59,174 nucleotides of DNA from Planctomycetia bacterium (GTDB lineage: Bacteria; Planctomycetota; Planctomycetia; Pirellulales; UBA1268). A program made the translations under genes and the position numbers. The notes under the pieces are model-generated. The model had not been told where the DNA came from and searched no databases. It saw only the letters and a program-made list of their open reading frames with translations. The DNA is taken from contig BJHK01000019.1 in the NCBI GenBank assembly GCA_014192425.1, positions 9,983 to 69,156 of the forward strand, written 5' to 3'. Shown piece by piece: positions 1-59,174 of this stretch (position 1 is the first letter of the stretch; each line of letters begins with the position of its first letter).

Positions 1-2307
1 CGGCTGCGGCGCGGGGGCATGCGGCAGCTTGATCCGCGGACGGGCGATCGCCTCGGGCACCACCATGCCCTCGAATGCCCAACGCGACGGCATCGCCGCG
101 GCGAGCGGCTGGGTGATCTTCGGCAGATCGGACAGCGGCACGAGCACCCCGCCGAGCACGATCATCGGCATCAGCAGCACCGGCAGGATCGCCGTCGCCG
201 ACTCGGTCGTGCGCAGCGTGGCCGAGACGACGAGCCCGAGCGCGCCGCCGGCGAGGCCCGCCGCGTAGAGCACCAGCGCCAGGTGCCACCACGGGCTCTG
301 CACGCCGCAGGCCCAGGCCACGATGCCGAGCAGCAGCGCCGCCTGCACCGCCGCGATGCCGAGCAGCAGCGCGGTCTTCGAGCCCAGGTAGGCGAGGATC
401 GAGAGGCCCACCATCCGCTCGCGGCGATAGATCGGCCACTCGGCCACGATCTCCCGCGCGGTGGCCGAGCAGCCGAACCAGATGGCGGCCAGGGCCGTGA
501 CGAACATCATCGTCGCCATGCTCACGCCGGCGTGCGGCCACGACTCGCCGTTCGGGGCGGATCGCAGGACCTTGGAAAACACCGCCGCGATCAGCAGGCC
601 GACCAGCGGTGCCTGGAGGAAGAGCACGGCGGTGTTCCAGCGGTCGGCCGCCTTGACGGCCAGCCCGCGTTTCACGAGCGTGAAGAACTGTGAGAGCCGC
701 TCCACCGGCCGGGGCTGCGGCCGCGGGGCGGCGCCGGCACGGGCCGCGTGGGTGCCCGCCCGGCCGTCCACCCAGATCGACTTGGCCACCGATTGCTCCC
801 ACTGCCGCACCCAATCGGCCACGGGCCGCGTGGCGAGGCCGCGGAGCAGTCCGTCGGCCGTCGTGGGATGCGGGGCGCCGGGCGCCTGGGGCTCGAAGAA
901 GTTGACAGCGTCGGGCCAGGCCCGGCCGAACCAGGCCAGTCGGCCGATCTGCCGCGTGGAGGGGTCGCGGGCGATCACGGCCACGGCGTCGAACTTCTCG
1001 TAGGCCTGCAGGCTCGGCTGGTGGATCGTGACCAGGATCGTCTTGCCGGTGTCGGCCAGCGACCGGAGCAGCTCGATGACCGACATCGTGTCGGTGCTGG
1101 AGAGGCCGGAGGTGGGCTCGTCGAGAACGAGGATCGGCGGGTCGGTGAGCAATTCCATCGCCAGGTTGACCCGCTTCCGCTGGCCGCCGCTGACGCCACG
1201 CTTCCGCTGGTCGCCCACGCGGGTGTGCTCGGTGCCCTCGAGGCCCAGTTGGGAGAGCACGCGGCGGATGCGGCTTTCGATCTCGTCGTCGGCCATGTCG
1301 CGGGGGAGCCGCAAGCGGGCGGCGTACCACAGCGCCTGCCAGACGGTGAGATCGGCGTGGAGGATGTCGTCCTGCGGCACGTAGCCGATGCGGCCGCGGA
1401 ACAGGTCGAAATGCTCGTGGAGGTCGAGGCCGCCGATCACGATCCGGCCGGCGGCGGGGGCGACCTGGCCGTTGAGCACGGAGAGCAGCGTGCTCTTGCC
1501 GGCGCCGCTGGGGCCCATGATGGCCACCATCTCGCCCGGATGGATGACAAGCGACACGCCCTCGAGGAGCCGCCGCCCCGACGCCTCGACGGCCACCTGC
1601 ACCGCTTCGACGGCGTCGGCGGAGGTGTCCACAGGCTCGAGCGCCCGGGCGTCGTTCGAGAGCCGGTAACGCTGGTCGCCCACCTGCACGAGCGTGCCGG
1701 GGCTGATCTCGACAGGCCGCTCGATCCGGCGCCCGTCCACGAACGTGCCCGCCGTGCTGCCGAGGTCGCGGACGACCACGCGGCCGCGGTCCACGGCCAC
1801 CGACGCGTGGAGGGCCGAGACGAGCGGCTGGTCGAGGGCCACACTGGCGCCCGCGCTACGGCCGAAGGTGTCCACGGCCACCGACGCGTGGAGGGCCGAG
1901 ACGAGCGGCTGGTCGAGGGCCACACTGGCGCCCGCGCTACGGCCGAAGGTGACGAGCGCCGCGTCGTCGAGGTGGATCACGCCCTCGTCGGCGGGCCGGG
2001 CTTGAGTGCGCTCCAGAAAGTCGCGCAGCGTTGTCGCGGGCAGCGCCGCATCGCCGAAGACCAGCGGGTCGTCGAGCGTGATCCGTTCTCGTTCGACCCG
2101 CCGCGGCGGCGTGCCCACGAAGGTGCCGTTGCGGCTGCCGAGGTCCTCGATCCAGATGTCGTCGGGGCCGACGAGCACCCGCGCATGACGCGCCGAGACG
2201 CTCGGCTGCCGGAGCACGAGGTCGTTGCCGGCCGCCCGGCCGATGAGCACGATCCGGATCTGGCCGGGGCCGCCTGCCGCCTTGCTGGTGTTCTTCGCCA
2301 TCGCCAT
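1..2307 (-). CDS. FHA-domain ABC transporter (ATPase fused to ABC2 permease), 3' end outside window
   Basis: This is a fused exporter that would sit in the inner membrane; the substrate is unknown. Reading from 2307 leftward, the protein opens with an FHA domain (about residues 15-90; SARHARV and GSRNGTF motifs). A second FHA-like domain follows (about 105-195; GSTAGTFVDGRRI). An ABC ATPase comes next, with Walker A GPSGAGKST near residue 264, signature SGGQRKR near 371 and Walker B LVLDEPTSGL near 392. Hydrophobic ABC2-type permease segments begin at about residue 565. The frame is open to base 1, so the C-terminus lies off the window. ATGs at 2307 and 2301 are in frame and I chose the first. 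FHA domains bind phosphothreonine, so control by Ser/Thr kinases is likely. The second FHA contains a perfect in-frame tandem duplication. The long ORFs on the opposite strand are shadows. Confidence 0.9.
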   Translation of the reverse strand, partial: MAMAKNTSKAAGGPGQIRIVLIGRAAGNDLVLRQPSVSARHARVLVGPDDIWIEDLGSRNGTFVGTPPRRVERERITLDDPLVFGDAALPATTLRDFLERTQARPADEGVIHLDDAALVTFGRSAGASVALDQPLVSALHASVAVDTFGRSAGASVALDQPLVSALHASVAVDRGRVVVRDLGSTAGTFVDGRRIERPVEISPGTLVQVGDQRYRLSNDARALEPVDTSADAVEAVQVAVEASGRRLLEGVSLVIHPGEMVAIMGPSGAGKSTLLSVLNGQVAPAAGRIVIGGLDLHEHFDLFRGRIGYVPQDDILHADLTVWQALWYAARLRLPRDMADDEIESRIRRVLSQLGLEGTEHTRVGDQRKRGVSGGQRKRVNLAMELLTDPPILVLDEPTSGLSSTDTMSVIELLRSLADTGKTILVTIHQPSLQAYEKFDAVAVIARDPSTRQIGRLAWFGRAWPDAVNFFEPQAPGAPHPTTADGLLRGLATRPVADWVRQWEQSVAKSIWVDGRAGTHAARAGAAPRPQPRPVERLSQFFTLVKRGLAVKAADRWNTAVLFLQAPLVGLLIAAVFSKVLRSAPNGESWPHAGVSMATMMFVTALAAIWFGCSATAREIVAEWPIYRRERMVGLSILAYLGSKTALLLGIAAVQAALLLGIVAWACGVQSPWWHLALVLYAAGLAGGALGLVVSATLRTTESATAILPVLLMPMIVLGGVLVPLSDLPKITQPLAAAMPSRWAFEGMVVPEAIARPRIKLPHAPAPQP
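1789..1950. repeat. Perfect 81-bp tandem duplication inside the ABC transporter gene
   Basis: Bases 1789-1869 and 1870-1950 read as two identical 81-bp units in direct tandem. The length is 27 codons, so the frame is kept. Each unit encodes TFGRSAGASVALDQPLVSAL followed by HASVAVD, the segment of the second FHA domain around its phosphopeptide-binding loop. An exact repeat implies a recent slippage or unequal-crossover event, or an assembly artefact. Confidence 0.9.
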
Positions 2308-2431
2308 CCTGATATCGGCCGTCGTGGGGCCGTCCAGTCCGCCTGGCCGTTCAGGCTACGTCGCGACCGCACAACCGGCAAAAAACGAGCCGCCGGGTGG
2401 CGCGGGGGCCGGGTCGGATAGGCTTTTTGAC

Positions 2432-2553
2432 ATGGGCGAAGCGGCGACCGCGACCGGACTGGTGATCTCCCGTGACTATGGCGCCCACCTCACGGGAGTG
2501 GGGCACCCCGCGCGGCCCGAAAGGGTGCGGGTGATCGAGGATCGTTTGCGTGC
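2432..2553 (+). pseudogene. Histone deacetylase-family protein, N-terminal fragment only
   Basis: From the ATG at 2432 about 40 codons read as the beginning of an HDAC/acetoin-utilisation-type deacetylase. The diagnostic stretch is HLTGVGHPARPERVRVIEDR, which matches the HDxGxGHPERPERLRAI start of this family. At about 2545-2553 the similarity stops and the sequence continues as the interior of a serine recombinase. The remaining ~270 residues of the deacetylase, including the zinc-binding catalytic part, are not in the window. The gene is divergent from the ABC transporter (125-bp gap) and probably belongs to the original chromosome. I read the junction as the left edge of the island. Confidence 0.7.
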
Positions 2554-3366
2554 GGTCCAAGGTGAAGCGGGGCATGGACGATGCCTTCCGGCGTGGCGAC
2601 AACATCCAGCCGCCCGGCGTGGGCTATCGGTTCGTTGACCTCAAAGAAGCCAATGGCAACCTCGTGACCACCCATAAGAACACGATCGAGAAGGTCGTCG
2701 AGATCGACCCCGAGGCCGCAGACTGGTCGCGACGGGGCGCCGAGATGATCGCCTGCGAGGGCAAGAGCGCGGTTGACGTCGCGAGGCTCTTCAACGAGCA
2801 CAAGGTGAGGGGCAAGCAGACCTGGCCCGACAGCCGGGTCCGCCAGCACTACGGCCGCGACAAAATTCATCGGCAAGGACGTGTTTCGCAAGACCAAGCA
2901 GGTGACGGACCGGCAGACGGGCAAGAAGAAGGTCATCACTCTGCCCACATCCGAATGGATCAGGCGGGACGTGCCGCACCTGCGGGTTCTGTCAAACGAA
3001 TTGGCAGAGACCGTCAAGCGGAAGCTCGGCCTCGGCGCCGAGTCCTTCGGCCGCAAGGTGAAGAAGAAGCTCGAGCATGAGATCGCCAACGAAGACCAGA
3101 AACTCAAGCGGCTCACCGACCGGCTCGCCACACTCGACGACGCGCACCTCGACGCCGCGCCGGCTTTGGCGGTGCTCAACCGCGGCCAGTTCGCTGATGT
3201 CGATGATTCACAAGCCTCGGTGTGGGGATCTATTCAGCCGAGCCCGAACGCAACGCCATTACGGCCGGCGGGCCCAAGTGAGGCCATTGTTCCGCTCACC
3301 TATGACCGCAGGGAGGCCGCAAGGAGGCTGCGCAAATCCCAGCCCAGGAGTTACTTCCCTTCGTGA
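2550..3366 (+). pseudogene. Large serine recombinase, N-terminally truncated and frameshifted
   Basis: The reading frame from 2550 encodes the 'recombinase' domain that follows the catalytic resolvase domain (KVKRGMDDAFRRGDNIQPPG, then VARLFNEHKV and WPDSRVRQHYGRDK). At about 2864 a single-base shift in an A-run (CGCGACAAAATTC) moves the protein to the next frame. It then continues FIGKDVFRKTKQVTDRQTG and ends with a charged coiled-coil typical of these enzymes (LEHEIANEDQKLKRLTDRLA). The N-terminal domain with the catalytic serine is missing, so the enzyme is dead. It lies directly on the break in the deacetylase gene, which suggests that it, or its element, inserted there. The last part of the frame (after about 3230) resembles nothing I know. 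Confidence 0.7.
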
Positions 3367-3517
3367 GCTCGGCCGCGAGCACGTGACTCCCGAGCGACGC
3401 GCCCACCTCAAGCGAACGCTCCCTGCTGCGGAACGGCGAAAGCTTCTCGATGATCTCCGGCTAACGCCCACGTGGATGCACCCCATCTTTCGTGACCTCG
3501 CCATAGCCCGGCCGTGA
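3358..3517 (+). pseudogene. C-terminal remnant resembling DUF6088/AbiEi-type antitoxins
   Basis: In the frame ending at the TGA at 3517 the last ~50 codons read LGREHVTPERRAHLKRTLPA followed by ERRKLLDDLRLTPTWMHPIF. This looks like the C-terminal helical tail of DUF6088/AbiEi-like antitoxin proteins, which commonly end in an ERxxLxxDxxxAPxWMxPI pattern. No start or upstream domain can be found, so this is at best a leftover. The family match is from memory of the pattern and is weak. Confidence 0.3.
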
Positions 3518-3534
3518 AGCGTGCTTTGCTTCGA

Positions 3535-3958
3535 TCAGCTCCGACGAAGGATGTCGTCGATCAATGCCGGTGACACCCGAAAGTTCGTGTCGAGAAGGCC
3601 GCGAATACTGGCTTCAAGGTCAACGAGGTTTGAATCGGCCGCCAAGACGAGTACGCCAAGCGTGCCCGTGACCAGAAGTCCGCGATCCCGCGTCACGACA
3701 GTCGCCTTGCGTTCATCGATCAGAACTGCGTCGGCGTGGACCTATGTCGCAATGGCGATGGCTTCCGCCTCTCCCCAAAAGACCGTCAACCTCTGTGCGT
3801 GAAACACCCAAGCATTCGGCGAGCGCGCCATGGGATAACTGCCCCTGCCGATAAAGCTCGACGACAGCAGCTTCCTTGGCCGCCGCGTCCACGTTGTCGG
3901 ACAGTGTAGCGAGATGCCGTTCGACACTGTCTGGAAGATCAAAGCTGATCGTGCCCAT
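3535..3958 (-). pseudogene. UPF0175 antitoxin joined to the C-terminal half of a DUF3368 (PIN-like) toxin
   Basis: On the minus strand an ATG at 3958 (GGAG ten bases upstream) starts a UPF0175-type antitoxin of about 63 residues. It reads MGTISFDLPDSVERHLATLS and runs to LSHGALAECLGVSRTEVDGL. In the other frame, directly after it, come residues GEAEAIAIAT, a TAG stop, then VHADAVLIDERKATVVTRDR and RGLLVTGTLGVLVLAADSNL, ending VSPALIDDILRRS before the stop at 3535. The second part is the C-terminal half of a DUF3368 PIN-like toxin. The first ~90 residues of the toxin are gone, so a deletion has brought antitoxin and toxin tail together. The antitoxin itself could still be made with 17 extra residues, ending at 3713. 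Confidence 0.65.
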
Positions 3959-4534
3959 CTGAAACACGCTCCGTGATGAATCCGGCCCCGACCCTACTCG
4001 CGGAGGTCGCACTTCCGGCTCCTGCGAATTTGGTCGCTCCGTGCCGTCCTCGAGTAAACCGCAGCGGCGATCCTTCAGCTAATTGTGGTGGCGCCCAGTC
4101 TCACGTGCCACGAGTCAACGCAGCGGCTCACATTCCACGGCCCCGTCGCCCAGCCTCCGCCGACGATGATCCAACCGTCACCATGTGGGAGTTCCTGCAT
4201 GGTGACCGTTGGACAATGCCCGAAACGGTCGCCCGCGGCTATCGCGACCACGTGGTTCCGCATCGCCGCACGCCTCAACACGAGGAGATGCTGCCGCAGA
4301 TCGCCGAGGCGGGGTCTGGCGTCGACCTGGGCTCACCAGCGCCGCATGGGGCGGTCCCTGGTGAACGAGAAGCATGAGCGGCGCGGGGAGTGTAACGGGC
4401 GTCGAGCGGGCCCAGCGAGACTCCGCGTATACTGCCCACCCTTCGGACGGGGTTCCAACCCTGCCCGGACCAACGTTGTCCCGGGTCGCGGATAGGTTTT
4501 CTGACCGATTTCAAAGCAGCGCGGAAGCACAGGC
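3959..4534. other. Non-coding stretch before the helicase gene
   Basis: I find no convincing gene in these 576 bases. Open frames exist on both strands, but their translations are Arg/Pro-rich shadows with no recognisable motif and they conflict with each other. The only structure I see is the inverted repeat at 4171-4212. The promoter for the helicase operon should lie in the last ~100 bases, but no clear -35/-10 pair stands out. Confidence 0.5.
4171..4212. repeat. 15-bp inverted repeat with 12-base loop
   Basis: CCAACCGTCACCATG (4171-4185) is followed after 12 bases by CATGGTGACCGTTGG (4198-4212). The arms pair with one mismatch. The structure could be an operator, a transposon-end relic or a stem-loop; nothing in the sequence decides between these. 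Confidence 0.6.
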
Positions 4535-7500
4535 ATGGACGTCTTCGAAATGCGGGAGCGGCTGGTCAGGAACTACGAATCGTTCATTCGCAGTTTCGTC
4601 GAGATTTCCGACCCGCGGCTCAACGCCGAGGTGGAGAATTCGCTGGCCAGCGAACTGCTCTGGCCGTCGCCGCTGATCCAGCTCAACCCGGCGTTCGAGC
4701 CGGGCGGCATGATCGACGACCTCGTCGCGGAGGGCGTGCTGCACCGCACCTGCTCCGAGGTGTTTCGGGCCGGCAAGCAGGAAAACGGCCCCTTCCCCGG
4801 CCGCCCCATGCGGCTCCACCTGCACCAGGATCAAGCCGTGCGCACGGCCCGCAGCGGTGCCAACTACGTCCTCACCACCGGCACGGGCTCGGGCAAGAGC
4901 CTGTCCTACATCCTGCCGATCGTGGACCACGTCCTCCGCAACGGGTCGGGCCGGGGCGTGCAGGCGATCGTCGTCTATCCGATGAACGCCCTGGCCAACA
5001 GCCAGTTGGGCGAGCTGGCGAAGTTCCTGGAGCGGGCCCCGTTCACGAAGGACCGGCCACCGGTCCGTGTGCGGCGCTACACCGGCCAGGAGAACCGCGA
5101 GGAGCGCGACGAGCTTCGCGTTAACCCGCCCGACGTCATCCTCACGAACTACGTCATGCTCGAGCTGATCCTCACGCGGGTCGGCGAGAAGCGGCTCGTC
5201 GAGGCGGCGAAGGGGCTGAAGTTTCTCGTTCTCGACGAGCTCCACACCTACCGCGGCCGGCAGGGCGCCGACGTCGCCATGCTCTGCCGGCGCCTGCGTG
5301 AGCAGCTCGAGTCGCCACACCTCCAATACATCGGCACCTCCGCCACGATCGCGGGCCCCGGCACGCTCGCCGAGCAGCGGCGCGAGATCGCCCGCGTGGC
5401 CACCGATCTTTTCGGGGCTGACGTCCGTCCCGAGTCGGTGATCGGCGAGACCCTGTGCCGGGCGACGCCGGTCGGCGCCCCGGCCGACGAGGCGTTCCTC
5501 GGGAAACTCGCCGCGCGGGTGCAGGCCGCGTCACCGCCCCCCGCGGCCTACGACGCCTTCCTGGCCGACCCGCTGTCGAGCTGGATCGAATCGACGTTCG
5601 GCGTCCGCAAGGCCGACGCCGAAGACCGCCTCGTCCGCGCCGTTCCCAAGACGATCGACGCCGCCGGATCGCTGCTCTCCGATGTCACGGGCGTCGATGC
5701 CACTGCCTGCAAGGAGCTGATCCGGGAGCAGCTCATGGCCGGCTACTCCCAGGCCCGCTCGCCCGAGGGCCGGCCGGCGTTCGCGTTCCGCCTCCACCAG
5801 TTCCTCAGCCGCGGCGACACGCTCTACGCCACGCTCGAGCCCGAAGACAGCCGCTTCATCACGGCCGACGCCGTCCGCACCCATCCGCACAACGACCAGG
5901 CCCTGCTCTTCCCGCTGGCGTTCTGCCGCGAGTGCGGCCAGGAATATTACTCGGTCGCGCGGGTCGTGCCCGCCCGCGGCGGCGATCCTGTGTTCGAGCC
6001 CCGCGACCTCGGCGACCTCGCCAAGACGGGCGAGATCACGCCTGGCTATCTCTATTTCAGTTCCGATCCCGAGCGGGCCTGGCCGCCGGGCGACCACACG
6101 ACCGACGCGATCCTCAACCGCGTCCCGGAAGACTGGAAGGAGCTCCGCAAAGATGCGGAAGTGCTCAAGCGCAGCCGGGTGGAGCAGCTTCCTCACCCCG
6201 AACACGTGGCCGTGTCGGGGCAGACCGATCCGCACGGCCTGGCGTGCCATTTCATCGCCAATCCGTTTCATTTCTGCCTCGCCTGCGGCGTCTCGTATGC
6301 CAACCGCCGTGGCACTGACCGCCCCGTGCTGGGCGAGGTGGGTTTCGGCGGCCGTTCCAGCGCCACCACGCTCATCGCCACCACGGCCGTCACCTACCTG
6401 CGGAAGGAGAGCCGGCTCGACCCCGAGGCGCAAAAGCTCCTCTCGTTCACCGACAACCGCCAAGACGCCTCGCTCCAGGCCGGCCACTTCAACGACTTCG
6501 TGCAGATCGCACTGGTGCGGGGCAGCCTGTATGCCGCGGCGGCGACGGCGAGCGCCGAGGGGCTCGAATACCGAGACCTCCCGCAGCGGGTGTTCGAGGC
6601 CTTCGAAGCCGGCCTGCCCAAAGACGCCGACGGCAACGTGTGCAAGCTCTACGCGGTTCAGCCCAACGCCCAATACAACGCCAAGAAGAGCACCGAGCGG
6701 GCGATGCGCGACGTGCTCACCTACCGGCTGTTCCTCGACATGAAGCGGGGCTGGCGGCTCTCGATGCCAAACCTCGAACAGTGCGGCCTGCTGACGGTCG
6801 AATACGAGTCGCTCGCCGACATCTGCATGAACGGGGCCGATTGGCAGGGCAGCCACCGCTGCCTCGTGGCCGCTTCGGGCGCGGCCCGCCACGAGGTCTG
6901 CAAGACGCTCCTCAACTACCTGCGCCGCGAGCTGGCCATCCAGGCCGACTGCCTCACGGAGCAGTGGCAGGAAGCCACCAAGCGCGAGAGCAGCCAGTGG
7001 CTCGTCGATGGCTGGAAGATCGACGCCGACGAAGAGCTCGTCACGGCCCGGCACGCGCAGCCCCGCGCCAAGGGGGACGACACCCGCTCCACCAACGTGT
7101 TCCTGAGCGCCCGCGGCACCCTCGGCCGCTACCTGCGCCGTCCCGGCAACCTCGCCGCCGGCGTGCCGCTCGACGAGGTGCAGGGCGTCATCCGCGACAT
7201 CTGCCGGGTGCTGACGCAGACCAACCTCGTGCAATCCGGGAAGGCGGACGACCCGGCATACCAGCTCAACGCCGCCACGCTCCGCTGGCTGCCGGCCGAC
7301 GGCACGAAGGCATTTCGCTGCCCGCTCCGCGTCCCGCGAACGCCGGCGGCAGGGCTGCGGCCCAACACATTCTTCGTCAACTTCTACAAAACGGCCGCCA
7401 GCGACGTGGCCGGCATGAAGGGCCACGAGCACACCGCCCAGGTTCCGGCCGACAAGCGTGAGGAGCGGGAGACGGAGTTTCGCGCCGGTCGGCTGCCCGT

Positions 7501-9745
7501 GATGTTTTGCTCGCCGACGATGGAACTGGGCGTGGACATCGCCGATCTCAACGCCGTGAACCTGCGAAACGTGCCCCCCACGCCCGCCAACTACGCGCAG
7601 CGTTCCGGCCGCGCCGGCCGCAGCGGCCAGCCGGCGATCGTGATCACCTACTGCACGGCCGGCAGCTCGCACGACCAGTATTTCTTTCAGCGGCAGGAGA
7701 AGATGGTGGCCGGCGCCGTCGCGCCGCCGCGGGTGGACGTCGCCAACGAGGAGCTCGTCCGCTCCCATGTCCACGCCATCTGGCTCTCCGAGGCGGGGCT
7801 CAACCTCCGCGACAGCCTCCGCGATCTGCTCGTGCTCGAGGAGCAACCGGGGATGCCGCTCGCCGCCGAGGTGCAGGCCCACCTCGACGACCGGCCCGCC
7901 CTGGCCCGCACCCGGCGGCGGGCGGAGCAGCTGCTCGAGTCGATCGCCGCGAAGCTCGATGTCTCGGCCTGGTATACGCCGCAGTGGCTCGACGAGGTGC
8001 TCGCCCAGTTGCCCGAGCGGTTCGACCGCTGCTGCGACCGCTGGCGGCAGCTCTACCGGGCCGCCATGGCCCAGCGGGAGCGCGAGCACAAGCGTGAGAA
8101 CGACAACTCCCTGTCGCCGCGGCACAAGCAGGAGGCCAGGCGCTTCCGCCAGGAGGCCGAAAACCAGCGGGACCTGCTCCTCAATCAAGACACCTCCGGC
8201 AGCCGGCAGTCCGACTTCTACTCCTATCGCTACTTCGCCAGCGAGGGCTTTTTGCCGGGCTACAACTTTCCGCGGCTGCCGCTCTCGGCCTTCATCCCCG
8301 GTCGCGTCGGCAGCCGTGACCAGGAGTATCTCAACCGCCCCCGGTTCCTCGCGATCAGCGAGTTCGGCCCGAAGTCGCTCGTGTATCACGAAGGGCAGCG
8401 ATATCAGGTCACGAAGGTGCTCCTGCCCCCGAGCGATTCCGAGCAGCGGCTCGTGCTCCACAAGGCCAAGCAGTGCCGGGCCTGCGGCTACCTGCATCCG
8501 GTCGATGGCATGGCCGACGACGACCGCTGCGAGCTCTGCCACACGGAGCTTCCCAAGGCCGAGGATCGGCTCCTCCGGCTGACGAACGTCCTCACCCGCC
8601 GCCGCGAGCGGATCAGCTGCGACGAAGACGAGCGGCAGAAGCAGGGGTTCGACGTCCGCACGGCGTTTCGGTTTCAGCGGGCCGGCGGCGTGCCGTCGTT
8701 CACCACCAGCGAGGTCTCGGCCGCAGGCCAACCACTCGCTCGCCTGACATTCGGCCGCAACGCCGAGCTCTGGCGGATCAACTTCGGCTGGTTTCGCCAG
8801 AAGCTGGAAAACCGTCAGGGCTTCCACATCAACGAGCAGACGGGCGAATGGATGGGGGATCCCGACAATCGCCCCGGCGACGCCGACCCCGCCGTCGAAG
8901 GGCCGCAGGTCAGCCGCGTGATCCCCTTTGTCACCGACACCCGCAACACGCTCTTGATCGAGCCCGTGGGCGACGTGCCGCTCGACTTCATGGCCTCGCT
9001 CCAGGCGGCGCTCAAGGCGGCGATCCAGGTGGAGTTTCAGCTGGAGGATCAGGAGCTGGCCGCGGAGCCGATGCCCGGCCGCGACCTGCGTCGCCAGATC
9101 CTGTTCTTCGAATCGAGCGAGGGCGGAGCCGGCGTGCTCCAGCAATTGCAGGCGGATGCCGATGCCCTGCGCCGCGTCGCCCGGCAGGCCCTCGAAATCT
9201 GCCACTTCGATCCCGACACCGGCGCCGACCGCAAGCGGGCCCCGCGGGCGAGCGAAGATTGTTCGACGGCCTGCTACGACTGCCTGATGACCTACGCCAA
9301 CCAGCCTGACCACCAGCGGCTGGATCGCCATCTGGTTCGTGACTTCCTCCTCGAGCTATCGCGGGCGGGCGTGGCCTCGTCGCCGGCGGCCACCCCGCGG
9401 GCCGCGCATCTCGCGAGCCTCGTGGCCCGCTGCGAGAGCGGCCTGGAGCGGGAGTGGCTCGCGTTCCTCGAGGCCCATAACCTCAACCTCCCGACCGCAG
9501 CCCAACAGGTGCCGCCAGCGCTCGCCGGCTGCGGCACCCGGCCCGATTTCGTCTACGCTGACGACATGGCGATCGTCTACGTGGATGGCCCGATGCACGA
9601 CTTCCCGACCCGCCAGGCCCGCGATCGCACGCAGGCGGCCTGCGTCAACGACTGCGGCTGGACGGTCGTGCGGTTCCCTGCCCAGGCCGACTGGACCGCC
9701 ATCGTCGCCGCCCACCCCGGCCTCTTCGGCAGGCGCACCCCATGA
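4535..9745 (+). CDS. DEAD/DEAH helicase with DUF1998 (MZB) region and C-terminal nuclease-like domain (DISARM/Druantia-like)
   Basis: This 1736-aa ATP-dependent helicase is predicted to act in anti-phage defence. Residues 1-100 are family-specific. RecA1 carries Walker A TGTGSGKS (~113), DELH (~232) and SAT (~268). A long insert with Cys pairs (CREC, CLAC) follows. RecA2 carries SPTMELGVDI (~992) and QRSGRAGRSGQ (~1021). A zinc motif CRAC...CELC lies near 1313. The DUF1998/MZB region has SSEGGAGVL (~1526) and CSTACYDCLM (~1577). The last ~100 residues (RPDFVYADDMAIVYVDGPMH) look like a Vsr/DUF559-type PD-(D/E)XK fold. In DISARM the helicase and the DUF1998 part are separate proteins (DrmA, DrmB), whereas Druantia DruE is a single long protein like this one. 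The next gene overlaps by 4 bp, so translation is coupled. Family placement between DISARM and Druantia is not settled. Confidence 0.85.
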   Translation: MDVFEMRERLVRNYESFIRSFVEISDPRLNAEVENSLASELLWPSPLIQLNPAFEPGGMIDDLVAEGVLHRTCSEVFRAGKQENGPFPGRPMRLHLHQDQAVRTARSGANYVLTTGTGSGKSLSYILPIVDHVLRNGSGRGVQAIVVYPMNALANSQLGELAKFLERAPFTKDRPPVRVRRYTGQENREERDELRVNPPDVILTNYVMLELILTRVGEKRLVEAAKGLKFLVLDELHTYRGRQGADVAMLCRRLREQLESPHLQYIGTSATIAGPGTLAEQRREIARVATDLFGADVRPESVIGETLCRATPVGAPADEAFLGKLAARVQAASPPPAAYDAFLADPLSSWIESTFGVRKADAEDRLVRAVPKTIDAAGSLLSDVTGVDATACKELIREQLMAGYSQARSPEGRPAFAFRLHQFLSRGDTLYATLEPEDSRFITADAVRTHPHNDQALLFPLAFCRECGQEYYSVARVVPARGGDPVFEPRDLGDLAKTGEITPGYLYFSSDPERAWPPGDHTTDAILNRVPEDWKELRKDAEVLKRSRVEQLPHPEHVAVSGQTDPHGLACHFIANPFHFCLACGVSYANRRGTDRPVLGEVGFGGRSSATTLIATTAVTYLRKESRLDPEAQKLLSFTDNRQDASLQAGHFNDFVQIALVRGSLYAAAATASAEGLEYRDLPQRVFEAFEAGLPKDADGNVCKLYAVQPNAQYNAKKSTERAMRDVLTYRLFLDMKRGWRLSMPNLEQCGLLTVEYESLADICMNGADWQGSHRCLVAASGAARHEVCKTLLNYLRRELAIQADCLTEQWQEATKRESSQWLVDGWKIDADEELVTARHAQPRAKGDDTRSTNVFLSARGTLGRYLRRPGNLAAGVPLDEVQGVIRDICRVLTQTNLVQSGKADDPAYQLNAATLRWLPADGTKAFRCPLRVPRTPAAGLRPNTFFVNFYKTAASDVAGMKGHEHTAQVPADKREERETEFRAGRLPVMFCSPTMELGVDIADLNAVNLRNVPPTPANYAQRSGRAGRSGQPAIVITYCTAGSSHDQYFFQRQEKMVAGAVAPPRVDVANEELVRSHVHAIWLSEAGLNLRDSLRDLLVLEEQPGMPLAAEVQAHLDDRPALARTRRRAEQLLESIAAKLDVSAWYTPQWLDEVLAQLPERFDRCCDRWRQLYRAAMAQREREHKRENDNSLSPRHKQEARRFRQEAENQRDLLLNQDTSGSRQSDFYSYRYFASEGFLPGYNFPRLPLSAFIPGRVGSRDQEYLNRPRFLAISEFGPKSLVYHEGQRYQVTKVLLPPSDSEQRLVLHKAKQCRACGYLHPVDGMADDDRCELCHTELPKAEDRLLRLTNVLTRRRERISCDEDERQKQGFDVRTAFRFQRAGGVPSFTTSEVSAAGQPLARLTFGRNAELWRINFGWFRQKLENRQGFHINEQTGEWMGDPDNRPGDADPAVEGPQVSRVIPFVTDTRNTLLIEPVGDVPLDFMASLQAALKAAIQVEFQLEDQELAAEPMPGRDLRRQILFFESSEGGAGVLQQLQADADALRRVARQALEICHFDPDTGADRKRAPRASEDCSTACYDCLMTYANQPDHQRLDRHLVRDFLLELSRAGVASSPAATPRAAHLASLVARCESGLEREWLAFLEAHNLNLPTAAQQVPPALAGCGTRPDFVYADDMAIVYVDGPMHDFPTRQARDRTQAACVNDCGWTVVRFPAQADWTAIVAAHPGLFGRRTP

Positions 9746-12597
9746 GCCGTTTCGCCATTGGCACGCTCGTGAAGGCCCGCGGCCGGGAGTGGGTCGTGCT
9801 CCCCGAGTCGCAGGACGACCTCGTCATGTTGCGGCCGCTGGCCGGCGTGGCGGAGGAAGTCACCGGCATCGTGCCCGATCTCGAACCGATCGAGCCCGCC
9901 GTCTTCTCGCCCCCCGATCCGGCCCACACCGGCGACCACCGCTCCTGCGGCCTGTTGCGCGACGCGGTGCGGCTCGGCGTTCGCAATAGTGCCGGCCCGT
10001 TTCGCTCGTTCGGGTCGATCGCCGTCACGCCGCGGCCCTACCAGCTCGTGCCGCTTTTGGTCGCGCTCAAGCAGCCCAAGGCCCGCGTGCTGATCGCCGA
10101 CGACGTGGGCGTGGGCAAAACGGTCGAGGCCTGCCTGATCGCCGCCGAGCTCCTGGCCCGCGGCGAGGCCCGCCGGCTGGCCGTGCTCTGCCCGCCACAC
10201 TTGGCCGAGCAGTGGCAGCGGGAGCTCTCGGCGAAGTTTCACATCGACGCCAAGCTTGTGCTCGCGAGCACGGTGGCGAGGCTCGAGCGGGAGTGTGCCG
10301 CCGACCAGTCGATCTTCGAGGTTCACGACCACCTCGTGATCTCGATCGACTTCATCAAGTCGAACCGCTACCGGGCCGACTTCCTCCGCACCTGCCCGGA
10401 ACTCGTGATCGTGGACGAGGCCCACACCTGCACCCGAGACGCGGATGCCCGCGGCTCCCGCCACCAGCGTCACGAGCTCCTCGCCGATCTGGCCAAGTCT
10501 CCCGACCGCCACATGGTGCTCGTCACGGCCACGCCCCACAGCGGCAACGAAGCCGCCTTCCGCTCGCTCGTGGCCCTTCTCGATCCCGCGCTCGCCGACC
10601 TCCCCGAAGATCTCTCCGGCCCAGCCCACGAGTCCGACCGCCGCCGGCTCGCCGGGCACTTCATCCAGCGTCGCCGTGCCGACATCAAGGCCTATCTCGA
10701 CGCCCAAACCCCGTTCCCGACCCGGGAGGTGCACAAGGACCTCACCTACTCGCTCTCCGCCCCCTACAAGGCCCTGTTCGACGACTGCCTCGACTTCGCG
10801 CGGGAGCTCGTGGCCGTGAAGGGCGAAGACAAACGGCGGCAGCGGGTGCGCTGGTGGAGCGCGATCGCCCTGCTCCGGAGCCTGTCGTCGAGCCCCGCGG
10901 CCGCCGCGGCCACGCTCGGCAACCGGGCCCGCGGCGTCGGCGCCACGACGGAACAGGAGGCCGACGAACTCGGCCGCGCCGCCGCGACCGATGCCGACAC
11001 GGAAAACGCCGACGAGGCCGACGACGCCTCCGCGGGCGCCGAGATCGACGAGTCGCCCGCGCCAACCGACCGCCGCCGGCTCCAGGCCCTCGCCAAGCGG
11101 GCCGCCGAGCTCGAGGGCGATGCCGACGCCAAGCTCGCGGCCCTCGTCAAGCTCCTCAAAGACATGCTCAAGCGCAAGCGGGCCCCGATCGTCTTCTGCC
11201 GCTACATCGCCACGGCCGAATACGTGGCGGCCAGCCTCCGGGAGCGGCTCGCCGTCAAGGGCCTGGAGATCGCCTGCGTGACGGGCTCGCTGCCGCCGGC
11301 CGAGCGCGAGGAGCGGGTCGAGAAACTCGCCGCGTTCGACAAGCGGCTGCTCGTGGCCACCGACTGCCTCTCCGAGGGGATCAACCTTCAGGAGTCGTTC
11401 GACGCCGTCGTCCACTACGACCTCGCCTGGAATCCCACCCGTCACGAGCAGCGCGAGGGCCGCGTCGATCGCTACGGCCAGCGGCAGCCGACCGTCGAGA
11501 TCGCCTTCCTCTACGGCGCCGACAACGGCATCGACGGCATCGTCCTCGACATCCTCATCAACAAGCACCGCAGCATCCAGAAAACGCTCGGCGTGAGCGT
11601 GCCCGTGCCGATCAACACGGAGAAGGTGGTCGAAGCGATCTTCGAGGGCCTTTTGTTGCGGGGCGGCGACGCCACCGCGACGAAGGCCGTGCAAAAACTG
11701 CTTCCGGAGGTGGAGGAGTATCTCAAGCCCACCACCGCGGCCTTGCATGCCGAATGGGACCGCGAGGCCGAGCGGTCGAAGCGCACCCGCACGATGTTCG
11801 CCCAGGAGGCGATCCGCACCGACGTGGCCGCGAGCTGGATCGACGCCTGCCAGTCGATCGGCAGGACGGTGGACGTGGAGCGGTTCGTGACCCGCGCGGT
11901 CGAAACGCTCGGCGGCATCGTGAAGCCGGTGGAGAAAGCCGGTGGCCGCACGGTGCTCGCGATTGACCTCGCCGCCACCGATCCCGCCTTCCGGGCCGGC
12001 CTCCCCGAAGGCCTGCCCGATCGCTTCGACGCGGTCTTCGAGCTGCCGCACGTTGAGAAGACGATCCTCCTCGCCCGCACGCATCCCTTCGTGGAGGCCC
12101 TGGCCAGCCACCTCGTGGGCACGGCGATCGACGATCCGGCCACGGCGAAGGCCGCCCGCTCCGGGGCGATCCGCACGAAGGCCGTCGCCAAGCGGACCAC
12201 GCTTCTGCTCATTCGGCTGCGGTTCCACATCCTCCGCTCGGTGGGCGGCGACACCCGCGAGCTGCTGGCGGAAGAATGCTGCATCGTGGGCTTCGAGGGA
12301 GCGGCCGAGCAGGCCGCGTGGCTCGCCCCGGAGCAGGCCGAAGACCTGCTCACGGCTACTCCCGACGCCAACATCGCTCCCGAGCAGTCGCGGGAGTTCG
12401 TGGGCAAGGTGGTGGCGGCCGCCCCGGCGCTCACTCCCTGGCTCGATGCCTTCGCGGCCGAGCGGGCCAAGGCCCTGCTCGCCGTTCACCGCCAGCTTCG
12501 CGACGAGAGCCGCACGAAGGGCCTCAAGTACGACGTCCGCCCGCAGCTGCCGACCGACGTGCTCGGCGTCTACGTCCTCCTGCCGGCCGGATCGTGA
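9742..12597 (+). CDS. SNF2-type helicase (DrmD-like)
   Basis: This 951-aa SF2/SNF2-like translocase is predicted to partner the preceding helicase. Visible motifs are motif I ADDVGVGKT (~119), motif II VDEAHTC (~222), motif III VTATPHSG (~261), motif V ATDCLSEGINLQ (~540) and motif VI QREGRVDRYGQ (~569). An acidic, Ala/Asp-rich linker lies at about 410-440. The C-terminal third is helical with no motif I recognise. The length and the motif set match helicases of the DrmD type found in class 1 DISARM, but no DrmC (phospholipase D nuclease) gene is present. The start codon lies inside the stop of the upstream gene (ATGA overlap). The gene ends 6 bases before a convergent gene. The 970-aa open frame on the other strand is a GC-driven shadow. 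Confidence 0.87.
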   Translation: MSRFAIGTLVKARGREWVVLPESQDDLVMLRPLAGVAEEVTGIVPDLEPIEPAVFSPPDPAHTGDHRSCGLLRDAVRLGVRNSAGPFRSFGSIAVTPRPYQLVPLLVALKQPKARVLIADDVGVGKTVEACLIAAELLARGEARRLAVLCPPHLAEQWQRELSAKFHIDAKLVLASTVARLERECAADQSIFEVHDHLVISIDFIKSNRYRADFLRTCPELVIVDEAHTCTRDADARGSRHQRHELLADLAKSPDRHMVLVTATPHSGNEAAFRSLVALLDPALADLPEDLSGPAHESDRRRLAGHFIQRRRADIKAYLDAQTPFPTREVHKDLTYSLSAPYKALFDDCLDFARELVAVKGEDKRRQRVRWWSAIALLRSLSSSPAAAAATLGNRARGVGATTEQEADELGRAAATDADTENADEADDASAGAEIDESPAPTDRRRLQALAKRAAELEGDADAKLAALVKLLKDMLKRKRAPIVFCRYIATAEYVAASLRERLAVKGLEIACVTGSLPPAEREERVEKLAAFDKRLLVATDCLSEGINLQESFDAVVHYDLAWNPTRHEQREGRVDRYGQRQPTVEIAFLYGADNGIDGIVLDILINKHRSIQKTLGVSVPVPINTEKVVEAIFEGLLLRGGDATATKAVQKLLPEVEEYLKPTTAALHAEWDREAERSKRTRTMFAQEAIRTDVAASWIDACQSIGRTVDVERFVTRAVETLGGIVKPVEKAGGRTVLAIDLAATDPAFRAGLPEGLPDRFDAVFELPHVEKTILLARTHPFVEALASHLVGTAIDDPATAKAARSGAIRTKAVAKRTTLLLIRLRFHILRSVGGDTRELLAEECCIVGFEGAAEQAAWLAPEQAEDLLTATPDANIAPEQSREFVGKVVAAAPALTPWLDAFAAERAKALLAVHRQLRDESRTKGLKYDVRPQLPTDVLGVYVLLPAGS

Positions 12598-12603
12598 CGA
12601 GGG

Positions 12604-12927
12604 CTACAGGCCGGATGGCACGGGATGCTCGAACTCAAAGTTGGCAAACGACTCCGCGGCCTCATCGGGCGCGAGCAGAATCAAGCTGCTGATTTCGCTC
12701 TGATCATCCTCGGCGAGGCCCTCGAAGTACTTCCACACCTTGTCGCTCCGGTCCGGCCGGCTCATCCCTAGAAACGCGGAGTCGATGATCCGCACCCTCA
12801 CAGAAACGCTGTTCTGCCGGTACAGATCGATTTCAGCGTGGGGGTGATGGTCGAGGTACAGGCGAAGCGCCGCCATGATCCGCTCGATGATCTCGTCGGA
12901 ATTTCCCCTGGTGACTTTGATGCCCAT
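12604..12927 (-). CDS. Small protein of unknown function, partner of the HEPN gene
   Basis: This is a 107-aa soluble acidic protein that I do not recognise. It begins MGIKVTRGNSDEIIERIMAA and has a central VRVRIIDSAFLGMSRPDRSD stretch and a C-terminal ISSLILLAPDEAAESFANFE, consistent with a small alpha/beta fold. The start at 12927 is supported by a strong GGGAGG nine bases upstream. It begins one base after the stop of the HEPN gene on the same strand, so the two are one operon. This two-gene layout is common for HEPN toxin/accessory pairs, which makes a role as antitoxin or regulator possible. The pair lies in the opposite direction to the helicases and methyltransferase around it, as if inserted between them. 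Confidence 0.7.
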   Translation of the reverse strand: MGIKVTRGNSDEIIERIMAALRLYLDHHPHAEIDLYRQNSVSVRVRIIDSAFLGMSRPDRSDKVWKYFEGLAEDDQSEISSLILLAPDEAAESFANFEFEHPVPSGL

Positions 12928-12928
12928 G

Positions 12929-13348
12929 TCACAACCTCCCTTTGGCCCACGCGATGATGCCTTCGACAGCCGCCAGGAATCGTTCGGCTTCGGTGGTCCT
13001 TGACTCCCGTGGATCATAACGCAAGTCCGTAGACCAATCGCTGACGAGCGAGAAGAGTTTGGCAGTGTCTGGCGGAAACCCGGCACCTCGCCGCTTGAAA
13101 TACTTGGTCCGCAGGATTTCGAAGTCGTGCCCATCGCTGCCACGAAATTCCCGCGCCGCAAAGTCGGCCTGCTGCTGAAGTGGGACCGTCGACAAAACCA
13201 GCACCTTGAGCATGCACTCCACCGAATATCCGGCCAAGTACATCGCCCCGGTGCATTTCCCGGCCCTCTCCAGCAGCACGGCTTCGTCGAATCGATTGAT
13301 GGCCGAGCGGCGGTAGTCCCTGGCGACTTTCGACAGCGAGGCAGACAT
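12929..13348 (-). CDS. HEPN-domain protein
   Basis: This 139-aa helical protein opens MSASLSKVARDYRRSAINRF. Its helix AMYLAGYSVECMLKVLVL is the hallmark of HEPN proteins (W/YxAGYxxExxLK pattern). A C-terminal helix EAERFLAAVEGIIAWAKGRL follows. The RNase-type Rx4-6H motif of active HEPN toxins is not obvious, so it may be a non-catalytic HEPN, for example a substrate-binding partner or a toxin regulated by its neighbour. A good sigma70-like promoter lies just upstream (see 13382-13411). The gene is translationally linked to the 107-aa gene downstream. Confidence 0.8.
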   Translation of the reverse strand: MSASLSKVARDYRRSAINRFDEAVLLERAGKCTGAMYLAGYSVECMLKVLVLSTVPLQQQADFAAREFRGSDGHDFEILRTKYFKRRGAGFPPDTAKLFSLVSDWSTDLRYDPRESRTTEAERFLAAVEGIIAWAKGRL

Positions 13349-13381
13349 CCGGCATCGGCTCCAACTAAGTAAGTGTACGAA

Positions 13382-13411
13382 TGTATATTATTCGGCCGCC
13401 GCCTGTGTCAA
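13382..13411 (-). promoter_or_regulatory. Predicted sigma70-type promoter for the HEPN pair
   Basis: On the minus strand TTGACA (13411-13406) and TATACA (13387-13382) are separated by 18 bases. The -10 box lies in a short AT-rich island in otherwise GC-rich DNA. The predicted transcription start falls about 27 bases before the HEPN start codon. The methyltransferase gene starts on the other side, so this 133-bp gap probably also holds its promoter, which I cannot pick out. Confidence 0.5.
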
Positions 13412-13481
13412 CAGCCGCCCATGGCAGCAGCCGCCGCTGCGCCGGTAGCCGCTCCCCGACCGATGGGGTATTCTCTCGGCC

Positions 13482-16400
13482 ATGCCCACCGCCGTTCTCC
13501 GCCGTCCGGCCAGCCGCCGGCGGCGTCAGTTCGCGTTCCAACACGTCACGACGGTCGGCCCCATGCTGCCCACCGACGTGCTCGAGCGCGTCGCCGCGGA
13601 AGACACGCAAAAGCTCCCCGGCCTGCGGCCCGGCGACTACGGCCTCGCCCCCGGCGAACGCCTCGGCGAGTCGATCACCCGCTCTTGGACCCGGCTCACC
13701 GACATCCACCGAGCCTTCACCGACGAGCTCGCCTCGTCGCCGCTCCTCGACACCGCCGCCGGCCCCACGTTCAAGCAGTGGCTGCGGTTTCTCTTCCAGG
13801 AGCTCGGCTACGGCTCGCTCACCGCCACCCCCACCGCCCGCACGCTCGACGACGCCGCCGGCTCCCCCGGCCAAACGTTTCCCATCTCCCACCAGTGGCA
13901 CCACGTGCCGATCCACCTCGTGGGCGTGAGCGTGCCGCTCGACCGCCGCACCGCGGGCGTGGCCGGCGCCAGCCGCTCGGCGCCCCATTCGCTCCTCCAG
14001 GAATGGCTCAACCGCAGCGAGGGCTCCCTCTGGGGGATCGTCTCCAACGGCCGCCAGCTGCGGCTCGTCCGCGACAACGTCAGCATGACCCGCCAGGCCT
14101 TCGTGGAGTTTGACCTCGAAGCCATCTTCAAGGGCCAGTCCTTCGCCGATTTCCGCCTCCTCTGGCTCACGCTCCACGCCACGCGCTTCGACATCCCCGC
14201 CGACGGCCAGCCCCACGAGTGCGTGATTGAAAAGTGGCACGTCGAGGGGGCCACCGTCGGCACCCGCGTGCTCGGCGAGCTCTCCACCGGCGTCAAACAC
14301 GCGATCGAAGCCCTCGGCCGCGGCTTCCTCGCCCATCCAGATAGCGGGCCCCTCCGCACCGCCCTCGCCTCGGGCGCGCTTGCCCCGCAGGAGTATTACC
14401 GCTGCCTGCTCCGGCTCGTGTATCGCTTCCTCTTCCTGTTCGTCACCGAAAGCCGCGATCTCCTCCTCGACCCCACCGCCCCCCGCCGGGCCCGCGACCT
14501 CTACCAAGCCCACTACTCCGCCGCCCGCCTCCAGGCCCTCGCCGCCACCACCCGCGGCAACCGCCATCGCGATCTCTACGAATCGCTCAAGCTCGTGATG
14601 ACCGCCCTCGGCGGCCCCGGCTCGCCGCAACTCGGCCTGATCGGCCTCGGCGGCTACCTCTGGAGCGACGCCGCCCTCGGCCTCCTCGGCTCCTCCGCCC
14701 TCTCCAACGCCGCACTGCTCGCCGCCGTCCGCAGCCTCTCCACCATCGTCGATAAAGACGGCCGCCGCTCCGTGGACTACAAGAACCTCGGCAGCGAAGA
14801 GCTCGGCGGCGTCTACGAACAGCTCCTCGAACTCCACCCCGAGATCAACCCCACCGCCCCCCTCGCCTCCGACCGTTTTCATTTGGGCCTGTCCGCCGGC
14901 AACGAACGAAAAACCTCCGGCTCCCACTACACGCCCGACTCGCTCGTGCAGGTGTGTCTCGACACCGCCCTCGAGCCGCTCCTCGCCGAACGCCTCGCCG
15001 GCAAGCGCGGCCCCGACGCGGAGCGTGCCCTACTCACATTAAAAGTCTGCGACACGGCCGTGGGCAGCGGCCACTTTCTGATCGGCGCCGCCCACCGGCT
15101 CGCCAAGCGGCTCGCGGCCGTCCGCACGGGCGACGCGGAGCCGAGCCCCGAGGCCTATCGCACCGCCCTCCGCGACTGCATCCGCAACTGCCTCTACGGC
15201 GTCGATCTCAACCCCATGGCCGCCGAGCTCTGCCGCGTGGCCCTGTGGCTTGAATCGATGGAGCCCGGCAAGCCGCTCTCCTTCCTCGACCACCACATCA
15301 AGATCGGCAACAGCCTCCTGGGCGTCACGCCCGCCCTGCTCGCCAAGGGCATCCCCGACGAAGCTTTTGATGCGATCGAGGGCGACGACAAGAAGCTCTG
15401 CACACGGTTCAAGAAGGCCAACAAGAAAGAACGCGAAGACGCCAAGAACAAACAAGCCTCCCTCTTCGCCCCTCCGATCAAGCTCGGCAACCTGACCACC
15501 GTCTACGCGGCCCTTTCGGCCCTGCCCGACGACTCGCTCGAACAGGTGGCCGCCAAGGCCGACCGCTACGAATCGCTCGTCTCGTCCAACGACTACAAGT
15601 TTGGGCGGCTGCTCGCCGACGCCTGGTGCGCCGCCTTCGTCTGGAAGAAAACACCCGAGTTCGACTTCCCGATCACCGAGGAAGTCTTTCGCGCCATCGA
15701 ACAAAACCCGCACTCCATCGCCCCCTGGATGCTCGACGAGATCACCCGCCTCGCCAAGCAATACAAGTTCTTCCACTGGCACCTCGAGTTCCCCGACGTT
15801 TTTGGTGCGGCTGCGGCAGAGCCGCAGCCGGGAGCGATCACGCCGGCGTCGTTGCCGCCGGCGGACCGCGACAAGGCTGCGAACGAGCAGATGGGATGGA
15901 CAGGTGGGTTTGACTGCATCCTCGGGAATCCGGTCTGGGAACGCGTGAAGCTCCAGGAACAGGAGTTCTTCGCGACGCGGGCGCCGGACATTGCCAACGC
16001 GGCCAATGCCGCCGCCCGCAAGAAGCTCATCGCCGCCCTGCCAACTACGAACCCGCCGCTCTGGACCGAGTGGTGCGACGCCCTCCGCGAATCGCAGGGG
16101 GCCAGCCAGTTCATGCGCGAAAGTGGCCGCTTCCCGCTTTGCGGCGTGGGCGACATCAACACGTTCGCGGTGTTTTCGGAACTCAACCGCGCCGTCCTCG
16201 CCCCGACCGGCCGCGCGGCATTCATCGTGCCCGCCGGCATCGCGACCGACGACACCACGAAAGCCTTCTTCGACGACCTCGTAAAGAAGTCGTCGCTGGC
16301 CGCGGTCTACCATTTCGAGAACGAAGATCGCCTCTTCGCCGACGTCCACCACTCGTTCCGGTTCGTGATCGTGGGGCTCGGCCCATCCAAAGCCGCCGAC

Positions 16401-17648
16401 CTTCTCTTCTTCGCCCGTCAGACGTCGGCCCTCGCCGACAAGAGCCGCCACTTCACGCTCACGCCCGACGACTTCCGACTCCTCAACCCCAACACCCGCA
16501 CCTGCCCGACGTTCCGCTCGGTGGCCGACGCCGAACTCAACAAATACATCTACCGCCGCACGGGCGTCCTCTGGGACGAAACCAAGCCCGACGGCAACCC
16601 GTGGGGCTTGAGCTTCACGACGATGTTCCACATGACGAACGACTCCGGCCTCTTCCGCACGCGAGCCGAAATGGAGGCGGCCGGCCAGACGCTCACCGGC
16701 AACACCTGGGACGGCCCACTCGGTAAGTTCCTCCCGCTCATCGAAGCCAAAATGGTCAACCACTTCGACCATCGGTTCTCGACGTATGAAGGCGCGACCC
16801 AAGCCCAACTCAACGTCGGAACACTCCCGCGACTCGACGAAGCCGCTCACGCGGACCCCGAGCGCTTCGCGCAACCGGCGTACTGGGTGCCTGAGAAGGA
16901 CGTCCGGAATCGCCTCCTCGGCAAGACTTCGCGCGAGTGGCTGATTGGCTGGCGGGATATCACACAGCACAGTAACCAGCGCACGATGGTCGCGTCCGTC
17001 TTCCCCAAGGCTGGCGTAGGCAACACATTCCCTTTAGCGGTCTCCGACCATTCGCCCGTACTGCACACCGGGCTGTATGGCCTCTGGTGTTCGTTTGTCT
17101 TCGATTTCTTCACGCGACAGAAACTTGGTGGCACCCACCTCAACTATCACACCATTAAACAACTGCCGTCGCTGACGCCGACCGTCCTTACCGGCCCATG
17201 CCCGCTTGGCACGGGAATCACATGGGCGGAATGGCTCCTCCCCCGCGTCCTCGAACTCACATACACGTCCTCTGATCTTCAACCATTCGCGAAGGACTGC
17301 GGATACGAGGGCCCGCCCTTCGTGTGGGACGAAGAGCGTCGATTCCAATTGCGAGCGGAACTCGACGCCGCCTTCTTCCATCTCTACCTGGGCACGCCCG
17401 ACGAGTGGAGCCGCACCGCCAGCGACGCCCTCAAGTCGCACCTCCCCTCGCCCCGCGACGCGGTGAACCACATCCTGGAAACCTTCCCGATCGTGAAGAA
17501 GAAAGACCTCGAGTCCTTCGGCACCTTCTGCACAAAAGACAAGATCCTATCCATCTACGACGACCTCACCACAGCCATCACCACCTCCGCCCCCTACCAA
17601 ACAGAACTTTCCCCGCCCCCTGCCGAGGCCGGAAGGCCGCTCCACTGA
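13482..17648 (+). CDS. N6-adenine DNA methyltransferase, Eco57I/PglX/DrmMI-like
   Basis: This 1388-aa enzyme is predicted to methylate adenine in host DNA so that the neighbouring helicases spare it. The SAM-binding motif I is CDTAVGSGHFLIGAA (about residue 520). The catalytic motif IV is NPVW (~815, in FDCILGNPVWERVK), an unusual form of NPPY that is seen in long defence methyltransferases. An N-terminal ~450-residue region and a C-terminal target-recognition-like region (after ~1000) flank the catalytic core. No separate nuclease motif was found, so I do not call it a type IIG restriction enzyme. It is divergent from the HEPN pair and 33 bp upstream of the TIR gene. The PglX-like length fits class 1 DISARM better than small methyltransferases do. 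Confidence 0.85.
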   Translation: MPTAVLRRPASRRRRQFAFQHVTTVGPMLPTDVLERVAAEDTQKLPGLRPGDYGLAPGERLGESITRSWTRLTDIHRAFTDELASSPLLDTAAGPTFKQWLRFLFQELGYGSLTATPTARTLDDAAGSPGQTFPISHQWHHVPIHLVGVSVPLDRRTAGVAGASRSAPHSLLQEWLNRSEGSLWGIVSNGRQLRLVRDNVSMTRQAFVEFDLEAIFKGQSFADFRLLWLTLHATRFDIPADGQPHECVIEKWHVEGATVGTRVLGELSTGVKHAIEALGRGFLAHPDSGPLRTALASGALAPQEYYRCLLRLVYRFLFLFVTESRDLLLDPTAPRRARDLYQAHYSAARLQALAATTRGNRHRDLYESLKLVMTALGGPGSPQLGLIGLGGYLWSDAALGLLGSSALSNAALLAAVRSLSTIVDKDGRRSVDYKNLGSEELGGVYEQLLELHPEINPTAPLASDRFHLGLSAGNERKTSGSHYTPDSLVQVCLDTALEPLLAERLAGKRGPDAERALLTLKVCDTAVGSGHFLIGAAHRLAKRLAAVRTGDAEPSPEAYRTALRDCIRNCLYGVDLNPMAAELCRVALWLESMEPGKPLSFLDHHIKIGNSLLGVTPALLAKGIPDEAFDAIEGDDKKLCTRFKKANKKEREDAKNKQASLFAPPIKLGNLTTVYAALSALPDDSLEQVAAKADRYESLVSSNDYKFGRLLADAWCAAFVWKKTPEFDFPITEEVFRAIEQNPHSIAPWMLDEITRLAKQYKFFHWHLEFPDVFGAAAAEPQPGAITPASLPPADRDKAANEQMGWTGGFDCILGNPVWERVKLQEQEFFATRAPDIANAANAAARKKLIAALPTTNPPLWTEWCDALRESQGASQFMRESGRFPLCGVGDINTFAVFSELNRAVLAPTGRAAFIVPAGIATDDTTKAFFDDLVKKSSLAAVYHFENEDRLFADVHHSFRFVIVGLGPSKAADLLFFARQTSALADKSRHFTLTPDDFRLLNPNTRTCPTFRSVADAELNKYIYRRTGVLWDETKPDGNPWGLSFTTMFHMTNDSGLFRTRAEMEAAGQTLTGNTWDGPLGKFLPLIEAKMVNHFDHRFSTYEGATQAQLNVGTLPRLDEAAHADPERFAQPAYWVPEKDVRNRLLGKTSREWLIGWRDITQHSNQRTMVASVFPKAGVGNTFPLAVSDHSPVLHTGLYGLWCSFVFDFFTRQKLGGTHLNYHTIKQLPSLTPTVLTGPCPLGTGITWAEWLLPRVLELTYTSSDLQPFAKDCGYEGPPFVWDEERRFQLRAELDAAFFHLYLGTPDEWSRTASDALKSHLPSPRDAVNHILETFPIVKKKDLESFGTFCTKDKILSIYDDLTTAITTSAPYQTELSPPPAEAGRPLH

Positions 17649-17681
17649 CCAACTGGCATTAGGCATCGGAGACCAGCCCGC

Positions 17682-18506
17682 ATGTACCGCGCCTACAACC
17701 TAGCGCCTGCCACGAAACCCCCTTGGACGGACGCTCAATTACTCAAGGACGGCACTGCTCTCTTCGACGAACAGCAACGCGCTGCCAAGGCCGCTTTGAG
17801 TATCCACTTGGGGCCAGAATCTAGGGTGAGCGGCACTCTCATGCAGCAAGAGTGGTTCCCAACGATCGACGCACACATTTTCCTCTCGCACTCGCACAAG
17901 AACGTCGATGACGTCAAGATGCTGGCCGCTTGGCTTAAGCGAGAGTTCAACATCATCGCGTTCATCGACTCCGCTGCATGGGGACACGCCAAGGATCTAC
18001 TGGCGGCCATTGACCGACACCACTGTTATGACAAAACCAATAACGTATATGACTACCACGCGCGTAACGGCACCACTAGTCACGTACATGCCATGCTTAC
18101 CGCCGCTTTGACTACCATGATTGACCGCACGGAATGCTTGTTTTTCATCAACACTCCAGAATCGCTGTCCGCGGAAAGCGCAGCACACTTCGGCAAGGGT
18201 TCGGGGACGCACTCGCCGTGGATATACCTAGAACTTTCGATAGCATCGACTGTTCGCCAGATGGCCAAAGAGAAGCACCGCGAGATGGCAAAGACCGCGT
18301 CTGCTTCTGATCGAAGAACCATCGCTGAACGATTCAATCCGGCCTACGACGTCACGCCCCACGTCGCTCGCCTAACCCAACTCCCGCCTGACCTGCTTTC
18401 CGCATGGCAAGCACAACATAAACTGGCAGAGGAGCGTTCGATCCTTTCAGCTGGCGCTCATGAGGCGCTTGACCTCCTTTACCGGCTTACTGACCGCCGC
18501 GATTAA
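17682..18506 (+). CDS. TIR-domain protein
   Basis: This 274-aa protein carries a TIR-like domain from about residue 63. The first strand and box read AHIFLSHSHKN, followed by LAAWLKREFNIIAFIDSAAW. A later segment TECLFFINTPESL and then SPWIYLELSIAS carries the Glu expected of NAD-cleaving TIR enzymes. Such domains either deplete NAD or make a cyclic-ADP-ribose signal during phage infection. Codon use and base composition are clearly more AT-rich than the methyltransferase before it, so it was probably acquired separately. It starts 33 bp after the methyltransferase stop and is followed 97 bp later by a small membrane protein, which suggests a sensor/effector pair. There is no SIR2-type ThsA nearby, so it is not classical Thoeris. 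Confidence 0.75.
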   Translation: MYRAYNLAPATKPPWTDAQLLKDGTALFDEQQRAAKAALSIHLGPESRVSGTLMQQEWFPTIDAHIFLSHSHKNVDDVKMLAAWLKREFNIIAFIDSAAWGHAKDLLAAIDRHHCYDKTNNVYDYHARNGTTSHVHAMLTAALTTMIDRTECLFFINTPESLSAESAAHFGKGSGTHSPWIYLELSIASTVRQMAKEKHREMAKTASASDRRTIAERFNPAYDVTPHVARLTQLPPDLLSAWQAQHKLAEERSILSAGAHEALDLLYRLTDRRD

Positions 18507-18603
18507 CAAGCAGACATACGACTTGGTCCTTTTGTGAAACGACAGCTTTGTTGGCCAAGAGCCTAGCCCGCTGCAGAGTAAACACCCAATTGCGAGGGTA
18601 CTG

Positions 18604-18996
18604 ATGAATGCGGATCGAATAAAGCACCTTGAGTTAATCTCACATACGATAACTCGACTAAACGGCAACGCCTTCCAGGCCAAGGGATGGTGCGTCGCCA
18701 TTGCAGCCGCACTATTCGCGCTGCAACGAAACGACGAAAGCAATCATGGGGCGATTGTCGCTGCGATCGCGGCGGTGCTTTTTTGGATATTCGATGCCTA
18801 TTACCTTGCACTCGAGAGGCAGTTTGTTGCAATGTTTAGGCACGTTGCTAACGAACCAGGCCCCACGGATTTTGGAATGGACCCTAGCCTATTCAAGACG
18901 CATTATGCAAGTTGGTGCGGCGCGCTGAAGTCAGACTCGATGCTTGTCTACTGGGCATTAATGATCATTGCAGTCCTTGTGCACACTGTGCTTTGA
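18604..18996 (+). CDS. Small membrane protein next to the TIR gene
   Basis: This 130-aa protein has three hydrophobic segments: about residues 27-41 (WCVAIAAALFAL), 49-70 (AIVAAIAAVLFWIFDAYYLA) and 113-130 (LVYWALMIIAVLVHTVL). A soluble loop lies between the second and third. I do not recognise the family, although the layout of two close helices plus a cytoplasmic part recalls SLATT-type effector membranes. GC content is low for this genome, like the TIR gene before it, and both point the same way. A simple reading is that the TIR enzyme makes a signal and this protein is the membrane effector. That is inference from gene order only. Confidence 0.65.
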   Translation: MNADRIKHLELISHTITRLNGNAFQAKGWCVAIAAALFALQRNDESNHGAIVAAIAAVLFWIFDAYYLALERQFVAMFRHVANEPGPTDFGMDPSLFKTHYASWCGALKSDSMLVYWALMIIAVLVHTVL

Positions 18997-19097
18997 CGAG
19001 TGAATGACGCCAACGATAACTGGGACCAGCGGCCGCGGTCGGATTGGGACGCGTCGACAAGTGAAAGTTGCAGCGGCCAGACTCGGAGTAAAGCCAT

Positions 19098-19129
19098 GGA
19101 AAAAGGTGACAGCCACCAAATCTAGGTAA
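19098..19129 (+). repeat. REP-like element, copy 1
   Basis: This is one of five copies of a ~30-base element with the pattern AAAAGGTGACAGCCACCAAA followed by TCTAGGTA. The core GGTGACAGCCACC can form a small hairpin. It lies just before a fragment of an Mrr-like gene. Similar sequences occur in genomes with REP-associated tyrosine transposases, but no transposase is in the window. Confidence 0.8.
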
Positions 19130-19184
19130 GGGCGCAACCTGGTGCGGCGACGCCGAGTCCGGGCGATCCTCGGCACGCCACACT

Positions 19185-19256
19185 TGCGAGCGCCAGCGTA
19201 TCGCCGGCACATTTTTCGTTCAGAAGCACAACGTCGACTATTTCGTCGAGGCATAA
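19185..19256 (+). pseudogene. C-terminal remnant of an Mrr-like restriction endonuclease
   Basis: The last 23 codons before the TAA at 19256 read TFFVQKHNVDYFVEA at their end. This matches the last residues of the intact Mrr-like protein encoded at 28257-29174 (AFVVKKLDSDYFVEG). Further upstream the match fades. The fragment is boxed in by two REP-like copies, one 56 bases before it and one 6 bases after it. Confidence 0.7.
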
Positions 19257-19261
19257 CCGGA

Positions 19262-19294
19262 GGGGAAAAGGTGACAGCCACCAAATCTAGGTAA
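19262..19294 (+). repeat. REP-like element, copy 2
   Basis: This copy has the same sequence as copy 1 over the ~28-base core. It lies 118 bases before the start of the first GmrSD-like gene. The second GmrSD-like copy has the same element 96 bases before its start, so the element and the gene are linked. Confidence 0.8.
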
Positions 19295-19411
19295 CCTGCC
19301 CATCGAAGAAATGGCCACAGGCACCACGTCTGGGTCGCGCGGGTGACCAATGCCGGACCGATACCCGGTACCTACTTCACATGCTCCCGGCACAGCGGGC
19401 TCGTTCACGCC

Positions 19412-21373
19412 ATGAAAATCTCCACCGTCCTCGACCACATTGACAGCGGCCACATGGCCCTCCCCGAGTTCCAGCGGGGCTACGTCTGGAACCGCGACCA
19501 GGTGCGCGGCCTGTTCGATTCGCTCTATCGCCGCCATCCCGTCGGCGGGCTGCTCGTGTGGGCCACCGAGTCGCGGTCGGCCACCCACCGCGGCGACGGG
19601 CCACTCGCGGCGGGCGTCGTGAAACTGCTCCTCGACGGCCAGCAACGCATGACGTCGCTCTACGGAGTCGTCCGCGGCCGGCCGCCCAGGTTCTTCGACG
19701 GCAACGCCAAGGCGTTCACCGGCCTCCGCTTCCACCTCGACAGCGAAACGTTCGAGTTCTTCCAGCCCGTGAAGATGAAGGACGATCCCCTCTGGATCGA
19801 TGTCACCGAGCTGCTGAAAAAGGGCACCGGCGGACTCGGCGACTTTGTCACCCGGCTCTCGGCCGTTCCCGCCCACACGCCGAAGGTTGGGGAGTATGTC
19901 GCGCGGTTGAGCCGGCTTCTCGGCATCACCGACATCGACGTTCACGTCGAGGAGGTCACCGGTGCCGACAAGTCGCTCGACGTCGTCGTAGACATTTTCA
20001 ATCGTGTCAACAGCGGCGGCACCAAGCTCTCCAAGGGCGACCTCGCGCTCGCCAAGATCTGCGCCGACTGGCCGGAAGGCCGCGACGCGATGAAGGCCAA
20101 GCTCGCCGAGTGGGCCGAACACGGCTTTCGGTTCAACCTCGACTGGCTGCTGCGGAGTGTCAACACCGTGCTCACCGGTGAAGCGAAGTTCCAGCATCTG
20201 CACGAGAAGACGGCCGACGAGGTCCGCGACGCCCTTGCCCGCGCGTGCAAGCACGTGGACACGATCCTGAATCTCATCAGCGGCCGGCTCGGCCTCGACC
20301 ATGACCAGGTGTTTTTCGGACGGTTCGCCGTGCCGGTGATGGCCCGGTATCTCGATCAGCGCACTGGCAATCACGGCCCGATGGGAGAGAAGGAACGCGA
20401 CAAGCTGCTGTTTTGGTTCGCCCAGGCGGCCATGTGGGGGCGGTTTTCGGGTTCGACCGAGTCGTACATCGACCAAGACCTCGGGGCCCTCGAAGGCCCC
20501 GACGGAGGACTCGACAAACTGCTGGAGCAGTTGCGGCTCTGGCATGGCGGCCTGCGGGCGGAGCCCGGGCATTTCACCGGCTGGAGCCTGGGCGCGCGTT
20601 TCTACCCGGTGCTGTATCTGCTGACGCGGATGGGCGAAGCCCGCGACTGGGGCACCGGGCTGCCGCTCAAGGCGAGTCTGCTCGGCAGGATGAGCCGGCT
20701 GGAGGTGCATCACATCTTCCCAAAAGCCCAACTGCGGAAGCGGAAGCATCCCCGCCCGGAGGTCAACGCGCTGGCCAACTTCTGTTTCCTGACGAAGGAC
20801 ACGAACCTCGATATCAGCGATCGACTCCCGGAGGAGTACTTCCCGGAGATTGAACGGAACCACCCCGGCGCCCTCGCCTCCCAATGGATTCCTGATGATC
20901 CGGCTCTCTGGAAGATCGAGCGATTTCGCGACTTCCTCGAAGCCCGTAAAGCACTGCTCGCGGCCGAACTCAACAGGCGGATGGCCGACCTGCTCCACGG
21001 CGACGATCGTTGGCTGGCAGGTGCGCCCGCAGCCCTGGAGCCTGCCGCGGCACCGAGCGGCGGAATCACGACGGAAGAGGAGGAACAGGAGCTCGAGGGC
21101 ATCAACGCCTGGATGGAGGGCGAAGGCCTTCCCCAGGGCGAACTCTCCTGGGGCTACACCGATCCTGAGAGCGGCCGGCAGCGGGCCGTGTTTGATCTCG
21201 CGTGGCCGATGGGTGTGCAGGAAGAGTTGAGCCAGCCGGTCGCGGTGCTGCTCAACGAAGACTCCGACACGCTCGCGATCGCCAGCGCTGCTGGTTTCCG
21301 CTGCTTCACCGACACGAAAGCCTTCAAGCGATACGTCCGCCGAGAAGTCCTGGCCGCCGACGGCGTCGCCTAA
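19412..21373 (+). CDS. GmrSD-like DUF262/DUF1524 protein, copy A
   Basis: This 653-aa single-chain homologue of GmrSD/BrxU-type enzymes is predicted to be a type IV, modification-dependent nuclease driven by NTP hydrolysis. The DUF262 part has ALPEFQRGYVWNRDQVRGLF (near residue 16) and the DGQQRMTSLYG motif (~75). The DUF1524 His-Me-finger nuclease part has EVHHIFPKAQLRKRK (~431) and downstream Asn residues (NALANFCFLTKDTN). The C-terminal ~100 residues are acidic and of unknown role. I start it at 19412 rather than further upstream because the other copy begins there. Compared with copy B (31308-33269) I count six amino-acid differences in the regions I compared, which makes the copies over 99% identical. 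A REP-like element precedes it and an RloA gene follows. Confidence 0.88.
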   Translation: MKISTVLDHIDSGHMALPEFQRGYVWNRDQVRGLFDSLYRRHPVGGLLVWATESRSATHRGDGPLAAGVVKLLLDGQQRMTSLYGVVRGRPPRFFDGNAKAFTGLRFHLDSETFEFFQPVKMKDDPLWIDVTELLKKGTGGLGDFVTRLSAVPAHTPKVGEYVARLSRLLGITDIDVHVEEVTGADKSLDVVVDIFNRVNSGGTKLSKGDLALAKICADWPEGRDAMKAKLAEWAEHGFRFNLDWLLRSVNTVLTGEAKFQHLHEKTADEVRDALARACKHVDTILNLISGRLGLDHDQVFFGRFAVPVMARYLDQRTGNHGPMGEKERDKLLFWFAQAAMWGRFSGSTESYIDQDLGALEGPDGGLDKLLEQLRLWHGGLRAEPGHFTGWSLGARFYPVLYLLTRMGEARDWGTGLPLKASLLGRMSRLEVHHIFPKAQLRKRKHPRPEVNALANFCFLTKDTNLDISDRLPEEYFPEIERNHPGALASQWIPDDPALWKIERFRDFLEARKALLAAELNRRMADLLHGDDRWLAGAPAALEPAAAPSGGITTEEEEQELEGINAWMEGEGLPQGELSWGYTDPESGRQRAVFDLAWPMGVQEELSQPVAVLLNEDSDTLAIASAAGFRCFTDTKAFKRYVRREVLAADGVA

Positions 21374-21628
21374 TCGATGCTAATCCCGCCGTTTTCGACC
21401 AGCATCCGAAGCATGCCGGCCACGGGAGAGCGGCGGGCCCGCACCGATGAGGCTGAGCCTCGAACCGCAGGACAAGCTACTTGCGTCTTTTTCTCGCTTT
21501 TGAGGTGGATTCAATGCCTGCCGGCGATCTGCAGGGCCATTTCTCGTGACTTTTTCACAGATCGTGCGTATTCTTGTGGCGGCTTTGAGTGCCCTCAAGT
21601 ATCTCACTCCCGGATGGGTTTCTTCCCC

Positions 21629-23011
21629 ATGCTCGTTTCGTTTTCCGTTTCCAACTTCCGCTCCATCGGCGAGGAAATCACTCTCACGATGGTGGCGAGC
21701 AACCAGTATGCGGATCACCCGGCCCACATCATGCCCTTGCCGACGGTAGACCAAAAGGTCGTCCGTACCGCCGTCATCTACGGGGCCAACGGGGCCGGCA
21801 AATCCAACCTCGTCAAAGCGATCGCCCAAGCGCAGGACATGATCCTGGGTCGCTGGCCGCAAAAGGGTAGCATCGACCCCTACGCTTTCACGCCCGATAG
21901 CAAGACCACGCCTTCGTCCTTTGAGTTTCGTTTTGTCGCGGCGGATCGGATTTTCGCCTACGGATTCGATATCTGCCGCGGTTCGATTTGTGCGGAGTGG
22001 CTTGCGGTCGTTTCGAAGGCGGGCGAGGAACCGCTCTTCGAACGCAATGCTGAGGGACACACGACGATTCACGGTGCCGCCATCAAGAAGCGTTTCGGCG
22101 ACGACGGCGCATTCCTATTGCTGCTTGAGTCGATTGCCGGAACCGATCTCAAGGATTCCCAGTTGTTTCTCAACCGGGCAAGCGAAGTGCGGGCGAACAA
22201 ACTCGGGCCGACCATGCAGGCCATCATCGAGTGGTTCTCGCACACGCTTGTCGTCGTGCCGATCGACGGGGCTCACGAACACATATTGCGACGACTGTCC
22301 AAGGAACCGGCGCTCGTCACGTTTGCTGAGAAGCTCCTCAAAGCCGTAGGCACCGGTGTCGATGGACTGCGTCTGGTAGAGCAGAGAGGAGTGATCCCCG
22401 ATGGCATGCGCGACACGCTGGACACCATGGCGGATTGGTCGGCCTCCTATCCTGACAGCGATACGCTTCTCGTCCGCGATCCAGAAGTTCCGGGCCGCTT
22501 CATGGTCCGCAAGCTCATGGCGAACCATACGCGGGACGGCCGCGAATATCAGCTCCCGATGCGAGAGGAATCCGATGGCACTCGCCGGCTCTTGGCGATC
22601 GCCTCGCTGCTGACTTCCGGCGGCACACAGGCCCGCGTGTTCGTTGTCGACGAGCTCGACCGCAGCCTCCATCCGACTTTGTGCTGGCGGTTCCTCGAAC
22701 TGTTCGCCGACTCCGTGCCCGGGGCACAGCGGCAGCTGATCGTGACAACGCACGAGGCACACCTGCTCAACCAAGAGCTTCTGCGTCGCGATGAATACTG
22801 GTTCATGGAAAAGGACGAAACCCAGCAGAGCCGGCTGGTCCCCCTCTCCGCTTACCGCGACGTGCGGAAGGATTTGCATCTCGAGAAGGGATACCTCAAT
22901 GGACGATTCGGGGCTGTGCCCTTGATTGGATCGGCCGATCGGCTGCAGGAGCTGCTAGCTCCATGCGCGAAGGAGATGGTCGGCGATGCCGCTCAAACCG
23001 CGGAAGCTTGA
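21629..23011 (+). CDS. rloA: AAA15-type ATPase, RloA/AbiLi-like
   Basis: This ~460-aa ABC-like ATPase of the AAA15 family forms a two-gene defence unit with RloB. It starts MLVSFSVSNFRSIGEEITLT, the usual beginning of the family. Walker A is YGANGAGKSNLV (~48), Walker B FVVDELDRSLHP (~338) and the switch region TTHEAHLL. The ORF stays open upstream to 21377, but the family start and the Leu-Val-Ser-Phe beginning favour the ATG at 21629. It overlaps the next gene by 26 bp. The same slot after the other GmrSD-like copy holds a different gene (DUF3800), so this pair behaves as a cargo. RloA/RloB and AbiLi/AbiLii are abortive-infection type systems; PARIS is a more distant relative. Confidence 0.85.
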   Translation: MLVSFSVSNFRSIGEEITLTMVASNQYADHPAHIMPLPTVDQKVVRTAVIYGANGAGKSNLVKAIAQAQDMILGRWPQKGSIDPYAFTPDSKTTPSSFEFRFVAADRIFAYGFDICRGSICAEWLAVVSKAGEEPLFERNAEGHTTIHGAAIKKRFGDDGAFLLLLESIAGTDLKDSQLFLNRASEVRANKLGPTMQAIIEWFSHTLVVVPIDGAHEHILRRLSKEPALVTFAEKLLKAVGTGVDGLRLVEQRGVIPDGMRDTLDTMADWSASYPDSDTLLVRDPEVPGRFMVRKLMANHTRDGREYQLPMREESDGTRRLLAIASLLTSGGTQARVFVVDELDRSLHPTLCWRFLELFADSVPGAQRQLIVTTHEAHLLNQELLRRDEYWFMEKDETQQSRLVPLSAYRDVRKDLHLEKGYLNGRFGAVPLIGSADRLQELLAPCAKEMVGDAAQTAEA

Positions 23012-23621
23012 CCGTGAAAACGGCATCGTCCGCGACGCATCACTGATCGTGATCGCGTCGGAGGATACGCACGCCGTCAAGCAGTACTTCCAGCGGTTCC
23101 ACACGACAAAAGTTCAGGTGGAGATTCTGCCGACGGAGGACGGCCGCTCGTCGCCCCAAGCCGTGGTTCAACGGCTGGACGACTACAAGGCGGACCGGCA
23201 ACTCGGCCCAGGGGACGAATTGTGGGCCTGCATCGATCTCGATCACTGGGCGAGCGGCGGGCATCTCGCGAAGCTCAGCCAGGTGATGCAGCTTTGCAGA
23301 CAGAAGGGCTACCGCCTTGCCATCTCCAGCCCGTGTTTCGAGCTGTGGATCTACCTTCACGTTTCGGTGGCACCTACGCCCCCTGTGCAACACTGCCAGC
23401 AGATCACGACACTTCTCCGCGCTGTCGTTCCGAGCTATTCGAAGAAAGATGGGCCGCGGATTTCGCTCACCCTCGCCCATGTGAAGGACGCCATGGAGAG
23501 AGCGGCACTCCTGCCGGATGCCACGCAACTCGCAGCCGGAGTTCCCGCCACAGGAATGCACGAGCTCCTGGCGAGCCTGGAAGCCCGGCAGCCTCTACGA
23601 CTTCGCGACGGCCATCCGTAG
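22986..23621 (+). CDS. rloB: RloB-like nuclease (AbiLii family)
   Basis: This 211-aa partner of the preceding ATPase is predicted to be the toxic nuclease (TOPRIM-like fold) of the pair. It starts MPLKPRKLDRENGIVRDASL. It has SLIVIASEDTHAVKQYFQRF (near 21; family GExTE region, with the E and D kept) and the central DELWACIDLDHWAS, which fits the metal-binding DxD of RloB. It also has LAISSPCFELWIYLHV (~110), a strong RloB signature. It starts inside rloA, so translation is coupled. The reading frame is intact and the gene looks functional. Confidence 0.85.
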   Translation: MPLKPRKLDRENGIVRDASLIVIASEDTHAVKQYFQRFHTTKVQVEILPTEDGRSSPQAVVQRLDDYKADRQLGPGDELWACIDLDHWASGGHLAKLSQVMQLCRQKGYRLAISSPCFELWIYLHVSVAPTPPVQHCQQITTLLRAVVPSYSKKDGPRISLTLAHVKDAMERAALLPDATQLAAGVPATGMHELLASLEARQPLRLRDGHP

Positions 23622-23658
23622 CCAAGAAAGACGCGAGCCACCACATGTCGGCAAGAAA

Positions 23659-23721
23659 ACAGCCCTGTCGCCGAGCAACGCACAAACGCGGTTCATAGAC
23701 CGGCGCTGCCGGGCGACGATC
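23659..23721 (+). pseudogene. Short internal remnant of an Mrr-like gene
   Basis: Twenty-one codons read TALSPSNAQTRFIDRRCRAT. They align with AELLPSNTQTRFVNRLCWAK of the intact Mrr-like protein (N-terminal winged-helix part). No start or neighbouring domain remains. The match is short, so confidence is moderate. Confidence 0.5.
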
Positions 23722-23891
23722 GTTCCGTGTCAGAGTTTCGCTTCTTGCGAACAGAAAAAGGGACAGGCCCCGCAGTGTCACTCCGAAGAGCCTCACCACG
23801 GTTGTATCTCCGGAAGAGGAGACTCGCGAGCGCGTGCCGTGGCAACGGGCCCGCGCGACCGATGCCTCACACTGAGCGACGGGATTGATTC

Positions 23892-23994
23892 ATGGCCACC
23901 GACACCGACGACGTCGCTCCCCTCCTCGAAGCACTCGAGAAGCTGCGAAACTCGCTCCTCGACCTCACGGGCCGCAACCGGCTGCTCAACTTCA
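23892..23994 (+). pseudogene. DUF4011 helicase, first 34 codons only (copy A)
   Basis: The frame from the ATG at 23892 reads MATDTDDVAPLLEALEKLRN and then the hallmark LLDLTGRNRLLNF. It is almost identical to the first residues of the intact 1793-aa protein at 34437. It then runs directly into a REP-like element and stops making sense. The ~130 bases before the start also match those before the intact gene, so the promoter region was copied along. The rest of this copy (over 5 kb) is gone. Confidence 0.85.
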
Positions 23995-24027
23995 GGGAAA
24001 AGGTGACAGCCACGAAATCTAGGCAAC
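23995..24027 (+). repeat. REP-like element, copy 3
   Basis: This copy sits at the exact breakpoint of the truncated helicase gene: the helicase frame ends and the element begins within two bases. It differs from the others in CACGAAATCTAGGCAA (two substitutions). Confidence 0.8.
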
Positions 24028-24126
24028 TTGCGGGCCACCGCGAACGCGGGTGCCCGTCGTTCGCCGATTCGCCCGCCTCGACGGCGTGTGTCTACAAGTG
24101 TGCCGCTCAACTCATGCAGCATTGCC

Positions 24127-24270
24127 ATGACGGAGTTTTAGGAATTCCTTCTGCCGGTCGTGCAGCGCTCCGCCGATGGCCGGGAGTGAACCATCGCAGT
24201 CCGCCACGCCCCACTCGCAGATGATTTCGGCCTCGCCGACGGCACACGCCCCGGCCTCGTCACCCGTCGC
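24127..24270 (+). pseudogene. N-terminal remnant of an Mrr-like gene with two stop codons
   Basis: The frame starts ATG at 24127 and reads MTEF, stop, EFLLPVVQRSADGRE, stop, TIAVRHAPLADDFGLADGTR. Aligned with the intact protein (QFHEIFLPLLRRSADGREWT, then ADDFGLTDAER), it is clearly a degraded copy of the same N-terminal domain, with TAG and TGA stops at the His and Trp positions. The lipase gene begins 12 bases later. Confidence 0.75.
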
Positions 24271-24281
24271 CGCACCATCAC

Positions 24282-25487
24282 ATGAAGATTTTCCTGCCGC
24301 TGTTTGCGATTCTCCTCGGTTTCAGTGCTTGTGCCGCAGGCATCGTGGCATGGGCGCCGCGGTTCGCGGAGTCCATCAGTCGGTACGTCATCAGCTGGTG
24401 GTCACTGTTTGCTCTGGTTCTTCTATTCTTCTGTGGCATTCCGAAGCTTCCCGCAGCGTGGCAGCCCAATGCGAAGCTGCTGACGCTCGCAGCGATGCTG
24501 GTCGCGATTCCTGTTTGCTTTGGAATCCTCTTCTTTCCCACGGAGACCCGTGATGCCGTTGACGTCACGCCGGCGCCGCTCCCCGAGTCGCCGCCATCTC
24601 TTCTGACAAGGCTCCGCGCACCATGGAACAGCATGGAGGCCCAGCGACTGCCAGCCGAAGTCGATCTCGTTCGCTGCGCCGCAACCGCTTACGAGGCTCC
24701 GGAGCAGATGGCGAGATCCATTGCCCAACTCGGCTTTGCAGAACATGAAGTCGTGCGGAATGGCTCGGCAAAGGGCGTGGTGATGATCGACGGCAATGAA
24801 GCCGTCATCGCCTTTGAAGGCACCAACGGCCTCGACGACATCGGCGATTGGTTCGCCAACATCGACACATCGCGCGGCAGCATCGCGGAAGGAGTGGTGC
24901 ACGGCGGATTCATCGATCACTACAACCGCGTCGCCGATCAGGTGCTGAAGGTTCTCGAGAATCACGCCGTCTCGCACGTATGGGTCACAGGCCATAGCCT
25001 CGGCGGAGCCATGGCGGTGCTCTGTGCCGTGGATCTCGAGCGGCGAGGCACGGTGACCGTCCGCGGCGTCGTGACATTTGGACAGCCGCTGCTCCTGGTG
25101 CCGGCCTGCGCCCTCGTCGTCAACGAAAAACTCTGGGGCCGACACCTGCGATTCATCAACGAAGCCGACGTCGTTCCCTGCGTGGCACCAGGTTTCCGGG
25201 GCGGAGGCAGCTTTGTTTGGTTTCAGAATGGCAAACCAACGTATGGCGGCCCAACCATGCGGGCGCTCGCAGCCGACGATGGGGCCATCACGCAAGACGA
25301 TGACGAAGCTGAGGGCCCGAAGCCGCTCACCGAGTCGGAGTTCGAGAAGAAGAAACAGCAGGTGAAGGCCCAGTTCGCGCCGCCGCAACCCGGCGAGCCG
25401 GTCATCGCCCAAGCCATGCCGAGCACCGCGGATCACGCCATGGAACGCTACGTGGACGCGATCCACACTCACTTCGGCGGCCCATGA
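24282..25487 (+). CDS. Membrane-anchored class 3 lipase-like protein
   Basis: This 401-aa protein has an N-terminal membrane domain with hydrophobic segments at about residues 3-24, 36-54 and 63-85. An alpha/beta-hydrolase domain of the Lipase_3 type follows. The nucleophile elbow GHSLGGAMAV lies near 235; the Asp (NEADVVP, ~292) and His (ADHAMERYVD) of the triad are visible. It would hydrolyse lipid or ester bonds close to the membrane. It heads a run of same-strand genes: the OLD ATPase starts 81 bp later and a basic protein 5 bp after that. Lipases used as membrane-attacking effectors are known in defence (CapV in CBASS), but those are patatin-like and this one is not. An ordinary lipase remains possible. 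Confidence 0.8.
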   Translation: MKIFLPLFAILLGFSACAAGIVAWAPRFAESISRYVISWWSLFALVLLFFCGIPKLPAAWQPNAKLLTLAAMLVAIPVCFGILFFPTETRDAVDVTPAPLPESPPSLLTRLRAPWNSMEAQRLPAEVDLVRCAATAYEAPEQMARSIAQLGFAEHEVVRNGSAKGVVMIDGNEAVIAFEGTNGLDDIGDWFANIDTSRGSIAEGVVHGGFIDHYNRVADQVLKVLENHAVSHVWVTGHSLGGAMAVLCAVDLERRGTVTVRGVVTFGQPLLLVPACALVVNEKLWGRHLRFINEADVVPCVAPGFRGGGSFVWFQNGKPTYGGPTMRALAADDGAITQDDDEAEGPKPLTESEFEKKKQQVKAQFAPPQPGEPVIAQAMPSTADHAMERYVDAIHTHFGGP

Positions 25488-25568
25488 GCAAAAGAACTTG
25501 CCCGACGAAACCCCCGCAAGGACATGTGTCTTTGCGAATCCGCCGGCCTGCGGGGTATCCTTCGCGGC

Positions 25569-27275
25569 ATGCTGACCAAACTGACTCTCACGAACTTCAA
25601 GCTCTTTGAAAAAGCCGAAATTGAGCTGGCCGATCGCGTCGTGTTCGTCGGGCCCAACAACTCTGGCAAAACGACCGCCCTGCAAGCCTTGGCTCTCTGG
25701 AACGTCGGCGTTCGCAAGTGGCTGGAACGTCGTGGCGACGGCAACGTCCCCAAGGAGCGGGCCGGCGTCACCATCAATCGCCGCGACCTCATTGCGTCGC
25801 CGATACCCGCTGCCAACCTGCTGTGGCGCGATCTCCATGTGCGGCAGAGTTTCCGCGACGAGGGAAGACAAAAAACACGAAACGTGCTCATCACGCTCGG
25901 CGTTGATGGAATCTCGGCAGGCGCCGCCTGGACCGCAACGCTCGAGTTCGACTACGCCAACGAAGAATCCTTTTATTGCCGTTCGCCGATCAGCCCGACC
26001 GGCGAACGGCAGGAAGTGCCCCCTGCCGCGGGTGACATCCGGCTGGCGTACCTGCCTCCGATGTCGGGCCTGACCCCCGTGGAACGGCGACTGGACGACG
26101 GGGCCCTGCAGGTGCTCATCGGCGAGGGGCGAACGGCCGAAGTGCTGAGAAACCTCTGCTGGAAAAGCCTTCAGTCCAACGAGCCGCAGTGGCGTGCGAT
26201 CGTCGAGCGCATGCAGCGACTCTTTGGCGTCCGTCTGCTTGATCCGGAATACATCGCCGCCCGCGGCGAAATCGTCATGTCGTTCAGGACTCGCGGTGGC
26301 ACCGAACTGGATTTGTCGGCAAGCGGGCGGGGCCAGCAGCAAACGCTCCTGTTACTCGCGCACATGGCAGCCAACCCCGGCTCCGTGCTGCTCCTCGACG
26401 AGCCAGACGCCCACCTGGAAGTGCTGCGGCAACGCCAGATGTACAACGAGCTGACCTCCGCCGCGACCGAAACGGGCAGTCAGATCATCGCCGCGAGTCA
26501 TTCCGAAGTCGTACTCGAAGAGGCGGCGGATCGTGACATGGTCGTGGCTTTCGTTGGCGAGCCGCACCGCATTGACGACCGCGGCAGCCAGGTTGCAAAG
26601 TCGCTCAAGAGCATCGGCTTCGAGAGTTATCTGCAAGCCGAAATCACGGGTTGGGTGCTCTACATGGAGGGTTCGACGGACCTCGCAATCCTCGCCGCGT
26701 TCGCTTCGCTCCTCGAGCATCCGGCCGCAGCCTGCCTTGAAAAACCGTTCGTCCACTACGTCGGCAACGTTCCCGCCAAGGCGCGGGAACACTTCCACGG
26801 GCTGCGCGTCGCCAAAAGTGATCTCGTCGGAATCGCCCTGTACGACAAGCTCGACTCCGACCCGCCCTCGGACCCCCCTCTCGCCCAGTTGACGTGGCGA
26901 AAGCGTGAGCTGGAAAACTATCTCTGCCAGCGCGACACGCTGCTCGCGTGGGCAGCCGCCCGCGGCCGCGAATTGTACGGGCCGCTTTTCGCCGCGACGT
27001 GGAGGTCCGAGATGGAGGCCGCCATCTCCGAAATCACGGCCGCGCTGACGACGCTCAAGGAGGGCGATCCTTGGGGAACCGAGATCAAGGCGAGCGACCA
27101 GTTCTTGACCCCGCTGTTCAGCCGTTTTTTCGAGCGGCTGAACCTCCCTAATTTGATGCGAAAGACCGACTATCACACGCTGGCCCGCTTCGTAGCACGC
27201 GACCAGATTGATGCGGAGGTCACGGAAAAACTCGATGCGATCGTGAACGTAGCTGGCCGCGCGATGCCGCGGTAG
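25569..27275 (+). CDS. OLD-family ATPase with TOPRIM-like C-terminus
   Basis: This 568-aa protein combines an SMC/ABC-like ATPase with a TOPRIM-type nuclease domain, as in OLD and GajA. It starts MLTKLTLTNFKLFEKAEIEL. Walker A is VGPNNSGKTTALQ (~29), the signature-like region SASGRGQQQTLLLLAHM (~248), and Walker B VLLLDEPDAHLEV (~275). The TOPRIM part has YMEGSTDLAIL (~364, conserved Glu) and IALYDKLDSD (~422, DxD-like). It follows the membrane lipase and precedes a basic protein by 5 bp. There is no UvrD-like helicase or reverse transcriptase beside it, so it is not Gabija or a known OLD class pairing that I can name. It probably cuts DNA when activated. Confidence 0.85.
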   Translation: MLTKLTLTNFKLFEKAEIELADRVVFVGPNNSGKTTALQALALWNVGVRKWLERRGDGNVPKERAGVTINRRDLIASPIPAANLLWRDLHVRQSFRDEGRQKTRNVLITLGVDGISAGAAWTATLEFDYANEESFYCRSPISPTGERQEVPPAAGDIRLAYLPPMSGLTPVERRLDDGALQVLIGEGRTAEVLRNLCWKSLQSNEPQWRAIVERMQRLFGVRLLDPEYIAARGEIVMSFRTRGGTELDLSASGRGQQQTLLLLAHMAANPGSVLLLDEPDAHLEVLRQRQMYNELTSAATETGSQIIAASHSEVVLEEAADRDMVVAFVGEPHRIDDRGSQVAKSLKSIGFESYLQAEITGWVLYMEGSTDLAILAAFASLLEHPAAACLEKPFVHYVGNVPAKAREHFHGLRVAKSDLVGIALYDKLDSDPPSDPPLAQLTWRKRELENYLCQRDTLLAWAAARGRELYGPLFAATWRSEMEAAISEITAALTTLKEGDPWGTEIKASDQFLTPLFSRFFERLNLPNLMRKTDYHTLARFVARDQIDAEVTEKLDAIVNVAGRAMPR

Positions 27276-27280
27276 TCGCC

Positions 27281-28117
27281 ATGCCCCAGAAACGCACCCA
27301 CATCCGGCCGGGACAAAAGCTCGAGCTTGCCCTCACGACCCGCGAGCGACGGGCCATCCTGGATCATCTCCTCTGCCTCCCTCCGGAATACGCGACGCTG
27401 CTTGGGAAGACGCCCGTCGACGAGCCGCTCCTGCTCACACTGGACGACCTCGACGACTTCTCGGGCTACGTCGCCGCCGAGTCGAACCACACACCCGACA
27501 AGCGGCTACGCACGATCCTCGACTCCGCCTTCCGGAAGATGACGGCCTTGCTCGATACGTTCACCGACGAGGGCCCGCCGGTCACGCGGCCGACCAAGCC
27601 AACCAAGCCGGCCGAGCGAACCAGCCGCACGAAAAGAGCCCTCGCGGCCGAGCAGTCCCTCGCCCAGTGGCGGGAAACCTCGTCCGACCAGGCGGCCTTC
27701 CTCGCCACTTGGGCCGCCACTTCTCTGCGGCTCGCCGAACAAAAGGGAACCAAGGACGAGAAGCTCCCGAGCTTCGTGCTGAGCGAACTCGACCAGGTGG
27801 TGCTTTCGACGTTGCCCAGCGTCACCCCCGGCATTCGGAAGCGAGTCAAGAATGGAAAGCATTCGTTCACCCGCGCGGAGGCCAGCGGCATGGTCATGGC
27901 CATCGCCCAGGAGTTCCCGAAGGCCCACCCCTTTCAGCAGGTGGGCTTGCTGATGACGGCCATGAGCCTCATGGCCGTCGTGGAAGCCAAACCGGGCGAC
28001 CCGCCGCCCAACGTCATCGTGAAAAAGTTTAGGCCTGCGGCGGCACGCAAGAAGGCCGTGAAAAAGGCGGCGAAAAAGACCACCGCCAAGAAACCGCGAC
28101 CGAAAGTCAAACCGTAG
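27281..28117 (+). CDS. Unknown protein with Lys/Ala-rich C-terminal tail
   Basis: This 278-aa protein is of no family I recognise. Its N-terminal ~85 residues (RPGQKLELALTTRERRAILD) contain a small conserved-looking domain. A Thr/Lys/Pro-rich linker follows (~100-120), then a helical part that includes ELDQVVLSTLPSVTPGIRKR. The last ~30 residues are histone-H1-like (KKAVKKAAKKTTAKKPRPKV), which suggests nucleic-acid binding. It starts 5 bp after the OLD gene and so is almost certainly co-expressed with it. A role as DNA-binding or regulatory partner of the OLD ATPase is inference. Confidence 0.7.
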   Translation: MPQKRTHIRPGQKLELALTTRERRAILDHLLCLPPEYATLLGKTPVDEPLLLTLDDLDDFSGYVAAESNHTPDKRLRTILDSAFRKMTALLDTFTDEGPPVTRPTKPTKPAERTSRTKRALAAEQSLAQWRETSSDQAAFLATWAATSLRLAEQKGTKDEKLPSFVLSELDQVVLSTLPSVTPGIRKRVKNGKHSFTRAEASGMVMAIAQEFPKAHPFQQVGLLMTAMSLMAVVEAKPGDPPPNVIVKKFRPAAARKKAVKKAAKKTTAKKPRPKVKP

Positions 28118-28153
28118 ACGCCCTCCGCACCAGCCACCGAACCCGAGCCACCC

Positions 28154-28219
28154 ATGGCCAAGAAAAAGAAGATCGCCAAGAAGGCATCCGAAGGAAAAGG
28201 TGACAGCCACCAAATCTAG
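28154..28219 (+). pseudogene. Start of a Lys-rich gene cut by a REP-like element
   Basis: An ATG at 28154 opens MAKKKKIAKKASEG and then runs into the REP-like element and stops at 28219. It starts 36 bases after the basic protein gene and looks like the first codons of a further gene whose remainder was lost at the element. It could also be a chance short frame. Confidence 0.4.
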
Positions 28220-28222
28220 GTA
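28193..28222 (+). repeat. REP-like element, copy 4
   Basis: This copy has the core GGTGACAGCCACC with the same flanks as copies 1 and 2. It sits between the truncated Lys-rich frame and the intact Mrr-like gene, which starts 34 bases downstream. Confidence 0.8.
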
Positions 28223-28256
28223 GATCGCCTCCAACACGCCACGCATCTCATCCACC

Positions 28257-29174
28257 ATGCCCATCCCCCAGTTCCACGAAATCTTCCTCCCGCTGCTGCG
28301 TCGCTCCGCCGACGGCCGGGAGTGGACGCTCGCCGCCCTTCGCGGACCAATTGCCGATGACTTCGGCCTGACCGACGCCGAACGGGCAGAGTTGCTGCCC
28401 AGCAACACGCAGACGCGGTTCGTCAACCGCCTCTGTTGGGCCAAGATCCATCTCGAACGGGCCGGTCTCCTCACCCGCGTCCGCCGCGGCGTGTTCACGA
28501 TCTCCGATGTCGGTCGATCGGTCCTCGCCGAAAAGCCCACCACGATCGACGTCGCCTGTCTCGACCGCTACGAGCCCTACCGCGAGTTTCGCCACCGCCG
28601 CACGGCCGACGATGACACAGGCGGGCAGCCTGAGCCGCCTCCCGAGACGTCCACCGAAACCCCCGAGGCTGTCCTCGAACGGGCCCACGAAACACTCAAC
28701 GACGAGCTCGCCGCCGAACTGCTCGACGAAATCGCCGACCACACGCCAACGTTCTTCGAGAAGGTCGTGCTCGACCTCATGAAGGCCATGGGCTACGGCG
28801 GGTTGGGCGACGCCGCCGGCCGGCTCACCAGCGCCGGCGCCGACGAAGGCATCGACGGCCTCATCCACGAAGACCGCCTCGGCCTCGAAACGATTCACCT
28901 CCAGGCGAAGCGCTGGAAGGACGCTGTCGGCAGACCGGAGATTCACAAGTTCGTGGGCGCCCTTCACGGCCGCCGGGCACGCAAGGGCGTCTTCGTGACC
29001 ACGAGCACGTTCACCCGCGAGGCCATCGACTACGCCGCCCAGATCGACACCAAGATCGTCCTCGTGGACGGCCGCACCCTCGCCCGCCTCATGATCGTCC
29101 ACGACGTCGGCTGCGCCCCCGCCCAGGCATTCGTCGTCAAGAAGCTCGACAGCGACTACTTCGTCGAGGGCTGA
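28257..29174 (+). CDS. mrr: Mrr-like type IV restriction endonuclease (the intact copy)
   Basis: This 305-aa nuclease is predicted to cut modified DNA. The N-terminal Mrr_N winged-helix part (residues 1-90) includes FHEIFLPLLRRSADGREWTL and SNTQTRFVNRLCWAKIHLER. An acidic Pro/Thr linker lies at about 110-140. The C-terminal Mrr catalytic domain has DLMKAMGYGG, GADEGIDGLI (catalytic Asp, ~200) and LQAKRW (QxK motif, ~221). It ends DYFVEG at 29174 and overlaps the convergent TIM-barrel gene by 19 bp. Four broken relatives are found in the window (19185, 23659, 24127, 39836), so this gene, or the module it belongs to, has been copied repeatedly. A REP-like element precedes it. Confidence 0.88.
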   Translation: MPIPQFHEIFLPLLRRSADGREWTLAALRGPIADDFGLTDAERAELLPSNTQTRFVNRLCWAKIHLERAGLLTRVRRGVFTISDVGRSVLAEKPTTIDVACLDRYEPYREFRHRRTADDDTGGQPEPPPETSTETPEAVLERAHETLNDELAAELLDEIADHTPTFFEKVVLDLMKAMGYGGLGDAAGRLTSAGADEGIDGLIHEDRLGLETIHLQAKRWKDAVGRPEIHKFVGALHGRRARKGVFVTTSTFTREAIDYAAQIDTKIVLVDGRTLARLMIVHDVGCAPAQAFVVKKLDSDYFVEG

Positions 29175-29890
29175 TCACGCCGGACACGGCGTGCCTGGCT
29201 CCCCGGCGAGAGCACCTCACGGGCTTCAGCGAGCTCTTCTGCGATTCCATCCTCGCCGACAGTTGATTCGAGAATGACCGGCACCCGTGCGAGTACCTCG
29301 GCCATCCCTTCGAAGGACCGCTTCGCAAGCAACGACATCGGGAAATGCTCGCCCTTCCCGCTGACCTCGCTCATGTGGACCTGTGCCAGCCGATCGCCGA
29401 AGTCGGCCACGATCCGCCGCGCTTCAGTCATCGTCGAATCGACCTGCCGGGCGTGCCCGACGTCGAAACATAACCGTGCTTCGGGCAGTCGCTCGAACAA
29501 CGGTCGAAGTTCCGCCGCCGTCCTCCCGGTCGGCTTTCGCGAGTCCATGTTCTCGATCCATAGACTGCTGCCGAGCGTCTTCCAAAGTGAGACGTCGTGG
29601 ATCACGTCCGGATGGACCACGATGCAAACACCTTTTTCCACTGCGCCCCTCAACTGCTCGACGAGCGATGCCTCATCGGCACAGTCGGTCGGAGCGTGGA
29701 GCGAGACATGCTTGAACCGCGTCCGCAACTCCCCGAGATGATTCGTCAAGGCAGCAAGAAGCTGGCCCAGCTCGCGGGCCCGCAACGCCGACAGCTCCAC
29801 GGCGTCAGCCTTTTCGCCCTCCAGCATCGCGAGGCCTCTGCGGAAGTCCCCACGAGCCAGCGCACCAGTGGAAAACCCGATGGGTGCCAT
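29156..29890 (-). CDS. TIM-barrel protein, xylose isomerase/AP endonuclease 2-like
   Basis: This 244-aa protein has the AP_endonuc_2 (sugar phosphate isomerase/epimerase) TIM-barrel look. It begins MAPIGFSTGALARGDFRRGL. Later strands carry HVSLHAPTD (~81), CIVVHPDVIHD (~109), LWIENMDSRK (~130), RLCFDVGHARQVD (~158) and AQVHMSEVSGKGEHFP (~189). Together these supply the His, Glu and Asp metal ligands of the fold. Its start overlaps the stop of the nucleotidyltransferase gene (TGATG), so the two are translated as a pair. The pairing inside a defence island suggests that it acts on a nucleic-acid or nucleotide substrate, but its reaction cannot be read from the sequence. Confidence 0.75.
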   Translation of the reverse strand: MAPIGFSTGALARGDFRRGLAMLEGEKADAVELSALRARELGQLLAALTNHLGELRTRFKHVSLHAPTDCADEASLVEQLRGAVEKGVCIVVHPDVIHDVSLWKTLGSSLWIENMDSRKPTGRTAAELRPLFERLPEARLCFDVGHARQVDSTMTEARRIVADFGDRLAQVHMSEVSGKGEHFPMSLLAKRSFEGMAEVLARVPVILESTVGEDGIAEELAEAREVLSPGSQARRVRRDQPSTK

Positions 29891-30975
29891 CAGAAAACCC
29901 CGTATTGCTTCGATAGCGCGGCTACGTGAGGGTTGCTGTCGAACAAGAGCTTGATGAAAGCTTTGTCCAGCCGGTCAGACAATCCCCGGGCGGCGATAAA
30001 CGTCGAGTTCGAATAGGCATCGGCGGGATCGAGGTTGCTCAATTCGTTCCGCTTGGTCCCGTCGCCGAGCAAGGCCAAGAACTCGTCGTACGGGCCGACA
30101 ACCTCTTCCTCCAGGCCTGCAGCATGCTGCGCGACAAACGCCTGGAGCGAATGCAACGGCGATCGGTTGATCCAGCCCTCGAGATGGTCGATGAGCCTGT
30201 CTTTGATGACCAGGGGATCCGTTACAGCCGGTTCGAGCGGCCATGCAATACACATGAGTATGCCCGACATCGCCAATAACTTCCGTGACATCCGCAGCTT
30301 GATGTTTCGCAGCGCCCATCCCTGATTATTGCGATCGCGATTCTTGGTGGCGAAATCCACGGCCATGGTGCGCCATAGGCGGACAATGTCGTTGAGCAAA
30401 AACCGTGGCGCTTTGTTCTTCGTGCCGGCCGGCGATAGGAAGCTGGCATCCTCCTGCAGGTAGCGGCCCAAAATCACGCGTAACACCCTCGCTCGGACCG
30501 ACGTGCTTTGACTGACGTCGATCGCGCTCGACTCCAGCAGCATGAGCAAGCGCCGCGTCATGTTCGTGTTGGTGTCGTCGTCGCCACCAATTTCGTGAAC
30601 GAGGTTGTGACTGAAGACCACGTTTCCGAACAGACCGGTACGGCCGGGCGGGAGGAACCCCATTGATGGCAACGAATCCCCGATGTCGTGGACGATTCGC
30701 CAGTGGTCGGCATCGGCACGGCCGTCGATGAGGATCGCCCAATCGAGGTCGCTCCCTTCGGTAAACTCCTGCCTCGCAAGAGAACCAAAGACGATGAACG
30801 CGGCTTCATCCACCGGAAGCACCCTCTTGGACAGATTGGCTAACTCGGCCATCTTGACACGGCTTCGCCGCTCCGCTGCCTCGATATGTGGCCAACGGGA
30901 GTGAGGCGGGCCGGTCGATGCCGCAGGCGCCGTGGGGTAAGGCGGCGGTTCGCTGGGATTCTTCGAACGGGTCAT
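29890..30975 (-). CDS. Nucleotidyltransferase-fold protein
   Basis: This 361-aa protein has the NTase signature FGSLARQEFTEGSDLDWAIL (about residue 62). It carries the GS motif and the metal-binding DxD in the usual DUF294/GlnD-like setting. The rest is helical with RLLMLLESSAIDV and RFLLNDIVRLWRTMAVDFAT, as in the C-terminal domain of DUF294-type transferases. Such enzymes transfer a nucleotide to protein, RNA or small molecules. The stop codon shares a base with the start of the TIM-barrel gene. The two genes run against their neighbours on both sides, so they move as one unit. It is not an obvious MenA/AbiEii toxin, and I cannot assign a named system. Confidence 0.78.
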   Translation of the reverse strand: MTRSKNPSEPPPYPTAPAASTGPPHSRWPHIEAAERRSRVKMAELANLSKRVLPVDEAAFIVFGSLARQEFTEGSDLDWAILIDGRADADHWRIVHDIGDSLPSMGFLPPGRTGLFGNVVFSHNLVHEIGGDDDTNTNMTRRLLMLLESSAIDVSQSTSVRARVLRVILGRYLQEDASFLSPAGTKNKAPRFLLNDIVRLWRTMAVDFATKNRDRNNQGWALRNIKLRMSRKLLAMSGILMCIAWPLEPAVTDPLVIKDRLIDHLEGWINRSPLHSLQAFVAQHAAGLEEEVVGPYDEFLALLGDGTKRNELSNLDPADAYSNSTFIAARGLSDRLDKAFIKLLFDSNPHVAALSKQYGVF

Positions 30976-31180
30976 TCCGACAACTCTACCGGTTTGTCAG
31001 GGCTCTGCCAGCGCCGCCACAGCGAGTATCGGCCGAATGCGGGCGCGGGATCGAACGGCGGGTTTCGCTCGCCTGATGAAGGCCATCCTCGCTGGCAACT
31101 GGGACTCTCGCCACTGGCCGGCTCAGAAGCGGCGGCCCTGAGAACGGCCAGTCGAAAAACTGAAACTAGGACCGCAAAGA
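30976..31180. other. Intergenic, no gene seen
   Basis: This stretch lies between the nucleotidyltransferase start and the REP-like element. A short open frame (MKAILAGNWDSRHWPAQKRR) has no similarity that I recognise. The promoter of the nucleotidyltransferase operon should be here on the minus strand, but no clear boxes are visible. Confidence 0.4.
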
Positions 31181-31212
31181 GGAAAAGGTGACGGCCACCG
31201 AAACTAGGTAAA
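31181..31212 (+). repeat. REP-like element, copy 5 (diverged)
   Basis: This copy reads GGTGACGGCCACCGAAACTAGG, with two or three substitutions relative to the other copies. It lies 95 bases before the second GmrSD-like gene, matching the position of copy 2 before the first. Confidence 0.75.
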
Positions 31213-31307
31213 TTACCCGCGGCGTTGGGTGTGCCTCGCCGCGGCTTTGTCGCACGCGAACCGCTGCTTCAAATGAGACACCCCCGCCAACCCAGTCTTG
31301 CCTGAAC

Positions 31308-33269
31308 ATGAAGATTTCCACCGTCCTCGACCACATCGATAGCGGCCACATGGCCCTCCCCGAGTTTCAGCGGGGCTACGTCTGGAACCGCGACCAGGTG
31401 CGCGGGCTGTTCGATTCGCTCTATCGCCGCCATCCCGTCGGCGGGCTGCTCGTGTGGGCCACCGAGTCGCGGTCGGCCACGCATCGCGGCAACGGGCCGC
31501 TCGCGGCGGGCGTCGTGAAACTGCTCCTCGACGGCCAGCAACGCATGACGTCGCTCTACGGAGTCGTCCGCGGCCGGCCGCCCAGGTTCTTCGACGGCAA
31601 CGCCAAGGCGTTCAACGGCCTGCGCTTCCACCTCGACAGCGAAACGTTCGAGTTCTTCCAGCCCGTGAAGATGACGGACGATCCCCTCTGGATCGATGTC
31701 ACCGAGCTGCTGAAGAAGGGCACCGGCGGACTTGGCGACTTTGTCACCCGGCTCTCGGCCGTTCCCGCCCACGCGCCGAAGGTTGGGGAGTATGTCGCGC
31801 GATTGAGCCGGCTGCTGGGCATCACCGACATCGACGTCCACGTCGAGGAGGTCACCGGCGCCGACAAGTCGCTCGACGTGGTCGTAGACATCTTCAATCG
31901 TGTCAACAGCGGCGGCACCAAGCTCTCCAAGGGCGACCTCGCGCTCGCCAAGATCTGCGCCGACTGGCCGGAAGGCCGCGACGCGATGAAGGCCAAGCTC
32001 GCCGAGTGGGCCGAACACGGCTTTCGGTTCAACCTCGACTGGCTGCTGCGGAGTGTCAACACCGTGCTCACCGGTGAAGCGAAGTTCCAGCATCTGCACG
32101 AGAAGACGGCCGACGAGGTCCGCGACGCCCTTGCCCGCGCGTGCAAGCACGTGGACACGATCCTGAATCTCATCAGCGGCCGGCTCGGCCTCGACCATGA
32201 CCAGGTGTTTTTCGGACGGTTCGCCGTGCCGGTGATGGCCCGGTATCTCGATCAGCGCACTGGCAATCACGGCCCGATGGGAGAGAAGGAACGCGACAAG
32301 CTGCTGTTTTGGTTCGCCCAGGCGGCCATGTGGGGGCGGTTTTCGGGTTCGACCGAGTCGTACATCGACCAAGACCTCGGGGCCCTCGAAGGCCCCGACG
32401 GAGGACTCGACAAACTGCTGGAGCAGTTGCGGCTCTGGCATGGCGGCCTGCGGGCGGAGCCCGGGCATTTCACCGGCTGGAGCCTGGGCGCGCGTTTCTA
32501 CCCGGTGCTGTATCTGCTGACGCGGATGGGCGAAGCCCGCGACTGGGGCACCGGGCTGCCGCTCAAGGCGAGTCTGCTCGGCAGGATGAGCCGGCTGGAG
32601 GTGCATCACATCTTCCCGAAAGCCCAACTGCGGAAACGGAAGCATCCCCGCCCGGAGGTCAACGCGCTGGCCAACTTCTGTTTCCTGACGAAGGACACGA
32701 ACCTCGATATCAGTGATCGACTACCGGAGGAGTACTTCCCGGAGATTGAACGGAACCACCCCGGTGCACTCGCCTCCCAATGGATTCCGGATGATCCGGC
32801 TCTCTGGAAGATCGAGCGGTTTCGCGACTTCCTCGAAGCCCGTAAAGCACTGCTGGCGGCCGAACTCAACAGGCGGATGGCCGACCTGCTCCACGGTGAC
32901 GATCGCTGGCTGGCAGGTGCACCCGCAGCCTTGGAGCCGGCCGCGGCATCGAGCGGCGGGATCACGACGGAAGAGGAGGAACAGGAGCTCGAGGGCATCA
33001 ACGCCTGGATGGAAGGCGAGGGCCTTCCCCGGGGCGAACTCTCCTGGGGCTACACCGATCCTGAGAGCGGCCGGCAGCGGGCCGTGTTTGATCTCGCGTG
33101 GCCGATGGGTGTGCAGGAAGAGCTGAGCCAGCCGGTCGCGGTGCTGCTCAACGAAGACTCCGACACGCTCGCGATCGCCAGCGCCGCCGGCTTCCGCTGC
33201 TTCACCGACACGAAAGCCTTCAAACGCTACGTCCGCCGAGAAGTCCTGGCCGCCGACGGCGTCGCCTGA
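31308..33269 (+). CDS. GmrSD-like DUF262/DUF1524 protein, copy B
   Basis: This 653-aa protein is the same as copy A (19412-21373) apart from about six residues: Asp to Asn after ATHRG, Thr to Asn after KAF, Lys to Thr after VKM, Thr to Ala in the PAH region, Pro to Ser and Gln to Arg near the C-terminus. The DGQQRMTSL motif and the HHIFPKAQLRKRKH nuclease motif are intact. The middle ~800 bp looks identical between the copies at DNA level, so the duplication is recent or maintained by gene conversion. About 60 bases after the stop still match copy A; after that a DUF3800 gene replaces rloA/rloB. As direct repeats 11.9 kb apart, the copies could recombine and delete everything between them. 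Confidence 0.88.
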   Translation: MKISTVLDHIDSGHMALPEFQRGYVWNRDQVRGLFDSLYRRHPVGGLLVWATESRSATHRGNGPLAAGVVKLLLDGQQRMTSLYGVVRGRPPRFFDGNAKAFNGLRFHLDSETFEFFQPVKMTDDPLWIDVTELLKKGTGGLGDFVTRLSAVPAHAPKVGEYVARLSRLLGITDIDVHVEEVTGADKSLDVVVDIFNRVNSGGTKLSKGDLALAKICADWPEGRDAMKAKLAEWAEHGFRFNLDWLLRSVNTVLTGEAKFQHLHEKTADEVRDALARACKHVDTILNLISGRLGLDHDQVFFGRFAVPVMARYLDQRTGNHGPMGEKERDKLLFWFAQAAMWGRFSGSTESYIDQDLGALEGPDGGLDKLLEQLRLWHGGLRAEPGHFTGWSLGARFYPVLYLLTRMGEARDWGTGLPLKASLLGRMSRLEVHHIFPKAQLRKRKHPRPEVNALANFCFLTKDTNLDISDRLPEEYFPEIERNHPGALASQWIPDDPALWKIERFRDFLEARKALLAAELNRRMADLLHGDDRWLAGAPAALEPAAASSGGITTEEEEQELEGINAWMEGEGLPRGELSWGYTDPESGRQRAVFDLAWPMGVQEELSQPVAVLLNEDSDTLAIASAAGFRCFTDTKAFKRYVRREVLAADGVA

Positions 33270-33401
33270 CCGTTGCTGATTCCACCGTTTTCAATCAGCA
33301 TCCGCAGTATGCCGCTCACACGGCCGCCCCCGTAATCACAGGGGACGCTTCCCCCCCACAGAACCTGCGGCTAACATAGCGGTTTTGCAACGGGAGGGAC
33401 G

Positions 33402-34292
33402 ATGAGCTGGCTCTTGTTCCTGGACGAAAGCGGCACCGATAGAGGCCCTTGCCCGTACGAAGTTACAGGCGGCGTCGCGATTCACGCCAGTCGCCTCTGG
33501 CCCTTCATTAAAGATGTTCGTCGGAGAGAACGCGATGCTTTCGGCGGGACCCTTCATGAGTTCGGCACCGAACTGAAGGGGTGCAAACTCCTGGAGCCGA
33601 AATCGTATAGATGGGCGGACCAAGGCCCGCCATTGGATGACAACGAGCGGCAACGGTTATGCCGCCGCTTTTTGGTGAACGGACGAGCGCACAAACCAGC
33701 CAGCCGTATCGAGTTCACGGCATATGGACAGGCACGATTGGCGATGGCCAGGTGGATGATGGAAGCCTTGGTCGACCACGGCGCCGTGCTGTTCGCGGCG
33801 GCGATCCCGCGCCACATTAAACGACCACGCGGATATGCCCTTACCGAATTCCTGCGAAAGGACCACGTGTTTCTGTTGGAGCGATTCTTCTACTTCCTCG
33901 AGCGGGAAAGACAGCACGGAATCCTTGTCATGGACGCGATCGACAAGGGAGCCGATCGTAGCCTTGCCCGTCGAATGGAGAGCTACTTCGAGAAAACGGC
34001 CCCAGGGCGGTTACGATCGTCATGGATCGTTCCGTCTCCTTTTTTCGTTTCTTCAGACATGGCGTACCCCGTGCAGGCCGCCGATCTTGCGATCTACTGC
34101 GTCAACTGGGGTTATCGGCTGGCTGCAGGAATGACCGCACAGTGCCGCGACGAACTACGAGCCGATTTCGAGGACTCTTTACGCCGGATCGAGTTTCACG
34201 GTGACGGCGAACAGGATGGGCGAGTGTTCAAGACCCACGGAATCGTATGCGTCCCCGATCCCTATGCAGCTCGGCAACCCCCTTCAGCCTGA
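33402..34292 (+). CDS. DUF3800 protein
   Basis: This 296-aa protein belongs to the DUF3800 family, thought to have an RNase H-like fold. It starts MSWLLFLDESGTDRGPCPYE with the LDESG motif at the expected N-terminal place. A second acidic site is VMDAIDKGAD (~178) and a third is VQAADLAIYCVNWGYR (~224). A strong ribosome-binding site (GGGAGGG) lies 6 bases before the ATG. It occupies the slot between the GmrSD-like gene and the DUF4011 helicase that rloA/rloB occupy in the other copy of the module. The family is widespread in defence islands and its substrate is unknown. Confidence 0.85.
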   Translation: MSWLLFLDESGTDRGPCPYEVTGGVAIHASRLWPFIKDVRRRERDAFGGTLHEFGTELKGCKLLEPKSYRWADQGPPLDDNERQRLCRRFLVNGRAHKPASRIEFTAYGQARLAMARWMMEALVDHGAVLFAAAIPRHIKRPRGYALTEFLRKDHVFLLERFFYFLERERQHGILVMDAIDKGADRSLARRMESYFEKTAPGRLRSSWIVPSPFFVSSDMAYPVQAADLAIYCVNWGYRLAAGMTAQCRDELRADFEDSLRRIEFHGDGEQDGRVFKTHGIVCVPDPYAARQPPSA

Positions 34293-34436
34293 GCACAAAA
34301 AAAGAGACAAGCCCCGCGGTAACGCTCCGAAGAGCCTCACCACGGTTATGTCTCCAAAAAGAGTATCGTCACGAGCGGGTACCGTGTCAACAGGCCCGCT
34401 AGAAAGTTGCCCCACGCTGAGCGAGTGGATTGATTT

Positions 34437-37400
34437 ATGGCCACCGACACCGGCGACATCGCGCCCCTCCTCGAGGCACTCGAGAAGCTGCGAAACTCGC
34501 TTCTCGACCTCACGGGCCGCAACCGGCTGCTGAACTTCAAGCACACCCCGGCCAAGTCGATCCAGTTCGTCCATTCGGACATCGATGCCACGTTCAACGC
34601 CTTGGTGGCCAACGGCACTCGGGTGCCACTCCTCGCGTTGCCGGAGCCGCCCGAGAGCGAGCACGTGGAGGTGGCCGGACGCATCAGACGGCCCGACAAC
34701 GGCAAGTTCGCCGAGAGCCGCGGCATCAGCGGCAGCTACGACCTCGACATGCCCTCCCCGGCTGCCGATCCACCGCCCCAGGCGGCCCGGCTGCAGACGC
34801 TGCTCTACGCCGATCAACTCGGGTCGCATGGCCGCAAGCTCGACCGCGAGGCGCGGCTCGCCATCGAGGAGACGGGCAGCAACATGCTCCATCTCGTCGT
34901 CGGTTTCCTCGAATACACCGATCGGCCGGGCGGGGAGGCGCTCTGGCTCGCGCCGCTCCTCTCTATTCCCGTCGCCATCGAGCGCACCGAAGGCATGCCA
35001 TTCCCGAAGTTCCACATCACGCCCACGGGCGAGGAACTCGCGGCCAATCTGTCGCTCCGCGAGAAACTGCTCAAGGACTACGGCGCGTTTGACATGCCGG
35101 AGTACGACTCCGAGTCGGACGAGACAGCGAGCGACTATCTGACAAGAGTGGCAGAGGCCGTCAAAGACATCCCCCGGTGGCGGGTGCGGCGGATGATGAC
35201 CCTGACGCTGCTCTCGTTCTCCAACATGCTCCTGCTGCGGGAACTCGAGCCCGAGCGGTGGCCCGACAACACCCTCGAAACCCACCCGCTCGTGCAACAG
35301 CTGCTCGGCGGCGAGACGGATCGTGACGGCGGCGGGTATGCCGAGGAATACCCCATCGACGACCACCCCCGCCGCGACCTACCGCTCGTGTACGACGCCG
35401 ACAGTTCCCAGCACAGCGCGCTCATTGATGTTCTCGACGGCCACAGCCGCGTGATCGAAGGACCGCCCGGCACCGGCAAATCGCAGACCATCACCAACCT
35501 CATCGCGGCAGCCATCAGCGAAGGCAAGAAGGTGCTGTTCGTGGCCGAGAAGCTCGCGGCCCTCGAGGTGGTGAAATCACGACTCGCCCGCGCCGGGCTC
35601 GGCCACTTCGTCCTGGAGCTGCACAGCACGAAGTCCAACAAGAAGGAGTTTCTCGCCCATCTCGCCGCGCGGGACGCGATGAGGGCCACGGCCGTGGCGG
35701 AACTCAACGACGCCCTCCGCCAGAAGGAACGCCGCCACACGGAGCTTCGTGCCTACGCCGACGCCATGAAGTCCGTGCTCTCAAACGCCATGGGGCTGAC
35801 CGTCCATGAGGTGCTCTGGCGAGGCGAACGGCGACGGCTCGCGTTGGGTGAATACGCGGCCTTAGTCCAGGAACTCGATTACTTCTCGGCGACGGGGATG
35901 GATGCCACGGCGTTCGAGGATGCGATGTCGCGGCTGGAGCAGCTGGGCAAGCACTTTTCGCGGATTGGATCCTATGGGCCTGCACATCCGCTCTGGGGTT
36001 TCCATCCGACCACGCTCAGGCCCGAAGACGACTACAGGATCCAGCAGCTTCTTAACGACCACGCCGCCAAATGCGAGGCGTTTGACCGTGCGTTGACCGA
36101 GCTCCAGTCGCTTTTTTCCACCACCCCGACGGCGATCACGCTTCCCGAAAGTAGAGCTGATCGGCTCCTCGCCGCTCTCAGCGGGCTGAAGCCGCCCCCG
36201 GGCGTTGCCCCGGCCGCTGCCAGCCTGCCGCGGCTCTTCTCTGCTGAAGACCCGGCTGGCGTCGGCAGCAAACGAATCCTGGACGAACTGCACCGGGGCA
36301 TTTCAGAGCTCAACGCAGCGGAATCGGCATGCGCAAAATACCTCGTTGGGGCTGACATCGCCGCCACGGCCGATTTGGCACAGGCAGACGAGATCCGGGC
36401 GCAGGTCACCCAACTGGGGATCGGCGAACTGACTGCCGATGCCCTCGATCGGCTCGGCGACGTCCTCGACCGCGAAACAGCCCGCCTCCAGCAGGCTGTG
36501 CGGCTGTTTGCGAAGACGGCCGATTCTATCGGAATGAATTTCTGGTTCGATGCGGAGGCGGGTCGGCGGGTCTTTCGGCTCGTGGACCTGGCATCCCAGG
36601 CCTCTGGCGAGTTGCTGGCTTTCCGGCACGAGGGACTCGAGCGTCCGCACGCCGCTGCTCAGCTCGAAGCCATCACGGCCGAACGCCAGCGCCTGCAAAC
36701 GGAGCGCGAGCGGCTTGAACAAACGCTGTATCTCGACGACGTCTTGCCAGAGGCAGACATCACGGCTGCCATCCGCGTGCTGCGAGAGGGTGACGCATGG
36801 TATCGCTTCCTGCAGCCACGCTGGCGGAACGCGATTCGCCTGCACCAAAGACTTTCGCGGGAGAAGAGCCGGCGCTCCGCTGCCGAGCGGCAGGCCGACC
36901 TCGAATCCCTCTCAAAGCTCACCCGCGACGAAGCGGCTTGGGCCAACGACACGATCCTGCGGGCCGTGGCAGGTCCCCACTATGCCGGCGAGCAGACGCC
37001 GCTGGAGCGGCTGCTCGCGGCGGCACGATGGTCCGCCTCCATTCATGCCCTTAGTGACGAGATCGGCGTTCCGGTATCGCGACTCACCGAACGTGCAACG
37101 CTACAGGCCTTGGCACGCGAGAGAGCGCCCCTTCAGCAAGCCGCTGGAGAGATCCGCGTAGCACAAGAAAAGATTCTGGAATCACTTCGGGGGATCGAAT
37201 CACAGCCCACCGACCAACAGGGGACCTCTGGCCTCGAACGACTCCACAACCGGGCGATCAGCACTGCCAAAGCGTGTCGGAGCGCGGCAGCGATCCTCAA
37301 GCGACACTGCCGCGAAGGAACCCCGGCCAAAGCCGGCGTGGATGCCGTGCTGGCCGGCTCCTCGCTCCACCGGCAGAAAGACGCTCTCGCTTCCAACGCG

Positions 37401-39818
37401 GGAGGCCGCACGCTGCTTGGCGACGCGTTCCGTGGTCCCAACACCGACATCGCTCCGCTGCTGGCGGCACATGCCTTTGGCTGCACGGTGAAGGGGGCGG
37501 GCGTTTCGTCTGCCATCGAGCGACTGCTGCTCTCGGCCAACTGCTTCTCGAATCATGAAGCCCTCACTCGGCTGATCGGGCAGGTGAAAGCCGGCTGGGG
37601 ATCGTGGCGAGCGTTTTGTGAGGCGATGACAGGCTTTGGCGAGTTCTCGCCGGAGCAGTGGGTTGCCAGCGAGGGATTGAAGACGTCGGAGTTTGCCAAA
37701 GCCCTCCGCGCACGAGCATCGCTGGCGGTTAGTCGCATCTCGGAACTGCTCCCCTGGGCCCAATACGCCGTCGCCAGGGCCAGGGCGCACGAGCTGGCGC
37801 TCAATCGCTTCGTAGACGCGCTCGAGCGACACGGCCTGCCGCCGGATCAGATCGCCAATGCGTTTGCGTATCGCTTTTATGCGAGCATCGCGAAAACCAT
37901 CTTCCAGTCATCGGACACGTTTTCGCAGTTCAGTTCCGACCGGCACAACGCGACGCGCCGGGAGTTCGCCGCCCTCGACAAGAAGGTCGTCCAACTCCGC
38001 GGCCAACACATCGCCAACGCGTGCATCGGCAGAGCCGTCACGCTGCCCGGCACCAACAGCACCCGCGTGAATGAGAAGACCGAAATGCGGCTGCTGCAGC
38101 ACCTCTTCCCGCAGCAGCAACCGCGAGTGCCCGTCAGGCAGATTCTGGAACGGGCGGGCCGCTCCATCCAGGAGTTGATGCCCTGCTTCATGATGGGCCC
38201 GCAGGCCGTCGCCCAGTTTCTGAAGCCCGGCTCCATGACATTCGACATCGTCGTCATGGACGAGGCCTCGCAGCTGCCGCCCGCCCAGGCCATCGGTGCC
38301 ATCGCCCGGGGCAAACAGCTGGTCGTCGTGGGTGACCCCAAACAGCTCCCCCCGACGTCGTTCTTCACCAATATGGCGACGCGTGCAGATGGCCTTGCGG
38401 TCACGGATGCCGAGAGCATTCTCGACATCTGCATGTCGCAATTTCATCCGACGCGGCAGCTCCGCTGGCATTATCGCTCGCAGCACCATTCCCTGATCGC
38501 GTTCTCGAACCAGAAGTTCTACGACGGAAAACTGATCGTCTTCCCGTCGCCGCACGAGAAGAGCCGGTCCCTGGGCGTCTCATACCACTACGTCGAAGAC
38601 GGCATCTACCAGGATCAGACGAACAAGGTCGAGGCAAAACGCGTGGTAGACGCGGCCGTCGAGCACATCCTGACGAGACCGGACGACTCGCTCGGGATCG
38701 TGACGCTCAACATCAAGCAGCGCGATCTCCTCGCCGACATGCTGGAAGACCGCCTGCGGACGCTCCCCGAGGCGCAAGCCTTTCGCGAGCGCTGGGCGCA
38801 AGATGGCATGGGCTTATTCGTCAAGAATCTGGAAACGGTCCAGGGCGATGAGCGTGACCGCATCCTGATTTCGACCAGCTTTGGGAAGGCCCCGGGCACT
38901 GCCGTCGTCCGGCAGAACTTCCATCCCATCGGCCTGCCGGGCGGCTGGCGGCGGCTCAACGTGTTGTTCACCCGGGCTCGGAAGGCGATCGGGGTCTACA
39001 GCTCGTTGCGGCCGGAGGACATCGTTTCCGACGTCGCTACGCCTGTGGGCACTCGTGCCCTACGAAGCTATCTGGAGTTCGCCAGGGACGGTGTGATCAC
39101 GCAGCAACAGCACACTGACCGCGCCCCGGACAGCGACTTCGAGGTGGCGGTGATCGACGTGCTTCGCCGAAAGGGCTACGAGGTCACGCCGCAACTCGGC
39201 GTGGCCGGCTTCCGCATCGACATCGCCGTGAAGCATCCGCACACCCCTGCCGGCTATCTTGCGGCTATCGAATGCGACGGGGCGACCTATCACTCCGGGG
39301 TCTCGGTTCGCGACCGCGACCGCATCCGGCAGGAGATTCTGGAGAGCCTTGGATGGAAGGATCGGATCTGGCGGATTTGGTCCACCGACTGGTTCCGAAA
39401 CCCAGAGGGCGAGGCCGAGCGACTTTTTGAATGGCTAAAACACCTCGCCAGCCAGCCATTGCCCGGGGACGCACCGCCAGCCCAGACCGCCGCGGCCGAA
39501 TCGCTGCCGGAAGCTCTCCCCGGGCTGGCGAGCGACGACAGCGCGACGGCCAGCCAAGGCTTTCTGTTTGACAGCGACGAGGATGATCTGGCCATCAAGC
39601 CGGGCGACACCGTGACCATCTGCCGCACCGACAATCCGCAGAAGAAGCTGCGCATCAAGCTGACCGACGACGTTTCCGACTTGGGAAAGGGTCTTGTGAG
39701 CGTCAACGACGACTTCGGCGCGGCACTCATCGACGCCATGATTGGCGAGCACGTCGTTGTTCGTTCGGCCGGAAAGGTTCCGCAGACGTACATGGTCAAA
39801 GAGATCAACCGCTCTTAG
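34437..39818 (+). CDS. DUF4011 helicase with Vsr-like endonuclease and GreA/GreB-like C-terminal domain
   Basis: This 1793-aa multidomain defence protein is predicted to unwind and cut foreign DNA. The DUF4011 N-terminus has LLDLTGRNRLLNF (~22). The SF1 helicase is split: Walker A EGPPGTGKSQT at ~341, then a ~900-residue insert, then VVMDEASQLPPAQAI (~1272), VVGDPKQLPPTSFF (~1297) and LNVLFTRARKAIGV (~1505). The REase_MTES_1575/Vsr-like nuclease has GFRIDIAVK (~1590) and AAIECDG (~1609). The last ~75 residues (GDTVTICRTDNPQKKLRIKL, then GLVSVNDDFGAALIDAMIGE) match the C-terminal fold of GreA/GreB. This architecture resembles the DUF4011-helicase-Vsr proteins reported from defence islands (Hhe type, as I recall). 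An Mrr-like pseudogene starts 17 bp after the stop. Confidence 0.88.
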   Translation: MATDTGDIAPLLEALEKLRNSLLDLTGRNRLLNFKHTPAKSIQFVHSDIDATFNALVANGTRVPLLALPEPPESEHVEVAGRIRRPDNGKFAESRGISGSYDLDMPSPAADPPPQAARLQTLLYADQLGSHGRKLDREARLAIEETGSNMLHLVVGFLEYTDRPGGEALWLAPLLSIPVAIERTEGMPFPKFHITPTGEELAANLSLREKLLKDYGAFDMPEYDSESDETASDYLTRVAEAVKDIPRWRVRRMMTLTLLSFSNMLLLRELEPERWPDNTLETHPLVQQLLGGETDRDGGGYAEEYPIDDHPRRDLPLVYDADSSQHSALIDVLDGHSRVIEGPPGTGKSQTITNLIAAAISEGKKVLFVAEKLAALEVVKSRLARAGLGHFVLELHSTKSNKKEFLAHLAARDAMRATAVAELNDALRQKERRHTELRAYADAMKSVLSNAMGLTVHEVLWRGERRRLALGEYAALVQELDYFSATGMDATAFEDAMSRLEQLGKHFSRIGSYGPAHPLWGFHPTTLRPEDDYRIQQLLNDHAAKCEAFDRALTELQSLFSTTPTAITLPESRADRLLAALSGLKPPPGVAPAAASLPRLFSAEDPAGVGSKRILDELHRGISELNAAESACAKYLVGADIAATADLAQADEIRAQVTQLGIGELTADALDRLGDVLDRETARLQQAVRLFAKTADSIGMNFWFDAEAGRRVFRLVDLASQASGELLAFRHEGLERPHAAAQLEAITAERQRLQTERERLEQTLYLDDVLPEADITAAIRVLREGDAWYRFLQPRWRNAIRLHQRLSREKSRRSAAERQADLESLSKLTRDEAAWANDTILRAVAGPHYAGEQTPLERLLAAARWSASIHALSDEIGVPVSRLTERATLQALARERAPLQQAAGEIRVAQEKILESLRGIESQPTDQQGTSGLERLHNRAISTAKACRSAAAILKRHCREGTPAKAGVDAVLAGSSLHRQKDALASNAGGRTLLGDAFRGPNTDIAPLLAAHAFGCTVKGAGVSSAIERLLLSANCFSNHEALTRLIGQVKAGWGSWRAFCEAMTGFGEFSPEQWVASEGLKTSEFAKALRARASLAVSRISELLPWAQYAVARARAHELALNRFVDALERHGLPPDQIANAFAYRFYASIAKTIFQSSDTFSQFSSDRHNATRREFAALDKKVVQLRGQHIANACIGRAVTLPGTNSTRVNEKTEMRLLQHLFPQQQPRVPVRQILERAGRSIQELMPCFMMGPQAVAQFLKPGSMTFDIVVMDEASQLPPAQAIGAIARGKQLVVVGDPKQLPPTSFFTNMATRADGLAVTDAESILDICMSQFHPTRQLRWHYRSQHHSLIAFSNQKFYDGKLIVFPSPHEKSRSLGVSYHYVEDGIYQDQTNKVEAKRVVDAAVEHILTRPDDSLGIVTLNIKQRDLLADMLEDRLRTLPEAQAFRERWAQDGMGLFVKNLETVQGDERDRILISTSFGKAPGTAVVRQNFHPIGLPGGWRRLNVLFTRARKAIGVYSSLRPEDIVSDVATPVGTRALRSYLEFARDGVITQQQHTDRAPDSDFEVAVIDVLRRKGYEVTPQLGVAGFRIDIAVKHPHTPAGYLAAIECDGATYHSGVSVRDRDRIRQEILESLGWKDRIWRIWSTDWFRNPEGEAERLFEWLKHLASQPLPGDAPPAQTAAAESLPEALPGLASDDSATASQGFLFDSDEDDLAIKPGDTVTICRTDNPQKKLRIKLTDDVSDLGKGLVSVNDDFGAALIDAMIGEHVVVRSAGKVPQTYMVKEINRS

Positions 39819-39835
39819 CTTGATTGCATGTGCCC

Positions 39836-40450
39836 ATGCCCATCCCTCAGTTCCACGAAATCTTTCTCCCGCTCCTGCGTCGCTCCGCCGACGGCCGGGA
39901 GTGGACGCTCGCCGCCCTCCGCGGCCCGGTCGCCGACGACTTCGGCCTGACCGACGCCGAACGGGTGGAGCTGGTGCCCAGCAACACGCAGTCGTGATTC
40001 GTGAACCGCCTCTGCTGGGCCAAGATCCATCTCGAACGGGCCGGGCTCCTCACCCGTGTCCGCCGCGGCGTGTTCACAATCTCCGATGTCGGTCGATCCG
40101 TCCTCGCGGAAAACCCCGCCACGATCGACATCGCCTTCCTCGACCGCTACGAGACCTACCGCGAGTTTCGCCACCGCCGCACGACCGATCACGACGGCGG
40201 CGGCCAGCCCGAGCCGCCACCCGAAACGACGACCGAGACCCCCGAGGCCGTCCTCGAACGGGCCCACGAGACGCTCAACGACGAACTCGCCGCCGAGCTG
40301 CTCGACGAAATCGCCGACCACACCCCCGCGATCTTCGAGAAGGTCGTGCTCGACCTCATGAGAGCCATGGGCTACGGCGGCTGGGGCGACGCCGCCGGCC
40401 GGCTCACCAGCGCCGGGGCCGACGAAGGAATTGACGGCCTGGTCCACCTC
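39836..40450 (+). pseudogene. Mrr-like gene, nonsense mutation and 3' truncation
   Basis: This sequence is colinear with the intact Mrr-like gene at 28257 over about 200 codons: MPIPQFHEIFLPLLRRSADG, then LTDAERVELVPSNTQS. A TGA at 39995-39997 replaces the Arg codon (CGG in the intact gene). The same frame then continues FVNRLCWAKIHLERAGLLTR to GADEGIDGLVH. After that, near 40450, similarity stops before the QAK catalytic residues. The downstream part could in principle be restarted at 40001, but the catalytic end is lost. The break lies ~60 bases before the tRNA-end repeat, so island integration or excision may have removed it. Confidence 0.85.
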
Positions 40451-40506
40451 AGACAGCAACATGGTGCAGCGGCACCTTGGCGACATGCCTCCAACTCTGC
40501 ACCACA

Positions 40507-40537
40507 CCAGTCGGGGCGACAGGACTTGAACCTGCGA
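40507..40537. repeat. 31-bp direct repeat of the tRNA-Pro 3' end (attachment-site-like)
   Basis: This copy is identical to 41150-41180: CCAGTCGGGGCGACAGGACT followed by TGAACCTGCGA. It contains the last 27 bases of the tRNA on the minus strand (T-arm and acceptor end) plus 4 flanking bases. Duplicated tRNA 3' ends are the usual trace of integrase-mediated insertion. No integrase gene is nearby. Confidence 0.85.
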
Positions 40538-40549
40538 TGTAAGCCAGTT

Positions 40550-40858
40550 TCACGACGCTGAAAGCGGTCGCTGCGCCTCAAAATGGGCGTCAGTCTCCCG
40601 ATCCGAGCAGACGCGCCCCTGTTCGCTCCAGAATCGAAGAACGTCTGGGCAGATGTCGAATCCATTCGGCCAGGTCACGACGCCATCTTCGAGTCGTACG
40701 GCTGAAAATGTAGCGCCGTCGCGAAGCGGCTCAACGACTGGCCCAGCGTGCTCGGCCAGAAAAATGGCGAAATCCAAAACGGCAGTCAAGGCATCGGCAT
40801 AGACAACCTCCAGCCGATAACTGCCCACATCGCGAATGCGGACCACTGAGCTTCTCAT
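40550..40858 (-). CDS. DUF2442 protein
   Basis: This 102-aa small protein begins MRSSVVRIRDVGSYRLEVVY and has VVYADALTAVLDFAIFLAEH, VRLEDGVVTWPNGFDICPDV, the DUF2442 signature (F...V..E...v.WPNG.D..P..L). It lies 51 bp after the DUF4160 gene on the same strand. DUF4160/DUF2442 pairs recur in bacterial genomes and are often suspected toxin-antitoxin-like units; this one sits between two tRNA-end repeats as a very small mobile cassette. Confidence 0.8.
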   Translation of the reverse strand: MRSSVVRIRDVGSYRLEVVYADALTAVLDFAIFLAEHAGPVVEPLRDGATFSAVRLEDGVVTWPNGFDICPDVLRFWSEQGRVCSDRETDAHFEAQRPLSAS

Positions 40859-40909
40859 GTCAGCGGATCGATCTTGGTCAAGGGGAGCGACTTCTCACGT
40901 CGCACCCAG

Positions 40910-41116
40910 TTATCTTCGAGTTCCAATCCGATGCAGCTCGGCCCACTCCTTCACCAGTGCGGCAGCCCGCCGAGGCAAACTTCCGCCAATCACTTCACCA
41001 GTGGCGATCTCGACCTGGGCCTCGTCTTCACCGTACGTCGCGTGAAAATGCGGAGGAGCATGATCCACGAAAGTCATCGTGATCCTCACGCCGTAAAACC
41101 GCGACAACTCGGGCAT
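40910..41116 (-). CDS. DUF4160 protein
   Basis: This 68-aa protein (alternative start at 41146) reads MPELSRFYGVRITMTFVDHA then PPHFHATYGEDEAQVEIATG, which is the DUF4160 motif (Y..DH.PPHFH..Y). I prefer the ATG at 41116 because the family starts MPEIsRF. It lies upstream of DUF2442 on the same strand and is about 35 bp from the tRNA-end repeat. Confidence 0.82.
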   Translation of the reverse strand: MPELSRFYGVRITMTFVDHAPPHFHATYGEDEAQVEIATGEVIGGSLPRRAAALVKEWAELHRIGTRR

Positions 41117-41149
41117 CTCTCGAGCCTCTGCGTCACGGGATGCCACCTT

Positions 41150-41180
41150 CCAGTCGGGGCGACAGGACTTGAACCTGCGA
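41150..41180. repeat. 31-bp direct repeat, copy within the tRNA-Pro gene
   Basis: This is the original copy of the repeat also seen at 40507-40537. It runs from 4 bases beyond the tRNA 3' end into the T-arm. Together the two bracket the DUF4160/DUF2442 genes (643-bp period). Confidence 0.85.
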
Positions 41181-41228
41181 CCTCTTGACCCCCAGTCAAG
41201 CGCGCTAGCCAGACTGCGCCACGCCCCG
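41154..41228 (-). tRNA. tRNA-Pro (GGG)
   Basis: On the minus strand the 75-base gene starts CGGGGCGTGGCGCAGTCTGG and ends GTCGCCCCGA. The acceptor stem is CGGGGCG/CGCCCCG with discriminator A. The anticodon stem CTTGA/TCAAG encloses the loop CTGGGGG with anticodon GGG. The T-arm is GCAGGTTCAAGTCCTGT. No CCA is encoded. The gene forms the boundary between the defence island (left) and conserved chromosomal genes (right). Confidence 0.95.
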
Positions 41229-41334
41229 AATCCATCAACGACCGGCTCCGCTCACGCGAGACCAACCGCCGACCTCCACACTATCGCAGAACCAGGCCCG
41301 CCCTTCAACACGAGTTCGTCCCGTCGCAGCCGCG

Positions 41335-42138
41335 TCACTCGCCGACCGACAAATCCGCACGAATCGCCGGCCGGCGGCCCGCCACCTCGAGCGCCGCCTT
41401 CAGCCCCCCGGCCACGAGACCCACGTCGCTCGCCAGCGCCACGAGCCCAAACCCCTGCGCGATCCGCCGGGCCATGTCCTCGCTCCCACGCGCCATGATC
41501 CCGCACTGCTTGCCCGCGGCGCGAATCACGTCCTTCACCCGCAGAATCTCCTCCGCCACGCCAGGCCCCTCCCACTGGCCACGATGACCAAACGAACTCG
41601 ACAGATCCGACGGCCCGAACATGAACAGTTCGACGCCGTCCACCGCGGCCAGTTCGTGCGCCTGCGCAGCCCCCTGCCGCGTCTCGATCAGCGGCACCAC
41701 CAGCACGTGGTCGTTCGCCTCGGCGACGTGCTCCGCCACCGCCTGGCCCCAGCCCGTCGCCCGCTCGCCACCGATGCCCCGCTGCCCCTGCGGCGGATAG
41801 CGGGCGAACGACACCGCCTGCCGCACCTGCTCCGCCGTCTCCATCCACGGCACCACCACGCCGTCGGCGCCGAGGTCGAGCGCCCGCTTCACGAGCGCCG
41901 CATCAAGCGCCGCGATCCGCACGAGCGTCACCATGCGGCTCCGCACCGCCGCCCGGAGATGGCCCACGATCTCCTGCCAGTCGAGCTGCCCATGCTCCGC
42001 GTCGATCACCACCCAGTCCACGCCGAGCGCCACGGCAATCTCGACGACCGCCGGACTCTCCAGCGTCACCCAGAACCCAAGCGCCGGCTCACCGGCGGCA
42101 AGGCGGCGACGCAACGCGTTGATGGCGGGGACATTCAT
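41335..42138 (-). CDS. HpcH/HpaI-type aldolase
   Basis: This 267-aa class II aldolase of the 2,4-dihydroxyhept-2-ene-1,7-dioate/4-hydroxy-2-oxo acid family cleaves 4-hydroxy-2-oxo acids to pyruvate plus an aldehyde. It starts MNVPAINALRRRLAAGEPAL and shows GFWVTLESPAVVEIA, VVIDAEHGQLDWQEI (~45, His base), VVPWMETAEQVRQAV (~99), PLIETRQGAAQAHEL (~149, metal Glu) and MFGPSDLSSSFG (metal Asp). It is divergent from pyrF (108-bp gap). The annotated ATG at 42138 gives the normal family start. Confidence 0.9.
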   Translation of the reverse strand: MNVPAINALRRRLAAGEPALGFWVTLESPAVVEIAVALGVDWVVIDAEHGQLDWQEIVGHLRAAVRSRMVTLVRIAALDAALVKRALDLGADGVVVPWMETAEQVRQAVSFARYPPQGQRGIGGERATGWGQAVAEHVAEANDHVLVVPLIETRQGAAQAHELAAVDGVELFMFGPSDLSSSFGHRGQWEGPGVAEEILRVKDVIRAAGKQCGIMARGSEDMARRIAQGFGLVALASDVGLVAGGLKAALEVAGRRPAIRADLSVGE

Positions 42139-42246
42139 GCGGCGAGAGTATAGGCAAAGTGACCAAAACCCGCGGTCCGCCTCCGCCCCTCGCACGCCCG
42201 GCGAGCCCCCGGCACAATCTCGGCAAACATCCCCGAACAGGCAGAC

Positions 42247-43170
42247 ATGACCATGCACCACTCGACCTCCTTCTCCGCGCGGCTCGTCGCCGCCATCCGC
42301 GATCGGCGCACGCCCGCCTGCATCGGCCTCGACCCGCGCCGCGAATCGCTCCCCCCGGCCCTCGCCGCACCGGCCTCGGCTGATCCGGCGACCGTCGCCG
42401 CGACCTTCACCCGCTTCTGCCGCGACGTGATCGACGTCGTCGCGCCCCTCGTGCCGATCGTCAAGCCGCAGCTCGCCTGCTTCGAGGCCCTCGGGCCCCA
42501 CGGCATGACCGCCCTCGCCGACGTCATCGCCCACGCCCACGCCAAGAACCTGCTCGTCCTCGCCGACGGCAAGCGCGGCGACATCGGCTCCACCGCCGAG
42601 GCCTACGCCGACGGCTGGCTCGCCGGCCCGTGGGCCGCCGACGCCCTGACCGTCAACCCGTACCTCGGCCTCGACTCCATCGAGCCGTTCGTCAAGACCG
42701 CCACCGCCCGCGGCGCCGGCATCTTCATCCTCGTGAAGACGTCGAACCCCGGCAGCAAGGACTTTCAGGACCTGCACACCGACGGCCGCACCCTCTACGA
42801 GCACGTCGCCGCGGGCGTCGAAGCGCTCGCCGCCCGCACCGCCGGCGGCGACACCTACGGGGCCGTCGGCGCGGTCGTCGGCGCCACCTGGCCGCGACAG
42901 CTCGACGAGCTCCGCGCTGCGATGCCGCACACCTGGATCCTCGTCCCCGGCTTCGGCAAGCAGGGTGGCCGGGCTGCCGACGTCCGCGGCGCCTTTCATG
43001 CCGACGGCCTCGGCGCCCTCGTCGTCAGCGCCCGCGACGTGATCTTCGCCCATTCACGGCCGGAGATGAACGCCGGCCTCGCGGATGGCCAGTGGCAGAC
43101 CGCCGTGGACCGGGCCTGCCGCGACATGATCGAGCGGCTCGCCGCCGACACCCCCGCCGGCAGCCTCTGA
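42247..43170 (+). CDS. pyrF: Orotidine 5'-phosphate decarboxylase (type 2)
   Basis: This 307-aa enzyme performs the last step of UMP synthesis, OMP to UMP plus CO2, in the cytoplasm. The type 2 signature LADGKRGDIGSTAEAYADGW lies near residue 104 and has the catalytic Lys and Asp. The phosphate-binding end LVPGFGKQGG is near 235, and CIGLDPR is at ~25. The length and the xDGKRGDIxxT form are those of the planctomycete/actinobacterial group 2. An alternative ATG lies 6 bases downstream. It is convergent with the pyrophosphatase gene, with a 27-bp gap. Confidence 0.95.
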   Translation: MTMHHSTSFSARLVAAIRDRRTPACIGLDPRRESLPPALAAPASADPATVAATFTRFCRDVIDVVAPLVPIVKPQLACFEALGPHGMTALADVIAHAHAKNLLVLADGKRGDIGSTAEAYADGWLAGPWAADALTVNPYLGLDSIEPFVKTATARGAGIFILVKTSNPGSKDFQDLHTDGRTLYEHVAAGVEALAARTAGGDTYGAVGAVVGATWPRQLDELRAAMPHTWILVPGFGKQGGRAADVRGAFHADGLGALVVSARDVIFAHSRPEMNAGLADGQWQTAVDRACRDMIERLAADTPAGSL

Positions 43171-43197
43171 CCACGGCTCGCCGCAACTCGGAGCGGT

Positions 43198-44850
43198 TCA
43201 GGCCCGCGCCGCCGCCAGCAGCTGGCTGACCAGCGGCAGGAGCTGCTTCTTGCGGCTCACGATTCCCTTCAGGGAATACAGACCGCGGTCGAGCCGCGGA
43301 TAGTTCGTCTCCTCCCAGGCGTCCGACTCGCGCGACAAGAGCAGGAGCGAGCCGTTGGTGACGACGTCGGTCACGAGCAGCGCCGAGAAATCGAGCCGCT
43401 GCCGGGTGGCGAACTCCTCCAGCGCCGTCCGCAGCTCCTCCTTCCGCTCCCAAAAGAGGTCGAAGCCCGTCTCTTCGATCTGCGAGATCGAGAACCGCAC
43501 CCCCTGCTCGCTGAACTCCTTGCAGTCTTCGCGGATCACCTCCGCCGGCTTGCTCGACCGCAGCGCCGAGCCGATCTCGAAAAAATCCCGGGCATACGCC
43601 TCGAGGTCGACGCCGCACAGGCCCGCGAGCCAGCCGAGGATCTCGCGATCGGTGTCGGTGGTCGTCGGCGAGCGGAGGTGGAGCGTGTCGGAGATGATTC
43701 CCGACGCCATGCAGAGCGCGATCCCCGGCTCGGGGCGGATCCCCGCCGCGCGGAACTGCCGGGCCACCAGCGTGCAGGTCGAGCCCACCGGCTCGTTGAT
43801 GAATCGGATCGGCTGCGTGCTCTTCAGGCCGCCGCCGAGCCGATGGTGGTCGAGCACCTCGACGATCTCCGCCTCGTCGGCCCCGGCCACCGCCTGCCCG
43901 AGCTCGTTGTGGTCCACGAGCACGAGCCGTGGCCGCGGCGGGCTGATGAGGTCGCTCTTGAAGGCCAGCCCGACCAGCCGGCCGTCGTCACCGACAACCG
44001 GAAACACCGGCTGGGCCGACCGCTCCGCCAGCGCCCGGGCCTCGGCCACCGGCGCCTTCGCCGGCACCGTGACGACGCTCGTCTCGACGACCGGGTCGAC
44101 GAACTGCGACGACTTCAGCCGCAGCGTCGTGTTCACCGTGTCGAACGGGCTCACGATCACCGACACGCCGCGCAGCCGGGCCAGGTCGGCGAGCCCCGAG
44201 GAGAGCCGGAATCCTCCCGTGAGCACGATCGCCCGCACGCCATGCTCGATCGCCGGGAGCTGGATCGTCGGCCGGTCGCCACAGACCACGATCAGCCGGT
44301 GGTTGGGGAGTTTTTCCATCCGCTCCGTGAACCCCTCGGCGCTCATCGCCCCGACCATCACCAGGAGTTCGTCATGCCGCAGCGGGTCGATGGCGTGCTG
44401 GAACTCGCCTCCCAGCACGGTGCGGATCTTGTCGAGGCTCGTCGTCACCGTCCGGGCGCGGAGCGGATCGCCGCCGTCGTGAAAGAACAGGTCCATGAGC
44501 TCGAGCACGGAGAGCACGCCCACGACCCGCCGGTCGGCGTCGATCACCGGGATCGCCCGCAGGTCCCCCTCCTTCATCCGCAGCCAGGCCTCGTGGAACG
44601 AGTCGCCGAACGACGCCGTCACCACCTGCCGCCGGCAGACGTCCTCGACCTGCGGCCGGACGTCCATCACCATCCGCGGCGCGGCGAGCCCGGCCCGCTC
44701 GAGCACGTGCTCCGTCCGCTTGTTCGGCGGCCCGCAGCAGCAGGCCACCGCGTCGGGCCGGGTGGTCCTGCGCAACAGGTCGGCGTAGGCGAGGGCCGAG
44801 CAGATGGCGTCGGTGTCGGGGTTGCGATGCCCGAAGACGAGGGTGCTCAT
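43198..44850 (-). CDS. ppaC: CBS/DRTGG-domain manganese-dependent inorganic pyrophosphatase (family II)
   Basis: This 550-aa DHH-family enzyme hydrolyses pyrophosphate to phosphate. The DHH catalytic N-domain begins MSTLVFGHRNPDTDAICSAL. It is interrupted after about 65 residues by a regulatory insert: a CBS domain (AIPVIDADRRVVGVLSVLEL), a DRTGG-like domain (MVGAMSAEGF...IVVCGDRPTIQL) and a second CBS (VFPVVGDDGRLVGLAFKSDL). The DHH motif returns as VLDHHRLGGGL (~329) and the DHHA2 part contains EPVGSTCTLVARQF. Nucleotides binding at the CBS pair control such enzymes. It lies 10 bp upstream of ndk on the same strand, suggesting an operon for nucleotide/pyrophosphate metabolism. Confidence 0.93.
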   Translation of the reverse strand: MSTLVFGHRNPDTDAICSALAYADLLRRTTRPDAVACCCGPPNKRTEHVLERAGLAAPRMVMDVRPQVEDVCRRQVVTASFGDSFHEAWLRMKEGDLRAIPVIDADRRVVGVLSVLELMDLFFHDGGDPLRARTVTTSLDKIRTVLGGEFQHAIDPLRHDELLVMVGAMSAEGFTERMEKLPNHRLIVVCGDRPTIQLPAIEHGVRAIVLTGGFRLSSGLADLARLRGVSVIVSPFDTVNTTLRLKSSQFVDPVVETSVVTVPAKAPVAEARALAERSAQPVFPVVGDDGRLVGLAFKSDLISPPRPRLVLVDHNELGQAVAGADEAEIVEVLDHHRLGGGLKSTQPIRFINEPVGSTCTLVARQFRAAGIRPEPGIALCMASGIISDTLHLRSPTTTDTDREILGWLAGLCGVDLEAYARDFFEIGSALRSSKPAEVIREDCKEFSEQGVRFSISQIEETGFDLFWERKEELRTALEEFATRQRLDFSALLVTDVVTNGSLLLLSRESDAWEETNYPRLDRGLYSLKGIVSRKKQLLPLVSQLLAAARA

Positions 44851-44860
44851 GGGGGCTTGG

Positions 44861-45322
44861 TCAGACCTCGCCCGGAGCCTGCAGCCAGCAGGCGAGCGAC
44901 GGATCCCAGGACTGGATCTCGTCGGGCTTGAAGTAGATGCCGATCTCGCGGGCGGCCGACTCGGGGGAGTCGGAGGCGTGGACGAGGTTCATCTGCCGGC
45001 TCGCCGAGTAGTCGCCGCGGATCGTGCCCGCGGCGGCCTTGAGGCCGCTCGTGGCCCCGAGCATCTCGCGAACGACGCGGATCACCTCCGGCCCGGCGAA
45101 GATCGTCGCCACCACGGGAGACGCCGTGATGAACTCCTCGAGCCCAGGATAGAACGGCTTCTCGACATGCTCGGCATAGTGCTGGCGGGCGAGGGCGGGC
45201 GTGACCCGCAGCATCTTCATCGCCACCAGCCGCAGCCCCTTCTCCTCGAACCGCGACAGGATCCTGCCGAGCAGCCCGCGCTCCAGGCAGTCGGGCTTGA
45301 ACATCACGAACGTCCGCTCCAT
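44861..45322 (-). CDS. ndk: Nucleoside diphosphate kinase
   Basis: This 153-aa enzyme transfers the gamma-phosphate between nucleoside di- and triphosphates. It starts MERTFVMFKPDCLERGLLGR, and the phosphohistidine is seen in NLVHASDSPESAAREI (~115). KPFYPGLEEFITASPVVATI and IRGDYS are also family hallmarks. The ATG at 45322 is the normal family start. It sits upstream of the pyrophosphatase gene, 10 bp away, both on the minus strand. Confidence 0.96.
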   Translation of the reverse strand: MERTFVMFKPDCLERGLLGRILSRFEEKGLRLVAMKMLRVTPALARQHYAEHVEKPFYPGLEEFITASPVVATIFAGPEVIRVVREMLGATSGLKAAAGTIRGDYSASRQMNLVHASDSPESAAREIGIYFKPDEIQSWDPSLACWLQAPGEV

Positions 45323-45505
45323 CGCTTCATCATCTCCGGGGTGGGCGTGTGCCGCCTGCGGGCACGCGTCGAGAAGGGTAATAACAGAACGTTGGCCGCG
45401 CGCCAGCACCGGCTTCGACGGCCGCGAAAGTGTACGCCCGCCGCTGCGCAGCCGACAACCGTTCGCCTTGCACCGCCGGCCACGTCCCCCTACCCTCCCG
45501 CCGCC

Positions 45506-46258
45506 ATGAACCGCCACCCGCCCCACTCGCGGCCGCTGCCTGCCAGCCTGCGGACCGCGCTGCTCCTCCTCGGCATCGGCTGCGCGACCGGCACGGCCTC
45601 CGGTCAGACCACAGGCGTGCCCCCCGAACTGCTGGGCGGATTCACCCGCGGCGTGCAGCCGCTGCTGCTCAACAAGTGCGCGGCCGGCGCCTGTCACGGC
45701 GGCAGTGCCGCCCACGAACCGCGGCTGCGCCGCAGCGACGTCCACGGGACGATCGACCGGCAGAGCACGCTTGCCAACCTCGACACGTTCCTGTCCATGC
45801 TCGGGCCGGACCGCGATCCGCAGCCCCTCGTCGACCTGCTGTCCGTCCGGCACCCGCGGGAGCCGGCCAACCGCCGGCTCGTGATGAAGCCGCTGACGGC
45901 GGGCGAACGCATGGCCCTCGAGTCGTGGGTCGCGGCGCTCGTGGACGCCGAGCAGCCCGTCCGCACGGTGGACTACGAGACGACCGACGAGAGACCCGCG
46001 AAAGCGCCCGCGCCGCCGCCACGGCCCAACCGCTTCCGCGTCCTGCTCGAAACCGGCACGCCGCCCCTCGCACCGCGCGAAGGCGAGCCGACCGGCCGCA
46101 CAGACTTCGCGCCGCTCCTCGACGGCCGGCGGCCCGGCGCGATCGCCGTCAAACCGGAATCCGGCCCGCCATCACCGCCTCGAGGAACGGACGGTTCCCC
46201 TCCAGCACGTCCGGATGGGCCAGCATCTCCTCCGCCGACATCCAAAGAATCTCGCTGA
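45506..46258 (+). CDS. Exported protein with planctomycete-type CAAGACHG motif
   Basis: This 250-aa protein has an N-terminal signal-like segment (RTALLLLGIGCATGTASGQT, residues ~16-35). LLNKCAAGACHGG follows near 55. This CxxxxCH motif is common in planctomycete secreted proteins of the PSC/PSD1 cytochrome-like type (often CNAGACHG). RHPREPANRRLVMKPLTAGE also fits that group. The C-terminal ~90 residues are Pro/Arg-rich and poorly conserved. Its 3' end overlaps the convergent Nudix gene by 110 bp, so the last part may be a weaker call. Function is unknown, probably a cell-envelope protein. Confidence 0.75.
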   Translation: MNRHPPHSRPLPASLRTALLLLGIGCATGTASGQTTGVPPELLGGFTRGVQPLLLNKCAAGACHGGSAAHEPRLRRSDVHGTIDRQSTLANLDTFLSMLGPDRDPQPLVDLLSVRHPREPANRRLVMKPLTAGERMALESWVAALVDAEQPVRTVDYETTDERPAKAPAPPPRPNRFRVLLETGTPPLAPREGEPTGRTDFAPLLDGRRPGAIAVKPESGPPSPPRGTDGSPPARPDGPASPPPTSKESR

Positions 46259-46574
46259 CCTCGACGGGATGCGGCACGAGGTCGCTGGTCTCGTCGAGCA
46301 CGACGGACCACCACGCCAGCGGCGTGCCCCAGGCCGTCACGCTTCGCCAGACGCAGCCGACCGGTTCGACGCGGGCCGCCAGTTCCTCGTGGCATTCGCG
46401 AACCACGGCCTCGTGCTCTTCCTCGCCCGGCTCGATGTGCCCCCCGGGGAAGCAGATCCGGCCGCCGGCGCGGACGGTCTCCCCCCGCCGGATCGTCAAA
46501 AACAGTCGGCCGCGTCGATACACGGCCACCACGCCGGACCTGACCGATACCGTCGTCGCCGTGGCCGTTTCCAT
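46149..46574 (-). CDS. Nudix hydrolase
   Basis: This 141-aa protein carries a Nudix box GGHIEPGEEEHEAVVRECHE followed by ELAA (near 53), with the REUXEE-type glutamates in place. It is predicted to clean up modified nucleotides or hydrolyse a nucleoside diphosphate derivative. I choose the ATG at 46574 (METATATTVSV); the frame stays open further upstream. It ends inside the convergent haem-motif gene (110-bp overlap). It is divergent from ftsH. Confidence 0.85.
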   Translation of the reverse strand: METATATTVSVRSGVVAVYRRGRLFLTIRRGETVRAGGRICFPGGHIEPGEEEHEAVVRECHEELAARVEPVGCVWRSVTAWGTPLAWWSVVLDETSDLVPHPVEVSEILWMSAEEMLAHPDVLEGNRPFLEAVMAGRIPV

Positions 46575-46690
46575 GCGTCGTCTCCGCGGGGCCGTTGGTG
46601 CCGTGGATGCATACACTACACTGTTCCGATCCCTTTCACGATCTTGCCGGCCAGTCCCGCGTCGGGCCGGCAGAAGCACCGAGCACCCCC

Positions 46691-48622
46691 ATGGACAACG
46701 CCCCGCGCCCCTCCCGCCAGCCGCCGCGGCCCCCGCTCGCCGGCCGGCCCCTCGGCCTGCCCGCCCTGATCCTCCTCGGCCTCGGCGCGGTCGCCGTCGC
46801 CACCTACCTGACGGGGGGGCAACTCGGCACGGCTCCGCTCGTCCGCTTCGACGAGTTCCGGCGCCAGGCCAAGGAGGGCAACGTCGAGAGCATCCGCATC
46901 ACCGGCGACACGATCGACGGCACGTTCCGCACCCCGCCGCCGGTCGAGCCGGGGCAGAAGAGCCAGCCGGAGTTCCGCGTCGTCCTCAGTCCGTTCCTGC
47001 GCGAGACGTTCGACCAGCTGATCCGCGAGCATGACGAGATCAAGGTCGAGACCCACAATCCGCCCGACGGCACCGGCTTCCTCCTCGGCCTGTATCTGCT
47101 CGTGCCGCTGCTCCTCATGGCCGGGTTCTGGATCACGCTGCGCCGGGCTCGCGACCCGCTCGGCAACACCGGCTTCCTTGGCGGCTTCAGCAAGTCGCCG
47201 GCCAAGCGCTACGGCTCCGGCGACAAGACGGTCACGTTCGCCGACGTCGCCGGCCTCGATCAGGTGAAGCAGGATCTCGCCGAGATCGTCGAGTTCCTCA
47301 AGGACCCGAAGAAGTTCCAGCGGCTCGGCGGCCGCGTCCCCAAGGGGGTGCTGCTGATGGGGCCGCCCGGAACAGGCAAGACGCTCCTCGCCCGGGCCGT
47401 GGCCGGCGAGGCGGGCGTGCCCTTCTTCTCGATCTCGGGCAGCGAGTTCATCCAGATGTTCGTCGGCGTCGGCGCCTCGCGAGTCCGCGACCTGTTCAAG
47501 ACCGCCAAGGACGCCTCGCCGGCGATCCTGTTCATCGACGAGATCGACGCCGTGGGCCGGGTCCGCGGCGCGGGCCTCGGCGGCGGCCACGACGAGCGCG
47601 AGCAGACGCTCAACCAGATCCTCTCCGAGATGGACGGCTTCAGCCCGTCGGAGTCGGTGATCGTGCTCGCGGCCACCAACCGGCCCGACGTTCTCGACCC
47701 CGCGCTTCTTCGCCCCGGCCGCTTCGACCGCCATGTGACCGTCGACCGCCCCAACCAGAAGGCCCGCCTCGCCCTCTACAAGGTCCATACCCGCACCGTG
47801 CCGCTGGCGGCCGACGTCGACCTGGAGCGGCTTGCGAGCGCCACCGTCGGCCTGACCGGCGCCGACATCCGCAACCTCGTCAACGAGGCGGCCCTCTGGG
47901 CCACGCGGCACGACAAGCCGGCGGTCGACTCCTCCGACTTCGACTACGCCCGCGACAAGGTGCTGATGGGTCCGAAGCGCGAGGAGGTGCTCAGCGGCCA
48001 CGAGAAGACGATGACGGCATATCACGAGGCCGGCCACGCCCTGGCCGCCTGGCTCCTGCCCAACGTCGACAAGCTCCACAAGGTGACGATCATCCCGCGC
48101 GGCCGGGCCCTCGGCCTGACGCAACTCATGCCGGAGGAGGACCGGATGAACATCGCCGAGTCCGACCTCCACGGCCGGCTGGCGTTGATCCTCGCCGGCC
48201 GGGCGGCGGAGAAGCTCGTGTTCGGCGAGTACACCGCGGGCGCCGAGAACGACCTCACGCAGGCCACGCGGCTGGCGCGAAAGATGGTCGCCCATTGGGG
48301 AATGAGCGAACGGCTCGGGCCCGTGGCCTGTGCCACCTCCAACGAACACCCGTTCCTCGGCCGCGACGTCTACGAGCAGCGCGAGTTCAGCGAGCGGACG
48401 GCACAGATCATCGACGAGGAGGTGAGCCGCGTGCTCAACGACGCCGCCGACCGGGCGGTCCGCCTGCTCTCCGAGCACCGCGACAAGCTCGACCTGATGG
48501 CGACGGAACTGGAAAAGCGCGAGACGCTCGACGACACCGACCTCGCCGAGATCATCGGCCCGGCCGTCCCGCGACGCGGCGGCGAACGAGTCCCCTCTCA
48601 GGCCGCCCGCACGGGCGACTGA
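46691..48622 (+). CDS. ftsH: ATP-dependent zinc metalloprotease FtsH
   Basis: This 643-aa membrane protease is predicted to degrade unstable or misassembled membrane and cytosolic proteins. Two transmembrane segments flank a periplasmic domain (about 21-42 and 130-150). The AAA module has Walker A GPPGTGKT (~226), Walker [12 protein letters not shown] (~280) and [21 protein letters not shown]. The protease part has HEAGH (zinc site, ~446). It starts [20 protein letters not shown] and the frame is open ~100 bases upstream, so the start is tentative. A small Dabb gene follows 50 bp downstream. Confidence 0.95.
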
Positions 48623-48672
48623 CCGCGGTCGCCCACGTCCCCGCCCACGTCCGCTTGGAGAAGAAACTCGCG

Positions 48673-48972
48673 ATGCTCGCGCACGCCGTCTATTTCTCGC
48701 TCAAGGACCGCTCCCCGGCCGCGCTGGCGAAGCTTCTGGCCTCCTGCCGCACGCACCTCACCGGCCATCCCGGCACGGTCTTCTTCTCGGTCGGCACCTG
48801 CGCCCCCTACGACCGGCAGGTGAACGACCGCGACTTCGACGTCGCGCTCTTCATCGTCTTCGAGTCGCACGCGGCGCACGACGCCTACCAGGTCGCCGAC
48901 CGGCACGAGACGTTCATCGCCGAGAACGCGACGAACTGGGCCAAGGTCCGTGTCTTCGACGCCGACTGCTGA
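48673..48972 (+). CDS. Dabb (stress-responsive alpha/beta barrel) domain protein
   Basis: This 99-aa protein begins MLAHAVYFSLKDRSPAALAK and shows FFSVGTCAPYDRQVNDRDFD and VALFIVFESHAAHDAYQVAD, the ferredoxin-like Dabb fold (H...F.L......L......H..y). Such proteins usually form dimers; the substrate is unknown. The ATG at 48673 matches the family start. It lies 50 bp after ftsH on the same strand and so may be in its operon. Confidence 0.85.
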   Translation: MLAHAVYFSLKDRSPAALAKLLASCRTHLTGHPGTVFFSVGTCAPYDRQVNDRDFDVALFIVFESHAAHDAYQVADRHETFIAENATNWAKVRVFDADC

Positions 48973-49072
48973 CCGGCGGAGGGCCGGCACGAAATAGGCC
49001 CAGACCGAGAAAAGGAGCCCAGGGAGGCCGAAAAAGGTAGCGTAGCCGTCCTTTGAATGGTATCGTAGGTGC

Positions 49073-50353
49073 ATGCCGCCCCCTCCTTACCTGCGTCGGA
49101 CAGTGGACGCCCTCTTGGGGCAGCTTCTTCTGGACCTGCCTGCCGTCGCCGTCGAGGGCCCGAAAGGCGTCGGCAAAACCCGCACCGCCCGACGCCACGC
49201 GGGCACCTCGTTCGATCTTTCGGATCCGTCCACGCTCGAACTCGTCAAGGCGGATCCGGCCCGACTGACCGCGGCCCGAGCACCTGTCATGATCGATGAG
49301 TGGCAGTACCACCCTCCCGTTTGGGACCTCGTGCGTCGCGCCGTCGATGACGACCCGACACCCGGACGATTCCTGCTCACCGGTTCCGCATCACCGGTCG
49401 CGCGGTCGCTCCACTCCGGTGCGGGCCGGATCGTGAAACTGCGCATGCGGCCGTTGTCGCTGCCGGAGCGCGATCTCGCGCCGCCCACGGTGTCGCTGGC
49501 CGAACTGTTGACCGGTTCGCGACCGGCGGTGCGTGGCACGTGTTCGCTGCGGCTGGAGGATTACGCGCGGGAGGTGGTCGCCGGAGGGTTTCCGGCGCTT
49601 CGGCATCTCGCGGGCCTTGCGAGAAAAGTCGCTCTCGACGGATACCTCGAGCGGGTCGTCGATCGCGACGTCCCGGAGGCGGGCCACGCCCTGCGGCGGC
49701 CCGATGCCCTGCGACGCTGGCTGACGGCCTATGCCGCGGCCACCGGCACCACCGCCAGCTTCGAGACGATTCGCGATGCAGCCACCGGGGGCTCGACCAC
49801 GAAACCGGCGAAGACGACCGTGATCACCTACCGCGACGTGCTCGAGCGGATTTGGATCCTCGATCCGGTCGAGGCCTGGCTGCCGACCCGAAATCACTTG
49901 CGCACGCTCACTGCGGCGCCGCGGCACCATCTGGCCGATCCGGCACTCGCGGCCCGCCTGCTTGGTGTCGATGCCGATGCGTTGCTCGAAGGCCGGACCG
50001 GCGGGCCGGCCGTGCCCCGCGACGGGACGCTGCTGGGAAAGCTGTTCGAATCGCTGGTGACACTCGGCGTCCGCGTGGCCGCGGAGTCGGCCGGGGCCCG
50101 CGTGCGCCACCTGCGCACCGCCGAGGGCAGGCGGGAGGTGGATCTGATCGTGGTCCGCGATGATCATCGGATCGTGGCGATCGAAGTGAAACTGTCGCAG
50201 TCGATCGACGACGAGGATGTTCGGCACCTCCGTTGGCTCGGCGACACGATCGGCGACGACCTGCTCGATGCCGTCGTGGTGACGACGGGAGGCGAAGCCT
50301 ATCGCCGCACCGACGGAATCGCCGTCGTGCCAGCCGGCATGCTGGGGCCATGA
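49073..50353 (+). CDS. DUF4143 ATPase
   Basis: This 426-aa AAA-like protein has a P-loop EGPKGVGKTRTARRHA (~29), Walker B-like MIDEWQYHPPVW (~75) and LTGSA (sensor I). The DUF4143 C-terminal part includes GKLFESLVTLGVRVAAESAG and a nuclease-like REVDLIVVRDDHRIVAIEVK (~360, PD-(D/E)XK layout: D...E.K). These proteins are widespread and usually of unknown role. The start at 49073 is the first ATG of the family pattern. It ends before the convergent surE gene. Confidence 0.85.
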   Translation: MPPPPYLRRTVDALLGQLLLDLPAVAVEGPKGVGKTRTARRHAGTSFDLSDPSTLELVKADPARLTAARAPVMIDEWQYHPPVWDLVRRAVDDDPTPGRFLLTGSASPVARSLHSGAGRIVKLRMRPLSLPERDLAPPTVSLAELLTGSRPAVRGTCSLRLEDYAREVVAGGFPALRHLAGLARKVALDGYLERVVDRDVPEAGHALRRPDALRRWLTAYAAATGTTASFETIRDAATGGSTTKPAKTTVITYRDVLERIWILDPVEAWLPTRNHLRTLTAAPRHHLADPALAARLLGVDADALLEGRTGGPAVPRDGTLLGKLFESLVTLGVRVAAESAGARVRHLRTAEGRREVDLIVVRDDHRIVAIEVKLSQSIDDEDVRHLRWLGDTIGDDLLDAVVVTTGGEAYRRTDGIAVVPAGMLGP

Positions 50354-50379
50354 CGCATCACGCACCGCGCCCTACCTGT

Positions 50380-50412
50380 CCGTGGAGAAAGCCAACCTTC
50401 GTCTTTTTCCAC
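50380..50412. terminator. Possible bidirectional terminator hairpin
   Basis: CGTGGAGAAAG and CTTTTTCCACG pair with one mismatch around an 11-base loop, with T/A-rich arms. It lies between the stops of two convergent genes (DUF4143 and surE), which is the usual place for a shared terminator. No long U-tract follows, so this is tentative. Confidence 0.4.
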
Positions 50413-50452
50413 GTGGTCGACCGCAGGAAACGCCGCGGGATTCCTGCACCTG

Positions 50453-51148
50453 CTACACCAGCCCCAGCCGCGACACCGTGATCGCGCCGCCGAAGCACAG
50501 GGCCACGTCCCCCTGTGCCATCCGCGGCCGCTCGTGGTAGTTCGCCGCATACCGCCAGCCCTCGTCCGTCATCCGGTAGCCGAGCGCGAATGGCGACGCA
50601 TCGACCGGGCACTCGACGATCGGCGGCGGCCCCATGCCCTCCGGCGGGTCGGGGAGGTTCACATTCCAGAGCGATCCGGCGGCAGGTGCCTCTCCCCCCA
50701 GTGGCAACGTTGAAAACACCAACTCCAGCCAGGTCGCGGCCCGCTCCCAGTCGATATCGCCCCCCGACCGCCGGTAATGCGAGGCTGCCACGGCGATCCG
50801 CCCGTGGAGCGCGGCCTCGCGGGCCGCGGCCACCGTCCCCGAATGGTGGATGTCGGCGCCGAGGTTGCCGCCGGCGTTGATCCCGGAGAGCACGAGCGTC
50901 GCGTCGGGCGCGAGTTCCGCCAGCGCGATCCGCACGCAGTCGGCCGGCGTGCCGGTCACGGCGAACCGGCCCGGGCCGGCCGGAATCACCCGCAGCGGCC
51001 GGTCGGTGGTGACCCGATGCCCGCAGCCGGAATGCGGGTCCACCGGGGCCACCACCACGCACGCGCGGCCAAGCCGGGCCGCCGCGACCGCCAGCGCCTC
51101 GAGGCCCGGCGCGTCGATGCCGTCGTCGTTGGTCAACAGGATCCGCAC
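50453..51148 (-). CDS. surE: 5'/3'-nucleotidase SurE
   Basis: This 231-aa phosphatase acts on nucleoside monophosphates and short polyphosphate. It starts at a GTG ([20 protein letters not shown]), giving the typical SurE beginning with metal-binding NDDG. GTPADCVRIAL (~92), LVLSGINAGGNLGADIHHSG (~105) and VAAAREAALHGRIAVAAS follow. The GTG at 51148 lies within the end of the purine nucleoside phosphorylase gene, which overlaps it by 16 bp, so the two are coupled in one nucleotide-salvage operon. Confidence 0.93.
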   Translation of the reverse strand: MRILLTNDDGIDAPGLEALAVAAARLGRACVVVAPVDPHSGCGHRVTTDRPLRVIPAGPGRFAVTGTPADCVRIALAELAPDATLVLSGINAGGNLGADIHHSGTVAAAREAALHGRIAVAASHYRRSGGDIDWERAATWLELVFSTLPLGGEAPAAGSLWNVNLPDPPEGMGPPPIVECPVDASPFALGYRMTDEGWRYAANYHERPRMAQGDVALCFGGAITVSRLGLV

Positions 51149-52059
51149 GTCGCCACTCCCTTCCGTTCGCGGGCCAGCGCCGCGAGCACCCCCCACACGC
51201 CGTCGCCGGCGGCGGCCGCCATCCGGCAGACGTCCTCGGCGTCCGTCGTGCCGGCCGCATCCGGATTGGCGACGTTCGTGACCACCGAGCAGACCACCAC
51301 CTGCATCCCCAGCGCCGCCGCGGCCACGACCTCCGGCACCGTCGACATGCCGACGACATCGGCCCCGAGCTGACGCAGCATCCGATACTCGGCCCGCGTC
51401 TCGTAGCTCGGCCCGCGCAGGAATGCATACACGCCGCGCCGCGCCGGCATGCCGAGGCCGCGGATCGCCGCCAGCGCCAGCGTCGCGGCCTCGTGATCGT
51501 AGCAACCGTCGAGCGGCGCCGCCGCGGAGGCATCCCCAGGCACAGCGACCGACTCCGCCCGCGCCGGATTCTCCAGCAGCGGCCGCGTCCACGGCTCGCG
51601 GACGAGATCGACGTGATCGGTGACCACCACGATCTCGCCGACGTGCATGTCCGGCCGCAGCCCGCCCGATGCGTTCGTGATCAGGAGCGTCCTCACGCCG
51701 AGGGCGGCGAGCAGTTCGACGCCGCGGACGAGCATCTCGGGCGGCCGCCCCTCGTAGCCATGCACGCGGCCCTCGAGGGCGACGACGCCCGCCCCGTACA
51801 GCGTGCCGCAGGCGATCCGCCCGGCGTGGCCGGTGGCCGTCGACGCCGCCAGCCACCCGGTGGCGGCCGCCGGCAGCGACCAGGCCGCGGTGAGCCGGCC
51901 GGCGAGGCTGCCCAGCCCTGTGCCGAGGATCACGCCGATTTCGCCGCGACCGCCCCCGGCGGCGAGCACCCTCGCGGCCGCCGCATGGGCTCCGGCCCGG
52001 GGCCTGCCGCCGCCGCGACGCGCCCCCTTTGCCCGCTCATGAAAATCATACACACTCAT
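51133..52059 (-). CDS. Purine nucleoside phosphorylase (trimeric type)
   Basis: This 308-aa enzyme is predicted to split purine nucleosides with phosphate. It shows [20 protein letters not shown] (phosphate loop), [13 protein letters not shown] (~100), [20 protein letters not shown] (~128), [20 protein letters not shown] (~208) and [20 protein letters not shown] (~235). These are the hallmarks of the PunA/DeoD2-like trimeric class. It lies upstream of surE with a short overlap. It is divergent from dapA, with a 104-bp gap. Confidence 0.92.
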
Positions 52060-52163
52060 GTCCGCATACCCGTGCCCGCGACCGCCCGGGCGGCCGGTTC
52101 GCCGCCCCCGGCCTCGAGCCGCGAAGCCGGGTCGGACGACAGAATAAGGAAGGAATCGATTTC

Positions 52164-53072
52164 ATGCCCACCCGCGCCGAGAAGTTCGCCGGTCTGTCGG
52201 TCGCCATCGTCACCCCGTTCCGCGACGGCGCGATCGACTCGGTGCGGCTCCGCGAGCAGATCGAGTTCCAGGTGTCAGCCGGAACCACCTGCATCTGCCC
52301 GGTGGGCACGACCGGCGAGTCGCCCACCCTCACGCACGCCGAGCACGAGCGCGTGATCGCCGAGAGTGTCGAGGCCGCTGCCGGTCGGCTCCTCGTCATG
52401 CCCGGCACGGGGAGCAACTCCACCGCCGAGGCGGTGCGGCTCACGAAGTTCGCCGCCCGGGCGGGCGCCGACGCGGCCCTCGTCGTCGGCCCCTACTACA
52501 ACCGGCCCACGCAGCAGGGGATCTACGAGCACTTCAAGGCGATCGCCGAGGCGGTCGAGATCCCGATCTGCGTCTACAACATCCCCGCCCGTACCGGCCG
52601 CAACATCGAGCCTGAGACGATCATCCGCCTCGCCGAGGTTCCCGGCATCGCCATGGTCAAGGAGGCGACCGGCTCGATGGACCAGGCCTCGCAACTGATC
52701 GCGGCCACGGATCTCACGCTCCTTTCCGGCGACGACAGCATGACGCTGCCGCTCTTGGCGATCGGCGGCCGGGGCGTGATTTCGGTGGTCGGCAACCTCG
52801 TGCCGGCCGACATGAAGCAGCTCTGCGACGCCTTCGATGCTGGCGATCTGGCCGGCGCCCAGGCCCTGCACCGCCGTCTCTTCGGCCTGTGCCGCGATCT
52901 CCTCGGCCTGGCGAGTAACCCGATCCCGATCAAGGCCGCGCTGGCGATGCTCGGCCGCGACACGGGGGAGGTTCGGCTCCCGCTGGTGCCGCTGGAGCCG
53001 GCGCTGGCCCACAAGCTCCGCGGAGTGCTCGCGGCCTATGGGCTGCGGATCGCCCACGCGCTGCCGGTCTGA
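52164..53072 (+). CDS. dapA: 4-hydroxy-tetrahydrodipicolinate synthase
   Basis: This 302-aa TIM-barrel aldolase condenses pyruvate and aspartate semialdehyde in lysine/diaminopimelate synthesis. It starts [20 protein letters not shown]. Visible motifs are [12 protein letters not shown] (~48), [20 protein letters not shown] (~108), [16 protein letters not shown] (Tyr, ~138) and [11 protein letters not shown] (Schiff-base Lys, ~166). A strong AAGGAAGG stands 10 bases before the ATG. It is convergent with the beta-RFAP synthase gene. Confidence 0.94.
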
Positions 53073-53091
53073 ATCTCCGCCGTGGGGCGGC

Positions 53092-54150
53092 TCACTCCAG
53101 TTCCCGGAGCACCGCCCCCTGCTGGTCGAACCGCGCGATCAGCACCTCGTGGTGTTCCGTGAGGCCGAGCCGCTCCATGACGCTCAACAGCGTGCCGGCG
53201 CTGGCGACCGACTCGCAGCAGGCCATCACGGCCGGCCCCCAACTGCTCTGCGCGGCCCCGACGACGCCGAGTTCGCCGAGCAGGTCGATCAGTCCCGCCG
53301 TCGCCTCCGCGTGGGGCAGCGCCCGCGATACCTCGGCGAACGGCTGCCCGGCGAGCAGGCCGTAGCTACGGACCGCGCGGCTGAACTCGGCGAACCGTCC
53401 CTCGACCGCCGCGGGCAGCATTTCCAACAGCGCGATGCGGGCGAGCTCCGCCGTGATCTCCGTCGGCATGGGAGACAGCTGGGCGAACGCCTTCTTCTCC
53501 GCGTCGCCCGAGAGTCCGCTCATGCCGCGGGCGATGATCAGCACGCAGCGCCACTCGGAGGGGAGACGGACCCGGGCGACGAGCGGTGAAAAATCTTCGG
53601 TCCCTCCGGCCGCGGCCTGTTCGGGCAGCCGCCCCGCCTCGACGATCAGGCCGCCGCGGGCGAAGCCGTGCACGCCGACGCAGGAGCGCCGACCGCGGCC
53701 CACGACGCGGGCCAGTTCGAAGGCGGCCCCCGATTCGAACGTCCACTCATGTTCGGAGGCATCGACGGGCGGCTCGCCGGGATGCCGCGGCCCGGCCGTT
53801 GCCTGGTCGTTCGCCTCCGGCCGGGCCAGATGACGGATGCCGGCCGCCACGGCGAGTCCGAGCTGCGTGCCGCTCCCCAGCCCCACGTGGCCGCGGGGCG
53901 CCGTCCGCACGTCGATCGAGTACGACTCGTGCAGGCCCCAGGCCTGCACGCACGTCCGCGCGAATCCCAGCGCCCGCTCGGCCTCGTGTCCCCGGGCCTC
54001 GAGCCGCAGCGACTTGCCGACGCGGACGTGCACACCGGGCCGATCGATCATCACGCCGATGCCGCCGAAGGCCCGCGCTGCGGCCATGCCGAACGACATC
54101 AGCCCGAGGTGCAGTCGGGCGGGCGTGCGGACTTCGACCACGGTCGGCAT
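53092..54150 (-). CDS. Beta-ribofuranosylaminobenzene 5'-phosphate synthase (GHMP fold)
   Basis: This 352-aa enzyme is predicted to join p-aminobenzoate and PRPP, the first committed step of tetrahydromethanopterin synthesis. It starts MPTVVEVRTPARLHLGLMSF, the family's PxRLHxGL beginning. It shows RAFGGIGVMIDRPG (~30), the GHMP-type loop APRGHVGLGSGTQLGLAVAA (~80), CVGVHGFARGGLIVEAG (~155) and SWGPAVMACC near the end. The ATG at 54150 fits the family; a TTG one codon upstream is less likely. It lies next to a DUF447 gene and a DHPS-like gene, both known companions in planctomycete and methylotroph C1 clusters. Confidence 0.9.
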   Translation of the reverse strand: MPTVVEVRTPARLHLGLMSFGMAAARAFGGIGVMIDRPGVHVRVGKSLRLEARGHEAERALGFARTCVQAWGLHESYSIDVRTAPRGHVGLGSGTQLGLAVAAGIRHLARPEANDQATAGPRHPGEPPVDASEHEWTFESGAAFELARVVGRGRRSCVGVHGFARGGLIVEAGRLPEQAAAGGTEDFSPLVARVRLPSEWRCVLIIARGMSGLSGDAEKKAFAQLSPMPTEITAELARIALLEMLPAAVEGRFAEFSRAVRSYGLLAGQPFAEVSRALPHAEATAGLIDLLGELGVVGAAQSSWGPAVMACCESVASAGTLLSVMERLGLTEHHEVLIARFDQQGAVLRELE

Positions 54151-54188
54151 CAATGCGTCCTGTCAGCGGCGGGGAACGGAAGCCACCA

Positions 54189-54809
54189 TCATAGCCTCGG
54201 TCCCGCCGCGGCCGATGCCCCGCAGTCCGGCCGCCAGCGGGCGGCAGCCGTCCGACACAGGACCGCGAACGCCTCGTGTTCGCGCGGCCCGCCCGTCTTG
54301 GAGACGAGCGGCTCGAGGCCCCGCAGCGCCGGCCCCGGATCGGCCGCCTCCGGCAGGTGCAGCCGGGTGACGAGGATCGCCGCCTCGACCACGGCGTGGG
54401 CGGCGCGGTTGAAGCCGAGGAACGGCCGGCCGTGATGCTCGGCCACCACGCGGGCCTCGAGCCGCTCCCGCGCGGTCGAGCGGTCGGCCTCCGCGATGGC
54501 GAACTCATACGCCACGCAGGCGTCGTCGAGCAGCCAGCCGCGCACGCGGGTCGCGGGCCGGGCGGCGGGTGGCGGCGCGGCGACGCCGGCCACGACCCGG
54601 GCGAGGAGCAGGACGTCGTCGATGACGTGAAACACCCCCTCCGCGCAGCGGGCCAGGTTGGCGGCCGTCTGGCTTCCGGCGAACGGCCGGAGTGACAGCC
54701 GGGCGATCCTCCCGGCGGCCCGCTCCGCGTCGTCGATCCACGGACCCATCGCCGCCACGTGCATGCTGCCGGCCGCGTCGCAGGTCGTCACCAGTCCCTC
54801 GAGGATCAT
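54189..54809 (-). CDS. DUF447 protein, H4MPT-linked
   Basis: This 206-aa protein begins MILEGLVTTCDAAGSMHVAA and has HVAAMGPWIDD (~18). It also shows RLSLRPFAGSQTAANLARCA (~40), FHVIDDVLLLARVVAG and RPFLGFNRAAHAVVEAAILV (~130), which match the DUF447 (flavin-reductase-like fold) family. It is found in the tetrahydromethanopterin gene sets of methylotrophs and planctomycetes. Its precise reaction is not established. It shares direction with the beta-RFAP synthase gene (38-bp gap) and is divergent from the DHPS-like gene. Confidence 0.82.
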   Translation of the reverse strand: MILEGLVTTCDAAGSMHVAAMGPWIDDAERAAGRIARLSLRPFAGSQTAANLARCAEGVFHVIDDVLLLARVVAGVAAPPPAARPATRVRGWLLDDACVAYEFAIAEADRSTARERLEARVVAEHHGRPFLGFNRAAHAVVEAAILVTRLHLPEAADPGPALRGLEPLVSKTGGPREHEAFAVLCRTAAARWRPDCGASAAAGPRL

Positions 54810-54948
54810 GACGGGCAGTCTCCCCCGGCCAGCGCCGCTTTCGCAACCGCACCCTGCGGCGCCGCGGCGCCGTGCGCGATCCCGCGCTCCCACGGGCGAC
54901 AACACGGCCGTTCTTGAATCGCGCGATCCGCCGCAAATAGACTGTTGA

Positions 54949-56406
54949 ATGGTCCTCGGACCGCTGGAATTCCGCCGCGTGACCGCCCTCCAACCGCACA
55001 TCCATTTCGTCACCGGCCGCCTCGCCGAGCACTCGCTGCGGCAGGTGCTCGAGCGGCTCGCCCCGCGGGTCGGCTTCGCCTTCAGCGTGCAGGTGCTCAA
55101 CATCACCGTGGCGGCGCTGATGACGACACCCTGGATCGCCCGCCGCCTCGCCGTGCCGGCTGAGGCCGACCGGGTGATCATCCCCGGCGGCTGCCAGGGG
55201 CCCCTCGACGTCTTCGCCGCCGCGACGCCGCTGCCGGTGGACCGCGGCCCCGAGGATCTGCGCCGGCTCGACGAGTTCTTCGGCCAGCAGTCCCGCGACC
55301 TCGCCGACTACGGCCGCCACGACATCGAGATCATCGCCGAGATCAACCACGCCCCGCGGCTCGCGGCCGCCGACCTGCTCGCCGAGGCCCGCCGGCTGGC
55401 CGCCGACGGCGCCGACCGGATCGACGTCGGCTGCGACCCGGGCGCGGTCTGGGCGGGCGTCGGCGACGCGGTGCGGATGCTCGTCGCCGAGGGTTTTCGG
55501 GTTTCGATCGACAGCTTCGAGCCGCGCGAGATCGCCGCCGCCACCCGGGCCGGGGCGAGCCTCGTGCTCTCGGTCAACTCCACGAACGTCGCCGCCGCCC
55601 CCGACTGGGGCTGCGCGGTGGTGGTCGTGCCCGACGTGCCCGCCACGCTCGAGGGCTTCGACGACACGTTCGACAGGCTTCGCGCCGCCGGTGTCGCCTG
55701 CCGGCTCGATCCCGTCCTCGAGCCGATCGGCTTCGGGTTCGCGGCCAGCCTCGGCCGCTACCTCGATGTCCGGCGCCGCCATCCCGACGCCGAGATGATG
55801 ATGGGCATCGGCAACCTCACCGAGCTTACCGACGTCGATTCCGCCGGCGTCAACGCCCTGCTCATCGGCTTCTGCCAGGAGACCGGCATCCGCTCCGTGC
55901 TCACCACGCAGGTGATCCACTGGGCGCGAAGCAGCGTCCGCGAATGCGCCCTCGCCCGGGCCCTCGCCTGGCACGCCGTCACGCATCGCACGCTCCCCAA
56001 GCACGTCGAGCCGCGGCTGGTGACCCTGCGGTCGGGCGCGCCGCAGGCCCACGGCGACGCGGTGCTCGACGGCCTCGCGGCCGCGATCCGCGACCCGAAC
56101 TTTCGGATCTTCGCCGAGCGCGGCGAGATCCACCTCGTGGGCGCGGGGCTGCATCTCCACGCCCGCGATCCGTTCGCGCTGTTCGAGCAACTCGGGGCCG
56201 CCGGCCGCACCGACGTCGACCCGTCGCACGCCTTCTATCTTGGCTACGAGATGGCGAAGGCCGTGACGGCGATCACGCTGGCCAAGGACTACCGCCAGGA
56301 CCAGGCGCTCGACTGGGGGCATCTGACGCAGCCCGAGATCGCCCACGGCCCGTCCCGCGCCGCGGCGGCCGTCGCCGGGGCCCGCCCCGCCGAGGAGCCG
56401 CGATGA
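54949..56406 (+). CDS. Dihydropteroate synthase-like protein (DUF6513 N-domain), H4MPT cluster
   Basis: This 485-aa protein carries an N-terminal DUF6513 part (IHFVTGRLAEHSLRQVLERL) and a pterin-binding TIM barrel like DHPS: IIAEINHAPRL (~125), ADGADRIDVGCDPG (~152), VSIDSFEPREIAAATRAGAS (~185) and LVLSVNSTN. Proteins of this type occur in methylotroph C1 clusters and are thought to take part in making the methanopterin-type cofactor. The next gene, pabB, starts in an ATGA overlap with its stop, so it is the first gene of a pab operon. Confidence 0.85.
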   Translation: MVLGPLEFRRVTALQPHIHFVTGRLAEHSLRQVLERLAPRVGFAFSVQVLNITVAALMTTPWIARRLAVPAEADRVIIPGGCQGPLDVFAAATPLPVDRGPEDLRRLDEFFGQQSRDLADYGRHDIEIIAEINHAPRLAAADLLAEARRLAADGADRIDVGCDPGAVWAGVGDAVRMLVAEGFRVSIDSFEPREIAAATRAGASLVLSVNSTNVAAAPDWGCAVVVVPDVPATLEGFDDTFDRLRAAGVACRLDPVLEPIGFGFAASLGRYLDVRRRHPDAEMMMGIGNLTELTDVDSAGVNALLIGFCQETGIRSVLTTQVIHWARSSVRECALARALAWHAVTHRTLPKHVEPRLVTLRSGAPQAHGDAVLDGLAAAIRDPNFRIFAERGEIHLVGAGLHLHARDPFALFEQLGAAGRTDVDPSHAFYLGYEMAKAVTAITLAKDYRQDQALDWGHLTQPEIAHGPSRAAAAVAGARPAEEPR

Positions 56407-58034
56407 CGTCCCCCGCCAGCGCGCACCCGTGGATCACCCGCCGGTTCTTCACGGCCTCGGGCTGCCTCGTCGCGGAGACGGCCGCCGACGTGACGCCCGA
56501 CGTGGTGTTTCAGCGTCTCGCCGCGCTGCCCCACCTGCTGTTCCTCGACAGCGCCCAGCCCGACGCCGCGACGCCTGCATCAGCCGCCGCGGTGGCACCC
56601 GGCGCAACTGGCCGGCCGGCCGCCCCGCGGCTCGACCGCTGGTCGTTCGTGGCGGCCGACCCGATCCATTCGCTACGGATCGACGCCGCCGCCGCGCCGG
56701 CGGAAGACGCCACCCGACTGTCCGGCGCGTTCGCAACGCTCCGCGGGCTGCTCGCCGACTTCGCCTGCCCGACGATCCCGGGCCTGCCGCCGTTCCAGGG
56801 AGGCGTGGCCGGGTTCATCTCCTACGAGTGCGGCCTCGTCCGGCTCGGCATCCCCGCGCCGGCCGGCAGCCAGGTGCCGCGGCTCTCGCTCCATGCCTAC
56901 GACGTGGTCTTCGCCTACGACCACGACCTGCGGCGCGGCTGGTTCATCTCGCAGGGCGTGCCCGCCCGCGGCCCGGTGGCACGGCGTGGCCGGGCTGCGG
57001 AACGCCTCGCCGTCATGCTCGCCGCGGCGGATGCGCGAGGCGACTTCCCGCCGCCACCGCGCGGCGCCGCGTCCACCACCCCGGCCGTGCTGCCGGCGGC
57101 GTTCGCCCATCCGCTGCCCTCGCGGCCTGGCGTGTTCGCCACCCACACGCCGGCCTCCTACCGCGACATGGTCCGGTCCGGCATCGACTTCGTCCGCGCC
57201 GGCGACATGTTCCAGGTCAACCTCGCCCAGCACTTTTCCCTCGCGGTCGACGTCGATCCGGTCACCCTGCACCTGGCCGCGCGGCGCACCAATCCTGCCC
57301 CGTTCGCCGCCTGCTTCGACCTCGGCGACGCGGCGATCGTGAGCATGTCGCCGGAGCGGTTCCTGCAGGTGTCGCGCGGCGTGGTGCGGATGCACCCGAT
57401 CAAGGGCACGCGCCGGATCGTGTCGCTCCCCGAGGCCGACCTGTTCGCGGGGGACGACCTCGAGGCGAGCGGCAAGGACCGGGCCGAGAACGTCATGATC
57501 GTCGATCTGATCCGCAACGACCTGGCCCGCGTCTGCACCGCGGAAAGCGTCCGCGTCGAGGCCCTCTGCCGGCTGGAGCGCTACCGCTACGTGCAGCACC
57601 TCGTGTCGATCGTGGCCGGCCGGCTCGCCCCGGGCTGCGGCCCGCTGGATGCGATCGAGGCGGCGATCCCCGGCGGCAGCGTGACCGGGGCCCCGAAGCA
57701 CCGCGCCTGCGAGATCATCGACGCGCTCGAGCCCGTCGCCCGCGGCGTCTACTGCGGCTCGCTGGGCTACATCGGCTTCGACGGCACGGCCGACTTCAAC
57801 CTCCTGATCCGCACGTTCGTGGTCGGGCCGGGGACGATCAGTTTCGCGGCCGGGGGCGGGATCACGGCGGCGAGCGATCCGGCCGCGGAACATGCCGAGT
57901 CGCTCCACAAGGCGGAGGGCCTGCTGCGCGTGCTCGACGCCGTCGGCCTCGGCGGCCACGCCGCGCCGCTGCCGGCCGCCACGGCCGACGGCCTGCCCGA
58001 CGCTCCCTCGCCGCCGCGCGAGGCCACGTCATGA
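56403..58034 (+). CDS. pabB: Aminodeoxychorismate synthase component I
   Basis: This 543-aa chorismate-utilising enzyme makes 4-amino-4-deoxychorismate for p-aminobenzoate, using ammonia from PabA. Domains: Anth_synt_I N-terminal (~30-170; GGVAGFISYECGLVRLG) and the chorismate-binding C-terminal (~240-500). Key motifs: IDFVRAGDMFQVNLAQHFSL (~262), PERFLQVSRG, IKGTRRI (~335), DRAENVMIVDLIRNDLARVC (~360) and the end IPGGSVTGAPKHRACEII (~423). A TrpE role is possible, but the position with PabA and methanopterin genes favours PabB. It overlaps the gene before by 4 bp and the gene after by 4 bp. Confidence 0.9.
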   Translation: MTSPASAHPWITRRFFTASGCLVAETAADVTPDVVFQRLAALPHLLFLDSAQPDAATPASAAAVAPGATGRPAAPRLDRWSFVAADPIHSLRIDAAAAPAEDATRLSGAFATLRGLLADFACPTIPGLPPFQGGVAGFISYECGLVRLGIPAPAGSQVPRLSLHAYDVVFAYDHDLRRGWFISQGVPARGPVARRGRAAERLAVMLAAADARGDFPPPPRGAASTTPAVLPAAFAHPLPSRPGVFATHTPASYRDMVRSGIDFVRAGDMFQVNLAQHFSLAVDVDPVTLHLAARRTNPAPFAACFDLGDAAIVSMSPERFLQVSRGVVRMHPIKGTRRIVSLPEADLFAGDDLEASGKDRAENVMIVDLIRNDLARVCTAESVRVEALCRLERYRYVQHLVSIVAGRLAPGCGPLDAIEAAIPGGSVTGAPKHRACEIIDALEPVARGVYCGSLGYIGFDGTADFNLLIRTFVVGPGTISFAAGGGITAASDPAAEHAESLHKAEGLLRVLDAVGLGGHAAPLPAATADGLPDAPSPPREATS

Positions 58035-58711
58035 TCGTCGTGCTCGACAACCGCGACAGTTTTGTTTTCAACCTGGCCCGCTATTTCCGGCTTCTCGGCG
58101 TGGAGACGGCGGTGCTGCCGAGCCATGCCACGAGCGTCGCCGACCTGCATCGGATGGCTCCGCAGGCGCTCGTGATCTCACCCGGCCCGTGCACGCCGGC
58201 GGAGGCGGGCTGCTCGGTGGAGGCGGTGCGGGCGTTTCGCGGCCTGGTGCCCATGCTCGGCGTGTGCCTCGGGCACCAGGCGATCGCGGCGGCGCTCGGC
58301 GGCAGCGTGGTCGTGGCCGCGGAGCCGGTGCATGGCCGCACGAGCCCGGTCCACCACGACGCCGTGAACCTGTTCGCGGGGATTCCCAGTCCGCTCACCG
58401 CCTGCCGCTATCACTCTCTCGTGGTCGCCGCCGAACCGCTTCCGGACGGCCTCGAGGTGACGGCCCGGGACGACCGAGGGACGATCATGGCCATCGCCGA
58501 CGAGCGGCGTGGGGTCTACGGCGTCCAGTTTCACCCGGAGTCGATCCTCACCCGGCACGGCTTCCGGCTGCTGGCGAATTTCCTGGAGCGGGCCGGCGTG
58601 CCGCACCACGGCCACCGTGCGGCCCTGCTCGACGAGGACGTCGCCCGGCAGGCGGAGGGACCAGCCGGCGACGACACGCTCGCGGCTCCGCCGAAGATCG
58701 TGACGTTTTGA
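58031..58711 (+). CDS. pabA: Aminodeoxychorismate synthase component II (glutamine amidotransferase)
   Basis: This 226-aa class I glutamine amidotransferase feeds ammonia to PabB. It starts MIVVLDNRDSFVFNLARYFR. It shows SPGPCTPAEAG (~50), the nucleophile elbow MLGVCLGHQAIAAALGG (~77, Cys) and YGVQFHPESILT (~163), which provides the catalytic His and Glu. The last ~30 residues are an unusual Ala/Asp-rich extension. The ATG overlaps the pabB stop. The two genes together with the DHPS-like gene form an operon that supplies p-aminobenzoate. Confidence 0.93.
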   Translation: MIVVLDNRDSFVFNLARYFRLLGVETAVLPSHATSVADLHRMAPQALVISPGPCTPAEAGCSVEAVRAFRGLVPMLGVCLGHQAIAAALGGSVVVAAEPVHGRTSPVHHDAVNLFAGIPSPLTACRYHSLVVAAEPLPDGLEVTARDDRGTIMAIADERRGVYGVQFHPESILTRHGFRLLANFLERAGVPHHGHRAALLDEDVARQAEGPAGDDTLAAPPKIVTF

Positions 58712-58950
58712 CGGCCGGGCAGGCCGACTGCCATGCGCGGCCACCGACCACGGCCTGCCCACTCGCGCGGCAGCCAATGCACGCATTCCGCGCGGTTCTG
58801 TCGCGACGGGCCCGGGATGCCAAAATGTTTTTGTTTCCCGACCGGCTTGGAAAACCACGTCTTCCTCGGGAATTTTCCCGGTTCAGGGAGTGACGACGAA
58901 CTGGACTGTGCGGGGCATCTCATGTCCGGCACGCACTTTGCATTTCTCAT
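58712..58950. other. Region after pabA, no gene seen
   Basis: No convincing coding sequence or RNA motif is visible here. Frames on the opposite strand lack any recognisable domain. A terminator for the pab operon is expected but not clear. Confidence 0.4.
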
Positions 58951-59156
58951 CTTCTGGAAGGTCGCGGTGATGATCGCGACCCCGCAACAAGCCAGAAGGG
59001 TGCTCCGTGGCTTGGGCGAGCGATCCGCCTTCGCTCGCCCAAGCCCGGACATCTGGCTTGAGCGCTTCGGCGGCCATCCTGGCCCGCCGAAGCTTGTCGG
59101 CCGATGCAAACGCCGAGGGTTTGCATGGCCGACTGGACGCCGCATCGTGCGGCGTC
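58951..59156. ncRNA. Chain of strong hairpins, candidate structured RNA or mobile-element end
   Basis: Five consecutive stem-loops fill about 205 bases. (1) An outer stem CTTCTGG/CCAGAAG (58951-58957, 58992-58998) encloses an inner stem GGTCGCG/CGCGACC (58960-58981). (2) GCTTGGGCGAGCG/CGCTCGCCCAAGC at 59010-59044. (3) GCTTCGGCGG/CCGCCGAAGC at 59064-59093. (4) GTCGGCCGATGCAAAC/GTTTGCATGGCCGAC at 59096-59133, with one bulged base. (5) GACGCCGCA/TGCGGCGTC at 59136-59156. I know no family with exactly this layout. It could be transcribed after pabA, be independent, or be a DNA hairpin array. The strand is unknown, and the element may run beyond the window end. Confidence 0.5.
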
Positions 59157-59174
59157 TCGGGTTCTCGCCCAACT

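Follow-up and report, generated by a model that had tools for sequence, protein, structure and literature searches.

A composite hairpin array at a contig end

What is the chain of hairpins that occupies positions 58951-59156 of this planctomycete DNA? The window (the whole 59,174-nucleotide stretch analysed, G000:C19:9983-69156; the features delimited in it are all on the + strand) has the contig end as its right edge, and the array lies close to this edge, downstream of a gene for a pabA/trpG-type glutamine amidotransferase (58031..58711; TIGR00566, 202.6 bits over its cut-off; PF00117). A sequence-only reading had described a single array of five consecutive hairpins, paired beyond chance, without a gene and without a match to any RNA class that could be named, and had proposed as its role a non-coding RNA, a transcription or processing site, or the ends of a hairpin-based mobile element.

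A base-by-base check of the arms bears out the stems. H1 (58951..58998) is a nested hairpin, in which an exact outer stem (58951-58957/58992-58998) encloses an inner stem with 7/8 pairs (58960-58967/58974-58981). The inner stem of H2 (59009-59023/59031-59045, 15/15 pairs) is surrounded by an outer stem (58988-58996/59052-59060, 9/9 pairs). H3 consists of 10/10 pairs (59064-59073/59084-59093), H4 of two successive stems (59096-59102/59127-59133, 7/7; 59104-59111/59119-59126, 8/8), and H5 of 9/9 pairs (59136-59144/59148-59156). Because 58992-58998 (H1, right arm) overlaps 58988-58996 (H2, outer arm on the left), the outer stems of H1 and H2 are mutually exclusive.

Short inverted repeats are common throughout this stretch, and the pairing nevertheless exceeds chance, as had been claimed: the region 58900-59174 folds at -164.6 kcal/mol vs -115.2 +/- 4.9 for 200 dinucleotide shuffles (z -10.2, no shuffle as low; z -8.2 for the opposite strand), and the 206-nt array itself folds at -139.1 vs a mean of -81.0 (sd 14.9) for 148 stretches of the same window, none of which is as low. 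The absence of a gene and of a nameable RNA class also held up. No gene was called from 58712 to the window end; the frame 58733-59173 is open, and was rejected as a coding sequence given that the copies of the array hairpins found elsewhere vary by indels and are mostly intergenic. At Rfam gathering scores, the only match in the window is a tRNA at 41154-41228, and lenient scores yield no convincing match near the array. The array is real and strongly structured but composite: H2 is one of a family of hairpins that follow amt genes, H3-H5 are part of a mobile element, and no relative was found for H1, so that neither one array of five hairpins nor a single five-hairpin RNA describes it, H2 and H3-H5 having separate relatives at different places.

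A dispersed three-hairpin element in one planctomycete genus

The three distal hairpins match R1, a covariance model built from ten other copies that were aligned without the window, at 73.5 bits for 59064-59156. In the R1 alignment, H3 corresponds to HA of the element (59064..59093, with the apex CCATCC-TGG and its bulged C), H4 to HB (59096..59133, loop GCCGAGG), and H5 to HC (59136..59156, apex GCATCGTGC). Judged by this match, H3-H5 represents a dispersed element of three hairpins, in a diverged copy. The copy spans 59053..59174; its 5' limit (CTGG at 59053-59056), drawn by analogy, shares bases with the outer arm of H2, and its 3' end is lost at the contig end, so that its terminal repeats are out of view. 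The complete element is about 122 bp long plus a 4-bp CTAG and contains the hairpins HA, HB and HC, with the apices CCATCC-TGG (bulged C), GCC(G/A)AGG and GCATC(C/G)TGC, respectively; in the main subfamily, the ends are imperfect inverted repeats (CTGTCCGTGGAA / CAGACTGTGGAA).

A plain DNA search matched parts of 59096-59154 at ten other places in the same genome, with 77-85% identity. Within the window, there is a second, decayed copy at 50373..50508 (R1, 39.2 bits, E 3.1e-9), in which HA and HB, but not HC, can be made out by eye, and a third R1 match at 38198-38348 (18.8 bits) that we take as doubtful. In the whole genome, R1 has 57 matches at E <= 0.01, a count that also takes in tandem copies and places matched on both strands; at least one match, L105 inside a gene (26.9 bits), is probably false.

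The spread of the element is narrow. R1 matches were found in 26/40 genomes searched, namely, all 22 examined members of the genus (own genome included), all three other members of the family (one at E 0.0015), and one of 15 other genomes of the order (E 5.6e-5). Under stricter filters, a phylum-wide draw gave matches in 2/392 genomes, the own one and a weak one (E 7.5e-6). The core pattern is present exactly in one named record, a MAG labelled uncultured Planctomycetaceae bacterium, and the viral contigs and plasmids searched contained no match. A literature search that covered few subscription journals returned no description of this family.

Several variants were observed alongside. Four tandem arrays in the own genome (L106, L104, L095 and L093, on C11, C15, C1 and C6) have periods of about 105, 97, 140 and 96 nt, respectively, each with its own arm sequences. 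In G019, an internally deleted element of about 60 bp retains both ends (L233, G019:C14:7751-7812). The sequence CGAGCGGGCTGTGGAA, seen in the same genome at L248 and L250 (C24, C35) and at four places in all, including C133 and C147, is not the element; a long related tail follows it at the two places read.

Filled sites, empty sites and a probable target duplication

The element is mobile, and its insertion can be traced in two genes. In G019, a transposase gene with rve domains, which we take to be of the IS3 type, contains a copy that adds 42 codons in frame between FTREC and LAIDV; the same gene is uninterrupted in four other species (G012, G014, G009, G011). At the filled site, the copy is flanked on either side by CTAG; the empty sites each have a single 4-mer at this point (CTGG, CTTG, CTCG and CTGG). 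In G016, a copy lies in frame in a gene of the amine-oxidase family (PF01593) that is uninterrupted in the four relatives aligned, the own genome among them; here, the flanking 4-mers are not identical. A 4-bp target duplication is favoured for the G019 site, short of being absolute as the empty sites come from other species, and insertion of the copy beside a fixed CTAG, without duplication, is less likely. Across all copies, the flanking 4-mers agree in 25/134 vs 10.5 expected, with related copies treated as independent; with CTAG-left copies removed, they agree in 5/95 vs 2.0, with 176 matching letters vs 149.

Some copies are inherited rather than newly inserted, since G005, G017 and G021 share an orthologous site with matching flanks (L053, L054 and L056). 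A small gene precedes this site, and in two of the species this gene itself lies after another conserved one; the copy there would be useful for dating.

Stop codons, orientation and reading frames

After removal of 15 overlapping or duplicate entries, 149 matches gave 134 copies and, with one per locus, 115 sites; the copies were drawn non-randomly, from best-match lists, and genes were called with a simple codon model. The upstream gene is on the same strand as the element at 81 sites and on the opposite strand at 21, and between co-directional genes there are 32 sense and 10 antisense copies (p 0.0009). At 38/115 sites, the 5' end of the element is located at a same-strand stop codon, exactly so at 34, compared with nine sites where the 3' end is at an opposing stop (p 2.5e-5). 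The 34 exact stops comprise 27 TAG, 4 TAA and 3 TGA codons, vs 7 TAG, 2 TAA and 27 TGA among the 36 stops of the window's own genes; CTAG targeting accounts for this excess of TAG. The orientation bias, in contrast, is left unexplained by simple CTAG targeting.

Eleven of the 115 sites overlap a called gene. Two of these are the verified in-frame insertions, the element also occurs within a Y2-type transposase gene (L167), and some of the remainder are probably gene-calling artefacts. Exactly 126 nt is the length of 63/100 length-filtered copies, and in 82 copies with recognisable ends the frame that starts from CTA is open in 70% in the sense and 73% in the antisense direction vs about 30% in shuffles. 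Because the copies share ancestry, the open frame is a property of the family consensus and does not imply selection.

The preferred explanation links these observations. A putative transposase inserts the element into CTAG-like sites, and many of the surviving copies coincide exactly with a stop codon because TAG can be in frame only as a stop; a few copies persist in frame within genes, where they add 42 stop-free codons, as seen in the two verified cases.

Compensatory change in the hairpin arms

The arm sequences differ between subfamilies yet pair, and the apical loops are constant. Among 36 diverse copies (34 distinct), 92.0% of the cells are paired, 268 cells are changed on both sides vs 78.3 in shuffles, and 39/43 pairs show a double change; double changes are far commoner than one-sided ones, and when the structure is slid along the alignment, only 35-43% of the cells pair. 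This alignment was fitted to the structure and so leans towards pairing; in an unfitted alignment of ten close copies, 5/43 pairs have double changes. In the window copy, which was outside the training set of R1, 8/10 lower pairs of HA have both bases changed relative to the consensus, with pairing kept throughout. Very strong compensation in homologues, the absence of which the sequence-only reading had named in advance as grounds for doubt, is therefore present. Given that the arms have been swapped for other pairing sequences around constant apical loops, we infer that pairing matters.

At what level it matters is suggested by the mismatches. Among distinct stems, GT and AC mismatches are similarly frequent (31 vs 27 overall, 14 vs 9 in HA, 17 vs 18 in HB), so that an RNA read from one particular strand is not favoured. 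The stems counted were chosen by loop motifs and a minimum number of paired positions, with decayed copies left out (HA was obtained from 94/134 copies, HB from 119/134), and a few of the chosen HA stems are visibly misplaced (e.g., L030 under HB, and one L032 copy). Pairing is thus more likely to matter in DNA or during replication than in one RNA strand.

Compensation could also have arisen without selection. Template-switch replication errors can make one arm of a palindrome serve as template for the other, and imperfect palindromes repaired in this manner would have arms that drift together. The large surplus of double over one-sided changes and the balance of GT and AC mismatches are what such a process would produce, and we consider it a serious possibility, though short of probable: it leaves unexplained how fixed apical loops come to cap wholly different arms.

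H1, H2 and the amt connection

H2, the long hairpin (58988..59060), was delineated by DNA matches, alignment A5 and model R2. In a DNA search, 58992-59052 is 79-85% identical to hairpins on contig C3 of the own genome and in G007, G001, G010, G009 and G003, and in those read together with their genes (own C3, G007, G001, G009 and G003) the hairpin follows an ammonium-transporter-like gene, the amt identity of which was confirmed for the own and the G001 genes (TIGR00836, above cut-off). A scan of the own genome with R2 gives strong matches at just two places, on C3 and in the window; the other hits are the reverse strands of these two and a single one at E 0.96. By homology, H2 is a paralogue of the amt-following hairpin. 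Its stem resembles in this respect an intrinsic terminator of amt; the window copy differs in following a promoter motif instead of amt and in lacking a T-run, its 3' flank reading GGACATCTGGC where L186, L187, L181 and L224 read GGGGCATTTT.

The motif in question, of the sigma54 type (58927..58941, GGCACG-CACT-TTGC, with GG and GC 10 bases apart), was identified by a motif scan. It ends about 10 bases before H1, and the start predicted about 12 bases past it falls at H1. Similar motifs occur in G001, in the interval from pabA to amt (order pabA, amt, hairpin), and on C3 of the own genome, ahead of amt; the spacing in G007 equals that in G001, judged by position, and sigma54-like motifs were read by eye in G007 and G013. 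In the likeliest history, an amt gene was formerly situated between pabA and H2, as in two relatives, and has been lost here, leaving the predicted promoter and terminator behind. That the H1-H2 region is such a remnant of an amt locus has, in our view, roughly even chances; it is the weakest step of the analysis and is based on two relatives and on the motifs.

Other repeats were noticed at related loci. Downstream of amt on the own C3 there are two copies of another hairpin repeat (GCGTCGGGCGGAGCCCGACGCCGGAGCCGGGCTCCGCCCGGC; L014), and in G015, a tandem repeat with GCGTAACGCCGTAAGGCGTACGGCC palindromes, a different family, directly follows pabA (L171). In G006, the mobile element itself lies directly at the pabA stop (L185), at another place than the window copy and from another subfamily.

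Alternatively, the array could be a structured RNA, that is, a nitrogen-regulated leader or small RNA driven by sigma54, in which H1 and H2 compete like an attenuator and a mobile copy has been recruited. The position of the sigma54-type motif 10 bases before H1, the mutual exclusion of the H1 and H2 outer arms, the relatives of H2 after amt genes, several with T-runs, and the sense bias of the element all point in this direction. Against it, no relative of H1 was found, H2 has no T-run, Rfam is silent near the array, and the stem mismatches show no excess of GT over AC, a result that bears on H3-H4 only. We consider this reading rather doubtful for the array as a whole. Of the roles proposed from the sequence, a hairpin-based mobile element stands for H3-H5, and one related to transcription is plausible for H1-H2.

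The mobiliser and the remaining alternatives

Two transposase families, Y1 (PF01797) and PF13340, were searched for in the 22 genus genomes. Y1 genes were detected in 6/22 genomes and PF13340 in 4/22, the own genome not among the latter; no element was found within the loci fetched around either, and the occurrence of neither family follows the copy number of the element. A search for the end pattern in the own genome gave 14 matches, all at R1 places, and revealed no related insertion sequence. In G019, 12 of 30 end-pattern loci were inspected and contained elements, half copies and internally deleted copies; none was an autonomous insertion sequence.

It is conceivable, if unlikely, that these elements form a class of small mobile DNA, new in that the transposition or replication machinery recognises folded hairpins rather than linear ends. 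The fixed loops would then serve as the address and the arms would be replaceable as long as pairing is kept; a unit whose length is divisible by three, with several frames open, could be carried inside proteins.

We judge it less likely still that the element is a repeat of the REP or TIR type and that its mobiliser is a Y1 (HUH) tyrosine transposase, which would read folded single-stranded DNA hairpins beside a fixed tetranucleotide and make no target duplication. The hairpin architecture, fixed loops and strand-biased orientation would fit, and the available part of PMC3733652 describes many such transposases in R. baltica and GTAG-REPs whose TAG is likewise the stop of flanking ORFs. Nevertheless, the left tag reads CTAG far more often than GTAG (39 vs 3 of 134 copies), left and right 4-mers agree even outside CTAG, which favours duplication, and the few Y1 genes have no element in the loci fetched. 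The own Y1 (IS200-like) gene (L189, G000:C4, 1138-1944) has separate, exact 29-base inverted repeats (AAAAGGTGCCAGCC...). This arrangement of gene and repeats resembles the TIRYT/TIRtron arrangement as outlined in the portion of PMC3733652 consulted.

Chance palindromes in GC-rich DNA, where short inverted repeats are common and H1 alone could be fortuitous, can be dismissed for H2-H5, given the z of -10.2, the lowest energy among the sampled stretches, and the homologous compensating structures elsewhere.

Relation to known elements and implications

We return to the preferred explanation: very probably, the array combines a copy of a non-autonomous, MITE-like element (H3-H5) with an amt-type hairpin (H2) behind a sigma54-type motif. 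Under the definition of MITEs that we take from an excerpt of PMC10969869, these are short, non-autonomous elements with many dispersed copies and stable stem-loops, bounded by inverted ends and a brief target duplication, some of them in genes, and the planctomycete element is alike in all these respects. It is well below 500 bp (63/100 length-filtered copies are 126 nt) and has no transposase gene inside, the main subfamily carries imperfect terminal inverted repeats (CTGTCCGTGGAA / CAGACTGTGGAA), and the G019 site shows CTAG twice vs one CTNG in the four empty sites of other species. It differs in having three separate hairpins whose loops are fixed and whose arms are exchanged, and in being GC-rich rather than AT-rich, with no parent insertion sequence found.

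The Rickettsia palindromic elements, as summarised in the same excerpt (PMC10969869), are palindromic, about 100-150 bp long, and inserted in frame, with an open frame, in unrelated genes, as is the case here for two verified insertions. The likeness is one of description: here, the host is a planctomycete genus, most copies are at stops or intergenic, and the elements end in CTAG, in contrast to the CGTC ends given for R. conorii in the part of PMC3733652 used. That text also portrays GTAG-REPs and TIR repeats with their RAYT/TIRYT as hairpins whose TAG is often the stop of a neighbour and some of which lie within ORFs, as here; REPs are, however, 20-40 bp long with one GTAG tag, compared with about 126 bp, CTAG on both sides, GTAG as left tag in 3/134 copies, and no Y1 gene near (6/22 genomes, with no element in the fetched loci). 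The mitochondrial repetitive hairpin elements of sponges and Allomyces are, in the section of PMC2800124 seen, likewise mobile hairpin units within related species; they are organellar, no target duplications are reported there for those of Allomyces, and we claim no homology. The closest kinds are MITEs and, for the in-frame habit, the Rickettsia palindromic elements, and the mobile part of the array is a new MITE-like family with the unusual combination of free arms and fixed loops.

Small palindromic elements that keep their structure and lose their sequence easily escape similarity searches. Here, a single such family is traceable in 22 species, some of whose genomes contain dozens of copies, and it offers both empty sites and in-frame insertions. 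The purpose of the structure, be it transposase recognition, transcription termination or a mutational by-product, thereby becomes testable. In-frame palindromic insertion, best known from Rickettsia, is now shown in planctomycetes.
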